Source: Halosegnis marinus (lineage in GTDB: Archaea > Halobacteriota > Halobacteria > Halobacteriales > Haloarculaceae). From it: DNA of 64,000 bases. Below, one piece after another: positions 1 to 64,000 of this stretch (position 1 is the first letter of the stretch; every line of letters begins with the position of its first letter). The notes beneath the pieces are model-generated. The model worked only from the letters and a program-made list of their open reading frames with translations. It made no database searches and was not told where the DNA came from. The stretch covers positions 1,240,001 through 1,304,000 of the forward strand of contig NZ_CP119802.1 in NCBI RefSeq assembly GCF_029338355.1. Reading direction: 5' to 3'. The translations under genes and the position numbers were made by a program.

Positions 1-22
1 CCGGCCGATACCACCGGGGGAC

Positions 23-1039
23 ATGACCGACCTCGGCAAGGTGAGCGGCGAGTTCTTCCGCGAGACCATCCGGCCGAACCTCGGCGCCGAGCGCGACGAC
101 GTGCGCCTCGGACCGACCGCGGGCGTCGACTTCGGCGTCGTGGACGTCGGCGGGAACGCGCTCGTGCTCGCGACCGACCCGCTGTCGCTCCCGCCGGCAC
201 TCGGCTTCGACCGGGCGGCCCGGTTCGCGCTCGACATCTGTCTCGCGGACGTGGCCGTCTCCGGAATCGCGCCCTCCCACCTCGCCGTCTGCTTCTCGCT
301 CCCGCCGGCGATGACCGACGCCGAGTTCGCCGAGGCGTGGACCGCGATGGACGAGCGCGCCCGCGAACTCGGCGTGAGCGTGACGACGGGCCACACCGCC
401 CGCTACGCCGGCGTCGAGTTCCCGTGGGTCGGCGCGGCCACCGTCCTCGGCGTCGGCGACCACGACGACGTGGTCCGCCCGGACGGCGCGCGCCCCGGCG
501 ACGCGCTCGTCGTCACCACCGGGCCCGCGGCGGAGACGGCGGGGCTGTTCGCCTCGCTGTTCCCCGAGGAACTGGGCCTCGACGCCGAAACGGTCGCGAC
601 GGCACAGACACGCATCGACGACACGGCCTGCGTCGAGGACGCGCTCGCGGCCGCGGAGTTCGACGTCCACGCGATGCACGACGCGACGGAGGGCGGCGTC
701 CAGGGCGGCCTCGTCGAGATGGCGACGGGCGCGGGCGTCCGGTTCGACCTGCACCGCGACCGGATGCCGTACGCCGAGGGCGTCCGCGCGGTCTGTGAGG
801 CCATCGACGTGGACCCGTGGCAGGTCACCGCGTCGGGGACGCTGCTGATAGCCGTCGCGCCCGACGACGCCGACGCCCTCGTCGCGGCGCTCGAATCGCG
901 CGGGACGCCCGCGGCCGTCGTCGGCGAGGTTTCGGCGGGCGAGGGCGTGTACGCCGACGGGGAACGCCTCCGGCACCCGGGCACGGACCCCTCGTGGCCG
1001 AAGTACGACGAGTTCCGGGAGCGCGGTCCGCAACGTTGA
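23..1039 (+). CDS. AIR synthase-related protein (PurM/HypE/ThiL fold)
   Basis: This 338-aa protein has the two-domain layout of the PurM/HypE/SelD/ThiL ATP-binding superfamily. An N-terminal dimerisation half carries the glycine-rich strand GVVDVGGNALVLATDPL (about residues 38-54). The C-terminal half carries MHDATEGGVQGGLVEMA (about 218-234), the counterpart of the HypE/PurM 'D-x-T-x-GG' loop. Family members phosphorylate or dehydrate amide or aminoimidazole substrates using ATP. The substrate here is not evident: no hydrogenase maturation or purine gene is nearby, so HypE or PurM should not be assumed. The ATG lies 22 nt into the window, so its promoter is not visible. The tRNA-Gln gene starts 30 nt after the stop. 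Confidence 0.8.
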   Translation: MTDLGKVSGEFFRETIRPNLGAERDDVRLGPTAGVDFGVVDVGGNALVLATDPLSLPPALGFDRAARFALDICLADVAVSGIAPSHLAVCFSLPPAMTDAEFAEAWTAMDERARELGVSVTTGHTARYAGVEFPWVGAATVLGVGDHDDVVRPDGARPGDALVVTTGPAAETAGLFASLFPEELGLDAETVATAQTRIDDTACVEDALAAAEFDVHAMHDATEGGVQGGLVEMATGAGVRFDLHRDRMPYAEGVRAVCEAIDVDPWQVTASGTLLIAVAPDDADALVAALESRGTPAAVVGEVSAGEGVYADGERLRHPGTDPSWPKYDEFRERGPQR

Positions 1040-1069
1040 AATACGCCACCGGGCTACCACTTACTGCGC

Positions 1070-1142
1070 AGTTCCATGGGGTAGCGGCCAATCCTGTTGC
1101 CTTCTGGGGGCAACGACCCAGGTTCGAATCCTGGTGGAACTA
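1070..1142 (+). tRNA. tRNA-Gln (anticodon CTG)
   Basis: A complete 73-nt cloverleaf is visible. The acceptor stem AGTTCCA/TGGAACT (1070-1076 with 1135-1141) has discriminator A1142. The D arm has GG at 1085-1086. The anticodon stem TTGCC/GGCAA encloses loop TTCTGGG, with CTG at 1104-1106. The T arm is CCAGG-TTCGAAT-CCTGG. CCA is not encoded and there is no intron. An AT-rich GAAATACG about 30 nt upstream is a possible TATA box. In archaea this tRNA is charged by GluRS and then transamidated by GatDE; that is general knowledge and not shown here. Confidence 0.95.
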
Positions 1143-1208
1143 CTTCCCGTTCTCACACGCCGAGCGGCGCGCCGGGGGACCTAACACGGCCCGCCGCGAC
1201 CGCGCGGC

Positions 1209-1994
1209 ATGGACGTCTGTCTCACGTTCGACTTCGACGCCGTCTCGCCGTGGCTCCACATCGAGGGGCGGAACACGCCGACGAACCGCTCGCGGGGCCG
1301 CTACGGCGCGGAGGTCGGCGCGCCGAACGTCCTCGACTTCCTCGCCGCGCGGGACCTGCCGGCGACGTGGTTCGTCCCCGGCCACACGATAGACAGCTTT
1401 CCGGACCCGTGCGAGCGCGTCGTCGCGGAGGGCCACGAGGTGGGCCACCACGGGTGGAGCCACACGCCGCCGGGCGAGTACGACTCGCGCGAGGCCGAGC
1501 GCGCCGACATCGAGCGCGGCATCGAGAGCATCGAACGGCTGACCGGGTCGCCGCCCGCGGGCTACCGCTCGCCGTCGTGGGACTACTCCGAGCACACTGT
1601 CGACCTGCTGGTCGAGTTCGGCTTCGACCACTCCTCGTCGGGGATGGCCCGGCAGTACGAACCGTACCCCGTTCGCCGGGACGACGCGCCCGCGGACGGA
1701 CCGTACGACCCCGGCGAGGCGACCGACCTCGTGGAGGTGCCGGTGTCGTGGCACCGCGACGACTACCCGCCGCTGGCCTTCTCGGGGTCGCGGGCGCGGA
1801 TGCCCGAGGCCGCGGTGTTCGAGGACTGGCGCGCGCAGTTCGACCACGCGCCCGACGACGGCGTGTTCGTGCTCACGATGCACCCACAGGTCATCGGGCG
1901 GGAGGACAGGCTGGCACGGCTCGGCGCGTTCGTCGAGCACGCCCGCGATGCGGGGGCGCGGTTCGCGACGACGGGGGACATCGCCGGTCGCTAG
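1209..1994 (+). CDS. polysaccharide deacetylase (NodB homology) family protein
   Basis: The 261-aa protein carries the NodB-fold signatures. TFDFD near the N-terminus supplies the catalytic base and a metal-binding Asp (D8, D10). H81-G-W-S-H85 in VGHHGWSH supplies the metal-binding H-x3-H. RSPSWDYS follows as motif 3. Family members remove acyl groups from N-acetylated sugars, or hydrolyse related amides, using a divalent metal. No signal peptide is visible, so a cytoplasmic role in glycan or amide metabolism is likely. The stop codon TAG shares a CTAG tetramer with the stop of the convergent nikR gene. The substrate is unknown. Confidence 0.85.
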
Positions 1995-2419
1995 TCCATC
2001 CCGGCGAGCGGGCCGAAGTCGTCCACGGGGTGGACGGAGTAGTCGACGGTGAGGGTGTCCTTCGTCGCGCGTATCTTCCCGACGAACGTCGATATCTCCG
2101 TGAGGTCGCCCTCCAGGACGAACAGTTCCATACAGCGGTGGTCGCCGACGTGGCTGTGGAAGTTCGAGGCGACCAGGTCCTCGTGTTCGTGGCGCAGGCG
2201 CATCATGCGCTCCTCGACGGCGGTCGTCTCGTAGTCGAACACCACGGTGACGATACCCATCAGTTCGCGCCCCTCCAGCTTCTTGTCCTCGAACTCCCCG
2301 AGGAGGTTCCGGGACGCCTCCCGGATGACCTCGCTGCGGCCGGTGTAGCCGTGCTCGTCGGCGAAGCCGTCGAGCCGTTCCAGCAGTTCCTCGGGCATCG
2401 AGACGCTGACGACGACCAT
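1991..2419 (-). CDS. nikR: nickel-responsive regulator NikR
   Basis: The 142-aa protein has an N-terminal ribbon-helix-helix DNA-binding domain (residues 1-45, [20 protein letters not shown]) and a C-terminal ACT-like metal domain. The high-affinity Ni site is fully conserved: H77, H88, H90 and C96 match E. coli NikR H76/H87/H89/C95 with an offset of one. NikR represses nickel uptake genes when Ni is bound. No nickel transporter lies next to it, although an oligopeptide-type ABC importer, the family that includes NikABCDE, sits 34 kb away. A TATA box lies 22-31 nt upstream, and a TGTA-N4-TACA dyad overlaps the start codon, which would fit autoregulation. Confidence 0.93.
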
Positions 2420-2430
2420 GTAACAATACA
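2419..2430. promoter_or_regulatory. TGTA-N4-TACA dyad at the nikR start
   Basis: TGTAACAATACA is an inverted repeat with 4-bp arms around a 4-bp spacer. It begins at the first base of the nikR ATG (minus strand) and would lie at about +1 if the transcript is leaderless. The position suits an autoregulatory operator, but the sequence is short and no second copy was found. Confidence 0.3.
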
Positions 2431-2440
2431 GTCGGTGTCA

Positions 2441-2450
2441 GATATTAAGG
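2441..2450 (-). promoter_or_regulatory. TATA box of nikR
   Basis: Read on the minus strand this is CCTTAATATC, 22-31 nt upstream of the nikR ATG. It is the only AT-rich element in the 44-nt gap and has the spacing expected of a leaderless haloarchaeal promoter. Confidence 0.6.
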
Positions 2451-2463
2451 ATTCATATTCCGC

Positions 2464-3507
2464 TCACAGCGCGTAGGCGACCCGCTCGCCGACGTCCAGC
2501 CCGTTCCGCAGGGCGGCGTGGAGGCGCGCCTCGCCCGCGACCCAGTCGCCCACGGCGTAGAGCCCGTGTTCCTCGGCGCTCTCGACGGGGCCGCCCGCCA
2601 CGGCCTCGCCGGGGAGCGCGTAGCGCCACCCCTGGTGGTCCGTCCAGTCGGGGTCGCGCAGGCGGTCGTCGCCCACAACGTCGGCGGCGTGGTCCGCAAG
2701 CGCCGCGACGTTCCCGGCCGGGTCGTCGTCGTAGTGCTCGACCGACCACTCGTGGTTCGCCTGCGCGACGAGGACGCTCTCGCCGTCGGGGACGTGGCCC
2801 GGCTTGCACTCCTCTCGCGAGAGCCAGCCGAGTTCGTGCTCCTTGTCCACGTTCACGAGGCCATAGTACGGCACGTCGAGCTCGAACTCGTAGCCGAGCA
2901 CCGCGGTCCAGATCGTCCGATAGGGAACCGCCTCGGCGGCGTCGGCGAGCGCCGTCCGCGCCTCGGCGTCCCACTCGGCGTCGTGGAGCAGTTCGGCGCT
3001 CTGGGGCGCGGGCGGATTGAGCAGCAGCGCGTCGAACGGGCCGTACTCCCCGCCCGCCGTATCGACCAGCCGCCACGCGTCGCCGTCGCGGACGAGCGTC
3101 TCGACGCGCGTCCGCCGGTGTATCGTCGCGTCCGTCTCCCCGAACAGCCGCTTCGCTATCTGCGTCAGGCCGCGCCGGTAGCTCCACTTGCGGTCGTCCG
3201 CGTCGCGACCGGGCGACACCGAACCGTCGGCGTCGAAGGTGTGTATCGGCGCGCTCGCGTCCACGAGTCCCTCGTCGTCGAGCGTCTCGGTCAGGAGCTC
3301 GACGACGCGCTCGTCGTCGTCCTTCACGTAGTTCGCCCCGTAGTCGTACACGTACTCGTAGTCGCCGCGGCGTCTGGTGGCCGCGCGGCCGCAGACGCCC
3401 CCGGACTTCTCCACCACGGTGAGCGTCGCGTCCGGGACGGCGGCGTCGAGGACGAAGGCGGCCGCGGCCGCGCCGGCCCCGGCGCCGACGATTCCGATGT
3501 CGGGCAT
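2464..3507 (-). CDS. NAD(P)/FAD-dependent oxidoreductase, renalase-like
   Basis: The 347-aa protein starts at MPDIGIVGAGAGAAAAA, which places the dinucleotide-binding GxGxxA/G loop at the very N-terminus. An upstream in-frame ATG at 3534 would add nine residues before the Rossmann strand and is less likely. GGVCGRAATRRRGDYEYVYDYGANYV (about residues 36-61) resembles the second FAD contact of amine-oxidase/renalase-type flavoproteins. The reaction is probably an FAD-dependent oxidation, with unknown substrate. The gene is monocistronic, with 44 nt between its stop and the upstream end of nikR, both transcribed leftward. Confidence 0.8.
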   Translation of the reverse strand: MPDIGIVGAGAGAAAAAFVLDAAVPDATLTVVEKSGGVCGRAATRRRGDYEYVYDYGANYVKDDDERVVELLTETLDDEGLVDASAPIHTFDADGSVSPGRDADDRKWSYRRGLTQIAKRLFGETDATIHRRTRVETLVRDGDAWRLVDTAGGEYGPFDALLLNPPAPQSAELLHDAEWDAEARTALADAAEAVPYRTIWTAVLGYEFELDVPYYGLVNVDKEHELGWLSREECKPGHVPDGESVLVAQANHEWSVEHYDDDPAGNVAALADHAADVVGDDRLRDPDWTDHQGWRYALPGEAVAGGPVESAEEHGLYAVGDWVAGEARLHAALRNGLDVGERVAYAL

Positions 3508-3673
3508 GACTCGGGGTAGGGGCGGCTCGCGCAAAAACCCCCGTGGGGCGGCGCGTCGCGCCGGTTCCGCCGGGGAGTGACACCGTCGTCACCCGGTGAC
3601 GCCGACGCCGAAGAACGGCTAAGTGTTGCCGCGACGTACGGACGACAGACACGGCGACGGGCCGGCATCCACC

Positions 3674-3910
3674 ATGGCGACGACCGAGACCACCACACCC
3701 CCGGACGACCTCACGCCGAGCGCGAAGTTCGTCCACTTCGTGTTACAGCACCGCTCCCAGCAGACGCAGTCCGAACTGACGGAGGCGACCAGCCTCTCGG
3801 CGCGCACCATCCGCGAGGCGCTCGGCCAGCTCGTCGAGACGGGCCGGGTCGTCGAGGAACGGTGCGTGCGCGACGCCCGCAAGCGGGTGTACTCGCTCGC
3901 CGAGGAGTGA
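3674..3910 (+). CDS. small winged-helix (MarR-type HTH) transcriptional regulator
   Basis: The 78-aa protein is a single helix-turn-helix unit. LTPSAKFVHFVLQHRSQQTQSELTEATSLSARTIREALGQLVETGRVVEE spans the three helices, and the following RDARKRVYSLAEE forms the wing. Many haloarchaeal one-domain regulators look like this. I take the ATG at 3674 (MATTET) because the 17 codons upstream are R/D-rich and lack the family signature. No effector domain is present and the target is unknown. It sits between two leftward genes and one small membrane-protein gene. Confidence 0.8.
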   Translation: MATTETTTPPDDLTPSAKFVHFVLQHRSQQTQSELTEATSLSARTIREALGQLVETGRVVEERCVRDARKRVYSLAEE

Positions 3911-3952
3911 CGCGCCGAGCGCGGCAGGACGCCTGACAGCACGGCTCAGTAC

Positions 3953-3962
3953 GTGTTTAAGC
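3953..3962 (+). promoter_or_regulatory. TATA box of the 86-aa membrane protein gene
   Basis: GTGTTTAAGC is centred about 28 nt before the ATG at 3985, in an otherwise GC-rich gap of 74 nt. Confidence 0.5.
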
Positions 3963-3984
3963 TCCGAGCCGTCCATCCGGTGGT

Positions 3985-4245
3985 ATGAACATCACCCTGT
4001 TCGAGATGCACCTGGACGACGCGACGATCGCTCCCTCCCTCGGCGGCTCCGGCGACGAACTGCCCGTCGTCTCCGCCGACGCGTCCGAGTCGGGCCGCTC
4101 GCGCGGCTCCCGCGCCCTCCCGCTCGGCCTCCTGCTCGTGGTCGGCGTCGGCGCGGCCGCCGCGGCCCGACGGTTCCGCCGCTCCGCGGGTATCGACGTG
4201 GAACTCGAGGTCGACGAGGACGCCGACCCCATCGCGGTCGAGTAA
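3985..4245 (+). CDS. small single-span membrane protein, function unknown
   Basis: The 86-aa protein has a Ser/Glu/Asp-rich N-terminal segment (about 1-42) and one hydrophobic span, ALPLGLLLVVGVGAAAAA (about 44-61). A basic stop-transfer ARRFRRSAG and an acidic tail VELEVDEDADPIAVE follow. The positive-inside rule places the C-terminus in the cytoplasm. I do not recognise the family. It ends 6 nt before the stop of the convergent squalene/phytoene synthase gene and has its own TATA box. Confidence 0.65.
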   Translation: MNITLFEMHLDDATIAPSLGGSGDELPVVSADASESGRSRGSRALPLGLLLVVGVGAAAAARRFRRSAGIDVELEVDEDADPIAVE

Positions 4246-4251
4246 CGGAAC

Positions 4252-5337
4252 TCAGTCGTCCGTTTCCGACCGCGCCGGGGGGCGATACGGCTCCTCGCGA
4301 ACCGCCGCGGCCAGCCGGTCGAGTTCCTCGTGGTCGAGGCCCCCGTCGGCGGCCGCGTACAGCGCTTTCACTTCCGCCCTGTCTATCTTCACCGCTCCCC
4401 GCGAGGTGACCGCCTCCCGCGCTCGCCCGTCGAGCTCCCGCACCGTCGCGAGCGCGAGCAGGTACGGGAGCGCCGCGGCCGGGAGCAGTCCCGCGTCGCC
4501 GGGGACCGTATCGAGGTAGCGGCGCGCACCGGGGGCGTAGCCGGCGGCGCGGTCGGTCACCCGGCGGACGACGCGGGCCACGGCGTCGGCGCTGTCGGGG
4601 TCCGCGACCGACTCGTGGTCGGTGCCCTCCTCGCGGAGCCACTCGCCCGGCAGGTAGACGTTGTTCTCGGTCGCGTAGTCGTCGCGCACGTCCTTCGCGA
4701 TGTTCACGAGCTGGAGCAGCAGCGCGAACTGGCGGGCGTCCTCGGGGTCGGCCTCGCCGTCGGTCCCGTGGACGGCGAGGAGGTTCGAGAACAGCTTCCC
4801 GACGGTGCCGGCGACGTACCAGCAGTACTCCTCCAGCTCCTCGACCGTCTCCAGCCGGAGGCCGCCGCGGTCGGCGTACTCGCGGAGGAACTCGGCCATC
4901 CCGGTCGCCATCTCGCGGACCACCTCGCGCATCGCCGCGCGCACCGTCGGGTCGAAGGAGCCGAACACCGCGAGCACGCGCGGCGTCCGGTCGACGACGG
5001 CCCAGTCGTCGCCGCCGTCGTCGGGGCGGTGGGGGGCGACGGCCGCGAGGAAGTCGTCGGCGTCGGTCGGGTCCTCCGGGTCGAGGACGGCGTCGTACGT
5101 CTCCAGCAGGTCGGCGCGCTCGCGCGGCGGAATCGAGGGGTCGTCCTCCACCGTATCCGCGATGCGACACAGCAGATACCCCGTACACACCCACGACGCC
5201 ACCGGCTCCTCCAGAAGCTCGATGCTCAACGCGAACGTCCGCGAGACGGATTCGACGGCCTCGAACGTCCACGCCCGGTCGGCGTCGGTCGGGGGCGACG
5301 CCCCGGCGGCCGGCCCCTCCCCCGGCGTGTTACTCAT
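4252..5337 (-). CDS. phytoene/squalene synthase family protein, likely squalene synthase
   Basis: The 361-aa trans-isoprenyl diphosphate synthase condenses two C15 or C20 prenyl diphosphates head to head. The two aspartate-rich Mg-diphosphate motifs are present: D61-TVE-D65 and D216-VRDD220. SRTFALSIELL (about 32-42) and YCWYVAGTVGKLFSNLL (about 171-187) are closer to squalene synthase than to CrtB, so squalene for haloarchaeal membranes is the likelier product. No carotenoid genes are adjacent, so phytoene synthase is not excluded. A C-terminal membrane anchor like that of eukaryotic enzymes is absent. Confidence 0.85.
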   Translation of the reverse strand: MSNTPGEGPAAGASPPTDADRAWTFEAVESVSRTFALSIELLEEPVASWVCTGYLLCRIADTVEDDPSIPPRERADLLETYDAVLDPEDPTDADDFLAAVAPHRPDDGGDDWAVVDRTPRVLAVFGSFDPTVRAAMREVVREMATGMAEFLREYADRGGLRLETVEELEEYCWYVAGTVGKLFSNLLAVHGTDGEADPEDARQFALLLQLVNIAKDVRDDYATENNVYLPGEWLREEGTDHESVADPDSADAVARVVRRVTDRAAGYAPGARRYLDTVPGDAGLLPAAALPYLLALATVRELDGRAREAVTSRGAVKIDRAEVKALYAAADGGLDHEELDRLAAAVREEPYRPPARSETDD

Positions 5338-5444
5338 CGTCCCTATGAAGCGGGGCCTCGTACTAAAGCCCCGTGGCGAATCCGACCGGAGTGTGACCCG
5401 ATTCCCGCCGAAACCCTCCTGCCCGCCCGGCTCGTAGCGGGGCT

Positions 5445-6104
5445 GTGCGCTACGCCGCGACCGCGTTCGACCTCGACGGGACCCTGTGCCGCCACCGGCA
5501 GGCCATCGAGCCGGTGTTCGACGGCGCCTTCGCGGACGCCGGCGTCGAGCGGTTCGCGGACCCCGGCGACCTGTGGCCCGAACTCGGCGACATCACCGAC
5601 TACGACACCGAGACCGAGCAGTTGGCGGACGCGTTCGCCGGCCTCGCGGCGAAGCGCGGCCGCGACCTCGACGCCCGGGCGCTCGCCGAGGCGTTCGTCG
5701 CCCGCCTCGACTGGTCGGACGTGTCGCTGCTGCCGGGGGCGACGGCCGCCCTCGACGCGGCCCGCGCCAACGGTCCCGTCGGCCTCATGACCAACGGCCC
5801 GGCCCCCCGCCAGTCAACGAAACTCGACGCGCTCGGCCTCCTCGACGCGTTCGACGCAATCGTGTACGCCGGGGACATGAACCGCCGGAAGCCGCATCCC
5901 GACCCCTTCGAGCGCGTGGTCGCGGGACTCTCGACCCCCGCCGAGGCGACGCTGTACGTCGGCGACTCGCTCGAACACGACGTGCGCGGCGCACGCGGGG
6001 CGGGCCTCCCCGTCGCGTGGGTCAACCCCGACGGTGCATCGCCGGGCGAGCACGCTCCCACCCACGACCTCCGCTCGGTCGGCGACCTCGGCGGCGTGTA
6101 CTGA
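5445..6104 (+). CDS. HAD-superfamily hydrolase (phosphoglycolate phosphatase-like)
   Basis: The 219-aa haloacid dehalogenase-type phosphatase has motif I F-D9-L-D11-G-T, motif II TNG, motif III lysine in RKPHPDPFE, and motif IV YVGDSLEHDV. A four-helix cap lies between motif I and motif II (about residues 20-85), as in subfamily C1. These enzymes form an aspartyl-phosphate intermediate and dephosphorylate small metabolites. The start is GTG at 5445, four residues before the core strand. It is divergent from the squalene/phytoene synthase gene across a 107-nt gap and followed 46 nt later by a phosphotransferase-like gene. Confidence 0.88.
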   Translation: MRYAATAFDLDGTLCRHRQAIEPVFDGAFADAGVERFADPGDLWPELGDITDYDTETEQLADAFAGLAAKRGRDLDARALAEAFVARLDWSDVSLLPGATAALDAARANGPVGLMTNGPAPRQSTKLDALGLLDAFDAIVYAGDMNRRKPHPDPFERVVAGLSTPAEATLYVGDSLEHDVRGARGAGLPVAWVNPDGASPGEHAPTHDLRSVGDLGGVY

Positions 6105-6150
6105 GTGCCGGAGCCGCCGGTTCCTTGCCCCTGCGAGACGAGTACGGCGT

Positions 6151-7068
6151 ATGGACGCGGTCGCGACCGTCCTCGACCGGGAGTTTCCCGACCGGACGGT
6201 CGCGGAGTCGGCGCCGGCCGCCCGCGGCAACCGCAAGGAGACGCGGCTAGTGCGGTTCGCGGACGGCGGGGGCGTCGTCGTGCAGTTGTCGGAGCGACCC
6301 GACGCCCTCTCCGTGGAGGCCGCGCTGGCGCGGGCCGTCCGCGAGCGCACGCCCGTTCCGGTTCCCGCCGTCCTCGCGACGGGGCGGGTGGACGCCCTCG
6401 GCTACGTCGTCGCGGAGCGGGCCGCCGGCGACGACCTCCACGAGCGGTTCGTCTCGCTCCCCGACGACGAGCGTGCCGCGGTCGCCCGCGCGTTCGGCCG
6501 ATGGCTCGCGGCCTGTCACGACGCCTTCGCGTTCGGCGGCTACGGGCCGCTGGAACTCGCAGACGGCGACCTCGTCGCGACCGCTCCCGACTGGTCGGCG
6601 TGGTTCCGCGGCTACCTCGACGCCGGGGTCGACGCGCTCCCCGAGGCCTTCGACGACCTCCGGGGACCGATACGGTCGCTCGCGGCCGACGCCGCCCTCC
6701 CCGACGCGCCGCCCGCCCGGCTGTTCCCGTGGGACCTCCGCCCCGGCAACGCCCTCTACGACGACGGCGTGACGGCGGTCCTCGACTGGGGCGAGCCGCT
6801 GGCCGCCGGCCCGGCGCTGTCGGTCGCGAAGACGGAACACCTCGTCTGCGACTGGTACGGCGACGACCGCGAGCGCCTGCGGACGGTGTTCCGTTCGGGG
6901 TACGAGACGGTTCGTCCGTGGCCCGACCCGGCCCCGGTTCACCGGGTCGCCGCGGTCGTCCGGTCGGCGGTCGACTCGACGGGCACCGTGACCCGTCCCG
7001 ACTACCCCGAGCGCGAGGGCGAGGCGGCGCTCGCCTTCCACCGGGAGCGCCTCCGCGCGCTACTGTGA
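6151..7068 (+). CDS. aminoglycoside phosphotransferase (APH)-family kinase-like protein
   Basis: The 305-aa protein has a kinase-like fold with an N-lobe up to about residue 95 and a C-lobe carrying the catalytic loop. The loop reads P-W-D195-LRPGN200 instead of the usual H-G-D-L-x-x-x-N. The catalytic Asp and the metal-binding Asn are kept, while His-Gly is replaced by Pro-Trp. The DFG-equivalent is D212-WG. The natural substrate is probably a small sugar, choline-like molecule or protein; antibiotic resistance should not be inferred. The ATG at 6151 is chosen because upstream codons lack family sequence. Confidence 0.82.
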   Translation: MDAVATVLDREFPDRTVAESAPAARGNRKETRLVRFADGGGVVVQLSERPDALSVEAALARAVRERTPVPVPAVLATGRVDALGYVVAERAAGDDLHERFVSLPDDERAAVARAFGRWLAACHDAFAFGGYGPLELADGDLVATAPDWSAWFRGYLDAGVDALPEAFDDLRGPIRSLAADAALPDAPPARLFPWDLRPGNALYDDGVTAVLDWGEPLAAGPALSVAKTEHLVCDWYGDDRERLRTVFRSGYETVRPWPDPAPVHRVAAVVRSAVDSTGTVTRPDYPEREGEAALAFHRERLRALL

Positions 7069-7108
7069 GCCGCAAGGGTTCTAATCCCCGGCGCGCGACG
7101 GTGGGAGT

Positions 7109-8611
7109 ATGTCAGGCTCGGAGCTCGCGGCCCGCGTGCGGGAGATACTCGACACCGACCCCGACGAGTTCGCCGCTCGTGTCGAGCGGGAGGTCGCCGA
7201 GCTGAAAGCCGAGGTCGGCGACGGCACCTTCGACAACCCGCAGGGGGTGGTCGGCCTCGAGTACGAGTTCTACGCCGTCGACGCCGAGACGAACGCGCTG
7301 GCACGGGTGCCGCGCCGCCTGCTGGAGTACGTCGGCTTCGAGAAGGAACTCGGCCTCCACAACGCCGAGATGCAGACCTCGCCACAGCCGCTCTCGGGCT
7401 ACGGCCTGCGCGCACAGGAGGCGGAGGTGCAGGCGCGGCTCTCCGCGGCCGAGGACGTGGCCGTCGCCGAGGGACTGCGGCTCGTCTCCGACGCGCTGTG
7501 GACCCACCCGCCCGTGGGCGAGACGGCGACCTCCTACCTCGCGGACTCGGTCGAGGAGGACGGCGTCCGGCTGGCGACGAACATGAGCGACGCCGTGCGC
7601 TACCACGCGATGGGGAACACCGACTTCAGTGCGGACATGCGGCTGGACGCGTTCGGCGTCGAACTCGACGCCGCGACGGTGATGCCGGAGAGCCTCATCA
7701 CCTCCATCCAGCCGCACTACCAGGTGCCGCAGGCCGCGGACCTGCCGACGTACTTCCGGTACGCGCTCCGGGTCGCCGGGCCGCTGCTCGCGCTCGGCGT
7801 GAACTCGCCGTTCTTCCCGCCGGACCTCTACGTCGAGGAGCCGGCGGTCGTCGTCGCCGAGTCGCCCGCCGAGAACCGCATCGACGTGTTCGAGTCCGTG
7901 CTCAACCCCGACGACGACCCGAAGGTGCGCTTCCCCCGCGACCTCGACTCCGTCGAGGAGGCCGTCGAGCGCGTCGCGGCCGACGAGACGGTCGTCCCCG
8001 AACTGCAGGACGGCGGCGGCCGCTTCGACGACCGTTTCGCGCACTACCGCCACAAGCACGGCTCCTACTGGCGGTGGGTCCGGCCGGTCATCGAGGGCGC
8101 CTCGCGCGAGAGCGCGAACGCCCGCATCGAGTTCCGGCCCATCGGCGGCCAGCCGACCGTCCGCGACTCCGTGGCCTTCCTCGCGACGTTCGCGGGGCTG
8201 ATGGAGTCGCTCCCGCGGCTCGAACACCCCGTCTACGGGCAGGAGTGGTCCGCCGCCGAGTCGAACTTCTACGCCGCCGCGGCCGACGGGCTGGACGCCG
8301 ACCTCGCGTGGATCACGGCCGACGGCGAGGAGACGACGGACGCGGACGTGCTCTACTCGGAGCTCTTCGAGTACGCCCGCGCCGGCCTCGAACAGAGCGG
8401 CGTCGCCCCCGAGGAGGCGAACCGCTACATCCGCCCGCTCCGCGAGCGCGTCGACCGCGGGGTCACGCCCGCGTCGTGGAAGCGCGAGCGCGTCCGCGAG
8501 CGGTTCGAGGCGGGCGAGCCGTTCGCCGAGGCCGTCTGGGGGATGCAGGCGGAGTACATCGACGCGCAGTCGGACACGCTCATCGAGGGGAGCTTCGTCG
8601 ACTGGCTGTAG
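7109..8611 (+). CDS. glutamate-cysteine ligase family (GCS2-type) protein
   Basis: The 500-aa protein shows the GCS2/YbdK-like ATP-grasp-related fold. VVGLEYEFYAVD (about 47-58) is the E-x-E-F strand that binds Mg-ATP, HNAEMQTSPQPLSGYG follows, NARIEFRPIGGQPT lies near 338-351, and an HKHGSYWRWVRPV stretch precedes it. Such enzymes ligate glutamate to an amine, classically cysteine. Haloarchaea use gamma-glutamylcysteine as their main thiol, so a role there is plausible. The canonical haloarchaeal GshA may however be a different, shorter protein. GTTCTAATCC about 25 nt upstream is a probable TATA element. Confidence 0.75.
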   Translation: MSGSELAARVREILDTDPDEFAARVEREVAELKAEVGDGTFDNPQGVVGLEYEFYAVDAETNALARVPRRLLEYVGFEKELGLHNAEMQTSPQPLSGYGLRAQEAEVQARLSAAEDVAVAEGLRLVSDALWTHPPVGETATSYLADSVEEDGVRLATNMSDAVRYHAMGNTDFSADMRLDAFGVELDAATVMPESLITSIQPHYQVPQAADLPTYFRYALRVAGPLLALGVNSPFFPPDLYVEEPAVVVAESPAENRIDVFESVLNPDDDPKVRFPRDLDSVEEAVERVAADETVVPELQDGGGRFDDRFAHYRHKHGSYWRWVRPVIEGASRESANARIEFRPIGGQPTVRDSVAFLATFAGLMESLPRLEHPVYGQEWSAAESNFYAAAADGLDADLAWITADGEETTDADVLYSELFEYARAGLEQSGVAPEEANRYIRPLRERVDRGVTPASWKRERVRERFEAGEPFAEAVWGMQAEYIDAQSDTLIEGSFVDWL

Positions 8612-8928
8612 CGTGCAGGCGGCCCTCACGTCGGCGACGGGCGGGCCGCGCTACCGCGGAACCGTCCCCGCTGTTCTCACAGGACGGCGCGGCTGGCCGC
8701 GCGATACGACTTGAACCTCCGGCACGGCGCGCGCTGACTCGCGTTCCGTCGCGAGTCGGCCGGCGTGCGAGGGACGAGCGACGAACGGAGTGAGGAGCGA
8801 ATCGGCTGGGGAGGCGTGTGGCCGGTGCCGTGACGGTGCTGTTTCCCCTCGAACCGCGCGAGCAGGGCGTTCGCCGTCCTCCCGATGTCGAGACCGCGAC
8901 CGAGGAAAACCGAACCCCTCGACGCGAA
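8612..8928. other. 317-nt intergenic region without a convincing gene
   Basis: This gap lies between two convergent genes. It holds a strong stem-loop at 8733-8760 and, downstream, a G/A-rich stretch of the 'gacgaacggagtgag' type that I associate with haloarchaeal intergenic DNA. Short ORFs on both strands here show no family sequence, start signal or conserved composition. Confidence 0.6.
8733..8760. repeat. intergenic stem-loop
   Basis: The inverted repeat GCTGACTCGCG / CGCGAGTCGGC is an 11-bp stem with one G-T pair around a 6-nt TTCCGT loop. It stands between the 3' ends of the GCS2-like gene and the SDR gene, where a bidirectional 3'-end structure would fit. No clear T-tract follows on either side. 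Confidence 0.5.
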
Positions 8929-9801
8929 CTACTCGTACGTCAGGCTCATCCCGCCGTCGTGGGTCATGTCGCCGCCGTTGAGGTGGCTCGCGTGCTTCGA
9001 GAAGCCCTGCACGAACAGGTTCCCGACCTCGTACGGCTCCATCATCTCCTTGACGCGCGTGTGGCCGAGCATCACCTGCTCGACCGTCTCGTCCACGGTC
9101 AGTCCGCGCGAGTCGGCCGAGTCGGGGAGCTGTTTCGCCACGAGTTCGGTCTTCACGTAGCCCGTCGAGACGGAGAACCCCCGAATCGAGCCCTCGCCCT
9201 CGGCGGCGATGGACTGGGTGAGTCCGCGCAGGCCGAACTTCACGGTGTTGTACGCGACCTTCTCCTTCGTGACGATGTGGCCGTGGACCGAACACATGTT
9301 GCCGACGACGCCCGCGCCCGTCTCCTCGAAGTGGGGCCACGCGGCCTTCGTGAGCAGGAGCGGTGCGCGCTGCATCACGTCGTGCATCAGGTCGTACTTC
9401 TCGACGGGGAACTCCGCGATGGGCGCGATGGTCTGGAGGCCGGCGATGTTGGCGAGGTAGCGCAGGTCGCCGAGCTTCGCCGCTTCCTCGACCGCGCGCT
9501 CGATGGCGGCCTCGTCGGTGAGGTCGGCTGGCACCGGTTCGATGCGCCCGGGCAGGTCGAGGTCGTCGGCGCGGTCGCGCGCCTCCGCGAGGCCCTCCTC
9601 GTCCACGTCCACCCCGGCGACGGTGAGGCCGTTGCCGGCGAGACACAGCGCCGTCGCGCGGCCGATGCCGCCCGCCGCGCCCGTGACGAGCGCGACGTTT
9701 CCGGGTCGGTAGTTCGGGTCCTCGACTTCGAGGACGTCCGCGCGCGTTATCTCGCTCGGCCCGTACGTCGCCAGCGCCTCCTCGACGCTCATATCGGCCA
9801 T
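8929..9801 (-). CDS. short-chain dehydrogenase/reductase, 3-hydroxybutyrate dehydrogenase-like
   Basis: The 290-aa protein is a classical SDR. The NAD(P)-binding TGAAGGIG lies at residues 40-47, NIAG near 118, and the catalytic triad S171-Y184-K188 (NMCSVHGH, AYNTVKFG). The acidic residue after strand 2 (AGVDVDEE) favours NAD. Overall spacing resembles D-3-hydroxybutyrate dehydrogenase, but a N-terminal extension of about 35 residues precedes the Rossmann fold. A TATA element at 9825-9830 fits the ATG at 9801; MSVEEA at 9792 is an alternative start. It is divergent from the iron-uptake genes. Confidence 0.85.
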   Translation of the reverse strand: MADMSVEEALATYGPSEITRADVLEVEDPNYRPGNVALVTGAAGGIGRATALCLAGNGLTVAGVDVDEEGLAEARDRADDLDLPGRIEPVPADLTDEAAIERAVEEAAKLGDLRYLANIAGLQTIAPIAEFPVEKYDLMHDVMQRAPLLLTKAAWPHFEETGAGVVGNMCSVHGHIVTKEKVAYNTVKFGLRGLTQSIAAEGEGSIRGFSVSTGYVKTELVAKQLPDSADSRGLTVDETVEQVMLGHTRVKEMMEPYEVGNLFVQGFSKHASHLNGGDMTHDGGMSLTYE

Positions 9802-9824
9802 ACTCGGGGGTGTACGCCCGGGAC

Positions 9825-9830
9825 GGTATA
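9825..9830 (-). promoter_or_regulatory. TATA box of the SDR gene
   Basis: TATACC on the minus strand lies 24-29 nt from the ATG at 9801. Confidence 0.5.
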
Positions 9831-9860
9831 GCTCCGGGGAAACATGTGAACCTCCGCGGA

Positions 9861-9900
9861 TTAGGCCGGCCGAAAAATCGAATGGTTTAGGTGGGCCAAA
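9861..9900 (+). promoter_or_regulatory. double iron-box-like promoter of the first binding-protein gene
   Basis: Two 14-bp dyads of the form TTAGG-N4-CCTAA occur: TTAGGCCGGCCGAA (9861-9874) and TTAGGTGGGCCAAA (9887-9900), each with one mismatch to the perfect form. Their starts are 26 bp apart. The downstream dyad overlaps the expected TATA position (about 27 nt before the GTG at 9916), where a bound repressor would block TBP. The sequence resembles operators of DtxR/IdeR-family iron regulators, which in haloarchaea are the Idr/SirR proteins. That assignment is inferred. Confidence 0.65.
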
Positions 9901-9915
9901 AACGGACCGCTCGGT

Positions 9916-11037
9916 GTGCAACGACGAGACTTCATCGCCGGAACCGCGGCCGGCGCCGCGCTGTTGGCCGGCTGTAGCGGCGCGACGGGGAGCGAGACGC
10001 CGACGAACGACACCGCGGCGACCGCGACGGGGACGCCGACCGACACCGCCTACACCGTGGAGATGGCCCCGGTCGGCGAGGTGACGTTCGAGTCCGTCCC
10101 CGAGACGTGGGTGGCGAACAACGGGAGCTGGGCCGACATGGGCGTCGCGCTCGGGCTGGAGCCGCCGAAGGGCGTCTGGCTCACGAGCCGGTACCACACG
10201 CAGTACTACGACGAGGTACCGGGCGTCTCCGTGGACACGTCGGGGATGGTGTCGCTGTATCAGAGCGGCGTGAGCAAGGAGCTGTTCTACGAGCTCGACG
10301 CCGACGTCCACGTCATGGACCCGAACTTCCTCATGAACCGCTTCGACGGGTGGGCGCAGTCGGACGTGGACGAGATCGTCGACCGCGTCGGCCCGCTGTT
10401 CGGCAACTGCATCTACGCCCAGCACTACCCGTGGCACGACGACTACCGCTACTACACGCTGTACGAGGCGTTCGGGAAGCTCGCGGAGGTGTTCGACCGG
10501 ACGGACCGCTACGAGGCGTTCGTCGACATCGACGACGAGTTCCGGTCGAACCTCGCGCCGGTCGTCCCCGGACAGGGGGAGCGCCCCGAGGTCGCGGTAC
10601 TGTGGGGCGTCGGCGACCAACCCGAACAGTACTACCCGTACCTCATCGGCCAGGGGACCGGGTTCGAACACCTCCGCGCGCTCGGCGTCCGCGACGCGCT
10701 CGCCGAGACGAACATCCAGGACTTCCACGGGAGCCGCGGCGCCATCGACAACGAGACGCTGCTGGAGGTCGACCCCGAGGTCCTCATGCTGCGGGGCTAC
10801 GAGTCGAAGACCCGGGCGGAGTTCGAGGACACGGTCGTCGCCTACCTCGAGGACAACGACACCACCGCCGACCTCACCGCCGTTCGGAACGGCGACGTGT
10901 ACCGCGCCGGCGGGCTGTACCAGGGGCCCATCACGTACATGGTGCTGACGGAGCGGACCGCGGGCCAGCTCTACGGCTTCGACGGCGACCTGTTCGACCG
11001 CGAGCGCGTCGCCGACGTCGTCGCGCGCGACCTGTAG
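9916..11037 (+). CDS. Tat-exported ABC substrate-binding lipoprotein, iron/siderophore type
   Basis: The 373-aa protein begins with a Tat signal and lipobox: R3-R4, then LLAGC with lipidation Cys20. A Thr/Ala-rich linker to about residue 45 and a class III binding-protein fold with a central helix (about 195-215) follow. It should be anchored outside the membrane and deliver Fe(III) or a Fe-chelate to the FecCD permease encoded 3.4 kb downstream. The start is GTG at 9916, giving MQRRDF. It shares 45 identical nucleotides over the lipobox with the second binding-protein gene. The flavoprotein gene starts at the base after its stop codon. Confidence 0.88.
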   Translation: MQRRDFIAGTAAGAALLAGCSGATGSETPTNDTAATATGTPTDTAYTVEMAPVGEVTFESVPETWVANNGSWADMGVALGLEPPKGVWLTSRYHTQYYDEVPGVSVDTSGMVSLYQSGVSKELFYELDADVHVMDPNFLMNRFDGWAQSDVDEIVDRVGPLFGNCIYAQHYPWHDDYRYYTLYEAFGKLAEVFDRTDRYEAFVDIDDEFRSNLAPVVPGQGERPEVAVLWGVGDQPEQYYPYLIGQGTGFEHLRALGVRDALAETNIQDFHGSRGAIDNETLLEVDPEVLMLRGYESKTRAEFEDTVVAYLEDNDTTADLTAVRNGDVYRAGGLYQGPITYMVLTERTAGQLYGFDGDLFDRERVADVVARDL

Positions 11038-11946
11038 ATGACCGACACCGATGTCGTCGTCGTGGGCGGCGGCCCGACCGGCAGCGCCGCGGCCGTCTTC
11101 CTCGCGCGCTACGGCCTCGACGTCGTCGTCTTCGACCGTGGCAGCGCGGCGCTCCCGCGGGCCGCCTACGTCGAGAACTACCCCGGCTTCCCGGGTGGTA
11201 TCGACGTCGGGACGCTGACCGACCTGCTCTCCGACCACGTCGAGACGGCCGGCGCGACGCTCGTCGACGACCTCGTCGAGTCCGTGGAGCGCGACGACGA
11301 GGGATTCCGGGTCGCGACGGCCGACGGGCGCGAACCGACCGCGAGCTACGTCCTCGCGGCGGCGTGGTACGACGGTTCCTACCTGCGGCCCGTCGTCGGC
11401 GACGACGCGTTCGCGGTCCACGAACACCACGGCGAGGAACACGAGCGGTTCGACCCCGAGTTCCCCGAGCGCGACGGTCGCACGCCGGTGGACGGCCTCT
11501 ACGTCGCCGCGCCGAACGGCGGGCGGAACGCGCAGGCGGTCGTCGCCGCCGGACAGGGCGCACAGGTCGCCCGGAGCCTCATCGAGGACGACCGGCGCGC
11601 GGAGGGGTTCCCGCCCGCGCTCGCGACGGAGTACGACTGGCTCCGCCCCGAGAGCGAGTTCGCCGGCGAGTGGGGCGACCGCGACCGCTGGCGCGAGTGG
11701 TTCGCGAACGAGGCGGGCGACCACGACCTCTCGGAGGAGCGGTTCGCCGAACTCCGCGAACGCTACATCGACCGCGCGTTCGCCACCCGGCGCTCGCCCG
11801 AGGCGGTCGAGGAACTGACCGCCGAGGGCCACCGACGCCTCGCCGAACACCTCGACGACGCGGCGCTCCTCGACGCGGCGGACGACGACGCCGTCCGCGA
11901 GTACGCCGCGGAACTGGACGCGCGGACCGACCCGTCGGACGACTGA
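11038..11946 (+). CDS. cysteine-free FAD-dependent oxidoreductase of the iron-uptake operon
   Basis: The 302-aa protein has an N-terminal FAD site VVVVGGGPTGSAAAVFLARYGLDVVVFDRG (GGGPTG about residues 10-15) and ENYPGFPGG, both typical of thioredoxin-reductase-like flavoproteins. A second glycine/alanine motif, GLYVAAPNGGRNAQAVVAAGQGA, sits at about 154-176. It contains no cysteine at all, so it cannot use the CxxC chemistry of thioredoxin reductase. Its ATG directly follows the binding-protein stop (TAGATG), so the two are co-transcribed. A flavin reductase that releases iron from imported chelates is a reasonable guess. The last 100 residues are helical and family-unknown. Confidence 0.78.
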   Translation: MTDTDVVVVGGGPTGSAAAVFLARYGLDVVVFDRGSAALPRAAYVENYPGFPGGIDVGTLTDLLSDHVETAGATLVDDLVESVERDDEGFRVATADGREPTASYVLAAAWYDGSYLRPVVGDDAFAVHEHHGEEHERFDPEFPERDGRTPVDGLYVAAPNGGRNAQAVVAAGQGAQVARSLIEDDRRAEGFPPALATEYDWLRPESEFAGEWGDRDRWREWFANEAGDHDLSEERFAELRERYIDRAFATRRSPEAVEELTAEGHRRLAEHLDDAALLDAADDDAVREYAAELDARTDPSDD

Positions 11947-11964
11947 CCCCGCCCTCCTCCCGAT

Positions 11965-12014
11965 TTAGGCCCGCCGAATAACCGAAGCGTTCTTCTACGT
12001 TTAGGTGGGCCTAA
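11965..12014 (+). promoter_or_regulatory. double iron-box-like promoter of the second binding-protein gene
   Basis: TTAGGCCCGCCGAA (11965-11978, one mismatch) and the perfect TTAGGTGGGCCTAA (12001-12014) form a pair whose starts are 36 bp apart. That is ten bases, about one helical turn, more than in the first promoter. The perfect dyad extends to TTTAGG-N4-CCTAAA and ends 5 nt before the ATG. It therefore lies between TATA and a leaderless start. Confidence 0.7.
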
Positions 12015-12018
12015 AAAC

Positions 12019-13233
12019 ATGGCACGAGAGGACACACGACCGACGCGGCGGGAACTGCTCGGGGCCGGCGCGGCCGTCGGCACGGGGCTGTTGGCCGGCT
12101 GTAGCGGCGCGACGGGGAGCGAGACGCCGACCGACGGGGACGCCGCGACGGCGACCGAGGGCGAAACGGGGACCGCGACCGACGGGCCGCGCTACCGGGC
12201 CGAGCTCTCGCCCGTCGGCGAGGTCACCCTGGAGGAGCCGCCGACGAACGTGTTCGCCCACTTCCCGTGGTTCGCCGACATGGCGACCGCGCTCGGGCAG
12301 GGGGAGAGCATCAACAGCGTCTGGTGGGACGGTACCGCGACGGCGATGGAGTACTTCACGGCGGACCTCGACGGCGTCGAAATCCCGTGGCGCGACCGGA
12401 CGACCGCCTACGGCTTCTCGAAGGAGCAGCTGTACGAACTGGACAGCGACCTCCACCTCGTCGACCCGGCGTGGGCCACGACACAGGAGAACTGGGACCG
12501 GGGCGACGTCGAGGACATCGGCGACGCGGTCGGGCCGTGGTTCGGCAACTACTACAGCAACTTCCACGCCGAGCCGCCCGCGGCGTGGGCCGACGGCTAC
12601 GAGTACCACTCGCTGTGGGAGCTGTTCGAGGGGGTCGCGGCGCTGTACGGCGAGCGGGCGCGCTACGAGGCGCTCGCGGCGCTCCGCGCGGACCTCCTCT
12701 CCACCATCGAGGCGGGGCTTCCGCCCGAGAGCGAGCGCCCGACGGCGGCGTACCTCTCCATCTCGACGGACCTGTCCGCCATCTACGTGCTCCGGCTGAA
12801 CGCGCCGGGCTACTTCAACGCGCACACCCGACCGCTCGGCGCGACCGACGCCTTCGGCGACGACGGGTGGGACGGGGCGTTCCAGCAGGTGGACATGGAG
12901 GCGCTCCTGGAGGCCGACCCGGACGTCCTGCTCACGCTGTGGGGCGTCACGGGCGCGGTCGACTACGACGCGATGCGGCGGAACCTCGCCGAGGACGACC
13001 TCGGGAGCGAACTCTCGGCCGTGCGGAACGACCGCGTCTACACGCAGGGGACGCGGTGGCAGGGGCCGCTGATGAACCTCTTCCAGCTGGAGATGACGGC
13101 CAAACAGCTCTACCCCGAGCGGTTCGGCGAGTGGCCCGTCTACGAGGAGGGCGACTCGTACCCGTCGTTCGACGCGTCCGAGCGGCTGTTCGACCGCGAG
13201 CGTCTGTCGGCCGCGGTCCGGGGTGACGTGTGA
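12019..13233 (+). CDS. second Tat-exported ABC substrate-binding lipoprotein, iron/siderophore type
   Basis: The 404-aa paralogue of the protein at 9916 has twin arginines at R10-R11, lipobox LLAGC with Cys28, and an acidic/Thr linker to about residue 60. Shared landmarks include GPxFGN, an aromatic YEYHSLWELFEG / YRYYTLYEAFGK block, the long helix, and NDRVYTQGxxxQGPL near the C-terminus. Mature parts have diverged much more than the 45 bp around the lipobox, so the two probably bind different chelates and share one permease/ATPase pair. A perfect iron-box dyad lies 5 nt upstream. The next gene, the permease, begins 90 nt downstream behind its own dyad. Confidence 0.88.
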   Translation: MAREDTRPTRRELLGAGAAVGTGLLAGCSGATGSETPTDGDAATATEGETGTATDGPRYRAELSPVGEVTLEEPPTNVFAHFPWFADMATALGQGESINSVWWDGTATAMEYFTADLDGVEIPWRDRTTAYGFSKEQLYELDSDLHLVDPAWATTQENWDRGDVEDIGDAVGPWFGNYYSNFHAEPPAAWADGYEYHSLWELFEGVAALYGERARYEALAALRADLLSTIEAGLPPESERPTAAYLSISTDLSAIYVLRLNAPGYFNAHTRPLGATDAFGDDGWDGAFQQVDMEALLEADPDVLLTLWGVTGAVDYDAMRRNLAEDDLGSELSAVRNDRVYTQGTRWQGPLMNLFQLEMTAKQLYPERFGEWPVYEEGDSYPSFDASERLFDRERLSAAVRGDV

Positions 13234-13279
13234 CCGGCGCGCGCCCCGACCGGGCCGGAACCGAACGGCTTTTAGAGAA

Positions 13280-13293
13280 TTAGGGGAACCTAA
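13280..13293 (+). promoter_or_regulatory. iron-box-like dyad before the permease gene
   Basis: TTAGGGGAACCTAA is a perfect TTAGG-N4-CCTAA dyad, 30 nt before the permease ATG. Unlike the two preceding promoters it has no obvious partner dyad. Its presence suggests the permease/ATPase pair has its own iron-controlled transcript. Confidence 0.65.
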
Positions 13294-13323
13294 AACCACG
13301 CATGCACGGACGAGGGGTGAACG

Positions 13324-14475
13324 ATGGCCGCTGAGACCGACACGTCGGGCGTCGCCGCGGGGGAGCGGTTCGAGTGGGTGGACCCCTCGCTCGTCACCTT
13401 CTGTCTCGGGGCGCTCGCCGCGACCGTCGCCGCCGGGCTGATACAGGTGAGCTTCGGCACGTACACGATGTCGCTCGGGACGGCGTGGGGCGCGGTGTTC
13501 GACCCCGCGGTGTGGACGAACCCGAACGTGTTCGCGACGTTCCTGCTCGGCGACGGCCTCGCCGCGACGCTCGGCTTCTCGACCGAGTTCGACCTCTCTC
13601 GCGAGACGCTCATCGTCTGGTCGATACGGATGCCGCGCGTGCTCGTCGCGGCGGCGGTCGGCCTCGCGCTCGCGCTGTCGGGGGCGATATTCCAGGCGGT
13701 CACGCGCAACGAACTCGCGAGCCCGTTCATCCTCGGGGTCTCCTCGGGCGCGGGCCTCGCCATCCTGCTGACGCTCGTCGTCCTCCCGGGCCTCGCCGCG
13801 CTCCTCCCGCTGTTCGCCGCCGTCGGCGGCACCGCCGCCTTCCTCGTCGTCTACGCCATCGCGTGGCAGGGCGGCACCTCCCCCGTCCGGCTGGTGCTCG
13901 CGGGCGTCATCGTCGGGACGGTGTTGAACTCGCTCCAGACGGGGCTGTTCTTCTTCGCGGGCGACGTCGGCGTCGTCCAGCAGGCCGTCGCGTGGACGAC
14001 CGGCTCACTCACGGGCGTCGACTGGGAGCAGGTCCGCACGGTGCTCCCGTGGGTCGTCCTCGTCGTGCTTCCGGGGACGGCGCTCGGCGCGCGCCAACTC
14101 AACGTGCTCGTGCTCGGGGAGTCGACCGCGAGCGCGCTCGGGATGCGCGTCGAGCGCACTCGCTTTCTACTCTCGGGCGTCGGCATCGTCGCCGCGGCCG
14201 CCGCAGTGTCGGTCGCGGGCATCGTCAGCTTCGTCGGCCTCGTCGTCCCGCACATGGTGCGGACGATTCTCGGCAGCGACCACAAGCGGCTGCTCGTGGG
14301 CTGTACCTTCGCCGGACCGGCGCTCCTCGTCGTCGCGGACGTGGGCGCCCGGCTGTTCTTCGAGGTCGCGCTCGGCTCGCCGACGCAGATACCCGTCGGT
14401 ATCGTCACCGGCCTCGTCGGCGGCCCGTACTTCCTGTACCTGATGCGCCGCCGCGCACAGCTTGGTGAACTATGA
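13324..14475 (+). CDS. FecCD-family iron ABC transporter permease
   Basis: The 383-aa multi-span permease has about ten hydrophobic segments. Family landmarks are WSIRMPRVLVAAAVGLALALSGAIFQAVTRNELASPFILGVSSGAGL (about 100-145), the FecCD core with the G-x-x-Q-x-x-x-x-N-x-L-A-x-P signature, and GIVSFVGLVVPHMVRTILGSDHKRLL (about 300-325), the ATPase-coupling region. It moves Fe-chelate across the membrane together with the ATPase whose ATG overlaps its last codon (ATGA, 14472-14475). A weak Shine-Dalgarno-like GGGGTGA precedes the ATG at 13324. The N-terminus has about 70 residues before the conserved core. Confidence 0.9.
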   Translation: MAAETDTSGVAAGERFEWVDPSLVTFCLGALAATVAAGLIQVSFGTYTMSLGTAWGAVFDPAVWTNPNVFATFLLGDGLAATLGFSTEFDLSRETLIVWSIRMPRVLVAAAVGLALALSGAIFQAVTRNELASPFILGVSSGAGLAILLTLVVLPGLAALLPLFAAVGGTAAFLVVYAIAWQGGTSPVRLVLAGVIVGTVLNSLQTGLFFFAGDVGVVQQAVAWTTGSLTGVDWEQVRTVLPWVVLVVLPGTALGARQLNVLVLGESTASALGMRVERTRFLLSGVGIVAAAAAVSVAGIVSFVGLVVPHMVRTILGSDHKRLLVGCTFAGPALLVVADVGARLFFEVALGSPTQIPVGIVTGLVGGPYFLYLMRRRAQLGEL

Positions 14476-15302
14476 GTACCGGCACGAACGCGGAGCGGGA
14501 GCCGGACGGGAGCGACCGGGCGCTCGGCCCGGCACTCGTCGGCGACGACCTCGCGGTCGGCTACCCGGCGACCGACGAGCCGGTCGTCGAGTGCGAACAC
14601 GTCGTCCTCCCGGCGGGGGAGGTGACGGCGCTCGTCGGCCCGAACGGCTCCGGCAAGTCGACGCTGCTGAAGGCGCTCGCCGGACAGCTCGAACCGTGGG
14701 CCGGGACCGTGACCATCGGGGACGACGACGTGTACGGGATGGGGAAGAAGCCGCTCGCGCGTCGGCTGGGACTCCTCTCGCAGGACGGCGACCTCCCCGC
14801 CTCGCTCAGCGTCCGCGAACTCGCCCGGCACGGCCGTCACCCCCATCGCGGCTTCCTCGAACCGCTCGACGACTCGGACCACGAGGCGGTCGCGGAGGCG
14901 CTCCGGCTGGCCGGCGTCGCCGACCTCGCGGACAGCGAGGTCGGTCAGCTGTCGGGCGGCCAACAGCAGCTCGCCCGCGTCGCAATGACGCTGGCACAGG
15001 AGCCGGAAGTCCTCCTGTTGGACGAGCCGACCACGTTCCTCGACCTGCGCCACCAGCTCCAGGTGCTCGACGCCGTGCGCGAACTCAACCGCGAGCGGGG
15101 CGTCACCGTCGGCGTCGTCCTCCACGACATCGCGCAGGCGGCCCGCTACGCCGACAACCTCGTCGCGCTGCGCGACGGGACGCCCTACGACTGGGGCCCG
15201 CCGGCCGACGTGGTGACCGAGGACCTCCTCGCGGACGTGTTCGGCGTCGAGGCGACGGTCCGCGAGGGGCCCGAGGTCGTCCCGCACCGCCCGCTCGACT
15301 GA
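14472..15302 (+). CDS. ABC transporter ATP-binding protein, FecE/BtuD type
   Basis: The 276-aa ATPase has Walker A GPNGSGKST (56-64), signature LSGGQQQ (from residue 160), Walker B LLLDEPTTFLD and switch His in VVLHDIAQAARY. It powers the FecCD permease encoded upstream, with which it overlaps by 4 nt. The length and the D-x-R-H-Q-L segment after Walker B are typical of siderophore/cobalamin importers. The first 20 residues are an acidic extension. No further uptake gene follows, and an exporter with its own promoter comes next. Confidence 0.92.
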   Translation: MSTGTNAEREPDGSDRALGPALVGDDLAVGYPATDEPVVECEHVVLPAGEVTALVGPNGSGKSTLLKALAGQLEPWAGTVTIGDDDVYGMGKKPLARRLGLLSQDGDLPASLSVRELARHGRHPHRGFLEPLDDSDHEAVAEALRLAGVADLADSEVGQLSGGQQQLARVAMTLAQEPEVLLLDEPTTFLDLRHQLQVLDAVRELNRERGVTVGVVLHDIAQAARYADNLVALRDGTPYDWGPPADVVTEDLLADVFGVEATVREGPEVVPHRPLD

Positions 15303-15317
15303 CGCCGGGACAGGAAC

Positions 15318-15325
15318 CCATATCC
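15318..15325 (+). promoter_or_regulatory. TATA box of the ABC exporter gene
   Basis: CCATATCC is centred 28 nt before the ATG at 15349. No TTAGG-N4-CCTAA dyad is present, so this gene probably lies outside the putative iron regulon. Confidence 0.5.
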
Positions 15326-15348
15326 GGGGGCGGTCCGTTCGACCGACA

Positions 15349-17232
15349 ATGACCGAAGAGAGCGTCTTCGACCGCTATCGCGCGGACGTGGACGAGCCGA
15401 TGCGTCGCCTCTTCGCCGCCTACGGGAAGCCCCGCTACGGCTGGTTCGCGCTCGGCGTCCTCGCCAACCTCGTCGCACAGTTCGCCTCCCTGGTGCCGCC
15501 GCTCGTCCTCGGCGCGGCCGTCAACGCGCTCAACGGACAGGCGTACACCCTCCCGCTCGTTCCCGACGGCGTCCTCCCGACGGGGTCGGTGGGCGCGTTC
15601 GAGCTCTCCGTCGCCCTCATCGCGGCCGCGTTCGTCGCCACGGGCGTCTTCACCTACCTCTACGGCGTCGCCGCCAACGAGTTCGCCCACGGCGTGATGC
15701 ACGCCGTCCGCGTGGACTGTTTCGAGAAGATGAGCCGGCTCGACATGTCCTTCTTCGACGACAAGCAGACCGGCGAGACGATGTCCATCCTCTCGTCGGA
15801 CACGGAGAACCTGGAGATGTTCCTCGACAACGCGCTCACCGGCGCGGTGCGGCTGGGCGCGATGCTGCTCGGCATCGGCGTCGTCCTCTTCCTGGAGAAC
15901 GCCTACCTCGCGACCGTCACGCTGCTCGTCGCCCCCCTCATGACCGTGTTCACCTACTGGTTCATGAAGCGCGCCGAGCCGCTGTACGCCGCCCGCCGTT
16001 CCACGATGGGCCGGCTCAACACCCGGCTGGAGAACTCCATCGCCGGGATGGAGCTGACGAAGACGACCGCCAGCGAGGAATACGAGGCCGAGCGCGTCCG
16101 CGGCAACTCGAAACAGCTGTTCGACGACACGATGGCGATGCTCCGGCTCTCCTACTTCTACCGGCCGGGGATGGAACTGCTCGCCGGGGTCTCGTTCACC
16201 CTCACCTTCCTCGTCGGCGGCTACTGGCTGTTCGTCGGCGCGCCGCCGGGCGCGACCGGGGAGCTACAGGTCGGGACGTTCGTCGCCTTCCTCTTCCTCT
16301 CCCAGCGGTTCGCCACGCCGCTCGCGGAGGTGTCGAACATCATCGACCAGTACGAGAACGCGAAGGCCTCCTCCGAGCGCGTCTTCGGGCTGATGGACAT
16401 CCCCGCCGAGGTGCGCGATGCGGAGGACGCCGTCGAACTCGACGAGGTCGAGGGCGACGTCGTGTACGACGAGGTCGACTTCGCGTACGACGGCTCCGAG
16501 ACGGTCATCGACGACGTGAGCTTCGCGGCCGAACCGGGCGAGACGGTCGCGTTCGTCGGCCCCACGGGAGCGGGCAAGTCCACGATGCTGAAACTGCTCC
16601 TCCGGATGTACGACGTGACCGGGGGGGAGATACGCGTCGACGGCCACGACATCCGCGAGGTGACGATGGAGTCGCTCCGCTCGCACGTCGGCTACGTCGG
16701 CCAGGAGACGTTCCTCTTCGACGGCACCATCGCCGACAACATCCGGTACGGCCGGTTCGACGCCCCCGACGAGGCCGTCCGCGAGGCCGCGAAGGCCGCG
16801 GAGGCCCACGACTTCATCACGAGCCTGCCGGACGGCTACGACACCCGCGTCGGCGAGCGCGGGGTGAAGCTCTCCGGGGGGCAACGCCAGCGCGTCGCCA
16901 TCGCCCGCGTCGTCCTGCAGGACCCCGAGATACTCGTCCTCGACGAGGCCACCTCCGCGGTCGACACGGAGACGGAGTACCTCATCCAGTCGTCGCTCGA
17001 CTCGCTCTCCGAGGACCGGACGACGTTCGCCATCGCCCACCGGCTCTCCACCGTGAAGGGGGCCGACACCATCCTCGTGCTGGAGGACGGCGAGGTCATC
17101 GAGCGGGGCGACCACGCGACCCTGTTGGAGGAGGGGGGCCTCTACGCCGACCTCTGGAGCGTGCAGGCCGGCGACCTCGACTCGCTTCCCGAGGGGTTCC
17201 GCGAGCGCGTCGTCGCCGAGGGCGGCGACTAA
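15349..17232 (+). CDS. ABC exporter, fused membrane and ATP-binding domains
   Basis: The 627-aa half-transporter has a type I exporter membrane domain (six spans, about residues 25-345). A nucleotide-binding domain follows, with Walker A GPTGAGKST from residue 404, signature LSGGQRQ from 508, Walker B ILVLDEAT and H-loop AHRLS. It should act as a homodimer, exporting lipid, peptide or drug-like molecules. Its position after the iron-uptake genes raises the possibility of siderophore or porphyrin export. There is no iron box and a separate TATA, so that link is weak. Its stop shares bases 17229-17232 with the convergent SLOG gene. Confidence 0.9.
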   Translation: MTEESVFDRYRADVDEPMRRLFAAYGKPRYGWFALGVLANLVAQFASLVPPLVLGAAVNALNGQAYTLPLVPDGVLPTGSVGAFELSVALIAAAFVATGVFTYLYGVAANEFAHGVMHAVRVDCFEKMSRLDMSFFDDKQTGETMSILSSDTENLEMFLDNALTGAVRLGAMLLGIGVVLFLENAYLATVTLLVAPLMTVFTYWFMKRAEPLYAARRSTMGRLNTRLENSIAGMELTKTTASEEYEAERVRGNSKQLFDDTMAMLRLSYFYRPGMELLAGVSFTLTFLVGGYWLFVGAPPGATGELQVGTFVAFLFLSQRFATPLAEVSNIIDQYENAKASSERVFGLMDIPAEVRDAEDAVELDEVEGDVVYDEVDFAYDGSETVIDDVSFAAEPGETVAFVGPTGAGKSTMLKLLLRMYDVTGGEIRVDGHDIREVTMESLRSHVGYVGQETFLFDGTIADNIRYGRFDAPDEAVREAAKAAEAHDFITSLPDGYDTRVGERGVKLSGGQRQRVAIARVVLQDPEILVLDEATSAVDTETEYLIQSSLDSLSEDRTTFAIAHRLSTVKGADTILVLEDGEVIERGDHATLLEEGGLYADLWSVQAGDLDSLPEGFRERVVAEGGD

Positions 17233-17684
17233 GCCCGGCTCCGCCGCTCGACGCTCGCTATCGCGTCCTCGACGGTGTTCACGGCCTCGAAGCCGTCGAA
17301 CTCCGTGAGGTCGTGGGTGCCGAGGCCGGCGACGGGCTTGCCGAAGTCGAGCGCGAGGCCGAGTTCCGAGAGCGTCCCGGTCCCGCCGTCCACGGCGACG
17401 ACCGCGTCGCCGTTGAGGACGACGAGGGTGTTGCGGGCGTTGCCCATGCCCGTCGCTATCGGGACGTCGAGGTACTCGTTCCCCTCGTCGGGGCGCTCGC
17501 CCTTCAGAATCCCTATCGTGCGGCCGTCGCGGAGCTTCGCGCCGCGACAGACGGCCTCCATCACGCCCCCGTAGCCGCCGCAGACGACCGCGTGGCCGCG
17601 CTCGGCCAGCCGCTCGCCCAGTTCGCGGGCGACGCCGTAGGTCCGGTCGTCCACCCGGCCGCCGCCGATGACAGACACGCGCAT
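17229..17684 (-). CDS. SLOG-domain protein, TIGR00725-like (LOG/DprA superfamily)
   Basis: The 151-aa Rossmann-like protein has RVSVIGGGR at the N-terminus, a GGYGGVMEAVCRGA nucleotide-binding turn (about 36-49) and VDGGTGTLSELGLAL (about 98-112). The last is the counterpart of the PGGxGTxxE motif of LOG phosphoribohydrolases, with Asp in place of Pro. The Glu is retained, so nucleotide binding and possibly glycosidic-bond cleavage are feasible. In a bacterial context such proteins are annotated only as TIGR00725. It stands alone between an exporter and hef. Confidence 0.75.
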   Translation of the reverse strand: MRVSVIGGGRVDDRTYGVARELGERLAERGHAVVCGGYGGVMEAVCRGAKLRDGRTIGILKGERPDEGNEYLDVPIATGMGNARNTLVVLNGDAVVAVDGGTGTLSELGLALDFGKPVAGLGTHDLTEFDGFEAVNTVEDAIASVERRSRA

Positions 17685-17736
17685 ACCCCGACTCCCGGCG
17701 CGGGCGGCATTTCACTTCCGCCCCGGCACGCGAACC

Positions 17737-17743
17737 CTTATTC
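17737..17743 (+). promoter_or_regulatory. TATA box of hef
   Basis: CTTATTC is centred 28 nt before the ATG at 17768. Confidence 0.45.
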
Positions 17744-17767
17744 GCCGGAACGCGCTAACACCGGCAC

Positions 17768-20254
17768 ATGGCGGCCTCCGACACGTCCGAGTACCTCGAC
17801 CGGCCCCTCCTCGCGCCCGGCTTCCTGGAGGACCGGTCGTACCAGACGACGCTCGCGGACGCCGCGTGCGAGGCCCACACGCTCGTCTGTCTCCCGACCG
17901 GGCTGGGCAAGACCACCGTCTCCTGTCTCGTCACGGCCCACCGGCTCGCCGAGTACGGCGGCACCTCGCTGATGCTCGCGCCGACGAAGCCGCTCGTCCA
18001 GCAGCACGCGGAGTTCTACCGCGAGGCGCTCGACGTCCCCGACGACGAGATCGTCGTCTTCACCGGGGACGTGCGCCCGGACGACCGCGCCGCCCTCTTC
18101 GAGTCGGCGCGCGTCGTGATGGCGACCCCGCAGGTCATCGAGAACGACCTCGTGGGCAACCGCGTCTCGCTCGCCGGCGTCACGCACATCACTTTCGACG
18201 AGTGTCACCGCGCGACCGGCGACTACGCGTACAACTACATCGCCGACCGCTACCACGCCGACGCCGAGGAGCCGCTCGTCACCGGGATGAGCGCCTCCCC
18301 CGGGGGCGACAAGGAGGAGATACTCCGGGTGTGTGAGAACCTCGGGCTGAGCGAGGTGGAGGTGATGACCGAGGACGACGCCGACGTGGCCGAGCACACC
18401 TACCGGACGGAGGTGGACTGGCAACACGTGGACCTCCCCGACGACGTGCTCGCCATCCGCGACGCGCTCAACGAGGTCATCACCGACCGGCTGGAGAAGC
18501 TGAAGGACCTCGGCGTGGTGAACTCCACGGACCCGAACATGAGCCAGGGCCAGCTGAACAAGGCGCGCGGCCAGCTCCAGCGGCTCATGTCCAACGACCA
18601 GTCGGAGGGGTACAAGGGAATGTCCGCCCACGCCGAGGTGATGAAGCTCCGGCGGGCGACGGAACTCGTGGAGACGCAGTCCGTCGAGTCGCTGCGGCGG
18701 TACTTCGAGCGCCAGCGCGAACAGGCGCGCTCGTCGGGGTCGTCGAAGGCGAGCCAGCGGTTCGTCTCCGAGCCGAAGGTGAAGGAGGCGATGCGCCTCG
18801 CCGAGTCGTTCGACGGCCTCCACCCGAAGTTCCGCAAGACCCGCATCCTGCTCGCGGAGACGTTCGGCCTCGAAGGCGGGTCGCGCGCCATCGTGTTCAC
18901 GGAGAGCCGCGACACCGCGGAGACGCTCACCGAGTTCCTCTCGGAGTCGTTCGACACCCGGCGGTTCGTCGGGCAGGGCGACAAGGAGGGCTCCGACGGG
19001 ATGACCCAGAAAGAGCAGAAGGAGACGCTCGACCGGTTCCGCGCGGGGGAGTTCGAGGTGCTCGTCTCCACCAGCGTCGCGGAGGAGGGGCTGGACGTGC
19101 CCGACGTTGACCTCGTCCTCTTCTACGAACCCGTCCCGAAGGGCGTCCGCTCCATCCAGCGGAAGGGCCGGACCGGCCGCGCCTCGGAGGGGAAGGTCGT
19201 CGTCCTCATCGCCAACGACACCCGCGACGAGGCGTTCTTCTGGATGTCCAGAAACGAGGAGAAGCGCATGGAGGAGGAGCTCCGGAAGCTGAAGGGGATG
19301 GCCGGGGAGGTGGAGGCCGAACTCGGGCAGGAGTCGCTGGCGGACTTCGCCGACGCGGACAGGGAGGAAGGCGACGCGGACGGCGAGGGAAGCGACGACG
19401 ACGCGGAGACCGACACTGAGGCGACGGCCGAGGCGAGCGCCGGCGCGGCCGCGACGAAGGGCCAGTCTGGCCTCGACTCCTTCGCGGGCGAGGAGGGGGA
19501 AGCCGACGGACCCGAAACGGGGGGCGACGACACGGAAGAGGAGTCCGACGACGAGGAACCCGCCCCCGAGGACCGCGTCGCCGCGACCGCCGGAACCGAC
19601 GGCGACGGGGTCGAGATCGTCGCCGACCAGCGGGAACTCGACTCCACCATCGCGCGCGACCTCTCGACGCGCGACGGCATCACGACCCGGCTCGAAACGC
19701 TCGCCGTCGGCGACTACGTGCTCTCGGACCGCGTCGTCGTCGAGCGCAAGAGCGTGAGCGACTTCCTCGACACCCTGCTCGGCGAGGACCGCTCGATGTT
19801 CGAGCAGGTGGGCGACGCCGTCCGCAACTACGCGCGGCCCGTGGTCATCGTGGAGGGAGAGGACCTCTACGGCGAGCGCAACGTCCACCCGAACGCCATC
19901 CGCGGGGCGCTGGCCTCGCTAGCCGTCGATTTCGGGGCCTCGGTCCTCTTCACCCGCGACGAGGGCGACACCGCCGACCTCATCGAGGTCATCGCCCGGC
20001 GCGAACAGGAGGAGTCGAGCCGCGAGGTGCGCGTCCACGGCGAGAAGTCGAACCGGACGCTGGACGAACAACAGGAGTACGTCGTCTCCGCCGTCGCGGA
20101 GGTCGGCCCCGTCACGGCGCGCGCGCTGCTCGAACACTTCGGGAGCGTGGAGGCCGTGATGACGGCGAGCGAGGAGGAACTGCTGGAGGTGTCGGGCGTC
20201 GGCCCAGTCACGGCCGAGCGGTTCCGCGAGGTTATCGGCGGCGACTACACCTAG
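17768..20254 (+). CDS. hef: Hef helicase/nuclease (archaeal FANCM/XPF homologue)
   Basis: The 828-aa protein fuses an SF2 helicase to an XPF-type nuclease. The helicase has PTGLGKT at 43-49, DECH at 144-147, and a C-terminal helicase lobe ending in the QRKGRTGRA motif VI. A long acidic low-complexity linker (about 520-615) leads to the ERCC4 nuclease, whose catalytic ERKxxxD is E659-R-K-SVS-D. Two helix-hairpin-helix repeats (VGPVTARALLEHFG, VSGVGPVTAERFREVI) bind DNA at the C-terminus. It processes stalled or branched replication forks. The unusually long linker is a common haloarchaeal feature. Its stop shares CTAG with the convergent gene. Confidence 0.95.
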   Translation: MAASDTSEYLDRPLLAPGFLEDRSYQTTLADAACEAHTLVCLPTGLGKTTVSCLVTAHRLAEYGGTSLMLAPTKPLVQQHAEFYREALDVPDDEIVVFTGDVRPDDRAALFESARVVMATPQVIENDLVGNRVSLAGVTHITFDECHRATGDYAYNYIADRYHADAEEPLVTGMSASPGGDKEEILRVCENLGLSEVEVMTEDDADVAEHTYRTEVDWQHVDLPDDVLAIRDALNEVITDRLEKLKDLGVVNSTDPNMSQGQLNKARGQLQRLMSNDQSEGYKGMSAHAEVMKLRRATELVETQSVESLRRYFERQREQARSSGSSKASQRFVSEPKVKEAMRLAESFDGLHPKFRKTRILLAETFGLEGGSRAIVFTESRDTAETLTEFLSESFDTRRFVGQGDKEGSDGMTQKEQKETLDRFRAGEFEVLVSTSVAEEGLDVPDVDLVLFYEPVPKGVRSIQRKGRTGRASEGKVVVLIANDTRDEAFFWMSRNEEKRMEEELRKLKGMAGEVEAELGQESLADFADADREEGDADGEGSDDDAETDTEATAEASAGAAATKGQSGLDSFAGEEGEADGPETGGDDTEEESDDEEPAPEDRVAATAGTDGDGVEIVADQRELDSTIARDLSTRDGITTRLETLAVGDYVLSDRVVVERKSVSDFLDTLLGEDRSMFEQVGDAVRNYARPVVIVEGEDLYGERNVHPNAIRGALASLAVDFGASVLFTRDEGDTADLIEVIARREQEESSREVRVHGEKSNRTLDEQQEYVVSAVAEVGPVTARALLEHFGSVEAVMTASEEELLEVSGVGPVTAERFREVIGGDYT

Positions 20255-20859
20255 AGGCGGTCGGCCGCGTCCAGCGCCTCGGCGGCCTCCTTCGCCGCGG
20301 CGAGGTACTCGCGGGTCGCCGCGAGGTCGTCGGCGCTCTCCGCCTGTGCCGCCATCTCTGAGAGCGTCCGCGCGAGCGAGGCCCGCGCGGCGGTCACGTC
20401 GTCGTCCGCGCGCCCGGTGCGTTCGGGCCGTGCGGGTGTGGTCGGCTCGGGACTCGGCTCGGGCGCCGGCTCGGTCGGCTGGCGCGCCTCGGCCTGTTCG
20501 GGAACCTCGGTCGGCTGCGGCTCCCCTCTCCCCTCCGGTTCCGGCGTCGCCTCGACACCTTCCTGTGACGCCGGTTCGCCCTGCTGCGCCTGTCCGGCCT
20601 GCCGGGCCTGCTCAGCCTGTTCCTGTCCGGCCTGTCCCGCCTCGGGCTGACCCCCCGGCCCGCCCTGACACGTCGGGCAGAACTCCTGTCCGTCCCACCG
20701 GAAGACGGGGTCGCCACAGCGGTCGCAGTGTTTGTTCGTCATCGTCGCGCCCTTGAGCAGGAGTTCGGACATGCGCTCGGACTGCTCGCGCTTGCGCTTG
20801 TCCTGCTCGAACTGCTCGCGCAGTTTCTCCCGCTCCGCCTCGCGGTCGAAGTCGCTCAT
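20251..20859 (-). CDS. zinc-ribbon protein of the autoantigen p27 (Sjogren/scleroderma) family
   Basis: The 202-aa protein has a charged coiled-coil-like N-terminus (FDREAEREKLREQFEQDKRKREQSERMSELLLKG) and a treble-clef/zinc-ribbon CDRCGDPVFRWDGQEFCPTC (about 44-63). A long Q/G/A/E/P-rich disordered linker (about 64-150) and a C-terminal helical hairpin (about 155-202) follow. The N-terminal helix plus zinc ribbon matches the archaeal 'autoantigen p27' domain, whose function is not known. I start at ATG 20859 (MSDFDREAE); the 64 codons upstream read into the khtT gene on the other strand. It is convergent with hef. Confidence 0.8.
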   Translation of the reverse strand: MSDFDREAEREKLREQFEQDKRKREQSERMSELLLKGATMTNKHCDRCGDPVFRWDGQEFCPTCQGGPGGQPEAGQAGQEQAEQARQAGQAQQGEPASQEGVEATPEPEGRGEPQPTEVPEQAEARQPTEPAPEPSPEPTTPARPERTGRADDDVTAARASLARTLSEMAAQAESADDLAATREYLAAAKEAAEALDAADRL

Positions 20860-20928
20860 ACCCGCCCGAACGCCGTCGCGTCGCAAAAGCGCTGTGCCCG
20901 CGGCCGCTCGCCCCCGTCGACACGAACC

Positions 20929-20936
20929 GTTTAGAC
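20929..20936 (+). promoter_or_regulatory. TATA box of the KhtT/KhtU operon
   Basis: GTTTAGAC is centred 27 nt before the ATG at 20959. Confidence 0.5.
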
Positions 20937-20958
20937 GCCTCCCGACCACGGGACGCGC

Positions 20959-21435
20959 ATGACCGTCTACGAGACCGACGTGCCGGGCGTCGGCCGGAAG
21001 TTCGAACTCGACCTCGACGCGGGCGGGCGCGCGGTCGTCCTCCTCCACCACAACGGCCGCGTGGAGCTGTTCCGCCGCGCGAGCGAGGACGCCGACTCAG
21101 AACGCCTGCTCGACCTCTCCAGCGACGAGTCCAACCGGCTCGGCTCCATCCTCGAAGGGGCGTACTTCGAGAGCGTCGACACCGACGAACTCGCGGTGCC
21201 GCTCGGCGACGCCGTGCTGGAGTGGACCGAGGTGCGCGACGACTCGCGGGTCGCGGGACAGACGCTCGCGGGCGCGGACCTGCGCAACGTCGCCGGCGTC
21301 TCCGTCATCGCGGTCCAGCGCGGCCCGGACACGACGCCGAACCCCGACGCCGACTTCGAACTCCGCGCCGGCGACATCCTCGTCACGCTCGGCACCCGCG
21401 AGGAGCAGGAGCGGTTCAAGGACCGCTGTACCTGA
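20959..21435 (+). CDS. cation:proton antiporter regulatory subunit, KhtT-like (TrkA-C domain)
   Basis: The 158-aa soluble protein has an N-terminal alpha/beta segment (MTVYETDVPGVGRKFELDL...) of the KhtT type. A TrkA-C/RCK_C domain follows at about 85-155 (GQTLAGADLRNVAGVSVIAVQRG ... FELRAGDILVTLGTREEQERF), which binds small ligands or nucleotides. It gates the antiporter encoded by the overlapping next gene (TGATG, one shared base at 21435). In haloarchaea this pair controls K+ or Na+/H+ exchange across the membrane. Confidence 0.88.
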   Translation: MTVYETDVPGVGRKFELDLDAGGRAVVLLHHNGRVELFRRASEDADSERLLDLSSDESNRLGSILEGAYFESVDTDELAVPLGDAVLEWTEVRDDSRVAGQTLAGADLRNVAGVSVIAVQRGPDTTPNPDADFELRAGDILVTLGTREEQERFKDRCT

Positions 21436-22613
21436 TGGCGGCCGTCCTGCTGGAGGCCGGCATCGTCTTCGCGGCGCTCGCCGTCGGCGGCGCGGTCGCC
21501 GCGCGCGTCGACCAGTCCGTCATCCCGGCGTACATCGTCGCCGGCCTCCTCCTCGGCCCGGCCTCGCCGATAGCACCCCTGCGGCTGGTGGAGACGACGG
21601 AGTTCATCGAACTGCTGCGCGAACTCGGCGTCGTCCTCCTGCTCTTCTTCATCGGGCTGGAGTTCAACCTCTCGCGGCTGGCCGCGGCCCGGACGAAGGT
21701 GCTTCGTGCCGGCGGCATCGACATGGGGCTCAACGGCCTCGTGGGGCTGGGACTGGGCCTCGCGTTCGGCTTCTCCGTCTTCGAGTCCGTCCTGCTCGCG
21801 GGCGTCGTCGCCATCTCCTCGTCGGCCGTCATCACGAAGTCGCTCATCGACCTCGGGTGGATCGCCGACCCGGAGAGCGAGGCCATCCTCGGCGTGCTCG
21901 TCGCGGAGGACATCGTCGTCGCCGTCTACCTCGCCGTCGTCGCCGCCGTCGCCGTCGGGGGGACGCCCGCGAGCATCGGGCGGTCGCTCGCCGTCTCGCT
22001 GGCCGTCGTCGCCGCGCTCGTCCTGCTCGCGGCCCGCGGCACGGCACTGCTCGAACGGCTGTTCGAGACCGACTCGGACGAACTGTTCCTCCTCCGGACG
22101 GTCGGCCTCGCCGCGCTCGTCGGGGGGCTCGCGCTCTCCGCCGGCGTCAGCGAGGCCGTCGCGGCGTTCTTCCTCGGCGCGGCCGTCGGCACGACCTCCC
22201 ACGTCGGGCGCATCGAGCGGCTCATCGTCAGCGAGCGGGACCTCTACGCCGCCGTGTTCTTCTTCGCCGTCGGGCTGGAGACGGACCTCGGGGCGCTCGG
22301 GGCCGTCGCCCTCCCGCTCGTCGTCCTGGTCGTCCTCTCGGCCGCCTCGAAGCTCGTCTCGGGGTACGTCGGCGGGCGCGCCTACGGGCTGGACGAGCGC
22401 CGGTCGACCCGGGTCGCGCTCGCGCTGGTCGCCCGCGGGGAGTTCTCGCTGGTCATCGCCGCCATCGCCCTCTCTGTCGGCGCGACCGAACTCGTCGCGC
22501 TCACCGTCGGCTACGTCCTCGTGATGAGCGTCCTCGGCACGACGCTGATGCGCTACTCCGGGCGCATCGAGCGAACCGTCGTCGCGCGGCTCACACCGTC
22601 GTCGCCAGCGTGA
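21435..22613 (+). CDS. cation:proton antiporter, CPA2 family (KhtU-like)
   Basis: The 392-aa integral membrane protein has about 12 spans. Family landmarks are the FIGLEF segment (about 74-79), the ISSSAVITKSLIDLGW helix break (about 130-145) and ARGEFSLV near 335-342. It exchanges K+ or Na+ for H+ and is presumably regulated by the KhtT-like protein with which it is translationally coupled. The ATG at 21435 is chosen from the overlap with khtT. Its 3' end overlaps the convergent dolichol-kinase-like gene by 23 nt, so both C-termini are encoded by the same DNA. Confidence 0.9.
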   Translation: MAAVLLEAGIVFAALAVGGAVAARVDQSVIPAYIVAGLLLGPASPIAPLRLVETTEFIELLRELGVVLLLFFIGLEFNLSRLAAARTKVLRAGGIDMGLNGLVGLGLGLAFGFSVFESVLLAGVVAISSSAVITKSLIDLGWIADPESEAILGVLVAEDIVVAVYLAVVAAVAVGGTPASIGRSLAVSLAVVAALVLLAARGTALLERLFETDSDELFLLRTVGLAALVGGLALSAGVSEAVAAFFLGAAVGTTSHVGRIERLIVSERDLYAAVFFFAVGLETDLGALGAVALPLVVLVVLSAASKLVSGYVGGRAYGLDERRSTRVALALVARGEFSLVIAAIALSVGATELVALTVGYVLVMSVLGTTLMRYSGRIERTVVARLTPSSPA

Positions 22614-23151
22614 TCGCGAGGGCGGCGGCGGGCGGAATGGTGAGGTTGTCGTCCACGACGTAACCCGCGACGACGGGCTTCACGCCGTCCGCGAGCGTCG
22701 CGGCGGCCGCGCCCGCGATGGCCGGCACGCTCCCCACGAACGGGAGCGCGAGCAGGGTACACACCCCGAACATCGCGAGGAGGACGAACCCCCGCTTCGC
22801 GGGCCGGAGCCCGCCCGTCGAGAGGAGCCCCGACACGGGGTCGCCGAGCGCGAGCATCAGCATCGCGGGTATCGCCGCGTCGGGCGCGAACAGCCACGCG
22901 ACGGCCGCCATCGAGAGGAGATACAGCGCGTAGCCCGCCGGGGCCGACCGTTCGTACTCGCGGGTGAGGCGGTCGAAGAACGCCCAGCGGACGCGCCCGG
23001 AGAGGCGGAGCGCCTCCAGCACGGCGGCGACGGCGACGGCGACGGAGAGGAGGAGTCGCAGGGCCGCGTACGGGAGCAGGTCGAGCGCGTACGCGAGGGG
23101 GAACGCGGCCCCCGTCGCGTGGACGAGGCGGCGCTCGACCTCCGCGCGCAT
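22591..23151 (-). CDS. dolichol kinase-like / CTP-transferase-family membrane protein
   Basis: The 186-aa membrane protein has about six spans. Conserved family features are the EVERRLVHATGA N-terminus, an LALGDPVSGLL loop (about 111-121), G-G-L-R-P-AKRG, and AATLADGVKPVVAGYVVDDNLTIPPAAALA (about 148-177). The last two resemble the cytoplasmic CTP-binding loop of dolichol kinase and phosphatidate cytidylyltransferase-like proteins. It may phosphorylate dolichol for N-glycosylation or act on archaeal lipids. Its ATG overlaps the glyS stop by one base, so it is the third gene of a leftward operon with the CBS protein and GlyRS. Confidence 0.78.
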   Translation of the reverse strand: MRAEVERRLVHATGAAFPLAYALDLLPYAALRLLLSVAVAVAAVLEALRLSGRVRWAFFDRLTREYERSAPAGYALYLLSMAAVAWLFAPDAAIPAMLMLALGDPVSGLLSTGGLRPAKRGFVLLAMFGVCTLLALPFVGSVPAIAGAAAATLADGVKPVVAGYVVDDNLTIPPAAALAITLATTV

Positions 23152-24929
23152 CAGAGCGGGTGGACGTCCTCGCGCTCCGAGAGGGCGGCGAAGTCGGTGC
23201 CTGCGCGCAGTTCCGTCAGCAGCGCCGGGAGGTCGGCGGCGCGGACGCGCGCCTGCGCGGTCGTGTCGCGGTCGCGCAGGGTGACGGTCGCGTCGTCGTA
23301 CTCCGCCTGTTCCAGCGTCTCGTGGTCCACGGTGACGCAGACGGGCGTGCCCACCTCGTCCTGCCGGCGGTAGCGCCGGCCGATGGAGCCGGACTCGTCG
23401 TACGCCACCTCGAAGCCGGCCGCGCGCAGGCGCTCGCGGACCTCCTCGGCCCGCTCGACGATGCCCTCGTCGTTGGAGACGAGCGGCGCGACGCAGGCGA
23501 ACGTCGGCGCGAGTTCGGCCGGGAGGTCGAGGTACGTGCGCGCCTCGCCGTCAACCTCGTCCTCGCGATAGGAGTGGATGAGTGCGGCGTAGAACAGCCG
23601 ACCGATGCCGAAGGAGGGCTCCACGACGTGCGGCGTGACGTGTTCGCCCGACTCCGTCACCGTCTCGACGGAGAAGTTCGCCACGTCCGTGTCCACCTCG
23701 TACGGCTCGCCGTCCACCTCGACTTCGACCGCGTCGCCGTCGAAGGCGTCGGGGTCGCGGGCCGCGAGGTCGTCCAGCGCCGCGGCCACGTCGGCGGCCG
23801 CGCCGCCGAACTCCGGGCCGAGCGTCGCCATGTCCGGGTCCACGGTCGCCCGCTCGACCGTTCGCGGCTCGTCGTACTGCCGGAAGACGGTGAAGTCCTC
23901 GCCCGAGCCCGCGGCGTGGTTCGAGAGGTCGTAGTCACTCCGGTAGGCGAAGCCGGTCGCCTCGATCCACTCGCCGTCGACCTCGACCTCGGCGTCCCAG
24001 CAGTCCGCGGCGTAGTGGGCGCGCTCGCCGGCGAGGTGCTGGCGGTAGCGGAAGCGGTCCATGTCGATGCCGACGGAGGCGTACCAGTCGCGCGCGACGC
24101 CGAGGTAGTAGGCTATCCAGTCCGACTCGATGACGCCCGCCTCGACCGCCTCGCCGACGGTGTACGTCTCGATGCCGCCGTCGCCGCTCTGCGCCTCGGC
24201 CGAGTAGAGCGGCACCGACACGTCCGCGACCTCGTCGAGGGGTGGCTCGTCCGTCTCGGGGTCGATGAACTGTTCGAGCTCCGCCTGCGTGAACTCGCGG
24301 ACGCGGATGAGACCCCGGCGGGGGGATATCTCGTTGCGCCACGCCGTGCCGACCTGGGCGACGCCGAAGGGGAGCTTGCCGCGGGCGTACTCCTTCAGCC
24401 GCGGGAACTCAACGAAGATGCCCTGTGCCGTCTCCGGGCGGAGGTACCCCGGCTGCGAGGTGCCCGGGCCGATGGCCGTTTCGAACATGAGGTTGAAGTC
24501 GTCCACCGGCTCGTCCGCGAGCGACGCGCCGCAGGCCGGACACGCGACGTCGAGTTCGCCGAGCAGTTCGGCGACGCGCTCGACGCCGAGCGCCTCCGCG
24601 TCCTCGTACTCCGAGTTGTCCTCGACGAGGTGGTCGGCCCGGTGGGAGGCGCCGCAGTCGGGACACTCCACGATCATGTCGTCGAAGCCGTCGAGGTGGC
24701 CCGACGACTCGAACACCGGCTCCGGCATCACGTCGGGCGCCGATATCTCCATGTTGCCCTCGCGGGTGACGAAGCGGTCGCGCCAGGCGTCCTCGATGTT
24801 GCGCTTCAGCGCGGCGCCCTGCGGGCCGTAGGTGAAGAAGCCGGCGACGCCGCCGTACGCCTCCGACGACCGGAAGAAGAAGCCCCGCCGCTTTGCGAGC
24901 TCCGCGACCGTCTCCAGCTCCTCGCTCAT
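23151..24929 (-). CDS. glyS: glycine--tRNA ligase
   Basis: The 592-aa class II synthetase is of the archaeal/eukaryotic alpha2 type. Motif 1-proximal AKRRGFFFRSSEAYGGVAGFFTYGPQG comes at the start. A zinc-finger pair VECPDCG ... VACPACG lies at about 90-155. The glycine-specific FNLMFETAIGPG, LRPETAQGIFVEF and motif 2 WRNEISPRRGLIRVREFTQAELEQF are present. Motif 3 is EPSFGIGRLFYA, followed by an anticodon-binding domain to the C-terminus. The start is ATG at 24929 (MSEELETVAEL); the open frame upstream is an antisense shadow of the CBS gene. It overlaps the CBS gene by 4 nt. Confidence 0.96.
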   Translation of the reverse strand: MSEELETVAELAKRRGFFFRSSEAYGGVAGFFTYGPQGAALKRNIEDAWRDRFVTREGNMEISAPDVMPEPVFESSGHLDGFDDMIVECPDCGASHRADHLVEDNSEYEDAEALGVERVAELLGELDVACPACGASLADEPVDDFNLMFETAIGPGTSQPGYLRPETAQGIFVEFPRLKEYARGKLPFGVAQVGTAWRNEISPRRGLIRVREFTQAELEQFIDPETDEPPLDEVADVSVPLYSAEAQSGDGGIETYTVGEAVEAGVIESDWIAYYLGVARDWYASVGIDMDRFRYRQHLAGERAHYAADCWDAEVEVDGEWIEATGFAYRSDYDLSNHAAGSGEDFTVFRQYDEPRTVERATVDPDMATLGPEFGGAAADVAAALDDLAARDPDAFDGDAVEVEVDGEPYEVDTDVANFSVETVTESGEHVTPHVVEPSFGIGRLFYAALIHSYREDEVDGEARTYLDLPAELAPTFACVAPLVSNDEGIVERAEEVRERLRAAGFEVAYDESGSIGRRYRRQDEVGTPVCVTVDHETLEQAEYDDATVTLRDRDTTAQARVRAADLPALLTELRAGTDFAALSEREDVHPL

Positions 24930-25765
24930 AGCGCCTCCAGCAGGTCCGTGTCCCGCACGACGCCGACGAGTTCGTCGCCGTTCATCACGGGCACCTGCTC
25001 GATGTCCTCGGTGATGAACAGCTGGGCGATCTCGGTGGCGGACTTCGAGCGCGAGACGGTGACGAGCGAGTCGGTCATGAACCCCGCGACCGGCTCGGCG
25101 GGTATCTCGACGTTCCGGGTCGGGAGGTACCGCGAGCCGGTCGCCTTGATTCCCTCCCACTTCCAGTCGTCGTCCTCGTCGGCGATGGCGTCGCCGGTCG
25201 ATTCCTCGCCCTCGACGATGCGGGCCACGTCGAGGATGTCCACCTCGGTGAGCATCCCCTCGGGACGGCCCTCGGCGTCGAGGACGACGCCGTACGCCTC
25301 GTCGGCGTAGGCGAGTTCGCGCTCGGCGACGGTGAGCGGCGTCTCGCGGTAGACGGCGTTGACGTCGGTCGCCATCAGCTCGCCGGCCTCGGCGTCGGCG
25401 GCCACCTCGCCGTTCGCCATCGCGCGCACCACGTCGGTGATGGTGACGATGCCCTCGAGGTCGTCGTTCACGACGGGAACGCGCCGCTGGCCCGTCTCGC
25501 GGATGAGCGCGGCGACCTCCGACAGCGGGGTGTCGGCGCTCACGGACTCGACCTCCTCGACGAGCAGGGCCAGCTGGTCCTCGTCGGGCTCCTCGATGAG
25601 CCGCTCGCGGGAGACGAGGCCGCGGAACTCGCCGTTCTCGGCGTTGACGACGGGAATCGACGAGAACTCGTTGTCCTGCAGGCGGTCGAGTACGTCCTCG
25701 CGCGAGCCGGGGACGACGGCCGTCACGAGCGACTCGCGGGGCGTCATGGCGTCTGCGGCGTTCAT
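24926..25765 (-). CDS. protein with four CBS domains
   Basis: The 279-aa protein is built of two Bateman modules. The repeats begin near residues 5 (AADAMTPRESLVTAVVPG), 75 (ESVSADTPLSEVAALI), 130 (AGELMATDVNAVYRETPL) and 225 (VAGFMTDSLVTVSRSKSATEIAQLF). Each ends in the IPVV...GLVS or VPVMN...GVVRD type of strand. CBS pairs bind adenosyl ligands and often sense energy charge. No catalytic domain is attached. It leads an operon with glyS and the dolichol-kinase-like gene. ATG 25765 (MNAADAM) is preferred over an upstream GTG that adds two residues. Confidence 0.88.
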   Translation of the reverse strand: MNAADAMTPRESLVTAVVPGSREDVLDRLQDNEFSSIPVVNAENGEFRGLVSRERLIEEPDEDQLALLVEEVESVSADTPLSEVAALIRETGQRRVPVVNDDLEGIVTITDVVRAMANGEVAADAEAGELMATDVNAVYRETPLTVAERELAYADEAYGVVLDAEGRPEGMLTEVDILDVARIVEGEESTGDAIADEDDDWKWEGIKATGSRYLPTRNVEIPAEPVAGFMTDSLVTVSRSKSATEIAQLFITEDIEQVPVMNGDELVGVVRDTDLLEAL

Positions 25766-25870
25766 AGCCACAACGCCGCGCGCCGCGTACTAAGTCCTTA
25801 CACTTCCGTGGGACGGCGCGACGGGGCCGCCGAGCGGGGGAACGACGGCCGCGACTGTCCATCCGTCAAC

Positions 25871-25878
25871 CTTATGTA
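25871..25878 (+). promoter_or_regulatory. TATA box of the 52-aa protein gene
   Basis: CTTATGTA is centred 28 nt before the ATG at 25902. A GTTAAC hexamer (25885-25890) follows between TATA and the expected leaderless start. Confidence 0.5.
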
Positions 25879-25901
25879 CTTCGTGTTAACTAATCGCAAG
25901 C

Positions 25902-26060
25902 ATGGCTCCGGACTCAGCGGTCACCGGAAGCGCGACCGAACACGGGGAGGTCATGGCGTCCGTCGACGACGGCGCGCTCCTCGTCGCCGATGTCTCGCGG
26001 GACGACGCCTGGCTCTCGATGCCGCGGGAGCAGGCACCGGTCCTCGCGGAGCACTGCTGA
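25902..26060 (+). CDS. small conserved haloarchaeal protein, DUF7556-like
   Basis: The 52-aa protein, too short for many gene callers, is expressed from a clear promoter. The central VDDGALLVADVSRDDAWLSMPREQAPVLAEH resembles a family of 50-60-aa haloarchaeal proteins with a D-D-A-W-[LV]-S core, which I recall as DUF7556. Its function is unknown. Acidic composition and codon use match neighbouring genes. It ends 2 nt before the stop of the convergent DUF5789-like gene. Confidence 0.65.
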   Translation: MAPDSAVTGSATEHGEVMASVDDGALLVADVSRDDAWLSMPREQAPVLAEHC

Positions 26061-26062
26061 GT

Positions 26063-26368
26063 CTACCGCTCGTTCGTGAACGCGTCGTCGAACCGCTCGT
26101 CGCGCCGTAGCTGTGCGGTCAGCGCCTCGCGGGCGGCCTCCGGGTCGTCGAACGCCTCGTACTCGTCGGCCAGCCTGTCGAACGCGTCCGCGAACGTCTC
26201 CGTCTCGTTGGCGAGGTCGAACTCCGTCGCCCGGTACTGGGCCGCGAGGTCGTCGGTGTTCGCCGGGTAGCCGCCCTCGGCGGCCACCTCGTCGAGGACG
26301 CGCTCGATGCGCTCGGCCGGGTCCTCGGTACGCTCGCGCGGGTCGCGGGTCGGGTCGCGGTCGCTCAT
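26063..26368 (-). CDS. DUF5789-like protein, function unknown
   Basis: The 101-aa acidic protein has an N-terminal charged tail (about 1-28). The segment GGYPANTDDLAAQYRATEFDLANETETFADAFDRLADEYEAFDDPEAAREALTAQL (about 32-88) matches the pattern 'YP-T--EL---Y---EI----ET--D-L-----YES-EE-R-AI' of haloarchaeal DUF5789 proteins. These are likely DNA- or RNA-associated small helical proteins, but no function is established. It is separated from the cgi121 gene upstream on the same strand by 46 nt. Confidence 0.65.
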   Translation of the reverse strand: MSDRDPTRDPRERTEDPAERIERVLDEVAAEGGYPANTDDLAAQYRATEFDLANETETFADAFDRLADEYEAFDDPEAAREALTAQLRRDERFDDAFTNER

Positions 26369-26414
26369 GCCACGCGGCGTTCGCCCGCCCGCCTGTTAAG
26401 CGCCGGGGCCGGGA

Positions 26415-26933
26415 CTACCGCTCCACGACCAGCAGCGCGACCCGTTCGAGCACGAGGTCCGCGAGCGTCGCGTCCGTCGCGGCCAGTTCCCGCTCCCCGA
26501 TGCCGAAGAAGTCGCGGACGCGTTCGGGGTCGTACTCGCCCAGCGTCGGCCTCGAGGCGAGCAGGTCGCCCACCGCCGCGGCGGCGGCCGCCTCGTCGCC
26601 CGACCCGTCCGGCGCGGCCGCGACGAGGACGACGGCCGGGGTCTCCCCCTCGCCGACCCCCATCGCCAGCGCGCGGCGTATCTGTCGCCGGCCGGCCGCG
26701 TACAGCAGCACCTCGACGGCCCGGTCGCGGGCGATGCCGTCGCCGCGGGCGCGCTCGCGGTCCGCGAGTTCGAGCGCCCGCCCGAGGTGGCGCGCCGAGA
26801 CGACGAGGCGGGCGTCGAACGCCTGGACCGTGACGCCGTGTTCGTCGCCCACCGCGCCGAGCGCGTCGACGAACGCGTCCGTGTCCGGGAACCGCTCGCC
26901 CCCGACCGTCACCGTGCCCTCGACGAGTTCCAT
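26415..26933 (-). CDS. cgi121: KEOPS complex subunit Cgi121
   Basis: The 172-aa protein has the Cgi121/TPRKB fold. Landmarks are VQAFDARLVVSARHLGRALELADRERARG (about 35-63), the buried VEVLLYAAGRRQIRRALAMGVGEG (about 73-96) and a C-terminal LVLERVALLVVER helix. In KEOPS it binds the Bud32 kinase and tRNA and supports t6A synthesis at position 37. Its ATG overlaps the hel308 stop by one base (26933), an arrangement that links tRNA modification with a DNA helicase. Other KEOPS genes are not in the window. Confidence 0.88.
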   Translation of the reverse strand: MELVEGTVTVGGERFPDTDAFVDALGAVGDEHGVTVQAFDARLVVSARHLGRALELADRERARGDGIARDRAVEVLLYAAGRRQIRRALAMGVGEGETPAVVLVAAAPDGSGDEAAAAAAVGDLLASRPTLGEYDPERVRDFFGIGERELAATDATLADLVLERVALLVVER

Positions 26934-29221
26934 CAGAAGTCACCCAGACTCGCCTGGTCCTCGTCGTCGCCCGTCGCGGGCGTCGCCATCCCCTCCTCGT
27001 CGTCCGCGGGCGCGGCGTCGGGGTCCGGCGTCACGCCGTCCATGTCCGGGTCCCGGTGGCCGGCGTTTTCGAGTACCGTCTCGGCCGTGCGCCGGCGCCC
27101 CTTCAGCGCCGCGAGGACGACCGGCTTCTCGGCGTTGCGCAGTTCCGAGCGCGTCTCGACGCCCGCCTCGAACAGCCGGCGTGCGCGCTTGCGCCCGACG
27201 TTGCGCACGCCCGCGAGGTCGATGAGTTCCTCCCGGACGCCGTACTGGACGCGCTTCTTCGCCTCGCGGACCCCGACGGCGCTGCCGAGGCCGAGTTCGC
27301 CCGCGAGCGACTCCGCCGCGCCGAGGAGCCACTCCGCCGTGTCCACCTTCCCGCGGATGTCGCCCGGGCCGACGCCGTAGCGGTCGGTGATGCGGTCCTC
27401 GTCCGTCTCCGAGGCCCAGTCCTCCAGCAGCATCGCGGTCTTGAGCGCCGAGAGCCAGTCGTCGAACCGCGACTCCTCGAACTCCGAGGGGGTGTCGCCG
27501 GGCAGTTCGCCCTCGCGCTCGTACGCCTCCATCGTGAACTCCTCGCGCTCCCCCGACCGGAGGTAGAGCTGGTACATGTCGGGCGTGCGGCAGACGAGGT
27601 GGTAGAGGCCGAGCGCGGAGGGGTCGTCGGCGTCGCGCAGGCCGTCGATTATCGTCGCCGCGCTCATCGGGTCGAGGTAGAGTCGCGAGACGGTGTGGCC
27701 GAGGGCGGTAGCCTGAAGGCGCCCAGAATCGGTCTCCTCGATGAAGTCGTTCACGCGCAGGTACGCGAGCATGTCGTCCATCACCCGGTCGAGCCGGCCC
27801 TGTTCGTCGGTCTGGGCGGCGTACAGCGTCCCTTCGAGGAACTCCCGGAGGGAGTCGCGCGAGTCGGCGAAGCCCGACGCGATGGTGGCGAGCAGGTGGG
27901 TCCGCATCGCCGGCTCCGCGGCCAGTTTCGAGCGAACCGGCTCCGGGTCGGCCCACACGTACCGCTCGAACAGTTCGTCCAGTTCGTCGTGGCTGTTCGC
28001 GAGCAGGACGGCCTCGCCGTAGGGGTCCATCCCCGGTCGGCCGGCCCGGCCCATCATCTGGTGGACTTCCAGGACCGAGAGCGGCTTCATCCCGCCCGCG
28101 TCCCCCGAGTAGCGCCGCCAGTCGCGCACGACCACCCGCCGCGAGGGGGTGTTCACGCCGGCCGCGAGCGTCGGCGTCGCGCAGACGCACTTCACCAGGC
28201 GGTCGCGGAAGGCGTCCTCCACGAGTTCGCGGTGGCGCGGCGCGAGGCCGGCGTGGTGGAAGGCCGCGCCCTTCGCCACGGCGTCGGCGAGGTCGTCGCT
28301 CGTCTCGGCGTCGGAGACGCCGCGTATCTCCTCGGCTATCTCGTCCAGGGCGGCGAGTTCGTCGCCGTCGAGTTCCCCCGAGGTGACGTTCGCCAGCCGC
28401 CGGGCCGCGGCCTCGGCGTTGCGCCGGGAGTTGACGAAGACGAGCGCGGAGCCGCCCTCCTCGACCACCTCGCCGTCCTCCGTCGTGTCGCGGAGCGTGT
28501 CGCGGACGATGGCGGCGGTCGGCTTCTCCGAGGACTGCACCCGCAGTTCCTCCTGCGTCCCGTCGTCGAAGTGGAGCGCCTGCCCGTAGTGGACCCCCTT
28601 CCGGAGGTCGATGGGTCGCCACGAGGAGTCCACGAGTTCGGCGTCGAGCCACTCGGCGAGTTCGCCGGCGTTGCCGATGGTCGCGGAGAGCGCGACGACC
28701 TGCAGGGCGGGGTTGCGCGACCGGAGTTTCGCGAGCGTCACTTCGAGGGTGGGGCCGCGGTTCGGGTCGTCCACGAGGTGGACCTCGTCGGCGACGACGC
28801 AGTCGAGGCGGTCGAGCCACGGCGCGCCGTTGCGCACGAGCGAGTCCACCTTCTCGGAGGTGGCGACGACGATGTCCTTCTCGGCGAGCCACTCCCCGTC
28901 GGAGTCGTAGTTGCCCGTCGAGACGCCGACGGAGACGCCGTACTGCTCGAACTGCTCGAACTCGGCCTTCTTCTCGGAGGCGAGCGCGCGAAGCGGGACG
29001 ATGTACAGCGCCTTGCCGCCGTTGCGGGCGGCCGCCAGCATGGCCAGCGTCGCGATGAGGGTCTTCCCCGACGCCGTCGGGATGGAGGCGACGAGCGAGT
29101 CCCCCTCGGTGACGCCGGCCTCGACCGCCGCGGCCTGCGGCGGGTACAGCGAGTCGATGCCGTCGGCCCGGAGGTGGTCGGGGAGCCACTCCGGCACCGC
29201 GGGCACGTCGGAGACGTCCAT
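26933..29221 (-). CDS. hel308: ATP-dependent DNA helicase Hel308
   Basis: The 762-aa Ski2-like SF2 helicase unwinds lagging strands at stalled forks. Walker A PTASGKT lies at 48-54 and the DEVH box at 145-148. The SATIGN motif III follows at about 178-183, and motif [11 protein letters not shown] is present. A winged helix, a ratchet domain (about 500-650) and a C-terminal helix-hairpin-helix with [17 protein letters not shown] complete it. An acidic tail follows, ending in [11 protein letters not shown]. The final QASLGDF resembles a PCNA-interaction (PIP) box, which would be expected of a fork-acting helicase. TATA GATTTAAACC is at 29245-29254. Confidence 0.95.
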
Positions 29222-29244
29222 TGGCGACGGCTAGCGCGGCCTCC

Positions 29245-29254
29245 GATTTAAACC
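29245..29254 (-). promoter_or_regulatory. TATA box of hel308-cgi121
   Basis: GGTTTAAATC on the minus strand is centred 28 nt from the hel308 ATG. Confidence 0.6.
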
Positions 29255-29304
29255 GTCGTTCGTCGGCCCGTCAGGTCTTTGCCCGCCCGCCGTGTCGCCG
29301 GGGT

Positions 29305-29556
29305 ATGCGCATCGAGTACGACCGCGACACCTGCATCGGGATGTTCCAGTGCGTCGCGGAGTGGGACGCGTTCGAGCGGGACGAGACGGCCGGCAAGGCC
29401 GTGCTGTCGGGGAGCGAGGAGGTCGAGGCCGACTGGGGCGACGACGTGAGGGTCCGCGAGGTCGCGGAGGGGGAGGAACTGGACGCGAAGTTCGCGGCGC
29501 GGTCGTGTCCGGTCGACGCCATCCGGGTGTACGACGGCGACGAGCGCGTCGTCTGA
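29305..29556 (+). CDS. ferredoxin with a single three-cysteine Fe-S site
   Basis: The 83-aa ferredoxin has C10-x5-C16 and C68-P, three cysteines only, which suits a [3Fe-4S] cluster. The usual middle Cys of a [4Fe-4S] C-x2-C-x2-C site is replaced. Between the halves lies an acidic insert typical of halophiles (GSEEVEADWGDDVRVREVAEGEE). ATG 29305 is chosen because the first 28 upstream codons lack ferredoxin sequence. It probably serves as an electron donor to an oxygenase or P450-type partner, none of which is nearby. Confidence 0.85.
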   Translation: MRIEYDRDTCIGMFQCVAEWDAFERDETAGKAVLSGSEEVEADWGDDVRVREVAEGEELDAKFAARSCPVDAIRVYDGDERVV

Positions 29557-29571
29557 GCGCCGGCACAACCG

Positions 29572-29578
29572 TTATATA
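29572..29578 (+). promoter_or_regulatory. strong TATA box before the 33-aa gene
   Basis: TTATATA is one of the best TATA matches in the window, centred 29 nt before ATG 29604. It is the main argument that the short ORF is transcribed. Confidence 0.6.
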
Positions 29579-29603
29579 CGATACTCGTGATGAATCCGGT
29601 AGT

Positions 29604-29705
29604 ATGTCCCGCAGTCACCGCGACCGCGACGTCGGCACGCACGTCGAGGAGTGGGCCGGCTTCGTCGGCACGGGAGTAACGGCCGACGAGGACCGCGACG
29701 AGTAG
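29604..29705 (+). CDS. 33-aa small protein, function unknown
   Basis: The ORF encodes MSRSHRDRDVGTHVEEW... ending in TADEDRDE. It has a basic/His-rich N-terminus, a short hydrophobic patch (WAGFVGTGV, about 20-28) and an acidic tail, with no cysteine. It has a strong TATA at leaderless spacing and ends 3 nt before the stop of convergent mdh. I recognise no family. It could also be the short open start of a non-coding transcript. Confidence 0.45.
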   Translation: MSRSHRDRDVGTHVEEWAGFVGTGVTADEDRDE

Positions 29706-29708
29706 CCG

Positions 29709-30623
29709 TTACGCGATCTCGTCGTACTGCTCGGAGAGCTTCTCGGCCGCCTCGTCCATCAGTTCGCGCTCGTAGTCGTCGAGTTCCCACTCCACGACCT
29801 CCTCGACGCCGTTCGAGCCGAGCTTGACGGGGACGCCGAAGGCGGTGTCCTCGTAGCCGAACTCGCCGTCGAGCGCCAGCGACCCGGGCAGCACCGCGCC
29901 CGTGTCGTTCAGGATGGCCTCGACCATGTGGGCGACGCCGGTCGCCGGCCCCCACTGGGTCGCGCCCTTCCGGGAGATGACGTCCATCGCGGACTCCTGG
30001 AGGTCGCCGAGTATCTCCTCGCGCTCGTCGGGCGAGAACTCGGGGTCGCGACCGTCGACGCGGACCTTCGAGAAGACCGGGACCTGCGCGTCGCCGTGCT
30101 CGCCCAGAATCGTCGCCTCGACGTTCTTCACGGGGACGTCGAACCGCTCGGAGAGGACGTAGCGGAACCGCGCGGAGTCGAGGCGGCCGCCGAAGCCGAC
30201 CACCTTGTGGCGGTCGCGGTCGCCGGCCTCGTACAGGTGGCGGTTGAGCAGGTCCACCGGGTTCGAGGTCGTCACCGAGACGAAGTCGTCGTTGTACTCG
30301 GCGATGGAGGCGCCGATGTCCTCCATGATGGGCGCGTTGTCGCCCGCGAGATCGATGCGCGTCTGGCCCTCCTTGCGCGGGATGCCCGCGGTGATGACGA
30401 CCACGTCGGAGCCCTCGGTGGCCGAGTAGTCGCCCTGTCGGACGACGGTGTTGGAGTCGTAGGCGATGCCGTGGTTCGTGTCCGCCGCCTGCCCGACGGT
30501 CTTCTCCTCCATGTCCGGGATGTCCACGAAGACGAGTTCGTCGACGACGTCGCGGAGCGCGAGGTTGTAGCCAGCGGCGGCCCCGACGGTGCCGGCGGCG
30601 CCGATGATGCTAACCTTAGCCAT
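29709..30623 (-). CDS. mdh: malate dehydrogenase
   Basis: The 304-aa protein belongs to the LDH-like malate dehydrogenases of haloarchaea and catalyses malate + NAD+ = oxaloacetate + NADH. The NAD loop G8-AA-G11-TV-G14 is followed by VFVDIPD, whose Asp selects NAD. Substrate-binding [10 protein letters not shown] (about 80-89) supplies R83 and R89, and TSNPVDLL and the catalytic H in [10 protein letters not shown] are present. TATA GATTAAAC lies at 30651-30658. It faces the amidohydrolase gene's 3' end upstream. Confidence 0.96.
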
Positions 30624-30650
30624 AGTCGTCCGGGGAGTCGGTCGGTCCGC

Positions 30651-30658
30651 GATTAAAC
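30651..30658 (-). promoter_or_regulatory. TATA box of mdh
   Basis: GTTTAATC on the minus strand lies 28-35 nt from the mdh ATG. Confidence 0.5.
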
Positions 30659-30735
30659 GCTTCGAAAGCGTAGTTCCTGCCGCACGAGGCGTCAGCGGAG
30701 CGAACGCTCCCGAACGCCGAGCGTGCCGTCGCCCC

Positions 30736-31932
30736 CTACCGCACCCGTTCGCCGCCCTTGTACACCGCGTCCACGTCGTACACGTGGTCGATGTCGTCGC
30801 GCGGGTCGCCGCCGAGCGCGAGGAAGTCGGCGTGGTTCCCCTCGGCGAGGCCGCCCACGTCGTCGGGTATCGTCCGGCCCGCCACGCTCGTCGCGGCCGC
30901 GACGGCCTCCGTCGGGGTGAAGCCGACCTCCGAGACGAGCAGTTCGAGTTCGAGCGCGTTCTCGCCGTGGGGAATCAGGTCCGGGCCGATGAAGTCCGTC
31001 CCCGCGGCGATGGGGACGCCCGCGGCCTTCGCCCGGCGGACGGACTCGAAGTGGGCCTGTTGTGCCGCGCGCGCCTTCCGCAGGCCGTGTTCGGGGACGC
31101 CGTGGTCCTCCCCCTTCGTGACGATGCGGTGCATGATTGCGAGCGTCGGGACGAACGTCGCGCCCGTCTCCTCGAACAGGTCGAGACACTCGTCGTCGAT
31201 GTGGAAGCCGTGCTCGATGGTGTCGACCCCGTTCTCCAGCGCGCGCTTGATACCCGGCGCCCCCTGCGCGTGGCTGGCGACGGGCATCCCGACGCGGTGG
31301 GCCTCTTCCACGAGCGCGGCCACCTCCTCGTCGGTGAACTGCGCCTCCGTCGGGGAGTCCTTCTCCGAGAGGACACCCCCCGTGGTCATTATCTTCAGGA
31401 GGTCCGCGCCCTCGCGGTGGCGCTCGCGGGCGACCCGGCGGCACTCGTCGGCCCCGTCCGCGAGCGTGGAGATGCCCGCGCCGTCCTTCACCCACTCCCG
31501 GGGAAGCATGTGGAGGTCGCCGTGGCCCCCGGTCTGTGAGATGGAGAGCCCGGAGGTGTAGACGCGCGGCCCCTCGACCTCGCCGGCGTCGATGGCGTTG
31601 CGCACTCCGATGGCCACGTCCGACCCCACGTCGCGGACCGTCGTGAAGCCCGCGTCGAGCAGTTTCCCGGCGTCGGCGACGGCGTTGGCCGCGCTCTCGG
31701 CCGTGGTCCCCGCGACCCAGTCCATCGGGTCCATCGAGCGCCCGCCCTTCAGGTGGAGGTGCGCGTCCACGAACCCCGGCGTCACCACCTCCCCGGAGAG
31801 GTCCACGCGGTCGCCATCGGCCGCGACCTCGTCGCGCGTCCCGACGGCCGTCACCCGGCCCTCGGAGACGGCGAACCGTCCGTCCTCGACGACTTCCCCG
31901 CCCGTGAACAGCGTTCCGCAGTCGACGTACAT
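30736..31932 (-). CDS. metal-dependent amidohydrolase (imidazolonepropionase/prolidase-like)
   Basis: The 398-aa amidohydrolase has the metal-binding H-x-H ([10 protein letters not shown], about 58-67) and a lysine strand in [10 protein letters not shown] later His in SHAQG and EHGFHIDD, and a C-terminal Asp region [25 protein letters not shown] complete the site. It resembles the imidazolonepropionase-like/Xaa-Pro dipeptidase group that cleaves cyclic or proline-containing amides. The ATG at 31932 gives MYVDCG; an ATG nine codons upstream would place the start before the TATA-derived transcript. TATA GCATATAGC at 31956-31964 gives it its own promoter. Confidence 0.85.
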
Positions 31933-31955
31933 ACCGTCGGGTCGGGACGCCGGCC

Positions 31956-31964
31956 GCATATAGC
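31956..31964 (-). promoter_or_regulatory. TATA box of the amidohydrolase gene
   Basis: GCTATATGC on the minus strand is centred 28 nt from ATG 31932. It separates this gene from the nmd3-taw2 pair upstream. Confidence 0.55.
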
Positions 31965-31970
31965 CCCCTG

Positions 31971-32969
31971 TCAGTCGACTATCGCGTCCACGACGACGTG
32001 TTCGACCCCCGGCGCGTGGCTCTTGACGACCCGGCGGTCGCCCACTTCGACCCCGCGCCCGCGCTCGCCAGCGACGGATTCGAGGCGGGACACGGGGTGC
32101 GCCCAGGGGTCGGACTCGGGCGTCGTCGCGTGGAGGTGGACCGTCCCGCCGGGCGCGAGCGCGTCGAGCGCGGCGTCGAGGTAGTCGGGGGCGTCGTAGT
32201 AGCCCATCACGACGCGGTCGGCCGCGGCGTCCACGTCGCGACAGTCCGCGCGGAACGCCGAGACGCGGTCCTCGACGCCGTTGAGGACGGCGTTCTCGAC
32301 GAGGTAGCGGTAGGCGGTCGGGTTCACCTCGACGGCAGTCACGTCGGCGCCGGCCCGCGCCATCGGGAGCGTGAAGTAGCCGATACCGGCGAACATGTCG
32401 AGGACGCGCTCGTCGGGCGCGACGACCTCGCCCATGCGGACCCGTTCCGCCTGGTTGCCGGGCGAGAACATCGTCTCCGCGAGGTCGAGCGCGTACCGCG
32501 TGCCGTGTTCCGTGTGGACGACCTCGGTGTCGCCGAGGCCCGCCAACACCTCCACGTCGGGTTCGCGGTGCTCGCCCGCGATACCGTGCGACAGCAGCAC
32601 CGTGTCGGCCTCGCCGTGGAGCTCCAGCAGGGCCTCGCCGACCTCGTCGGGCCGGGGGAGCGACTCCTCGCGCGCGCGAACGAGAACACACGTCCCGACC
32701 ACCGCCCACGACGCGGGCGCGCGGTCGAGTTCGTCGTCGGTCCACCCCCGCGCCGCGAGCAGGTCGCGCAGGTCGCGGTTGCGCGGCGGGAGGTCGGTCT
32801 CTACGACTTCCAGCACGTCGACGCGCTCCGGGGGCGCGGTGACCGGCACGGCGACGCCCTCGCCGTAGGGGCGCACGGAGCGGCTGTCGTCGTAGACGCC
32901 CTCGGCGGCGAGCGCGTCCATCGCGGTCTCGGCGCGCTCCCGCTCGACGACCGCCGCCAGGTCAGACAT
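31971..32969 (-). CDS. taw2: tRNA wybutosine-pathway aminocarboxypropyltransferase, Taw2-like (Trm5/TYW2 family)
   Basis: The 332-aa protein has an N-terminal THUMP-like/D1 region and a class I SAM fold. Motif I is LDMFAGIGYFTLPMA (about 190-204), followed by AVEVNPTAYRYLVEN (about 212-226). The discriminating segment reads VVMGYYDAPDYLDAAL (about 255-270). 'MGY' is the TYW2/Taw2 form, whereas Trm5 methyltransferases have an N-x-P-type motif, so aminocarboxypropyl transfer to G37-derived imG-14 in tRNA-Phe is the likelier reaction. It overlaps the end of nmd3 by 8 nt. Confidence 0.85.
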   Translation of the reverse strand: MSDLAAVVERERAETAMDALAAEGVYDDSRSVRPYGEGVAVPVTAPPERVDVLEVVETDLPPRNRDLRDLLAARGWTDDELDRAPASWAVVGTCVLVRAREESLPRPDEVGEALLELHGEADTVLLSHGIAGEHREPDVEVLAGLGDTEVVHTEHGTRYALDLAETMFSPGNQAERVRMGEVVAPDERVLDMFAGIGYFTLPMARAGADVTAVEVNPTAYRYLVENAVLNGVEDRVSAFRADCRDVDAAADRVVMGYYDAPDYLDAALDALAPGGTVHLHATTPESDPWAHPVSRLESVAGERGRGVEVGDRRVVKSHAPGVEHVVVDAIVD

Positions 32970-34083
32970 CCTCGGCGTCCTCGGGGAGGACGTGGAGGCC
33001 CGCCCGCGAGCGGAGCACGGGCACCTCGTCGGCGTCGGGGTCCATGTAGTCGGGCCGCGGGACGGTCTTCGTCTCGAACGTCTCGGGGTCGAGCACCTGC
33101 ACGGCGCGGGCGTCCTCGACGGCCACGACGGTCGTGTCCTCGGCGTCCTCTCGGGTGCCGAGCTTCCGACCCTCGGGCGCGATGCCCTCCTCGTGGCTCG
33201 CTTCGTAGCGCTCGCCCGTCTCGACGCGGACGCCCTTCAGGTTCCCGTGGGCGCTCGTCACGAGGACGGGGCCGTCCCCGTCGTCGAGGTCGACCACGTC
33301 GCCGGGGGTGAACTCCGGCAGGCGCGCGACGAACGTCACCCGGTACAGTTCGTTGCCGTCGCCGTCCTCGGTGGTGAGCGTCTCGGCCGCCGAGACGTTC
33401 CCGCCGAACTCGCGGACGATGCGGTGGGCGATGGCCTCGCCCATCTGGTTCGCGCTGATCTTCATGTTCAGGCCGCTGGACTCCCGGACCGCGCTCGTGA
33501 TGAACGCGTTCCGGTCGCCGGTGGCCTCCCGCTCGGCGATGTAGTCGCGGGCGATCTCCTCGGCGCGGTCCATCTCGGCGTCGGTGGGGGTGCGGTTCGT
33601 CCCCCGGACCTGCACCAGCGCGTTCCAGTAGTCGCCGGCGATGCGGCCGCAGCGGTCGCAGGTCCCCCGCGCGATGTACACGGGGACGACCACCGTCTCC
33701 TGGAGCGGCGTGTCGCGGATGAATCCCGTGAACGTCGCGTGCATCCGGATGGTGTTCTGGTCCACCTGCTCGGGGTCGACGCCCCACGTCACGTCGCGCG
33801 CGTCGACGTGGACCCCAAGCCGGTCGGCGGTCTCGTCGACGGCCACGTCGGTGTAGTCGTCGGCGTCCACGTCCACCCAGCGGTTGCCGCGGTGGACCGC
33901 GCCGCACTGGGAACACACCTGGACCTCGATGCGGTCGGGCGCGTCCACGAGTTCGAAGTCCGCGAAGTAGCAGTCGTCACAGAGGACGGCGTCGGGGTCG
34001 CTCGGCCCGCCCGGCAGGTCGGCGTCGGGCGGGCGCTCCACCGGGTCGCCACACCGGGGACAGAACTGCCGTGACTCGCTCAT
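32962..34083 (-). CDS. nmd3: NMD3-related ribosome-export/quality factor
   Basis: The 373-aa protein has the archaeal NMD3 layout. Four zinc-binding cysteine pairs are present: FCPRCG, LCDDCY, VCSQCGAVHRGNRW and GTCDRCGR (last at about 145-153). An alpha/beta body carries FGGNVSAAETLTTEDGDGNELYRVTFVARLPEFTPGDVV, where an OB-like domain starts. In eukaryotes NMD3 exports the 60S subunit; in archaea a role in large-subunit maturation is presumed. The ATG at 34083 is chosen; the frame continues 199 codons upstream only as an antisense shadow of the ggt gene. It is followed by taw2 with an 8-nt overlap. Confidence 0.92.
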   Translation of the reverse strand: MSESRQFCPRCGDPVERPPDADLPGGPSDPDAVLCDDCYFADFELVDAPDRIEVQVCSQCGAVHRGNRWVDVDADDYTDVAVDETADRLGVHVDARDVTWGVDPEQVDQNTIRMHATFTGFIRDTPLQETVVVPVYIARGTCDRCGRIAGDYWNALVQVRGTNRTPTDAEMDRAEEIARDYIAEREATGDRNAFITSAVRESSGLNMKISANQMGEAIAHRIVREFGGNVSAAETLTTEDGDGNELYRVTFVARLPEFTPGDVVDLDDGDGPVLVTSAHGNLKGVRVETGERYEASHEEGIAPEGRKLGTREDAEDTTVVAVEDARAVQVLDPETFETKTVPRPDYMDPDADEVPVLRSRAGLHVLPEDAEDV

Positions 34084-34106
34084 TACCCGTTCTGGTGCGT
34101 TCTCGC

Positions 34107-34114
34107 GTTTAAAG
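34107..34114 (-). promoter_or_regulatory. TATA box of nmd3-taw2
   Basis: CTTTAAAC on the minus strand is centred 27 nt from ATG 34083. Confidence 0.55.
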
Positions 34115-34189
34115 TCCGCGTCCGCGGGCGGGCCACGAGCGGCTGGCCGGTGTCGCGGAACCTTTGTCGCGGGGGTCCGACCCCCGGAC

Positions 34190-35818
34190 ATGGACGGACA
34201 CAGGATAGACGGGTTCGGCTCGCGCCGGTCCACGATGTTCGGGACGGAGGGGATGGTGGCGACGAGCCAGCCGCTCGCCGCGACGGCGGGGCTCGAAACG
34301 CTCGAAAACGGCGGCAACGCCTTCGACGCGGCGGTCGCGACCGCGGCGGCGCTCAACGTCGTAGAGCCGACCTCCACGGGACTGGGCGGCGACGTGTTCG
34401 CGCTGTACCGCACCGCCGACGGCGAGGTCGGCGCGATGCGCTCGTGCGGGGGTGCCCCCGCGGGCGCGACGCGTGAGAAGGTACGCGAGGCCGTCGCGGA
34501 CGACGACGAGGACCCGAGCGAGGCGGAGATGCCGATGCTCGGCCCCCACGCGGTCACGGTGCCGGGGACGGCGCGCGGCTGGGAGGTCACGACGGAGGAA
34601 CTCGGCCGGCGGACGCTCGGCGAGAACCTCCAGCACGCCATCCGGTACGCGACCGAGGGGTACCCCGCGTCGCCGGTCATCGCGGACGCGTGGAGCTACG
34701 CCGAGGACCTCTTCGAGAACGAGAACGCCCGGAACGCCTACCTCGTGGACGGCGAACGCGCCCCCGAGGCGGGCGAACTGGTCACGCTGCCGGAACTCGG
34801 CCGGACGATGGAGCGCATCGCCGAGCAGGGCGCGGACGTGGTGTACGAGGGCGACATCGCCGAGCAGATAGCCGTCGAGGTGCAGGACGCCGGCGGCTTC
34901 ATGACCGTCGAGGACCTCGCCGACTTCGAGCCGGAGTTCCTCGACCCGGTCTCCACGACGTACAACGGCGCGGAGGTGTACGAACTCCCGCCGAACAACC
35001 AGGGGATGATCGTCCTCGAGGCGCTCAACATCGCCTCGGAGCTGGGCGCGGCCGACGCCGAGGGCGCCGAGCGCGTCCACCTGTTCGTGGAGGCGATGAA
35101 GCGGGCGTTCCACGACGGCCACCGCTACATCACCGACCCCGAGTACGAGGAGCTGCCGCCGCTGAACTCCGCGGAGTGGGCCAGCGAGCGCGCGAGCGAG
35201 GTGGGCGACACCGCGAGCGCGGACGTGTCGTTCATGGAGGGGACGAACGGCGAGGACGCCGACACCGTCCTGCTCTGTGTCGCGGACGACGAGGGGAACG
35301 TCGTCTCGTACATCAACTCCCGGTTCGCCGGCTTCGGCTCGGGACTCGTCGCCGGGGACACCGGCATCGCGCTCCAGAACCGCGGCGCGTCGTTCTCGCT
35401 CGACGACGACCACCCGAACCGGCTCGAACCCGGCAAGCGGCCGTTCCACACGCTCATCCCGGGGCTGGTGGACTTCGCGCCCGACGCCGACGAGGAGGAC
35501 TGGGCCGCCTTCGGGGTCATGGGCGGGTTCATGCAGCCGCAGGGTCACCTCCAGGTGCTGACGAACCTGCTCGACGAGGGGCTCGCCCCGCAGGAGGCGC
35601 TCGACGAGCCGCGGTGGCGCTACCGCGAGGACGGGCGACTGGCCGTCGAGGCGCGCTTCCCGACCGACCTCCAGAACGAACTGCTCCGGAAGGGCCACGA
35701 CCTCGCGGTGCTGCCCCCCATCATGTTCGGCGGGGCGCAGTTCGTCCGCCGCGACGCGGACGGGGTGTTGTCCGGGGCGACCGAACCGAGAAAGGACGGC
35801 AACGCCGTCGGGCGATAG
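34190..35818 (+). CDS. gamma-glutamyltransferase family protein (YwrD-like)
   Basis: The 542-aa Ntn-type enzyme should self-cleave before its nucleophile. The predicted nucleophile is T359 in ADTVLLCVADDEGN, which aligns with E. coli T391 (TTHYSVVDKDGN). The flanking Thr-His are replaced by Val-Leu. Small-subunit landmarks are NSRFAGFGSG, PGKRPFHTLIPGLV and VMGGFMQPQGHLQVL. The N-terminal half shows ENGGNAFDAAVATAAALNVVEPTSTGLGGD. No signal peptide is visible, so it is cytoplasmic. It releases glutamate from gamma-glutamyl compounds or hydrolyses related amides. An oligopeptide importer starts 89 nt downstream. Confidence 0.88.
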   Translation: MDGHRIDGFGSRRSTMFGTEGMVATSQPLAATAGLETLENGGNAFDAAVATAAALNVVEPTSTGLGGDVFALYRTADGEVGAMRSCGGAPAGATREKVREAVADDDEDPSEAEMPMLGPHAVTVPGTARGWEVTTEELGRRTLGENLQHAIRYATEGYPASPVIADAWSYAEDLFENENARNAYLVDGERAPEAGELVTLPELGRTMERIAEQGADVVYEGDIAEQIAVEVQDAGGFMTVEDLADFEPEFLDPVSTTYNGAEVYELPPNNQGMIVLEALNIASELGAADAEGAERVHLFVEAMKRAFHDGHRYITDPEYEELPPLNSAEWASERASEVGDTASADVSFMEGTNGEDADTVLLCVADDEGNVVSYINSRFAGFGSGLVAGDTGIALQNRGASFSLDDDHPNRLEPGKRPFHTLIPGLVDFAPDADEEDWAAFGVMGGFMQPQGHLQVLTNLLDEGLAPQEALDEPRWRYREDGRLAVEARFPTDLQNELLRKGHDLAVLPPIMFGGAQFVRRDADGVLSGATEPRKDGNAVGR

Positions 35819-35876
35819 GGGTTGTGAACGAGTAACAACTTCGACCGCGTTTTCCCTTCGAATCTTCAGTCGTAGG

Positions 35877-35890
35877 CTATTTATACTTTA
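35877..35890 (+). promoter_or_regulatory. promoter of the oligopeptide ABC operon
   Basis: CTATTTATACTTTA contains a TATA core TTTATA at 35880-35885, 25 nt before the ATG at 35908. It is by far the most AT-rich stretch in the 89-nt gap and indicates a leaderless operon start. Confidence 0.65.
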
Positions 35891-35907
35891 GGACGTAGAC
35901 TGTGGAT

Positions 35908-37788
35908 ATGTCTCACGACAGTGGTGGACACGGATTCGATAGACGGGACATCCTTAAGGGCCTCGGCGTCGGTGGCGTCGCGGGTCTGGCCGGGTGTACG
36001 AACAACAGCTCCACGCCGACGGCGACGGACGACGACGGCGAGGGGGACGCGACGGCGACCGAGACGGCGACCGAGACGGCGGAGAGTCTCGGCGACACGC
36101 TCGTCGGCCCGGACGGCAACCAGGTCGAGTTAACGCACGTCTACTCCACCGGGAGCCAGACGACGGAAACGACGGCGGAGTTCATCGGGCAGAAGCTCGG
36201 CGAGGTCGGCATTAACACGAACTTGACCGGGCTCGGCTTCAACCAGATGCTCGCGCAGTACGCCCAGAACGGCGGCTCGTTCAACGGCGGCCCGCGCGAC
36301 GAGTCCACGTCGGCGGAGCCGTGGGACCTGATGACCGGCATCGGGTTCAACGCCTATCCGCGCACGCCCTCCTCGATCAACGTGTTCTGGTCCGACGTCG
36401 ACAGCGACATCGCGACGGTCAACTACTACGGCTACAAGCCGTCCGAGCCGGTCGAGCCGAAGCTCTCCGAGGCCTCCCAGACGGCCGACGAGGCGACGCG
36501 CCGCGAGCTGTTCGGGGAGGTCTTCGGCATCATCTCCGAGGACCAGCCCGCCGACTTCCTGACGCTGTCGACGTACCTCAACGGGTTCCGTGACCGCGTC
36601 AACGGGCTCGGCGAGCCGGACCTCTCGTTCGGCTGGAACTACCAGACCCGCTACTTCGGCGACAGCCCCTCGGTCGGGGGTACCTACGTCAGCGGTACGA
36701 GCGCCCCGGCGCGCACGCTGAACCCCATCCGGAGCAACGACGCGGAGTCGGACGCCCGCATCGGGCTCCCGCTCGACGGCGCGTACACGCTCGTCGGCGG
36801 CGAGTCCGAGTTCCAGGGCCTCTGGTTCGAGAGCTACGAACAGAACGAGGACGCGACGGCCTTCGAGTTCACGCTCCGCGACAACCTCCAGTGGGGCGCC
36901 GACTACGGCCAGATGACGGCCGACGACTGGGTGTACTACATCCGGAACGTCCGCCAGTCCGACGTGAACTGGGCGGGCGACGTCAACCACAGCACGTTCT
37001 TCCAGAACGGCGAGCCGATGGGCGTCGAGCAGGTCGACGAGCTCACCTTCCGCATCACGCTGAACCAGCCCGACCCGGCGTTCATCCAGAAGCCCATCCT
37101 CTGGGGCGCCTACTGTCTCCCGCGCGGCCTCGTCGAGCCGTACTACGAGCGCGTCCAGGACGCCTCCAACGAGGAGGAGCAGATCGCCATCGGCAACGAA
37201 CTGAACGAGGACGAGGAGATCCTCACGATGGCGTACGCCGGCAACCTCGGTCCGTACAGCTACGAGCGCTGGGACCGCGACGCCGTCTTCGTCGCGAGCC
37301 GTAACGAGGACTACTACGCCGCGAACACGGTCGCCGACTGGGGCGACGTCCCGTACTTCGAGGAGTACCGGATTCAGGTGTTCTCGGAACAGTCCACGCG
37401 CATCTCGGCGTTCCAGGCGGGCGAGATCGACGCGACCGGCATTCCGCAGGCACAGTACGAGACGCTCTCGAACACGGACGGTATCAACGTCGTCCTCTCG
37501 CCGAACCCGTTCCTCGGCCTGATGCCGTACAACCAGCGCGCGAACGGCTGGGACCAGCTCCGCACGAAGGAGGTCCGGCAGGCCATCTCGACGGCTATCC
37601 CGAAGCAGGTCATCGCCGAGCAGATCAACCGCGGGCTCGCGACCCCGGCGTACACCCACCAGCCGGAGTACTCCCGCTGGTACGTCGCGGACCAGGTAGT
37701 CCGGTTCGGCGGTCCGGACTCCAACGGTGTCGGCCAGGCCCAGCGCCTGCTCGCCGATAACCTCGCCGACGGGTACAGCTTCGAGTAA
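35908..37788 (+). CDS. oligopeptide/dipeptide ABC substrate-binding lipoprotein (SBP family 5)
   Basis: The 626-aa protein has Tat twin arginines R12-R13, hydrophobic core and lipobox LAGC with Cys30. The linker contains a 12-bp tandem repeat (TATETATETAES, DNA about 36050-36085). The large SBP_bac_5 fold follows, with KPSEPVEPKLSEAS and the FEFTLRDNLQWGADYGQMTADDWVYYIRN signature (about 322-350), and a C-terminal LRTKEVRQAISTAIPKQVIAEQ. It captures peptides, opines or nickel chelates for the four downstream genes. The ATG is preferred over the in-frame GTG at 35902. It leads a five-gene operon. Confidence 0.9.
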   Translation: MSHDSGGHGFDRRDILKGLGVGGVAGLAGCTNNSSTPTATDDDGEGDATATETATETAESLGDTLVGPDGNQVELTHVYSTGSQTTETTAEFIGQKLGEVGINTNLTGLGFNQMLAQYAQNGGSFNGGPRDESTSAEPWDLMTGIGFNAYPRTPSSINVFWSDVDSDIATVNYYGYKPSEPVEPKLSEASQTADEATRRELFGEVFGIISEDQPADFLTLSTYLNGFRDRVNGLGEPDLSFGWNYQTRYFGDSPSVGGTYVSGTSAPARTLNPIRSNDAESDARIGLPLDGAYTLVGGESEFQGLWFESYEQNEDATAFEFTLRDNLQWGADYGQMTADDWVYYIRNVRQSDVNWAGDVNHSTFFQNGEPMGVEQVDELTFRITLNQPDPAFIQKPILWGAYCLPRGLVEPYYERVQDASNEEEQIAIGNELNEDEEILTMAYAGNLGPYSYERWDRDAVFVASRNEDYYAANTVADWGDVPYFEEYRIQVFSEQSTRISAFQAGEIDATGIPQAQYETLSNTDGINVVLSPNPFLGLMPYNQRANGWDQLRTKEVRQAISTAIPKQVIAEQINRGLATPAYTHQPEYSRWYVADQVVRFGGPDSNGVGQAQRLLADNLADGYSFE

Positions 37789-37819
37789 GAGTAATCCCCC
37801 CCCACATCCTTTCGCAATC

Positions 37820-38836
37820 ATGAGCATGCGTTGGTACGTAGCGCGGCGCCTCGGTTGGGCAGCCTTCGCTACGTTCGTCATCCTCTCGTTTTACTTCGCC
37901 CTGATCCAGTTGGCCCCGGGCGGGGGCGAGGCTGCCTTCCTCTTCAGCGCGGCGACGGAGGGCGGTGACGTTCAACAGGCGGAACAGACGTACAGACAGA
38001 TACGCGGTCTCACGGGCCCGCTTCACGAGCGGTACATCGACTACATCGTGAACATGGCGACCGGCGACTGGGGCTGGTCGCAGACCCGGAACCAGGAGGT
38101 ACTGACCGCCATTTCCATCGCGTACCCGTACTCGCTGCAGTACGCGCTGCCCGCGACGATAGTGTCCATCGTGTTCGGGACGGGCGTCGGCCTCTACTCG
38201 GCCACCCACCGTTACACGAAGACCGACTACGCCGGGACGTTCATCAGCTTCTTCGGCATCTCGATCCCGAACTTCTGGTTCGGCATCATGCTGATCCTCG
38301 TCCTCGCGGTGCAGGCGCCCGAGGTGTCGCTGTTCGGGTTGCAGCTGTTACCCTTACCGGTGTACTACCAGACGGACGTGGTGTTGAACCACGGCTGGGT
38401 GTCGTGGGAGAACTTCCGGCAGCTCGTCATGCCGATCATCGTCCTCTCGACGGCCCAGATCGCGGGACAGATGCGCTACTCGCGCGCGACCGCGATGGAG
38501 TACGTCAACGCCGAGTTCGTCAAGACCGCCCGCGCGAAGGGCGCGAGCGACTGGCGCGTGCTCCTCCGGCACATCTTCCGGCCCGCGCTCATCCCGCTGA
38601 TGACCATCTTCATCGCGCAGATCCTCGGGCTGTTCTTCGCCGGCGCGTATCTGGTCGAGGTCATCTTCCAGATCCCCGGCCTGGCGAAGCTGTCGTACGA
38701 CGCGCTGATCGCACAGGACACGCCGCTGTTCATGGGGACGTCGCTCATCCCGATCCTGCTGTTGCTGCTCGGGAACCTGATTCAGGACATCTCCTACACG
38801 GTGTTGGACCCCCGCATCGACTACGGTGACCGATAG
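37820..38836 (+). CDS. oligopeptide ABC transporter permease, DppB type
   Basis: The 338-aa permease has an N-terminal span (YVARRLGWAAFATFVILSFYFALIQLAPG) shared by all DppB/OppB proteins and five further spans. The EAA coupling loop is EYVNAEFVKTARAKGASDWRVLLRHIFRPALIP (about 229-261). It forms the membrane channel with the DppC-type protein whose ATG directly follows its stop. A second ATG at 37826 would shorten it by two residues. Confidence 0.92.
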   Translation: MSMRWYVARRLGWAAFATFVILSFYFALIQLAPGGGEAAFLFSAATEGGDVQQAEQTYRQIRGLTGPLHERYIDYIVNMATGDWGWSQTRNQEVLTAISIAYPYSLQYALPATIVSIVFGTGVGLYSATHRYTKTDYAGTFISFFGISIPNFWFGIMLILVLAVQAPEVSLFGLQLLPLPVYYQTDVVLNHGWVSWENFRQLVMPIIVLSTAQIAGQMRYSRATAMEYVNAEFVKTARAKGASDWRVLLRHIFRPALIPLMTIFIAQILGLFFAGAYLVEVIFQIPGLAKLSYDALIAQDTPLFMGTSLIPILLLLLGNLIQDISYTVLDPRIDYGDR

Positions 38837-40111
38837 ATGGCGACACAGGACACCTTCCGCGACATCAACTGGGACGACATGGGGGGCGTCGGCCTCTCCG
38901 GAACCGGCAAGCAGATGCTCGCGTTCGCGGCCCTCTACCTCGGGGTGCTCGCGTACGACGGCCTGCTGTTGCAGGACGGGCTGAACGTCCTCCTGTTGTC
39001 CCCGCTTGGGATGGAGGGCTCCGCGCTCGGGCAGTTCGTGGCGAACACGACCGGCCCGACGCTGTGGATCCCCTTCGAGGCCGTCGGGCTGGACTTCACG
39101 TTCACCTGGGACTTCTCCGGGACCGACTGGCTGTTCATCGTGACGGTCGCCGTGGGCTACTTTTACGGCGTCAAGCCGCTGCAGAACAACCCCCGGCTGG
39201 CCGCGAACTACTGGCGGCAGTTCAAGAAGAACCGCGCCGCCGTCGTGAGCGCCATCTACCTCGCGATAATCTTCGTCATCGGCATCGTCGGGCCGCTGTT
39301 CCTGCAGAGCCCCGAGATACAGCCGCTGGAGGCGTACCAGCCGCCGGTGTTCATGACCGTGCCGAACACGGTCCCCATCAGCTGTCTCGGCGACGTCGCG
39401 ACGAACGCCGCCGGTACGCAGGTGTGTCAGGGGACGTGGGCCTACCCCCTCGGAACGACCGGGGAGGGCCAGGGCATCCTGAAGCTGCTCGTGCTCGGCA
39501 TGCGCGTCAGCATGCAGGTCGGCCTCATCACGATGCTGCTCGTCATCACGCTCGGCAGCCTCGTCGGCACGACGGCCGCCTACTTCGGCGGCTACGTCGA
39601 CGAGGTGCTGATGCGCTACGTCGACCTGCAGGCGTCCGTGCCGTCGTTCTTCCTGTTCCTCATCCTCTCGTACTTCTTCGAGCCGACCCTGTTCATGCTC
39701 ATCGCCCTGTTCGGGCTGCTGGGCTGGGAGGGGACGGCGCGGCTGGTCCGCTCGGAGGCGCTCCAGCGGACCGAGGAGGAGTACGTCCGCGCCGCGGAGA
39801 ACGCCGGCGCGAGCGACGGATGGGTCATCCGGCGACACATCCTGCCGAACGTCTCGAACACCATCATCACGAACGCGTCGCTGCTCATTCCGGGGTACAT
39901 CCTCTTCGAGGCCGCCCTGGCGTTCCTCGGGGTCACCGACCCCGGCATCGCGTCGTGGGGGAAGACCATCTCGGCCGGCCGCGGCGACCTCGCGAACGCG
40001 CCGTGGATCGCGACGATCCCGGGTATCTTCCTGTTCTTCACCATCCTCGGCTTCAACTTCCTCGGCGACGCCCTCGGCGACGCCCTCGACCCCCGACGAG
40101 GTGACACCTGA
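38837..40111 (+). CDS. oligopeptide ABC transporter permease, DppC type
   Basis: The 424-aa permease has about seven hydrophobic segments. The first two (about 15-40 and 85-110) form an N-terminal extension not found in most DppC proteins (about 300 aa). The typical ...FKKNRAAVVSAIYLAIIFVIGIVGPLF start is at about 129-156. The coupling loop is EEYVRAAENAGASDGWVIRRHILPNVSNTII (about 313-343). The usual C-terminal FEAALAFLGVTDPGIASWG follows. It is adjacent to dppB with no gap and overlaps the next ATPase ATG by one base (TGATG). Confidence 0.92.
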   Translation: MATQDTFRDINWDDMGGVGLSGTGKQMLAFAALYLGVLAYDGLLLQDGLNVLLLSPLGMEGSALGQFVANTTGPTLWIPFEAVGLDFTFTWDFSGTDWLFIVTVAVGYFYGVKPLQNNPRLAANYWRQFKKNRAAVVSAIYLAIIFVIGIVGPLFLQSPEIQPLEAYQPPVFMTVPNTVPISCLGDVATNAAGTQVCQGTWAYPLGTTGEGQGILKLLVLGMRVSMQVGLITMLLVITLGSLVGTTAAYFGGYVDEVLMRYVDLQASVPSFFLFLILSYFFEPTLFMLIALFGLLGWEGTARLVRSEALQRTEEEYVRAAENAGASDGWVIRRHILPNVSNTIITNASLLIPGYILFEAALAFLGVTDPGIASWGKTISAGRGDLANAPWIATIPGIFLFFTILGFNFLGDALGDALDPRRGDT

Positions 40112-41184
40112 TGTCAAGCTCCGAACCCCTCCTCTCCGTCAACGACCTACACGTCCAGTTCGACACCGACGGCGGTGTCGTGAGAGCGGTCGACGGCGTC
40201 AGCTTCGACGTCGACCGCGGCGAGACGGTCTGTGTGGTCGGCGAGTCCGGCTCCGGCAAGACCGTCTCCTGTGAGGCCATCACGAAGATCATCGACATCC
40301 CGCCGGGACGCGTCTCCGGCGAGGTGCTGTTCGACGGGGAGAACCTCGTCGAGGCGAACCAGAAGCGGCTCGAGAAGGTGCGGGGCGGCCGCATCGGCCA
40401 CATCTTCCAGAACCCGCAGGGGGCGCTCAATCCCGTCTACACGGTCGGGACACAGATAATCGAGGCCGTCCAGCTCCACCGCGACGTGAAAAAGCGGGTC
40501 GCGCGCGAGCGGGCCATCGAACTGCTCGACCGCGTCGGCATCCCGGAGGCGGCCTCCCGGGTGGACGACTACCCGCACGAGTTCTCCGGCGGGATGCGCC
40601 AGCGCGTCGTCATCGCGATGGCGCTCGCGGCCGAGCCCGACCTGCTCATCGCCGACGAGCCGACGACGGCGCTCGACGTGACCATCCAGGCGCAGATACT
40701 CCGCCTGCTGCGGGACCTCCAGGAGGAGTTCAACATGGGTATCGTCTTCATCACCCACGACCTCGGCGTCGTCGCCGAGATCGCCGACCGCGTCGTCGTC
40801 ATGTACGCGGGCAAGGTGATGGAGCGGGGCGACGTGTACGAGCTGTTCGAGGACCCGGCCCACCCGTACACGCAGGCGCTGCTCGAATGTCTGCCCGGAC
40901 GCGGCGACGCGACCGAGGCCATCGGCGGCTCGCTGCCCGACCCGACCGACCCGCCGGACGGCTGCCGGTTCAACCCCCGGTGTCAGTACGCCATCGAGGA
41001 GTGTCGCGTCGGCGACCAGGTGCCGCCCATCGGCGTGGACGGCCCGGACGACGACCACTGTGCCTCCTGTATCTACTACCGCGACGGCTTCGACGCCTCG
41101 ACGGTGCGCGGGCAGGCGAACACGATGGCCGACACCGAGGAGGTCCGCTCCGACGGCGGCCGCCCCGGAGGTGACGCGGAATGA
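40111..41184 (+). CDS. oligopeptide ABC transporter ATP-binding protein, DppD type
   Basis: The 357-aa ATPase has Walker A GESGSGKT (about 44-51), signature FSGGMRQR (about 156-163), Walker [13 protein letters not shown] and H-loop [12 protein letters not shown]. The oligopeptide/dipeptide C-terminal domain carries [14 protein letters not shown] and later C-x2-C (HCASCIYYR), the cysteine cluster that binds Fe-S in some DppD proteins. An acidic tail of about 30 residues follows. Its stop overlaps the next ATG by four bases. Confidence 0.93.
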
Positions 41185-42506
41185 CGACCGACCCGCTCGT
41201 CGAGGTGGAGGGGCTGGAGAAACACTACCCCATCACCGAGGGCGTCCTGAAGCGCGAGGTCGGCCGCGTGCGCGCGGTCGACGGTATCGACTTCGACGTC
41301 CGGCCGGGCGAGACGGTCGGCATCGTCGGCGAGTCCGGCTGCGGGAAGTCCACGGCCGCGACCTCGCTGCTCCGCCTGGAGGAGCCGACCGACGGCAGCG
41401 TGCTGTTCGACGGCGACGACATCACGGAGTACTCGAAGGGCGAGCTGAAGGCGTTCCGCCGGCGGGCCCAGATGATCTTCCAGGACCCGTCGTCGAGCTT
41501 CGACCCACGGATGAGCATCGGCGAGTCGGTCGCCGAGCCGCTGAAGATCCACGGGATGACCGACCGCGAGCGCCGTCGGCGCATCGCGCAGGACCTGCTC
41601 GAACGCGTGGGGCTGTCGGCGCGCGACGCCGACCGGTACCCCCACGAGTTCTCCGGCGGGCAGAAACAGCGGGTCGCGCTCGCGCGTGCGCTCGTCGTCA
41701 ACCCCGACTTCATCGTGGCCGACGAGCCGGTGAGCGCGCTCGACGTCTCCATTCAGGCGGAGATACTCGGGCTCATCGAGGACATCCAGGAGGAGTTCGG
41801 CCTCTCCATCCTGCTCATCAGCCACGACATGGGCGTCGTCCGGCAGGTGTGTGACCGGGTGAACGTCATGTACCTCGGGGAAATCGTCGAGTCCGGCCCG
41901 ACGGAGGAGGTGTTCGACGACCCGAAACACCCCTACACGAAGGCGCTCATGGGCTCCATCCCGCAGCCGGACCCGCGCAAGCGCGGCGAGGGCGTGGAGC
42001 TGACGGGCGACGTGCCGAACCCGTCGAACCCGCCGAGCGGCTGCCGGTTCCACACCCGGTGTCCCTCGGTCATCGCGCCCGACGACGTCACGCTCGATCA
42101 GAAGGTGTGGCGGAACCTGCTCCACTTCCGCTCGCGGACGGACCGGGGCGGGCTGGACCCGCGGAGCCTCGCGGAGAGCCACCTCTCGCTCGACGACCTC
42201 CCGCCGGAGGACGAGGACCTGTCGCGGGAGACGGTCGATCGGGCGGTGCGCACGGAGTTCGACCTCCCGACGCCGCTGTCGGACACGGACGCCGAGCGCG
42301 CCCTGACTGAGGCCATCGACGCGCTGGTGGACGACGGGACCGGTTCGGCCTCGGAGACGCTGCGCGAGGCGTTCCCGACGGTGTGTGCGAAACAGTCCCC
42401 CGAGTTGGTCGACGAGGACGGCCGGCGCGTCGCCTGCCACCTCCACGACGCCGCCGTCGAGGCGACGCCCCAGGAGGACATCGCGTTCGGCTCGGCCGAC
42501 GACTGA
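41181..42506 (+). CDS. oligopeptide ABC transporter ATP-binding protein, DppF type, with a C-terminal insert
   Basis: The 441-aa ATPase has Walker [25 protein letters not shown] signature, and [12 protein letters not shown] Walker B. The C-terminal oligopeptide domain has CRFHTRCP and [22 protein letters not shown]. Between these two halves, about 90-100 residues (roughly 295-400) are inserted, D/E-rich and of low similarity to other DppF proteins. In most DppF proteins the second Cys block follows within a few residues. The insert resembles a halophilic decoration and could contact the permease or regulate. It closes the operon; a separate TATA begins htpX. Confidence 0.93.
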
Positions 42507-42529
42507 CCGCCCGGCCCCGCGCCGGGAGG

Positions 42530-42538
42530 CCTATATCC
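42530..42538 (+). promoter_or_regulatory. TATA box of htpX-pspAB
   Basis: CCTATATCC is centred 26 nt before ATG 42559. Confidence 0.55.
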
Positions 42539-42558
42539 GCACGCCCGCTACCGGTGGT

Positions 42559-43440
42559 ATGGAGTGGAAAGCGGACTGGGGGCTGCGCGGCAGGATGTTC
42601 CTCACGATGTTCCTGCTGTTCGCCCTCTACATCGTCTTCGTCGGAGCCATGGCCGTGTTCTTCCCCGGCCGTATCTTCCCGATACTGGTCGTGATGACCC
42701 TGTTCCTCGGCGCACAGTTCCTCTTCTCCGACAAGCTGGCGCTCTACTCGATGGGCGCGAGCGAGGTGTCGGAGGAGGAGTACCCACGGCTGCACGCGAC
42801 CGTCTCGCGGCTGGCCCAGCAGGCCGACCTGCCGAAACCTAAGGTGGCGGTCGCGGACTCGCGGGTGCCGAACGCCTTCGCCACGGGCCGGTCGCGCAAG
42901 TCGAGCGCCGTCTGCGTGACGACCGGCATCATGGACACGCTGACCGAGGAGGAGCTGGAGGGTGTCATCGCCCACGAACTCGCGCACATCAAGAACCGCG
43001 ACGTGGCCGTGATGACCGTCGCCTCCTTCCTCTCGACCATCGCCTTCCTCATCGTCCGGTGGGGATGGCTGTTCGGCGGCGGGCGCGACCGCGGCGGCAA
43101 TCAGGCGCCGGTCATCGTCGCCATCGTCGCGTCGCTGGTCGTGTGGATCGTCTCGTTCCTGCTCATCCGCGCGCTCTCGCGGTACCGGGAGTTCTCCGCG
43201 GACCGCGGCGGTGCGGTCATCACGGGCAAGCCCGCGGCGCTCGCCTCGGCCCTGCTGAAGATCAGCGGGAAGATGGACCAGGTGCCGAAGGAGGACCTCC
43301 GCGACCAGGCCGAGATGAACGCGTTCTTCGTCATCCCCATCAAGTCGGGCGTGGTCGGGCGGCTGTTCTCGACGCATCCCTCGACGGAGAAGCGCGTCGA
43401 ACGGCTCCAGGAACTGGAACGCGAGCTCGAAACGCAGTAA
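42559..43440 (+). CDS. htpX: membrane zinc metalloprotease HtpX
   Basis: The 293-aa protein is an M48-family protease with two N-terminal spans (about 10-55). The zinc site is H139-E-L-A-H143, and a second pair of hydrophobic spans lies at about 153-215. A downstream zinc-ligand Glu sits in YREFSADRGG (about 208-217). It degrades misfolded membrane proteins. Start ATG 42559 is supported by the TATA box. It is immediately followed, without a spacer, by pspAB. That pairing occurs in other haloarchaea and ties it to membrane stress handling. Confidence 0.93.
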   Translation: MEWKADWGLRGRMFLTMFLLFALYIVFVGAMAVFFPGRIFPILVVMTLFLGAQFLFSDKLALYSMGASEVSEEEYPRLHATVSRLAQQADLPKPKVAVADSRVPNAFATGRSRKSSAVCVTTGIMDTLTEEELEGVIAHELAHIKNRDVAVMTVASFLSTIAFLIVRWGWLFGGGRDRGGNQAPVIVAIVASLVVWIVSFLLIRALSRYREFSADRGGAVITGKPAALASALLKISGKMDQVPKEDLRDQAEMNAFFVIPIKSGVVGRLFSTHPSTEKRVERLQELERELETQ

Positions 43441-44085
43441 ATGGGGCTGCTCGACACCATCCGGCAGGCGCTGGGGCTGGCCGCGGAGGCCGACGCGACC
43501 CGCGCCGCCGACCCCGAGGACCTGTTCGCGCTCTCGACCGCGTACGTGACGATGGAGGCCGAACTCGACTACGAGCCGGCCGGCGAGGCCGCGCTCTGCT
43601 TCTCGGGGGTGGACTCGACGGCCTTCGCCGCGGCCCGCGACGAGGTCGACGCGGTCCTCGACGCGGGCGAGGCGGAGACGGGCACCGCCTTCGAGTTCCG
43701 CACGGACGCGCACGGCTACGACTGGGTCGTCCTCGCCGACGAGGACTTCGAGGACCTCGTGACGAGCGCGCACTTCGCCGCCGACACGATGATAGAGGCC
43801 GGCTTCGGCTCCAGACTGCTCGCGGCGGCGTTCGCGTTCGACCACACGCGGACGGGCGCGACCGGCTACTGGCTCTACTCGTTCCGGCGCGGGAGCTACT
43901 ACCCGTTCGTGCCGAGCGGGGGCCGCGAGCGCGACTCGTCGGCGGAGTTCAAGCTCGAGTCCGTGCTCGATGGCGAACTCACGGTCGAGGACGACAAGGG
44001 GTACTGGTACCCGCTGTGGCCCGAGGGGGACGCGTACCCGTGGGGTCGCCCGCTCGCCGCCGAACGCGAACGCGAGACGAACTAA
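43441..44085 (+). CDS. pspAB: PspA-associated protein PspAB
   Basis: The 214-aa protein starts at the ATG that directly follows the htpX TAA. It has a single alpha/beta domain rich in acidic residues, with landmarks MGLLDTIRQALGL at the N-terminus, ALCFSGVDSTAFAAARDEVDAVL and DYGW-like HGYDWVVLADEDFEDLV. A C-terminal WYPLWPEGDAYPWGRPLA follows. Such proteins are co-encoded with PspA/IM30 or HtpX in haloarchaea and are thought to act with them in membrane repair. There is no catalytic motif that I can identify. Confidence 0.82.
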   Translation: MGLLDTIRQALGLAAEADATRAADPEDLFALSTAYVTMEAELDYEPAGEAALCFSGVDSTAFAAARDEVDAVLDAGEAETGTAFEFRTDAHGYDWVVLADEDFEDLVTSAHFAADTMIEAGFGSRLLAAAFAFDHTRTGATGYWLYSFRRGSYYPFVPSGGRERDSSAEFKLESVLDGELTVEDDKGYWYPLWPEGDAYPWGRPLAAERERETN

Positions 44086-44164
44086 GCGGTTTGAACCTCC
44101 GGTCCTCCCGAGAACCGCGGGCCTTTCGCCCGGCGCTTTCACTTCCACTACGCTGTTAACGTGG

Positions 44165-44174
44165 GTTTATATCC
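44165..44174 (+). promoter_or_regulatory. TATA box of radA
   Basis: GTTTATATCC is centred 27 nt before ATG 44196; a GTTAAC hexamer lies 4 nt further upstream (44155-44160). Confidence 0.65.
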
Positions 44175-44195
44175 CCGGACGCACAAGTCGGGGAC

Positions 44196-45230
44196 ATGGC
44201 CGCAAGTCAAGACCTCGAGGACCTCCCCGGCGTCGGACCCGCGACGGCGGACAAGCTCCAGGAGAACGGCTACGACTCCTATCAGTCCATCGCCGTCGCG
44301 TCGCCCGCCGAACTGTCGAACAAGGCCGACGTCGGCGAGTCCTCGGCCTCCGACATCATCAACGCCGCCCGCGAGGCCGCAGACATCGGTGGCTTCGAGA
44401 CCGGCTCCAGCGTACTCGCGCGCCGCGAGGAGATCGGCAAGCTGGAGTGGCTCATCCCGGAGATCGACGACATGCTCGGCGGCGGCGTCGAGACGCAGTC
44501 CATCACCGAGGTGTACGGCGAGTTCGGCGCCGGCAAGTCGCAGGTCACCCACCAGCTCGCGGTAAACGTCCAGCTCCAGGCCGAGCAGGGCGGCCTCCAC
44601 GGCCGCTGTGTGTTCATCGACTCGGAGGACACGTTCCGCCCCGAGCGCATCGACGAGATGGTGCGCGGGCTCGACGACGACGTCATCGACGCGGAGCTCG
44701 AACACCGCGAGATAGAAGGGAGCGCCGCCGACGAGGAGGCGCTGGAGGCGCTCGTCGAGGACGTCCTCGACAAGATCCACGTCGCGAAGGCGTTCAACTC
44801 CAACCACCAGATACTCCTCGCGGAGAAGGCGCTGGAGATATCGAAGGAACACGAGGACGACGAGTACCCCGTCCGCCTGCTGTGTGTGGACTCGCTCACC
44901 GCGCACTTCCGCGCCGAGTACGTCGGTCGCGGCGAACTCGCGAACCGCCAGCAGAAGCTCAACAAGCACCTCCACGACCTCGACCGCGTCGGGAACCTCT
45001 ACAACGCGGCCGTGCTCGTCACGAACCAGGTGCAGTCGAACCCGGACGCCTTCTTCGGCGACCCGACCAAGCCCATCGGCGGCAACATCCTCGGGCACAA
45101 GTCCACGTTCCGGATGTACCTCAAGAAGTCGAAGGGGAACAAGCGCATCGTGAAGCTCGTCGACGCGCCGAACCTCCCCGACGGCGAGGCCGTCATGCGC
45201 GTCGAGAACGCGGGGCTCAAGCCCGAGTAG
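44196..45230 (+). CDS. radA: DNA repair and recombination protein RadA
   Basis: The 344-aa archaeal RecA/Rad51 homologue has a N-terminal helix-hairpin-helix domain ([20 protein letters not shown], about 7-26). Walker A GEFGAGKS is at 108-115, Walker [16 protein letters not shown] at about 227-241, and the L2/DNA-binding region is [20 protein letters not shown]. It forms ATP-dependent filaments on ssDNA and drives strand exchange. No intein interrupts it, although radA inteins are known in some haloarchaea. It is monocistronic with a strong promoter. Confidence 0.97.
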
Positions 45231-45258
45231 CCCGCCGGTCGCTCCCTCCCGGCGCCGC

Positions 45259-45262
45259 TTTT
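45259..45262 (+). terminator. T-tract after radA
   Basis: TTTT follows a GC-rich stretch 28-32 nt beyond the radA stop, in a gap otherwise almost without T runs. Archaeal termination uses such tracts. No stable hairpin is evident. Confidence 0.3.
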
Positions 45263-45300
45263 CCCGTACACCCAAGCCGCCCGCCCCCGAAGCGGCGGCC

Positions 45301-46182
45301 ATGCTCGATTCCTCGACGCGCGAACTGCTGTGTCTGTGGGCCGCCCGCGAGCGCGGCGTCCTCGACGCCCTCGCCACCGAGGCCGGCACCCCCGCCGACG
45401 TGGCCGACACCGCGGGCGTGGACCCGGCCGCCGCGGACGCGTTCGTGACCGCGCTCGCCGACGCCGGCTACGTCGAGCGGGTCGGCGACGAGTACGAGCC
45501 GACGAACCGCCTGCTGGGCTTCCTCACGAAGACGGACCTCCGTTCAGTCGGCTCGCTCCCGGCCGCGCTCGACGCCGTGGACGGGTGGGTCGCGCTCGGC
45601 GAGGGCGACTCCTTCGAGTCGCCCGACGCGCTCCGCAACGACCTCGGCGCGCAGTGGGCGACCGACGAGGCGACGGTCCGCGCGGCCGTCACGGCCGCGA
45701 TTCGCGCGGCTCCCGGGGCCGACGCCGCGGCCGTCGTCGGCGACGGCCCCGGGCGCCACGCCCGGGACCTGCTCGCGCGCGGTCTCGACGCGACGATCGT
45801 CGAGACGCCCGCCCGTGCCGACGCCGTCGAACCCCTGCTGTCCCCGACGGCCGTTCGACTCGAAGCCGGGGGGCCGGAGGCGATACCCGACGCGGACCTC
45901 GTTCTCCTCCCCGGCTTCCTCGAACGTCACGACGACCCGGCGTGTGAGCGGTGGCTGGCCGCGGCCGCCGAGGCCGCGCCGGTCGTCGTCGCGGTCGGCC
46001 CTCTCCGCGACCGCTCGTCCGGCGGGGCGCTCGCCGACCTCGAAGCCGTCGCGCGGGGCGAAGGGCGGGTACGCCCCGCCGCCGCCGTCCGGGGATTGTT
46101 CGCGGCGGCCGGCCTCGACTGCGCGGTCGAGGCCGTCCCCGGAACGCCCCTGTTCGCCGCCGTCGGGCGTCGGGTTCAATAG
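45301..46182 (+). CDS. winged-helix plus SAM-methyltransferase-like protein
   Basis: The 293-aa protein has a winged-helix dimerisation domain (about 1-75: SSTRELLCLWAARERGVLDALATEAGTPADVADTAGVDPAAADAFVTALADAGYVE). A Rossmann-like C-terminal half follows, in which AAVVGDGPGRHARDLLARGLDATIVETP (about 140-167) is the SAM-binding motif I equivalent. The layout resembles plant-type O-methyltransferases, but the remaining motifs are weak, so methyltransferase activity is uncertain. It ends 21 nt before pcm, and the two are probably co-transcribed. Confidence 0.72.
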   Translation: MLDSSTRELLCLWAARERGVLDALATEAGTPADVADTAGVDPAAADAFVTALADAGYVERVGDEYEPTNRLLGFLTKTDLRSVGSLPAALDAVDGWVALGEGDSFESPDALRNDLGAQWATDEATVRAAVTAAIRAAPGADAAAVVGDGPGRHARDLLARGLDATIVETPARADAVEPLLSPTAVRLEAGGPEAIPDADLVLLPGFLERHDDPACERWLAAAAEAAPVVVAVGPLRDRSSGGALADLEAVARGEGRVRPAAAVRGLFAAAGLDCAVEAVPGTPLFAAVGRRVQ

Positions 46183-46203
46183 CGTTCGCGCCGGAGTCAG
46201 AAC

Positions 46204-46947
46204 ATGGACCCGGCGGTACTGCGCGACGACATGGTGGACAGCCTCGAACACGAGGCGAAGGGCGTCGTCCGCAGCGAGCGCGTCTCCGCGGCGATGCGGG
46301 CGGTCCCCCGCGAGCCGTTCGTGAACGACGAGTCGGTCGCGTACGCCGACCGCACGGACGAACGACTGGGGACGCGCGTGCTCGCCCCCTCCGACGCGGC
46401 CCGCCTGCTCGAAGCCGTCGCGCCCGAGCCGGACGACACCGTCCTCGTGGTCGGCGTCGGCGTCGGCTACACCGCGGCCGTCATCGCGGAGGTGGTCGGC
46501 GCGCGCAACGTCCACGCCGTCGATATCGACCGCCGGCTCGTGTACGAGGCGCGCTCGAACCTCCGCGAAGCGGGCTACGAGGCCGTCCTCGTCGACTGCC
46601 GCGACGGGACCGACGGCCTCCCCGAGTACGCCCCCTACGACCGCGTCCTCGTGGAAGCCGCCGCCATCGAGCCGCCGCGCCGCCTGCTCGCGCAGTTGGC
46701 CGACGACGGCCGTCTCGTTCTTCCCTTAGGGGGGAGCACGCAGACGCTCACGGTCGTCGGTCCGGAGGGCGGCGACCGCGAACGGCTGGGCATGGTCGCG
46801 TTCGCGCCGATGCTCGTGGAGGGCGAACAGGCGTCCACGCTCGAACGCAACCGCACCCGCCGCGAGGACTCCGAACACGCCCGCCGCGCCGCCGAGCGCC
46901 GCCGCGGCTGGGAACAGGAGTGGATCGACTGGGACGACGCGCTCTGA
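46204..46947 (+). CDS. pcm: protein-L-isoaspartate O-methyltransferase
   Basis: The 247-aa protein is a PCMT-family protein. The N-terminal MRAVPREPFVNDESVAYAD resembles the substrate-binding VPRExF segment of PIMT. SAM-binding motif I is VLVVGVGVGYTAAVIAEVVG (about 80-99), then NVHAVDIDRRLVYEARSNL. The C-terminal 40 residues are arginine-rich helices beyond the classical PIMT length. It repairs isoaspartyl residues in damaged proteins. Cysteine and DGxxGLPEYAPYDRVLVEAAA are typical. It abuts the convergent pcp gene with zero spacing. Confidence 0.88.
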   Translation: MDPAVLRDDMVDSLEHEAKGVVRSERVSAAMRAVPREPFVNDESVAYADRTDERLGTRVLAPSDAARLLEAVAPEPDDTVLVVGVGVGYTAAVIAEVVGARNVHAVDIDRRLVYEARSNLREAGYEAVLVDCRDGTDGLPEYAPYDRVLVEAAAIEPPRRLLAQLADDGRLVLPLGGSTQTLTVVGPEGGDRERLGMVAFAPMLVEGEQASTLERNRTRREDSEHARRAAERRRGWEQEWIDWDDAL

Positions 46948-47580
46948 CTACAGGCCGGTCCCTATCGCGAGCCGTATCGCCCGTTCCTGCACGTCGAGCG
47001 GCAAGCTCGCCGGTACCGACCCACCCCGTGTCGCTCCGTTCTCCCGCCCCTGCGCCACGGCCCCCTCCGGGTCGAAGGGGAGGTGGACGAAGCCGACGCG
47101 GGCGTCGTACCCCTCCGTCTCGACGAGGTGGCGGCCCGTGTACAGCGCGTCGTTACAGAGGTGGGTGCCGGCCGTGTTCGACAGCCGCGCGGGGATGCCC
47201 GCGTCGAGCAGTTCCGCCACGACGGCGGTCGTCGGTAGGGTCGCGAAGTAGGCCGCCGGCCCGCCGGCGATGCGCTCGTCCGCGGGGTCGCGCTCGGCGT
47301 TGTCGGGCGTCGTCACCGCGTCCGCGACGTTGACGCCGACGCGCTCGACCCGGATACCGGGCGTGCCGCCCGCGAGGCCCGTCGCCACGAGCAGGTCGGG
47401 GTCGTGCTCGTCGAGGAGCGCGGTCAGTTCCGCCCGGATCCCGTCGAACTCGACCGGGAGGACGCGGCCGACGACCGACTCGCCGCGGACGGTCGCGCCG
47501 TCCACGCGCTCGGCGACGGCGGCGCTGGGGTTGCGGTCGAACTCGCCGAACGGCTCGTAGCCGGTGACGACGACGGTCAC
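46948..47580 (-). CDS. pcp: pyroglutamyl-peptidase I
   Basis: The 210-aa C15-family cysteine peptidase removes N-terminal pyroglutamate. It shows TGYEPFGEFDRNPS at the N-terminus, E79-R80 in VERVGVNVADA, the catalytic C142 in SNTAGTHLCNDALY and H166 in FVHLPFDPE. The start is GTG at 47580, which aligns with the usual first strand. Upstream codons are family-unrelated. GGTATGCAC 25-33 nt upstream is a likely TATA, and it overlaps one arm of a 12-bp inverted repeat shared with the divergent gene. Confidence 0.9.
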   Translation of the reverse strand: MTVVVTGYEPFGEFDRNPSAAVAERVDGATVRGESVVGRVLPVEFDGIRAELTALLDEHDPDLLVATGLAGGTPGIRVERVGVNVADAVTTPDNAERDPADERIAGGPAAYFATLPTTAVVAELLDAGIPARLSNTAGTHLCNDALYTGRHLVETEGYDARVGFVHLPFDPEGAVAQGRENGATRGGSVPASLPLDVQERAIRLAIGTGL

Positions 47581-47601
47581 GGCGTTCCTCCGTGCGCGGA
47601 T

Positions 47602-47704
47602 GTGTGCATACCCGTTCGTTCGGCCGCGGGAACGAAAGCCCTCGTGTGCCGGGCGTCCGACGCGGGTTTTTGTACGTCGGGGGGAACGTCGTGGGTATGC
47701 ACAC
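47602..47704. repeat. 12-bp inverted repeat in the pcp divergent intergenic region
   Basis: GTGTGCATACCC (47602-47613) and GGGTATGCACAC (47693-47704) are exact reverse complements 79 bp apart. One arm overlaps the pcp TATA region, and the other ends just before the GTG starts of the divergent 101-aa protein gene. Confidence 0.55.
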
Positions 47705-47715
47705 GGGTGGTCGCG

Positions 47716-48021
47716 GTGGGTGAGCGCGGCATCCCCATCGAGGTGACGGTGGCCGACGAGGGCGACGAGCGCCCTTCCGTGGTCGCCGACTCCCGACTCG
47801 ACGTGGCCGTGGACGGCCGCCTCTACCCGACCGCCGAACTCGCAGACGGCGGCTACCTCGCGTGGTGGTTCGACGCCGGCGACACCCCCGCGCCCGACTC
47901 GGAGGTGACGACCGAGTGGGTGGCCGCGCCGACGCGCTTCCTCGCCGCGGCGACCCTCCGCGAGCTGTGGGAGGACCCTGCGGCGTTCGACCGCATCGCC
48001 GAGCGCAACGCGACCACGTGA
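47716..48021 (+). CDS. hypothetical acidic protein
   Basis: This protein of about 101 aa is D/E-rich (GIPIEVTVADEGDERPSVVADSRLDVAVDGRLYPTAELADGGYLAWWFDAGD...). Two Trp residues and a C-terminal helix RFLAAATLRELWEDPAAFDRIAER are present. I do not recognise the family. The start is uncertain: GTG 47716 is taken, GTG 47707 is also in frame. ATG 47697 is out of frame and opens only an eight-codon reading frame. A GTTTTTGTAC element 40-50 nt upstream may be the TATA. Confidence 0.55.
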   Translation: MGERGIPIEVTVADEGDERPSVVADSRLDVAVDGRLYPTAELADGGYLAWWFDAGDTPAPDSEVTTEWVAAPTRFLAAATLRELWEDPAAFDRIAERNATT

Positions 48022-48073
48022 AACCGCGACACGCCACCGCCGTCCTTTTGTCCGCCGCCGGCCGCGAGCGAGT

Positions 48074-49600
48074 GTGTCCGACGCCGACGAGGAGTACGCC
48101 GACCCCGCGGACGCGCGACTCGCCGACGCCTTAGAGCGGGTCGCACACGGCGCGGTCGTCTCCGTCCCCAGCGTCCTCGTCGAGCGCGGGCTGACCGTCG
48201 TGTTCACGGCGCTGCTCACCAACGGCTTCTCCGCGGGCGCCTACGGGCTGTTCGTCCTCGCCCGACGCTGTCAGCACTTCCTCGTCTCCGTCTGCGGCGG
48301 CTTCGGCACCGGGCTGAGCCGCTACCTCCCGAACGCCGACTCGGACGCCGAGCGGGACCTCGTGGCGACGTTCGGTTCGCTGCTCACCGTCGCCGGGGCC
48401 GTCGTCCTCGGCGGCGCGCTCTACCTCGCGGCCCCGACGGTCGGCGCGATAGCCGACAAGGGCGCGGCGTTCGAACTGTACGTCCGGGTGTTCGCGCTCG
48501 CGCTCCCGGCCACCGTCGTCCTCCAGGCCGCCGCCGGCCTCCTGCGCGGGCTGGAGGAGGTCGGGGCGCTGAACCTCACACAGCGGGTCGGCTTCCCGGC
48601 GCTCCAACTCGGCGTCGCGGGCCTCGGGCTGGCGACCGACAGCCTGCTCGTCGTCGCCGTCGGCGCGCCGCTGGTCGCGGCCGCCGCGGGGCTGGCCGCG
48701 GTCGGCTGGCTCGGCCGCGAGCGCGGTCTCCGCCCCCGCCTGCGCGGCCCGGACGCCCGCGCCCTCCACCGCCGCTACGCCGAGTACACCGCTCCCGTCC
48801 TCGCCGGGACCGTCCCGACGACCATCCAGCGGCTCGGCTTCTACCCGCTCATCGCCGTCCTGCTGACGGGGACGGCGGGCGCGGTGTTCGCCGTCGGCGT
48901 CCTGCTCGGCGGCCTCGTCCGCCTCCCGCTCGTCGGCATCAACCAGTTCATGCCGCCCGTCGCCGCGGCGCTCCACGGCGAGGACCACCGCGAGGCGCTC
49001 TCGCGGCTCTACGGCGCGACCAGCCGGCTGGTGCTCGTCGGCGTCACCGGACTCTCGGTTCCCGTGGTCGTCTTCCGCGTCGAGACGATGGCGCTGTTCG
49101 GCGAGACGTTCGTCCGTTACGCGTACCTCCTGCCGGCGTTCGTCGTCGCACAGTGGGTCGCCTGCGCCGCCGGCAGCGTCGGCATCCTGCTGATGATGAC
49201 CGATCACCAGCGCGCGCTGCTGGTCGTCAACTCCGCCATCACCGCCGGCCTCGTGGTCGTCTCGATACCCCTGACGCTCGAATACGGCATCGCGGGCGTC
49301 GTCGCCTCCTACCTGCTGATGCTCACGGTGAACAACGTCCTCGAAGTCGCCGTGCTCTACCGGCTGGAGGGGCTGCAGCCGCTCACGCGGGCGCACGCCA
49401 AGCCGCTCCTCGCGGCGGTGCCGCTCACGGCCGTTGCGCTCGCCGCGCGGGCCCTCGTGCCCGGCGCGCCGGGTGCGCTCGTTGGCTCCCTGCTCGGCCT
49501 CGCGGTGTACGCCGCGGCGCTGCTGTGGCTCGGGTTCGCCCCGGCCGAGCGGCGGCTGGTCGGCGCGCTCGCCGACCGCTACCGCGCGGCTATCCCCTGA
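48074..49600 (+). CDS. oligosaccharide flippase/polysaccharide biosynthesis membrane protein (MOP superfamily)
   Basis: The 508-aa integral membrane protein has 12-14 spans in the MATE/Wzx-like MOP fold. The N-terminal GAVVSVPSVLVERGLTVVFTALLTNGFSAGAYGLFVLARR and the middle ...TIQRLGFYPLIAVLLTGTAGAVFAVGVLLGGLVRLPLVGINQFMPPVAAALHGE resemble lipid-linked oligosaccharide flippases. It probably translocates lipid-linked sugars for N-glycosylation or surface polymers. No glycosyltransferase gene is adjacent. The start is GTG 48074. It overlaps the 3' end of the next, convergent gene by 11 nt. Confidence 0.85.
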   Translation: MSDADEEYADPADARLADALERVAHGAVVSVPSVLVERGLTVVFTALLTNGFSAGAYGLFVLARRCQHFLVSVCGGFGTGLSRYLPNADSDAERDLVATFGSLLTVAGAVVLGGALYLAAPTVGAIADKGAAFELYVRVFALALPATVVLQAAAGLLRGLEEVGALNLTQRVGFPALQLGVAGLGLATDSLLVVAVGAPLVAAAAGLAAVGWLGRERGLRPRLRGPDARALHRRYAEYTAPVLAGTVPTTIQRLGFYPLIAVLLTGTAGAVFAVGVLLGGLVRLPLVGINQFMPPVAAALHGEDHREALSRLYGATSRLVLVGVTGLSVPVVVFRVETMALFGETFVRYAYLLPAFVVAQWVACAAGSVGILLMMTDHQRALLVVNSAITAGLVVVSIPLTLEYGIAGVVASYLLMLTVNNVLEVAVLYRLEGLQPLTRAHAKPLLAAVPLTAVALAARALVPGAPGALVGSLLGLAVYAAALLWLGFAPAERRLVGALADRYRAAIP

Positions 49601-50033
49601 CGACGAGCAGGTCGGTGTTGGCCCGCCGGTCGACGTACCGGGACCCGGAGGGCGGCTTCACCTCGAACGCGACCGTCCCGTCCGCCTGGTTCGGCCCGAG
49701 CGACGGGTCGATGTCGAACGTCGCCACGCCCGAGGCGTTCGTCCGCGCCGTCGCCACCCCGTCCAGCCGCGCGGAGTCGCCGCGCGCGATGACGGTGGCG
49801 TTCGACACCGGCGCGCCGCCGGGACCGACCACGGTCACGGCGACGCTCCCGTCGCCCGGGGCCGTGACCTCCGGCTGGGGCCGCACGTCGAGTTCGGAGA
49901 CCCCGACTGCCGACAGCCCCGACAGCATGTTCATCATCACCGACAGCGACGCGACGCCGACGACGAGCGCGACGACGAGTCGAACCGGCAGTCCCTCGAT
50001 GGCGCGCTCGTCCGACAGCAGTGTCTCGAACAC
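49590..50033 (-). CDS. pilin-like membrane-anchored protein with carboxypeptidase-regulatory-like (DUF7382-like) domain
   Basis: The 147-aa protein opens with ERAIEGLPVRLVVALVVGVASLSVMMNML. This charged start followed by one hydrophobic helix (about 15-33) resembles type IV pilin/archaellin-like N-termini, but no clear peptidase cleavage motif is seen. A beta-sandwich (SVAVTVVGPGGAPVSNATVIARGDSARLDG..., about 65-130) of the CarboxypepD_reg/CARDB type follows. It is likely a surface- or membrane-anchored protein. The start is GTG at 50033. It is divergent from a HerA-like ATPase gene 74 nt away. Confidence 0.7.
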   Translation of the reverse strand: MFETLLSDERAIEGLPVRLVVALVVGVASLSVMMNMLSGLSAVGVSELDVRPQPEVTAPGDGSVAVTVVGPGGAPVSNATVIARGDSARLDGVATARTNASGVATFDIDPSLGPNQADGTVAFEVKPPSGSRYVDRRANTDLLVVRG

Positions 50034-50107
50034 GGGGGCGGTGGGCCCGTTCTCTCACATAAACCCGCGTCCGGGGGTTCAAGGCCGATGCCGCGGCCAC
50101 CCGCCCC

Positions 50108-51115
50108 GTGACCGTCATCGGACGCCGCGAGGGCGACGGGCCGGCGCTCCCGCTCGGCCGCTACCGAGCGCGCGACGGGAGCGCGGGCGCGCGGGTGCGG
50201 CTGGACTGTGCCCGCCCCCACGCGGCCTGTGTCGTCGGCAAACGCGGCAGCGGGAAGTCGAACACCCTCGCCGTGCTCGCCGAAGGCTTGTGCGGGGTCG
50301 CGGGCGCGGTCCCGGTCGTGGTCGACCCGATGGGCGCGTTCCGGGGACTCCGCGGGGCGGGCGCGACCGTCCGCGAGCCGCGGGTCCGGGCCGACGCGAT
50401 ACCGCCCGCCGAGTGGCCCGGCCTCGTCGGCCTCGACGCGACGACCGGGTCCGGGGCGCTCGTGGCGGCGGCCGCCCGCGCGACCGGGACGCTCGCCGGG
50501 ATGTGTGACCACGTCGCCGGGAGCGACGCGTCCCCGGACACGTGCCGCGTCGCGGGAACCCGCCTCGCCCGGGCCCGGGAGTGGGACGTCTTCGACCCGG
50601 CGGGCCTCGCGGCCCCGACGGAGCCGACGGTGCTCGACCTCGCCGGAGTGCCGGAGCGGGCGGCCAACGCCGTCGTCCGGGCCGTCGCGGCGGGGCTGTA
50701 CGAGCGCCGGGTCGCGGACGAGGGACCGCTCCCGTGGCTCCTCGTGGACGAGGCCCACGCCTTCCTCGGCGGGGCGGCACGCCCGGCGCTCGACCGCCTG
50801 CTCACGCGGGGCCGCGCGCCGGGCGTCTCCGTCGTCCTCGCCACCCAGCGGCCCGACGCGCTCCCCGCGACCGCCGTCTCGCAGGCCGACCTGCTCGTCG
50901 CCCACCGGCTGACCGGCCGGGCCGACACCGGGGCCGTCGCCGGCGCGCGCGGCGCGTACGTGGACGGTCCCGTCGCGGACCGCATCCCGGCGGGCGTCGG
51001 CGAGGCGCTCGTCTTCGACGACGCGACGGAGCGCGCCCACGGCGTCCGGGTCGCCGAACGGGCGACGCCCCACGGCGGCGGCGCGCCGCGGCTCGGAACC
51101 GACGGCTACGAGTAG
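50108..51115 (+). CDS. HerA/VirB4-like P-loop ATPase
   Basis: The 335-aa ATPase has Walker A VVGKRGSGKSNT (about 43-54), Walker B WLLVDEAHAFLGG (about 214-226) and an arginine/sensor segment VSVVLATQRPDALPATAVSQADLLVAHRLTGRAD (about 240-273). This is the HerA-FtsK superfamily. It lacks the N-terminal HAS barrel of HerA, and its length fits neither FtsK nor VirB4. A DNA pump or a membrane-complex motor are both possible. The pairing with the divergent pilin-like gene argues for the latter, but weakly. The start is GTG 50108. Confidence 0.78.
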   Translation: MTVIGRREGDGPALPLGRYRARDGSAGARVRLDCARPHAACVVGKRGSGKSNTLAVLAEGLCGVAGAVPVVVDPMGAFRGLRGAGATVREPRVRADAIPPAEWPGLVGLDATTGSGALVAAAARATGTLAGMCDHVAGSDASPDTCRVAGTRLARAREWDVFDPAGLAAPTEPTVLDLAGVPERAANAVVRAVAAGLYERRVADEGPLPWLLVDEAHAFLGGAARPALDRLLTRGRAPGVSVVLATQRPDALPATAVSQADLLVAHRLTGRADTGAVAGARGAYVDGPVADRIPAGVGEALVFDDATERAHGVRVAERATPHGGGAPRLGTDGYE

Positions 51116-51135
51116 GTCGCCCCGGAGTCGTGGGT

Positions 51136-51516
51136 ATGGACCGGGAGCGCGCGACGACGCTCGCGCTCGTCGCGGGGGGCGGGGCCGCGGGCGCGGTCTG
51201 TCGCCACGCCGTCGCCCTCGCGGCCGACGCGACGCTCCCCGCTGGGTTCCCCTTTGGAACGCTCGCGGCGAACGTCCTCGGCGCGTTCCTGCTCGGGGTG
51301 TTGCTGTACGAGCGTCGCCTCCGCGACGCGGTGCCCGCGCGGGTGCGGCTCGTCGCCGGCACTGGCTTCCTCTCCTCCTTTACCACCTACTCGACGTTCG
51401 CCGCCGAGACGGCGGCGCTGCCGCCCGCGCTCGCGGCCGGCAACGTCGCCGCGACCTACGCGCTCGGCTTCCTCGCCGTCGTCGGGGGACGGGCCGTGGC
51501 GGGGTGGCTGTCGTGA
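51136..51516 (+). CDS. crcB: fluoride exporter CrcB/Fluc, first of a pair
   Basis: The 126-aa protein has four spans and Fluc landmarks: GGGAAGAVCRHAVAL (about 13-27), GTLAANVLGAFLLGVLLYERR (about 42-62, containing the pore Asn) and the phenylalanine-box region GTGFLSSFTTYSTFAAE (about 76-92). It forms a double-barrelled channel that exports F-. Its stop overlaps the second crcB by GTGA. Paired crcB genes usually make a heterodimer of opposite topologies. Confidence 0.9.
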   Translation: MDRERATTLALVAGGGAAGAVCRHAVALAADATLPAGFPFGTLAANVLGAFLLGVLLYERRLRDAVPARVRLVAGTGFLSSFTTYSTFAAETAALPPALAAGNVAATYALGFLAVVGGRAVAGWLS

Positions 51517-51854
51517 TTCCACTGTTCGTCGCCGTCGGCGGGGCGGCGGGCGCGGTCTGTCGCCACCTCGTGAGCGAGCGCGTCGAGCGCGCGACGGCCG
51601 ACACGCTCGCCGTGAACACGCTCGGCAGTCTCATCTTGGGGGTCGTCCTCGCCGCGCCGGTCGGGGACGCCGCGGCGCTCGCGCTCGGGACCGGCTTCTG
51701 CGGCGCGTTCACGACGTTCTCGTCGTTCGCGTTCGAGACGGTTCGGCTGGCGGAGGACGGGTTCGTCCGCGCGGCGACGCGCAACGCCGTCGCGACGCTG
51801 GCGCTCGCGCTGCTCGGGGTCACGGTCGGAGGGCTGCTCGGCGGGCTGTTCTAG
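51513..51854 (+). CDS. crcB: fluoride exporter CrcB/Fluc, second of a pair
   Basis: The 113-aa Fluc subunit has PLFVAVGGAAGAVCRHLVSERV (about 3-24), DTLAVNTLGSLILGVVLAAPV with the conserved Asn, and GTGFCGAFTTFSSFAFETVRL (about 63-83). I start at GTG 51513, in the GTGA junction with the first gene; GTG 51504 is in frame and would add three residues. Its stop shares CTAG with the convergent response-regulator gene. Confidence 0.88.
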   Translation: MIPLFVAVGGAAGAVCRHLVSERVERATADTLAVNTLGSLILGVVLAAPVGDAAALALGTGFCGAFTTFSSFAFETVRLAEDGFVRAATRNAVATLALALLGVTVGGLLGGLF

Positions 51855-52420
51855 CCGTCCTCGTCGAGGCGCCGGAGCTCCGCCTCGAAGTCGTCGGCCG
51901 TGAACTCAGAGAGGGTCGCGTCGATGTCGCCGCGCAGCCGGTCGATGTCCGCGACGAGTTCGGCGTACGCCTCGCTGTCGGCGAGCTCGCGGTCGCCCTT
52001 CTGACTTTCGAGGGCCGCGCGCTTCGAGACGAGCGCGTAGTACTCGCGCACCTGCCGGTCGTACGCGGAGCGCGACAACAGCGCCTCGACGGCCTCCTGT
52101 AGCTCGTCGCGCCGGACCGGCTTCACGAGGTAGTCGTCGAACCCCATCTCGATGATGTCGAAGTCGGGTTCGACGGCGGTGACCATCGCCACCCGGCAGT
52201 CGTACCCTCCCTCGCGGAAGCGGTCGAGCACCTCGTCGCCCGAGCGGTCCGGCATCAGCCGGTCGATGAGGGCCACGTCCACGTCGCCGTCCATCGCGTC
52301 GATGCCCTCCTCGCCGCCGTAGGCGGTCCGGACGTCGTACTCGTCGGTCAGCCACGCCGCGTACAGGTCGGCGAGGTCGGGCTCGTCGTCGATGACGAGC
52401 ACCGTCGGCCGCTCGCTCAC
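51851..52420 (-). CDS. HalX-domain response regulator
   Basis: The 189-aa protein has an N-terminal receiver with D11-D12 (VIDDEPD), the phosphoacceptor D53 (VALIDRLMPDRSG) and conserved Lys in YLVKPV. A C-terminal HalX domain follows (about 118-189: VEALLSRSAYDRQVREYYALVSKRAALESQK ... LADSEAYAELVADIDRLRGDID). HalX is found almost only in halophilic archaea and probably serves protein-protein contact rather than DNA binding. The start is GTG 52420; extension to 52465 adds residues unlike any receiver. No histidine kinase is adjacent, so it is an orphan. Confidence 0.88.
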   Translation of the reverse strand: MSERPTVLVIDDEPDLADLYAAWLTDEYDVRTAYGGEEGIDAMDGDVDVALIDRLMPDRSGDEVLDRFREGGYDCRVAMVTAVEPDFDIIEMGFDDYLVKPVRRDELQEAVEALLSRSAYDRQVREYYALVSKRAALESQKGDRELADSEAYAELVADIDRLRGDIDATLSEFTADDFEAELRRLDEDG

Positions 52421-52556
52421 CGCGGCCCCCCCGAGCGTGAGTCCGGTTGCACACCGGTGACTCACCGCCGGGGAGTATGAGGTTTTGGGAGGAAGTCGGT
52501 TCTCGACTCACTCGGAGACGGGAGACAGTATCGCGGCCGCTGCGAAGCGGTCGTCG

Positions 52557-52585
52557 CAGAAAGCGCCCGAGGCGGGATTTGAACC
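52557..52585 (-). repeat. duplicated 3' end of tRNA-Asp (att-like remnant)
   Basis: These 29 bp are identical to 52680-52708, the 3' end of tRNA-Asp (T arm, acceptor 3' strand and a few downstream bases), in the same orientation and 123 bp away. Site-specific integration into tRNA genes by tyrosine recombinases produces exactly this arrangement. No integrase lies nearby, so an excised or decayed element is inferred. Confidence 0.7.
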
Positions 52586-52618
52586 ACGGTCGCTCGCTTC
52601 GCTCTCTGCTTCAAATCC
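52575..52618. repeat. inverted repeat built from the tRNA-Asp fragment
   Basis: GGATTTGAA (52575-52583), part of the duplicated T arm, has its reverse complement TTCAAATCC at 52610-52618. The fragment can therefore fold back on itself, suggesting a second, inverted partial copy of the T-loop region. Confidence 0.5.
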
Positions 52619-52629
52619 GAGGTTGCTTC

Positions 52630-52680
52630 GTTGCGGACGACTCACTCGTCGCTCCGCTCCTCCTTCGTGTTGTCCGCAAC
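52630..52680. repeat. 9-bp inverted repeat between the tRNA copies
   Basis: GTTGCGGAC (52630-52638) and GTCCGCAAC (52672-52680) are exact reverse complements, separated by 33 nt of C/T-rich DNA. They lie between the duplicated tRNA-Asp end and the intact gene. Confidence 0.5.
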
Positions 52681-52686
52681 AGAAAG

Positions 52687-52759
52687 CGCCCGAGGCGGGA
52701 TTTGAACCCGCGTCACGACCGTGACAGGGTCGTATGATGGGCCACTACACCACCCGGGC
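52687..52759 (-). tRNA. tRNA-Asp (anticodon GTC)
   Basis: A 73-nt cloverleaf reads on the minus strand. The acceptor stem is GCCCGGG with CTCGGGC, the discriminator is G, the D arm has GGTGTAGTGGCC, the anticodon loop contains GTC, and the T arm is GCGGG-TTCAAAT-CCCGC. CCA is not encoded and there is no intron. TATA on the minus strand lies at 52789-52798. A run of CTTTCT immediately after the 3' end may terminate transcription. Its last 20 or so bases are duplicated downstream. Confidence 0.95.
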
Positions 52760-52788
52760 CGACGCATTATCGGGTAGCCCGGTGTTAC

Positions 52789-52798
52789 TCATAAGGCT
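52789..52798 (-). promoter_or_regulatory. TATA box of tRNA-Asp
   Basis: GCCTTATGAG on the minus strand lies 30-39 nt upstream of the tRNA 5' end. Confidence 0.5.
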
Positions 52799-53005
52799 TT
52801 CCAAGCGCGGGCGGGGCGGTGTGGCTTCCCGTCACACGGACACAAGAGTCTTGTACCGACGCCGTCCAATCGATGGTATCGGCAGTCCCCCACGGCGGGG
52901 CCGGCGAGCGACAGCCCCCGCGCTGTTCCGAAAGCGTTTTGCGTCGCAGGAAAGTAACGCTCTGTAGTATCTCGTGATAGCTTCTCCATCCGGTCAGAGC
53001 CACAC

Positions 53006-53233
53006 ATGGTAGACGTCAGCCAACACAACCTCGTCCCCGAGCACACGGTCGTCGACGACGACGACCTCGAGGAGGTGCTCGCCGAGTACGACATCGAACG
53101 CACAGACTTGCCGAAAATCAAACGCAAGGACGCGGCACTCCCCGACGACGCCGAGGTGGGCGACGTCGTCGAGGTCGTCCGCGACTCCCGGACGACGGAC
53201 CGAGCCGTCGTCTATCGACTGGTGATAGAATAA
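53006..53233 (+). CDS. rpoH: DNA-directed RNA polymerase subunit H
   Basis: The 75-aa RpoH/Rpb5 C-terminal homologue begins [45 protein letters not shown] and includes the conserved [14 protein letters not shown]. It forms part of the polymerase jaw. It is first of the eight-gene operon; the next ATG follows its stop directly. The 246-nt gap upstream to tRNA-Asp should hold the operon promoter, but no single TATA stands out. Confidence 0.96.
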
Positions 53234-54799
53234 ATGGACCGACAACAGCGACGCGCCGTCTCGCGGGAGTACTTCTCGCGGGACCGACTCGCAGAGCACC
53301 ACTTCCGCTCGTTCAACGCCTTCCTCAACCGAGGGATGCAGCGGGTCGTGGACGAGAAGGAGAGCATCAACACCGACATCGGCGACAAGGAGGGGCAGGA
53401 ACCCGTCCGCGTCGACCTCGGCGACGTGCGCATCGAGACGCCGCGCGTCCGCGAGGCCGACGGCTCCGAGGAACTGCTGTACCCGCAGGAGGCACGCCTG
53501 CGCAACATCACCTACTCCGCGCCGGTGTTCATGGAGATGGAGATCGTCCGCGGCGGCGACGAGGAACCCGAACAGGTCGTCGACACCGCGGAGACGAAGA
53601 TCGGGCGCATGCCCATCATGGTCGGCTCCGCGAAGTGCAACATCACGGACTTCACCGACGAGGAACTCATCGAGATCGGCGAGGACCCCGCCGACCCCGG
53701 CGGCTACTTCATCGTCAACGGCTCCGAGCGCGTCCTCATGACGAGCGAGGACCTCGCGCCGAACAAGATCCTCGCCGAGTACGACACGAAGTACGGCGAC
53801 GAGATCCAGGTCGCGAAGACGTTCTCCCAGCGCCGCGGCTACCGCGCGCTCGTCCTCTGTGAACGGAACCGACAGGGGCTGCTCGAGGTGTCGTTCCCCT
53901 CCGTCTCGGGGAGCATCAACTTCGTGACGCTCGTTCGCGCGCTCGGGCTGGAGTCGGACGAGGAGATCGTCCACCGCGTCTCCGACGACCCGGAGATCGT
54001 GAAGTTCATGCTGGAGAACCTGGAGGCCGCGGAGGTCCAGTCGACCTCGGAGGCCATCGAGACGCTCGGGAAGCGCGTCGCCTCCGGCCAGGGGAAGAAC
54101 TACCAGCTGAAGCGGGCGAACTACGTCATCGACCGCTACCTCCTCCCGCACCTCCACGAGGAGGACATCGAGGACGAGGAGACCCGGATGAACAAGGCGG
54201 TGTACCTCTGCCGGATGGCGGAGGCCTGCTTCGAACTCGCCCTCCAGCGCCGCGAGTCCGACGACAAGGACCACTACGCGAACAAGCGGCTGAAGGTGAG
54301 CGGCGACCTGATGAAGGACCTGTTCCGGACGGCGCTGAACAAGCTCTCGCGCGACGTGAAGTACCAGCTCGAACGCGCGAACATGCGCAACCGGAAGCTC
54401 TCCGTCTCGACCGTCGTCCGCTCGGACGTGCTGACCGAGCGGCTCGAACACCCCATCGCGACGGGCAACTGGGTCGGCGGCCGCTCGGGCGTCTCCCAGC
54501 TCGTGGACCGGACGGACTACATGGGTGTGCTCTCGCACCTGCGCCGGCTCCGCTCGCCGCTGTCGCGCTCCCAGCCGCACTTCGAGGCGCGCGACCTCCA
54601 CGCGACCCAGTGGGGTCGCATCTGTCCCTCCGAGACCCCGGAGGGGCCGAACTGTGGCCTCGTGAAGAACTTCGCGCAGGCCATGGAGCTCTCCCAGAAC
54701 GTCGAGGACGAAGGGGAACTGAAGCGCGAACTCGCCTCCATGGGCGTCAACGGCATTCCCGGCATCGAGACCGTGAACGCGCCGCCGGCCGACGACTGA
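53234..54799 (+). CDS. rpoB2: DNA-directed RNA polymerase subunit B'' (RpoB N-terminal part)
   Basis: The 521-aa N-terminal half of the split Rpb2 contains the protrusion, lobe and part of the fork. Landmarks are [48 protein letters not shown] (about 157-179), [33 protein letters not shown] and [30 protein letters not shown], at which the subunit ends. The split between B'' and B' is the usual haloarchaeal one. Only 1 nt separates it from rpoB'. Confidence 0.97.
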
Positions 54800-54800
54800 T

Positions 54801-56627
54801 ATGAGCAGCCAACGAGAATCCAAGGTGTACGTCAACGGGTCCCTCATCGGGACCCACCCGGAACCGCACGAACTCGCGAACAGCGTCCGCGAGGCCCGTC
54901 GCCGCGGCGAGGTCTCCGAGATGGTCAACGTCTCCGTCAAGGAGGGGACCAACGAGATAATCATCAACGCGGACGCGGGTCGCGCCCGCCGTCCGCTGTT
55001 CGTCGTCGAGGGCGGCGAGACGCTCGCCTCCGAGGAGGAACTCGCGGCCGTCGAGGAGGGCGAACTCTCCTTCGACGACCTCGTGGACCGCGGCTACGTC
55101 GAGTACATCGACGCCGAGGAGGAGGAGGACATCCTCGTCGCCGTCGAGGCCGACGAGCTGACCGAGGACCACACCCACCTGGAGGTGGACCCGCAGCTCA
55201 TCTTCGGCATCGGCGCGGGGATGATTCCGTACCCCGAGCACAACGCCTCGCCCCGCATCACCATGGGGTCGGGGATGATCAAGCAGTCGCTCGGCCTGCC
55301 GGCGGCGAACTACCGCATCCGCCCCGACACGCGCCAGCACCTCCTCCACTACCCGCAGCTCTCGCTCGTCAAGACGCAGACGACCGAACAGATCGGGTAC
55401 GACGACCGCCCGGCGGCACAGAACTTCGTCGTCGCCGTCATGTCCTACGAGGGCTTCAACATCGAGGACGCGCTCGTGCTCAACGGCGGCTCCATCGACC
55501 GCGCGCTCGCCCGCTCGCACTTCTTCCGGACCTACGAGGGCGAGGAACGGCGCTACCCCGGCGGTCAGGAGGACCGCTTCGAGGTGCCCGACGAGGACGT
55601 GCGCGGCGCCCGCGGCGAGGACGCGTACAACCACCTCGACGAGGACGGCCTCGTCAACCCCGAGACGCGCGTCGGCGAGAACGACGTGCTGCTCGGGAAG
55701 ACCTCCCCGCCCCGGTTCCTGGAGGAGCCGGACGACATGGGCGGGCTCTCCCCGCAGAAGCGCCGGGAGACCTCCGTGACGATGCGCTCGGGCGAGTCGG
55801 GCGTCGTGGACACGGTGACGCTGATGGAGGGCGAGGACGGCTCGAAGCTCTCGAAGGTCAGCGTGCGCGACGAGCGCATCCCGGAACTCGGCGACAAGTT
55901 CGCCAGCCGGCACGGCCAGAAGGGCGTCGTCGGCCACATCGCCCCGCAGGAGGACATGCCGTTCACGCAGGACGGCGTCGTCCCGGACCTCATCGTCAAC
56001 CCCCACGCGCTCCCGTCGCGGATGACCGTCGGCCACATCCTGGAGATGCTGGGCGGCAAGGTCGGCTCGCTGGAGGGGCGCCGCGTCGACGGCACCGCCT
56101 TCACGGGCGAGGACGAGGAGGACCTCCGCGACACGCTCGTGGAGGACGGCTTCAAGTCCAACGGGAAGGAGGTCATGTACTCGGGCGTGACGGGCGAGAA
56201 GATCGAGGCCGAGATATTCGTCGGCGTCATCTTCTACCAGAAGCTCTACCACATGGTCTCGAACAAGATCCACGCCCGCTCCCGCGGCCCGGTACAGGTG
56301 CTGACGCGCCAGCCCACCGAGGGCCGCGCCCGCGAGGGCGGCCTGCGTGTCGGGGAGATGGAGCGCGACGTGCTCATCGGGCACGGCGCGGCCATGGCCC
56401 TGAAGGAGCGACTCCTCGACGAGTCGGACCGCGAGTTCATCCACGTCTGCGGCAACTGCGGGATGACGGCGGTCGAGAACGTCGAGCAGCGCCGGGTGTA
56501 CTGCCCGAACTGCGAGGAGGAGACGGACGTCCACGAGGTCGAGATGAGCTACGCGTTCAAGCTCCTCCTGGACGAGATGAAGGCGCTCGGCATCGCGCCG
56601 CGCATCGAACTGGCGGACGCAGTCTAA
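54801..56627 (+). CDS. rpoB1: DNA-directed RNA polymerase subunit B' (RpoB C-terminal part)
   Basis: The 608-aa C-terminal half of Rpb2 carries hybrid-binding and wall parts. Examples are [57 protein letters not shown] (switch and active-site proximal) and [23 protein letters not shown]-terminal zinc ribbon C-x2-C...C-x2-C ([19 protein letters not shown]) occupies about 550-590. The final anchor helix [13 protein letters not shown] packs on A'. It is one base from both neighbours. Confidence 0.97.
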
Positions 56628-56628
56628 C

Positions 56629-59586
56629 ATGAGCACAGGACAAGCCCCCAAACAGATCGGTTCGCTCAGCTTCGGGCTGATGGACCCCGAGGAGTACCGC
56701 GAGATGTCGGCCACGAAGGTCATCACGGCCGACACCTACGACGACGACGGCTTCCCCATCGACATGGGGCTGATGGACCCCCGCCTCGGGGTCATCGACC
56801 CCGGGCTGGAGTGCAAGACGTGCGGCAAGCACTCCGGGTCGTGTAACGGCCACTTCGGTCACATCGAGCTGGCCGCGCCCGTCATCCACGTCGGGTTCTC
56901 GAAGCTCATCCGCCGGCTGCTCCGCGGGACGTGCCGCGAGTGCTCGCGGCTCTGTCTCACCGAGGACGAGGCAGACGAGTTCCAGTCGCAGCTGCGCAAG
57001 ACCCGCAGCCTGGGCGAGGACCTCGGCGACGTGACGAAGGCCGCCATCCGGCAGGCCCGCAAGGCGTCGAACTGCCCGCACTGCGGCGAGAAGCAGTACG
57101 ACATCCAGCACGAGAAGCCGACGACCTACTACGAGGTGCAGGAGGTGCTCTCGGCGGAGTACTCCGAGACCATCGCGGCCGCGATGGAGGGCCGTCCGGT
57201 CGGCGACGAGGACGAGGAGGAGGCCGAGGAGCGCGAGCCGGTCGCGCCCACGGACCTCGCCGAGGAGACGGGCATCGACGTCTCGCGCATCAACGAGATA
57301 ATGTCGGGCGAGTTCCGCCCGACGAAGGAGGACCGCAAGGCGCTGGAGAAGGCGCTCGACATCGACCTCACGGAGGAGGACATGAACAAGCTGATGCCCT
57401 CGGACATCCGCGACTGGTTCGAGGACATCCCGGACGAGGACATCCGCACGCTCGGCATCGACGCCGACAAGTCCCGGCCGGAGTGGATAATCCTGACCGT
57501 CCTGCCCGTGCCGCCGGTGACGGCGCGTCCCTCCATCACGCTGGACAACGGCCAGCGCTCGGAGGACGACCTCACCCACAAGCTGGTCGACATCATCCGC
57601 ATCAATCAGCGGTTCATGGAGAACCGCGAGGCGGGCGCCCCGCAGCTCATCATCGAGGACCTGTGGGAGCTGCTCCAGTACCACGTCACGACGTTCATGG
57701 ACAACGAGATCTCGGGCACGCCGCCGGCGCGTCACCGCTCCGGCCGCCCGCTCAAGACCCTCTCCCAGCGGCTGAAGGGGAAGGAGGGCCGCTTCCGCGG
57801 CTCGCTGTCCGGTAAGCGCGTGAACTTCTCGGCGCGGACCGTCATCAGCCCGGACCCGACCCTCTCGCTGAACGAGGTCGGCGTTCCGGACCGGGTCGCC
57901 TCGGAGATGACCCAGACGATGAACGTCAACGACCGGAACCTCGACGACGCCCGGCGCTACGTCGCCAACGGGCCGGAGACGCACCCCGGCGCGAACTACG
58001 TTCGACGCCCGGACGGCCGCCGGCTGAAGGTCACCGAGAAGAACTGCGAGGAGCTCGCCGAGAAGGTGCAGGTCGGCTGGGAGGTCTCCCGCCACCTCAT
58101 CGACGGCGACGTCGTCATCTTCAACCGACAGCCCTCGCTCCACCGGATGTCCATCATGGCCCACGAGGTCGTGGTGATGCCGTACAAGACGTTCCGGCTG
58201 AACACCGTCGTCTGTCCGCCGTACAACGCCGACTTCGACGGCGACGAGATGAACATGCACGCGCTCCAGAACGAGGAGGCGCGCGCCGAGGCGCGCGTCC
58301 TGATGCGCGTCCAGGAGCAGATCCTCTCGCCGCGGTTCGGCGAGAACATCATCGGGGCCATCCAGGACCACATCTCCGGGATGTACCTGCTGACCCACGA
58401 GAACCCGCGGTTCAACGAGACGCAGGCGCTCGACCTGCTTCGCGCCACGTCCATCGACGAACTCCCGCCCGCGGACGGCGAGGAGGACGGCGCCGAGTAC
58501 TGGACCGGCCGCACCGTCTTCTCCGAACTGCTCCCCGACGACCTCGACATGGAGTTCGAGGGGACCGTCGGCGAGCCGGTCGTCATCGAGGACGGCCAGC
58601 TCATCGAGGGCACCATCGCGGAGGACGAGGTCGGCGAGTTCGGCGGCGAGGTCGTCGACACCATCACGAAGGTGTACGGCAACACCCGCTCGCGCGTGTT
58701 CATCAACGAGATCGCGACGCTCGCGATGCGCGCCATCATGCACTTCGGCTTCTCCATCGGTATCGACGACGAGTCGGTGGACGCGGAGGCCGAGGCGCAG
58801 ATCGGCGAGGCCATCGAGAACGCCTACGAGCGCGTCCAGAAGCTCATCGAGACGTACGAGGCGGGCGAGCTCGAATCGCTCCCCGGCCGGACGGTCGACG
58901 AGACGCTGGAGATGAAGATCATGCAGGCGCTCGGTCGCGCCCGCGACTCCGCGGGCGACATCGCCGACGAGCACCTCGACGAGGACAACCCGGCGGTCGT
59001 CATGGCCCGCTCGGGCGCCCGCGGCTCGATGCTGAACCTCACGCAGATGGCCGCGTGTGTCGGCCAGCAGGCCGTCCGCGGCTCGCGCATCAACCGCGGC
59101 TACGAGGACCGCACGCTGAGCCACTACAAGAAGGACGACCTCTCGGCCGACGCCCACGGCTTCGTGGAGTCGTCGTACCGGCAGGGGCTCAACCCCCGCG
59201 AGTTCTTCTTCCACGCGATGGGCGGCCGCGAGGGGCTCGTGGACACCGCCGTCCGCACCTCGAAGTCCGGCTACCTCCAGCGCCGGCTCATCAACGCCCT
59301 CTCCGAGCTGGAGACGCAGTACGACGGCACCGTCCGCGACACGGGCGACAACATCGTCCAGTTCGAGTTCGGCGAGGACGGCACCTCGACGACGCAGGTG
59401 GCCCACGACGAGGACACCCCCATCGACGTGGACGACATCGCCGCCCGCGTCATGGACGCGGAATTCGAGGACGACGAGGAGCGCGAGTCCTTCCTGAAGG
59501 GCCGCACCCTCGAGACGAACCTCTCGGAGCACCAGGACACGTGGCGCACCGGCGCCGCGGGCACGGAGGTGGAGTCGGATGACTGA
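56629..59586 (+). CDS. rpoA1: DNA-directed RNA polymerase subunit A'
   Basis: The 985-aa N-terminal part of Rpb1 starts with a zinc site C62-x2-C65-x6-C72-x2-H75 in the clamp. The catalytic Mg loop N533-ADFDGD539 lies in [14 protein letters not shown] bridge-helix region precedes the C-terminus ([23 protein letters not shown]). An additional D/E-rich segment ([10 protein letters not shown], about 195-208) is a halophilic insertion. No intein is present. It overlaps rpoA'' by 8 nt. Confidence 0.98.
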
Positions 59587-60787
59587 CCCGAGCGACGACG
59601 TGCGCGCGGTCGTCGAGGACACCGAACTGCCGAAGCGCCTCCGCGAGGAGGTGTACCGCGTCGTCGACGAGAAGGGCGCGAGCCTCGACCAGGCCGAGGA
59701 CATCGCCACGGCCGTCGAGTCGCGCTACCTCGACACCCGCGTCGACCCGCTCGACCCCGTCGGCACCGTCTCCGCGCAGTCCATCGGCGAACCCGGGACG
59801 CAGATGACGATGAACACGTTCCACTACGCCGGCGTCGCCGAGATCGACGTGACGCAGGGGCTCCCCCGGCTCATCGAGCTGGTGGACGCCCGCAAGACGC
59901 CGGACACGCCGACGATGCACGTCTACCTCGACGAGGAGCACGCGACCGACCGCGAGAAGGCCCACGAGGTCGTCTGGCGCATCGAGGCGACGCGCGTGCT
60001 CGCGCTCGGCGACGTGTCCACGAACGTCGCGGACATGCTCGTCAGCGTCGACCTCAACGAGGACACGCTCCGCGAGCGGTGGCCCACCTACGACGACCTC
60101 GACGAGATCGTCGCCGAGGTCGCCGGCATCATCGAGTCGAACCTCGGCGTCGAGACGACTCGGCCGGAGCCGACCACCGTCGAGTTCGGCCCGGACCAGC
60201 CGTCGTACCGCGAACTCCTCCAGCTGGTGGAGGAGCTCCGCGACATCGTGTTCAAGGGCATCGACGACGTGTCGCGCGTCGTCATCCGCAAGGAGGAGGT
60301 CGAGTCGGGCGACGAGGAGTTCGTCCTCCACACGGAGGGGTCGGCGTTCGGTAAGACCCTGAAGATAGAGGGCGTGGACCCCTCGCGCTCGACGTGTAAC
60401 AACATCCACGAGATACACCGCAACCTCGGCATCGAGGCCGCCCGCGAGTCGCTCATCAACGAGACGCGACACACGCTGGAGGAGCAGGGGCTGGACAACG
60501 TGAACGTCCGCCACCTGATGCTCGTCGCCGACATCATGACGAACCGCGGCGAGATCGAGTCCATCGGTCGCCACGGGATCTCCGGCAACAAGGAGTCCGT
60601 GCTCGCCCGCGCCGCCTTCGAGGTGACCGTCAACCACCTGCTCGACGCGGCCATCCACGGCGAGATAGACGACCTCAACGGCGTCACGGAGAACGTCATC
60701 GTCGGCAAGCCCATCAAGCTGGGCACCGGCGACGTGGACCTCCGGATGGGCGCCGGCCGCGCCTCGCCCGAGAGCGCCGACGACTAG
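59579..60787 (+). CDS. rpoA2: DNA-directed RNA polymerase subunit A''
   Basis: The 402-aa C-terminal Rpb1 part forms the trigger loop and clamp. Family segments are [52 protein letters not shown] (about 62-113, trigger loop), [11 protein letters not shown] and [41 protein letters not shown]. Its ATG lies within the last codons of A' (8-nt overlap). A stem-loop plus T-tract follows in the 84-nt gap to nusA. Confidence 0.97.
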
Positions 60788-60813
60788 TCGGCCCTCCCGC
60801 TTCCCCCGTTTTC

Positions 60814-60847
60814 CGGGTCCCCGCGTCGGACCCGCGCCACCGTTTTT
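60814..60847 (+). terminator. stem-loop with T-tract between rpoA'' and nusA
   Basis: CGGGTCC (60814-60820) and GGACCCG (60828-60834) form a 7-bp stem with a 7-nt loop, followed 8 nt later by T5 (60843-60847). It could attenuate or end rpo transcription. The T-run also sits about 27 nt before the nusA GTG, so it may instead be the nusA TATA element. Confidence 0.4.
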
Positions 60848-60871
60848 ACCCCCTCGTCCCGTAGCCGCGGT

Positions 60872-61690
60872 GTGATTCGGCTCTCGGACGACGCGCGTCG
60901 GCTCATCGGCTTCTTCGAGGAGGAGTCCGGGGCGACGATACGCGACTGCCTCGTGGAGGACGACCGCGTCGTCTTCGTCGTCGCGGCCGGCGGAATGGCC
61001 GACGCCATCGGGCCGCAGGGCCGCACCGTCTCGGGCGTCGAGGAGCGGGTCGGCAAGCGGGTCGAACTCGTCGAGGACGCCGACGACGCGGGACCGTTCG
61101 TGGCGAACGCGCTGCGCCCGGCGGCCGTGTACGAGGTGACCGTGACGGAGCGCGAGACGGAGGACGGAACCGAAACGGTCGCGTACGCGGAGGTGAACGC
61201 CGCCGACTTCGGCGCGGCCATCGGTTCGGGTGGTGAGAACATCCGCATGGCCGAGCGGCTCGCCGCCCGGCACTTCGACGTGGACGCCGTCGAACTCGTC
61301 CCCGAACCCGACTCGGTGCTCGACGCGGTGGCCGAGGCCACGGGGACGGAGCCGGCGGACGCGCTGTTCGACCCGACGGACGAGCGGCTCGTCGTGCTCG
61401 TGCCCGCGGGCACGCGCGACGAGGTGACGGGGGCCCGCCGCACGCTCCGCGACGACCTCGGCTGGCCGGTCGTCGTGGTCGAGTACGCCGGCGACGCGGC
61501 CGGTCTGGTGGAGAACGCGCTCGCCCCCGCCGAGGTACGGAACGTCACCGTCTCGGCGAGCGGGGTCGCCTACGTCGAGGTCGCCGAGGAGGACCGCGGG
61601 CTCGCCATCGGCTCCGGCGGGGAGCGCATCCGGCTGGCCCGGCTGCTCGCGGCCGAGTACTACGGCCTGGACGACGTGGAACTCGCCTGA
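60872..61690 (+). CDS. nusA: NusA-like transcription factor with an internal tandem duplication
   Basis: The 272-aa protein contains a normal archaeal NusA in its first about 142 residues: two KH units with GxxG loops I-GPQG (46-50) and I-GSGG (117-121), ending in DVDAVEL. The remaining 130 residues are a second copy. DERLVVLVPAG (170-180) aligns with DDRVVFVVAAG (30-40), AGDAAGLVENALAPAEVRNVTV (206-227) with DDAGPFVANALRPAAVYEVTV (71-91), and IGSGGERIRLARLLAAEYYGLDDVEL (246-271) with copy 1. The first GxxG loop is lost in copy 2. Archaeal NusA is normally about 140 aa. The start is GTG 60872, and it is followed by rps12 with its own TATA. Confidence 0.9.
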   Translation: MIRLSDDARRLIGFFEEESGATIRDCLVEDDRVVFVVAAGGMADAIGPQGRTVSGVEERVGKRVELVEDADDAGPFVANALRPAAVYEVTVTERETEDGTETVAYAEVNAADFGAAIGSGGENIRMAERLAARHFDVDAVELVPEPDSVLDAVAEATGTEPADALFDPTDERLVVLVPAGTRDEVTGARRTLRDDLGWPVVVVEYAGDAAGLVENALAPAEVRNVTVSASGVAYVEVAEEDRGLAIGSGGERIRLARLLAAEYYGLDDVELA

Positions 61691-61708
61691 GGCGGGTCGA
61701 AAGAGGAC

Positions 61709-61716
61709 GCTTAAGT
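61709..61716 (+). promoter_or_regulatory. TATA box of rps12-rps7
   Basis: GCTTAAGT lies 27-34 nt before ATG 61743 in a 52-nt gap, so the ribosomal protein genes may also be transcribed separately from rpo/nusA. Confidence 0.45.
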
Positions 61717-61742
61717 AGCTCCGTCGGGAACTCATCTACACT

Positions 61743-62165
61743 ATGGCGAACGGCAAGTACGCCGCGCGTAAGCTGAAGAAGGACCGCCAGAAGCACCGGT
61801 GGTCCGACTCGGACTACGCGCGACGTGCCGGCGGACTCGGGACGGACCCCCTCGAAGGGGCGCCCCAGGGCCGCGGCATCGTGTTGGAGAAGGTCGGTAT
61901 CGAAGCGAAACAGCCCAACTCGGCCATCCGGAAGTGCGTCCGGGTGCAGCTCATCAAGAACGGGAAGCAGGTCACGGCGTTCTGTCCCGGCGACGGCGCT
62001 ATCTCCTTTATCGACGAGCACGACGAGGTGACCATCGCGGGCATCGGCGGCGCGAAGGGCCGCGCGATGGGCGACCTCTCGGCGGTCAACTACAAGGTCG
62101 AGAAGGTGAACGGCGTCTCGATGAAGGAACTCGTCCGCGGGAACGCGGAGAAGCCGGTGCGATAA
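61743..62165 (+). CDS. rps12: 30S ribosomal protein S12
   Basis: The 140-aa protein has the decoding-centre segments [22 protein letters not shown] (about 54-75) and [18 protein letters not shown]. The archaeal N-terminal extension [28 protein letters not shown] is present. Start ATG 61743 lies behind a TATA box. It overlaps rps7 by one base (TAATG). Confidence 0.97.
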
Positions 62166-62779
62166 TGTCCGAGGAAGAAGCCCCGGAGCCGGAAGCCCCG
62201 GCCTCCACCGACGACGAGCGCGTCTCCGCCCAGCTGTTCGGCGTCTGGGACGTCGACGACATCGAGTACCGCGACCCCTCCACCCGCCGGTACATCACCG
62301 TCACGCCCATCGCCCACACGCAGGGCCGGCACGCCAACAAGCAGTTCAAGAAGTCGGAGCTCTCCATCGTCGAGCGGCTCATCAACCGTCTGATGCAGAC
62401 GGAGGAGAACACCGGCAAGAAGCAGCAGGCGACGCGCATCGTCCGCGACGCCTTCGACATCGTCCACGAGCGCACCGAGGAGAACCCGGTGCAGGTGCTC
62501 GTGCGCGCGGTCGAGAACTCCGGCCCGCGCGAGGAGACCGTCCGCCTGAAGTACGGCGGCATCTCCGTCCCGAAGGCCGTCGACGTGGCCCCGCAGCGCC
62601 GCGTCGACCAGGCGCTGAAGTTCATCGCGGAGGGCGTACAGGGCTCGTCGTTCAAGACGACCACCCCCGCCGCCGAGGCGCTGGCCTCCCAGCTCGTCGG
62701 CGCGGCCAACTACGACGTCCAGACGTACGCGGTGAACCAGAAGGAGGAGAAGGAACGCGTCGCGGCCGCCGCCCGCTAA
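62165..62779 (+). CDS. rps7: 30S ribosomal protein S7
   Basis: The 204-aa protein begins with an acidic tail ([23 protein letters not shown]) typical of haloarchaea. The conserved core VERLINRLMQTEENTGKKQQATRIVRDAFDIVHERTEENPVQVLVRAVENSGPREETVRLKYGGISVPKAVDVAP follows (about 76-150), with the C-terminal helix at 170-200. T-rich stretches follow within 40 nt of the stop. Confidence 0.97.
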   Translation: MSEEEAPEPEAPASTDDERVSAQLFGVWDVDDIEYRDPSTRRYITVTPIAHTQGRHANKQFKKSELSIVERLINRLMQTEENTGKKQQATRIVRDAFDIVHERTEENPVQVLVRAVENSGPREETVRLKYGGISVPKAVDVAPQRRVDQALKFIAEGVQGSSFKTTTPAAEALASQLVGAANYDVQTYAVNQKEEKERVAAAAR

Positions 62780-62880
62780 GCCGTCCCGTCTGCGGTTTCT
62801 CCCGCTTTCCCCGCCCGGAAGCGACGCGTCCCGTCGCCGCCGGCCGTACAGTGAAGTAGGCAGACCCCCTGTCTCCGTCC

Positions 62881-63153
62881 GTGAACACGGGCGACCTCGC
62901 CGACCGGCTCGAACGGTTCGGCGGGAGCGAGGCGGAGCGGCGGGCGGTCGCGCGGAGCGTCGGCGACATGGCCGACGAGGGCGTGTTCGCGCGCGACGCG
63001 GGGTACGACCTCACGGCCGACGTCGTCCTCGGCGAGCTCGCGGACGCGCCCGACGGCGGCCCCGCGGACCGCTGGAACTGGTGGCTCGGCGCGCTGGAGG
63101 TCAGCCACGGCGACTACGCCCGCTTCCAGGTGCGTCGGTGGGCCGAGCGGTGA
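62881..63153 (+). CDS. hypothetical protein downstream of rps7
   Basis: The 90-aa acidic protein starts at GTG 62881 and reads NTGDLADRLERFGGSEAERRAVARSVGDMADEGVFARDAGYDLTADVVLGELADAPDGG, then DRWNWWLGALEVSHGDYARFQVRRWAER. The first half looks like a helical bundle or small DNA-binding domain. The W-N-W-W-L-G segment may pack a hydrophobic core. I do not recognise it. Its 46-nt spacing to the nuclease gene allows co-transcription. Confidence 0.6.
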   Translation: MNTGDLADRLERFGGSEAERRAVARSVGDMADEGVFARDAGYDLTADVVLGELADAPDGGPADRWNWWLGALEVSHGDYARFQVRRWAER

Positions 63154-63199
63154 CGCGCCGGACCGACGGGCCTTCACGGCTCCGTCCCCTTCTCGACGC

Positions 63200-64000
63200 A
63201 TGAAACTCGACTTCCTCGGCGGCGCGGGGGAGGTCGGCCGCAGCGCCGTCCTCGTGGACGACGCGCTGCTGCTCGACTACGGCGCGAAGCCGACGGAGCC
63301 GCCGGGGTGGCCGCTCGACTGCGACCCCGAGGCGGTCGTCGTCTCGCACGGCCACCTCGACCACGCCGGCGGAGTGCCCGCGCTCCTGTCGGGGACGGAC
63401 CGGCCGCCGGTCCACTGGACCCCGCCGACCCACGAGTTCGCCGCCCTGCTCGCGCGCGACACGCTGAAGCTCCACGGCAACACCCCGCGGTGTCCCTTCG
63501 CCGAACCCGACGTCCACCGGCTGGGCGAGGCCTCGGTCGAACACGGCTACGGCGAGCCGTTCGAGGCCGCGGGCTACGAGGTGACGCTGTACGACGCCGG
63601 CCACATCCCCGGGAGCGCCCACGTCCTCGTGGACGACGGCGACACCCGCCTCCTGTACACCGGCGACTTCCACACCGACGACCAGCGGCTCGTCCCCGCC
63701 TCCACGGCCCGGCCCGAGGCGGATGTCGTGATATGCGAGTCCACGTACTCCGACGTCTCGCACGACCCCCGCGCCCGCGTCGAGGAGCGGTTCGCCGAGG
63801 CGGTCCGCGAGACGGTCGTCCGCGGCGGCACCGTCGTCGTCCCCGCCTTCGCCATCGGCCGGACGCAGGAGGTACTCATGGTCTGTGACGCCCACGGCCT
63901 CGACCCCTACGTCGACGGGATGGGCGTCGAGGTGCTGGACACGCTCGTGCGCCACCCCGACTACGTCCGCGATCACGACGCGCTCCGCGGCGCGCGCAAG
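63200..64000 (+). CDS. beta-CASP-type metallo-beta-lactamase nuclease, partial at window end
   Basis: The first 267 codons show the metallo-beta-lactamase core of the CPSF/RNase J group: FLGGAGEVGRSA, VSHGHLDHAGGVP (H-x-H-x-D-H, about 51-57), YDAGHIPGSAHV (about 131-142) and LYTGDFHT with the second metal Asp. CESTYSDVSHDPRARVEERF and VVPAFAIGRTQEVL follow, opening the beta-CASP part. Archaeal members cut or trim RNA 3' ends or 5' ends. The gene continues past position 64000, so length and C-terminal domain are unknown. Confidence 0.88.
   Translation, partial: MKLDFLGGAGEVGRSAVLVDDALLLDYGAKPTEPPGWPLDCDPEAVVVSHGHLDHAGGVPALLSGTDRPPVHWTPPTHEFAALLARDTLKLHGNTPRCPFAEPDVHRLGEASVEHGYGEPFEAAGYEVTLYDAGHIPGSAHVLVDDGDTRLLYTGDFHTDDQRLVPASTARPEADVVICESTYSDVSHDPRARVEERFAEAVRETVVRGGTVVVPAFAIGRTQEVLMVCDAHGLDPYVDGMGVEVLDTLVRHPDYVRDHDALRGARK

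Follow-up and report, generated by a model that had tools for sequence, protein, structure and literature searches.

A NusA with four KH domains in Halosegnis marinus and its close relatives

Introduction

Archaeal NusA, a KH-domain-only protein, binds RNA (PMC8116511, PMC7289017), and RNA binding by the Aeropyrum pernix protein is cited in PMC8116511, which calls the function of archaeal NusA unclear. Known members of the family (TIGR01952; A. pernix, PDB 2CXC) have one KH pair in about 140 aa. Bacterial NusA (M. tuberculosis NusA-RNA, 2ASB/2ATW; E. coli, 6FLQ) likewise has a single KH pair, together with an N-terminal polymerase-binding domain and an S1 domain. In Mycoplasma pneumoniae, NusA carries a C-terminal extension, flexible and specific to its lineage, that touches the ribosome in the expressome (PMC8116511). 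The Sulfolobales have an archaeal NusA paralogue of matching fold, NusA2 (PDB 9FJL, 9F9U), for which our literature search found no paper in Sulfolobus.

Here we describe a NusA from the window, a stretch of 64,000 nucleotides of the Halosegnis marinus genome. The protein resembles known archaeal members in family, KH1-KH2 fold, GxxG loops and rpoA2/rps12 location, but has two KH pairs per chain, with the third GxxG loop deleted. Each of its halves is homologous to the KH1-KH2 unit of bacterial NusA, whose N-terminal and S1 domains it lacks, and the RLA motif past the GxxG loop is common to its fourth KH domain (GSGGERIRLA) and M. tuberculosis NusA (GKEGQNARLA). Whereas the M. pneumoniae addition is flexible and contacts the ribosome, the Halosegnis addition is a duplicated KH pair, and whereas NusA2 is distant (14-18% identity) and forms its own chain of some 170 aa, the Halosegnis form is a fusion. 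In a literature search that covered subscription journals thinly, we found no description of a two-pair archaeal NusA and no paper on NusA tandem duplication. The four-KH NusA appears to be a domain architecture undescribed so far and confined to one clade.

Results

A 272-residue NusA at the standard archaeal location

The gene lies between those for an RNA polymerase subunit and a ribosomal protein, in an order that recurs in more than 30 relatives and is the standard location of archaeal NusA:

59579 to 60787, + strand: rpoA2 (RNA polymerase A''), preceding nusA
60872 to 61690, + strand: nusA, 272 aa, GTG start, stop codon at 61688-61690, four KH folds
61743 to 62165, + strand: rps12 (uS12), next gene 3' of nusA

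The whole protein scores 218.4 bits against the archaeal NusA model of NCBIfam, TIGR01952, over two matched stretches, with a curated cut-off of 74.35. Its first half (copy 1) has the standard order of two KH domains with GxxG loops, GPQG and GSGG, and its fold agrees with 2CXC. Only the description of archaeal NusA as a protein of about 140 aa with one KH pair does not apply, as there are 272 aa and two pairs. The H. marinus protein is clearly an archaeal NusA, of variant architecture. We took a minus-strand open reading frame over nusA (60784-61548) as a GC-rich shadow frame.

The second half is a second KH pair

BLASTP aligned residues 1-144 with residues 145-272 at 42% identity over 128 columns (E=6e-19), and Smith-Waterman alignment of the halves scored 180, against a mean of 36.8 and a maximum of 70 in 2000 shuffles (z=21). 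Most of this signal comes from KH2 and KH4, which are strongly similar (135 versus a shuffle maximum of 56); that between KH1 and KH3 is close to noise, the pair being weakly similar by sequence alone (45 versus a shuffle maximum of 53, a score reached by 9 of 2000 shuffles). Taken alone, residues 145-272 matched TIGR01952 at E=3.9e-19 and 69.4 bits, slightly below the curated cut-off, with the Halorarius copy 2 sequences above it at 76-77 bits. A profile built from six copy-2 sequences matched 2CXC at 1.3e-16, and Pfam detected the second part only of copy 2. An earlier note on this DNA had proposed that the protein carries an extra, degenerate copy of its own KH pair, and the identity, the z score and the TIGR01952 E value of the second half bear out an extra copy, which is degenerate in part. 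The note had placed the repeat at residues 170-271; a repeat is indeed there, but that span is short by about 25 residues and omits helix 1 and strand 1. The whole pair is residues 145-272, aligned to about residues 5-143 of copy 1.

Structure prediction agrees with these boundaries. AlphaFold2, run on the whole chain with a six-sequence alignment, gave a pLDDT of 94.3 and a pTM of 0.86, and the helix and strand order of residues 6-144 recurs in residues 146-271 of the model. Predicted alone, copy 2 again took a KH-KH fold (pLDDT 88.9), and its best Foldseek match was archaeal NusA 2CXC (TM-score 0.92/0.85, 1.7 A), which answers whether residues 143-272 form a KH fold: in the model, residues 145-272 have the NusA KH-KH fold. 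The linker between the copies is nearly zero, copy 2 beginning right where copy 1 ends. The second half is thus, we conclude, a full NusA KH pair in its own right; of the four KH folds in the chain, three have a GxxG loop.

Two complete copies with almost no linker, in a model whose pTM suggests one fixed arrangement, might imitate a NusA homodimer within one chain. The copies have, however, diverged asymmetrically, with a loop lost in KH3 only, we came across no dimer of archaeal NusA, and we consider such an intramolecular dimer very improbable. The earlier note had raised both dimer behaviour and a role in transcription-translation control; our results support neither.

The four KH domains have diverged unequally

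The domains and their loops are as follows:

60884 to 61087, + strand: KH1 of copy 1, residues 5-72, canonical; GPQG loop at residues 47-50 (61010-61021)
61088 to 61303, + strand: KH2 of copy 1, residues 73-144; GSGG loop at residues 118-121 (61223-61234)
61304 to 61495, + strand: KH3, first KH of copy 2, residues 145-208; KH fold retained, GxxG loop deleted
61496 to 61687, + strand: KH4, second KH of copy 2, residues 209-272; GSGG loop at residues 247-250 (61610-61621), invariant R242, R252, R254 and R257

Copy 2 had been noted to lack the first GxxG loop and keep the second, and this proved true of all six full-length proteins in our set. In each, a 4-residue gap near residues 187-189 (about 61430-61438) removes the KH3 loop, and KH4 has GSGG, GTGG, GSSG or GNGG; copy 2 thus does not have GxxG in both of its KH domains. 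Of the positions at which single-copy haloarchaeal NusA is conserved, KH1 retains 87%, KH2 79%, KH3 29% and KH4 68%. Invariant residues number 34/68 in KH1, 38/72 in KH2, 27/64 in KH3 and 36/64 in KH4, KH3 being the least conserved. All four domains have a net acidic charge, as is usual for proteins of halophiles.

The surroundings of the second GxxG loop differ between the copies. In KH2, basic residues flanking the loop are lost (R, T or H to F113; R to E128), and there is a loop insertion at about residues 93-101. At the position preceding the loop, most single-copy NusA proteins have R, every copy 1 has F and every copy 2 has R. Of the 34 single-copy proteins, 31 share a helix arginine; copy 1 has E or T in its place, and every copy 2 has R. 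Two additional arginines near the loop are fixed in copy 2 only. In sum, R242, R252, R254 and R257 of KH4 are arginine in 6/6 proteins, and the copy 1 equivalents of R242 and R257 are F and E/T, respectively, in 6/6. Over the stretch comprising the GxxG loop and the helix, the mean number of K and R residues is 4.9 in single-copy NusA, 2.8 in KH2 and 5.2 in KH4. By overall similarity, KH2 scores higher than KH4 against single-copy NusA (about 92-103 versus 63-89 bits).

These residue patterns suggest that the second RNA contact has shifted in part from KH2 to KH4, as one event in one lineage and not as a statistical trend. KH2 may remain the main RNA contact, given that it keeps its GxxG loop and lies closer to the family profile than KH4. 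The proposal in the earlier note that copy 2 adds a third functional KH is plausible for KH4, which keeps GxxG and gains conserved arginines. Alternatively, by analogy with the M. pneumoniae extension, the second pair might be a module for contacting a protein (the ribosome, RNA polymerase or Spt4/5). Contact between NusA and the ribosome through added C-terminal sequence has that precedent (PMC8116511), and KH3, lacking an RNA loop, could offer a protein surface. That extension, however, is described as flexible and contains no KH pair, and the conserved arginines beside the KH4 loop resemble an RNA contact instead; we therefore regard a protein-contact module as improbable.

The long form is restricted to Halosegnis and Halorarius

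Across a survey whose scope was the Halobacteriota, single-copy NusA measured 135-142 aa (34 loci read to the stop codon). Among 59 relatives, full-length matches occurred in genera g1 and g9 only. In a sample of 392 genomes of the order, drawn from genera other than g9, a full-length profile found NusA in 373 and extended into copy 2 only in members of g1. With copy 2 as the query against all 146 genomes of the family, seven genomes matched at E<1e-64; the next best match, at 2e-28, was an ordinary single-copy NusA. One g1 genome (G003) has a contig end that falls inside copy 2. A scan of GTDB contigs gave six long-form loci, those of Halosegnis rubeus, Halorarius litoreus, Halorarius halobius and three metagenome-assembled genomes (MAGs). 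Among the matches listed for 158 genomes of the phylum, with the three longest frames outside Halobacteria read, there was no further doubled form.

Within the genomes surveyed, the long form is therefore restricted to Halosegnis and Halorarius and is not the haloarchaeal norm. The survey upheld the premise that haloarchaeal NusA is normally about 140 aa and that 272 aa is unusual, all other Halobacteriales NusA proteins that we read through having 135-142 aa. That all haloarchaeal NusA proteins might be about 270 aa is ruled out by the lengths at the 34 loci and by the lack of any other order-sample match reaching copy 2. An assembly artefact was rejected too, as the long form occurs in several independent genomes, including two complete chromosomes of Halorarius.

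Several candidates were set aside on reading. Frames of 263-288 aa around some single-copy NusA genes stay open ahead of the start codon, as GC-rich DNA would lead one to expect, and the genes proved ordinary in length when read to the stop. Outside Halobacteria, the long frames of G471 and G482 and a 210-aa frame of G456 each hold one NusA.

Two loci stood out in other ways. The Halosegnis-type MAG QS_9_67_17 (G001, locus L007) has a doubled NusA without about 22 residues just past the KH1 GxxG loop, either a real deletion or an assembly error. Locus L092 (G376) has nusA, yet the 8.3 kb around it yielded no rpoA1, rpoA2, rps12 or rps7, in contrast to every other relative examined.

Some relatives appear to have lost nusA

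Seven genomes of 94-99% completeness, five from genus g5 and two from family f7, have rps12 after rpoA2 and lack nusA in the interval (loci L122-L128, in G009, G339, G390, G092, G068, G399 and G350). TIGR01952 had no match elsewhere in these seven genomes. Their only NusA-type KH matches lie in frames of 640-700 aa that are also found in NusA-bearing genomes and are probably the KH region of aCPSF1/FttA. Another genome of genus g5, G028, has nusA. We conclude that nusA appears to have been lost in seven genomes of two haloarchaeal families, which contrasts with the statement that all archaea encode NusA (PMC7289017). At three loci (L127, L128 and L129, in G399, G350 and G044), the rpoA2 match falls in two pieces within one frame of 874-891 aa, an intein-like pattern.

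Origin and selection

In a tree of rpoA1 plus rpoA2 from 39 genomes, the carriers of the long form make up a single clade, with an SH-aLRT of 99 and single-copy genera around it. A single gain is therefore simplest, and the long form probably arose once. In a NusA tree, copy 1 forms one clade and copy 2 another, copy 2 sitting on a long branch whose attachment is not decisive.

Its separate branch, apart from copy 1, could mean that a foreign NusA, joined on by gene fusion, was the source of copy 2 in place of the host's own gene. A tree constrained to hold copies 1 and 2 together is, however, not rejected (p-AU 0.115); copy 2 attaches within the haloarchaeal set, beside g10, a local relative of the carriers in the species tree, and it bears haloarchaeal motifs such as ALAPAxVxNVTVS and EDRG-AIG. 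We give a foreign source almost no credence. From the near-zero linker and the completeness of the second copy, we infer that the entire coding sequence was duplicated in tandem and in frame.

Between carriers, dN/dS is 0.11-0.54 for copy 2 and 0.12-0.45 for copy 1, with lower values for rpoA1 and rps12. Purifying selection has thus maintained copy 2 as coding sequence, with somewhat less constraint than on copy 1. Values this far below 1 led us to reject the idea of a pseudogene tail, and the slightly higher dN/dS of copy 2 also fits partial relaxation.

Partial relaxation is what one might see if the duplication had been fixed by drift, KH3 had decayed and the rest had been kept since the halves pack inseparably, with no new function. 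Along with the dN/dS values, such a neutral fusion would account for KH3, loopless and the least conserved domain (27/64 invariant residues versus 34-38 elsewhere); seven relatives apparently live without NusA, and constraint on the protein would therefore be weak. Packing alone, however, would not demand what is found in KH4, a GxxG loop and four invariant arginines kept in two genera with about 70% identity overall. We consider a neutral fusion unlikely.

Discussion

We favor, with a probability of about 0.55, an in-frame tandem duplication of the whole gene followed by a division of labour between the copies, yielding a four-KH RNA clamp. On this model, the nusA coding sequence would have been doubled head-to-tail, in frame, in the common ancestor of Halosegnis and Halorarius, and the product would be a rigid four-KH array in which KH1 keeps a canonical GxxG loop. 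KH2, retaining its loop with the adjacent basic residues lost, would make a reduced RNA contact. KH3, folded and loopless, would probably serve as a spacer or packing domain, and KH4, with its loop retained and adjacent arginines kept or gained, would contact RNA. The protein would bind nascent RNA exiting RNA polymerase near the Rpo4/7 stalk, as ordinary archaeal NusA would. Contact would then be divided between KH1 and KH4, with KH2 and KH3 in between, so that a longer stretch of RNA or two separated segments could be spanned.

One part of this model we hold more tentatively. It is possible, judging from the exchange of arginines between the copies, that the RNA-contact role of the second KH domain has moved from KH2 to the duplicated KH4 and that the RNA footprint has lengthened.

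If this reading is true, the four-KH NusA would be a natural experiment in splitting archaeal NusA function. Doubled, diverged copies beside relatives apparently without nusA provide natural variants for dissecting the role of each KH domain, and such variants could help to tell whether NusA works by way of RNA length, RNA selection or contacts with proteins.
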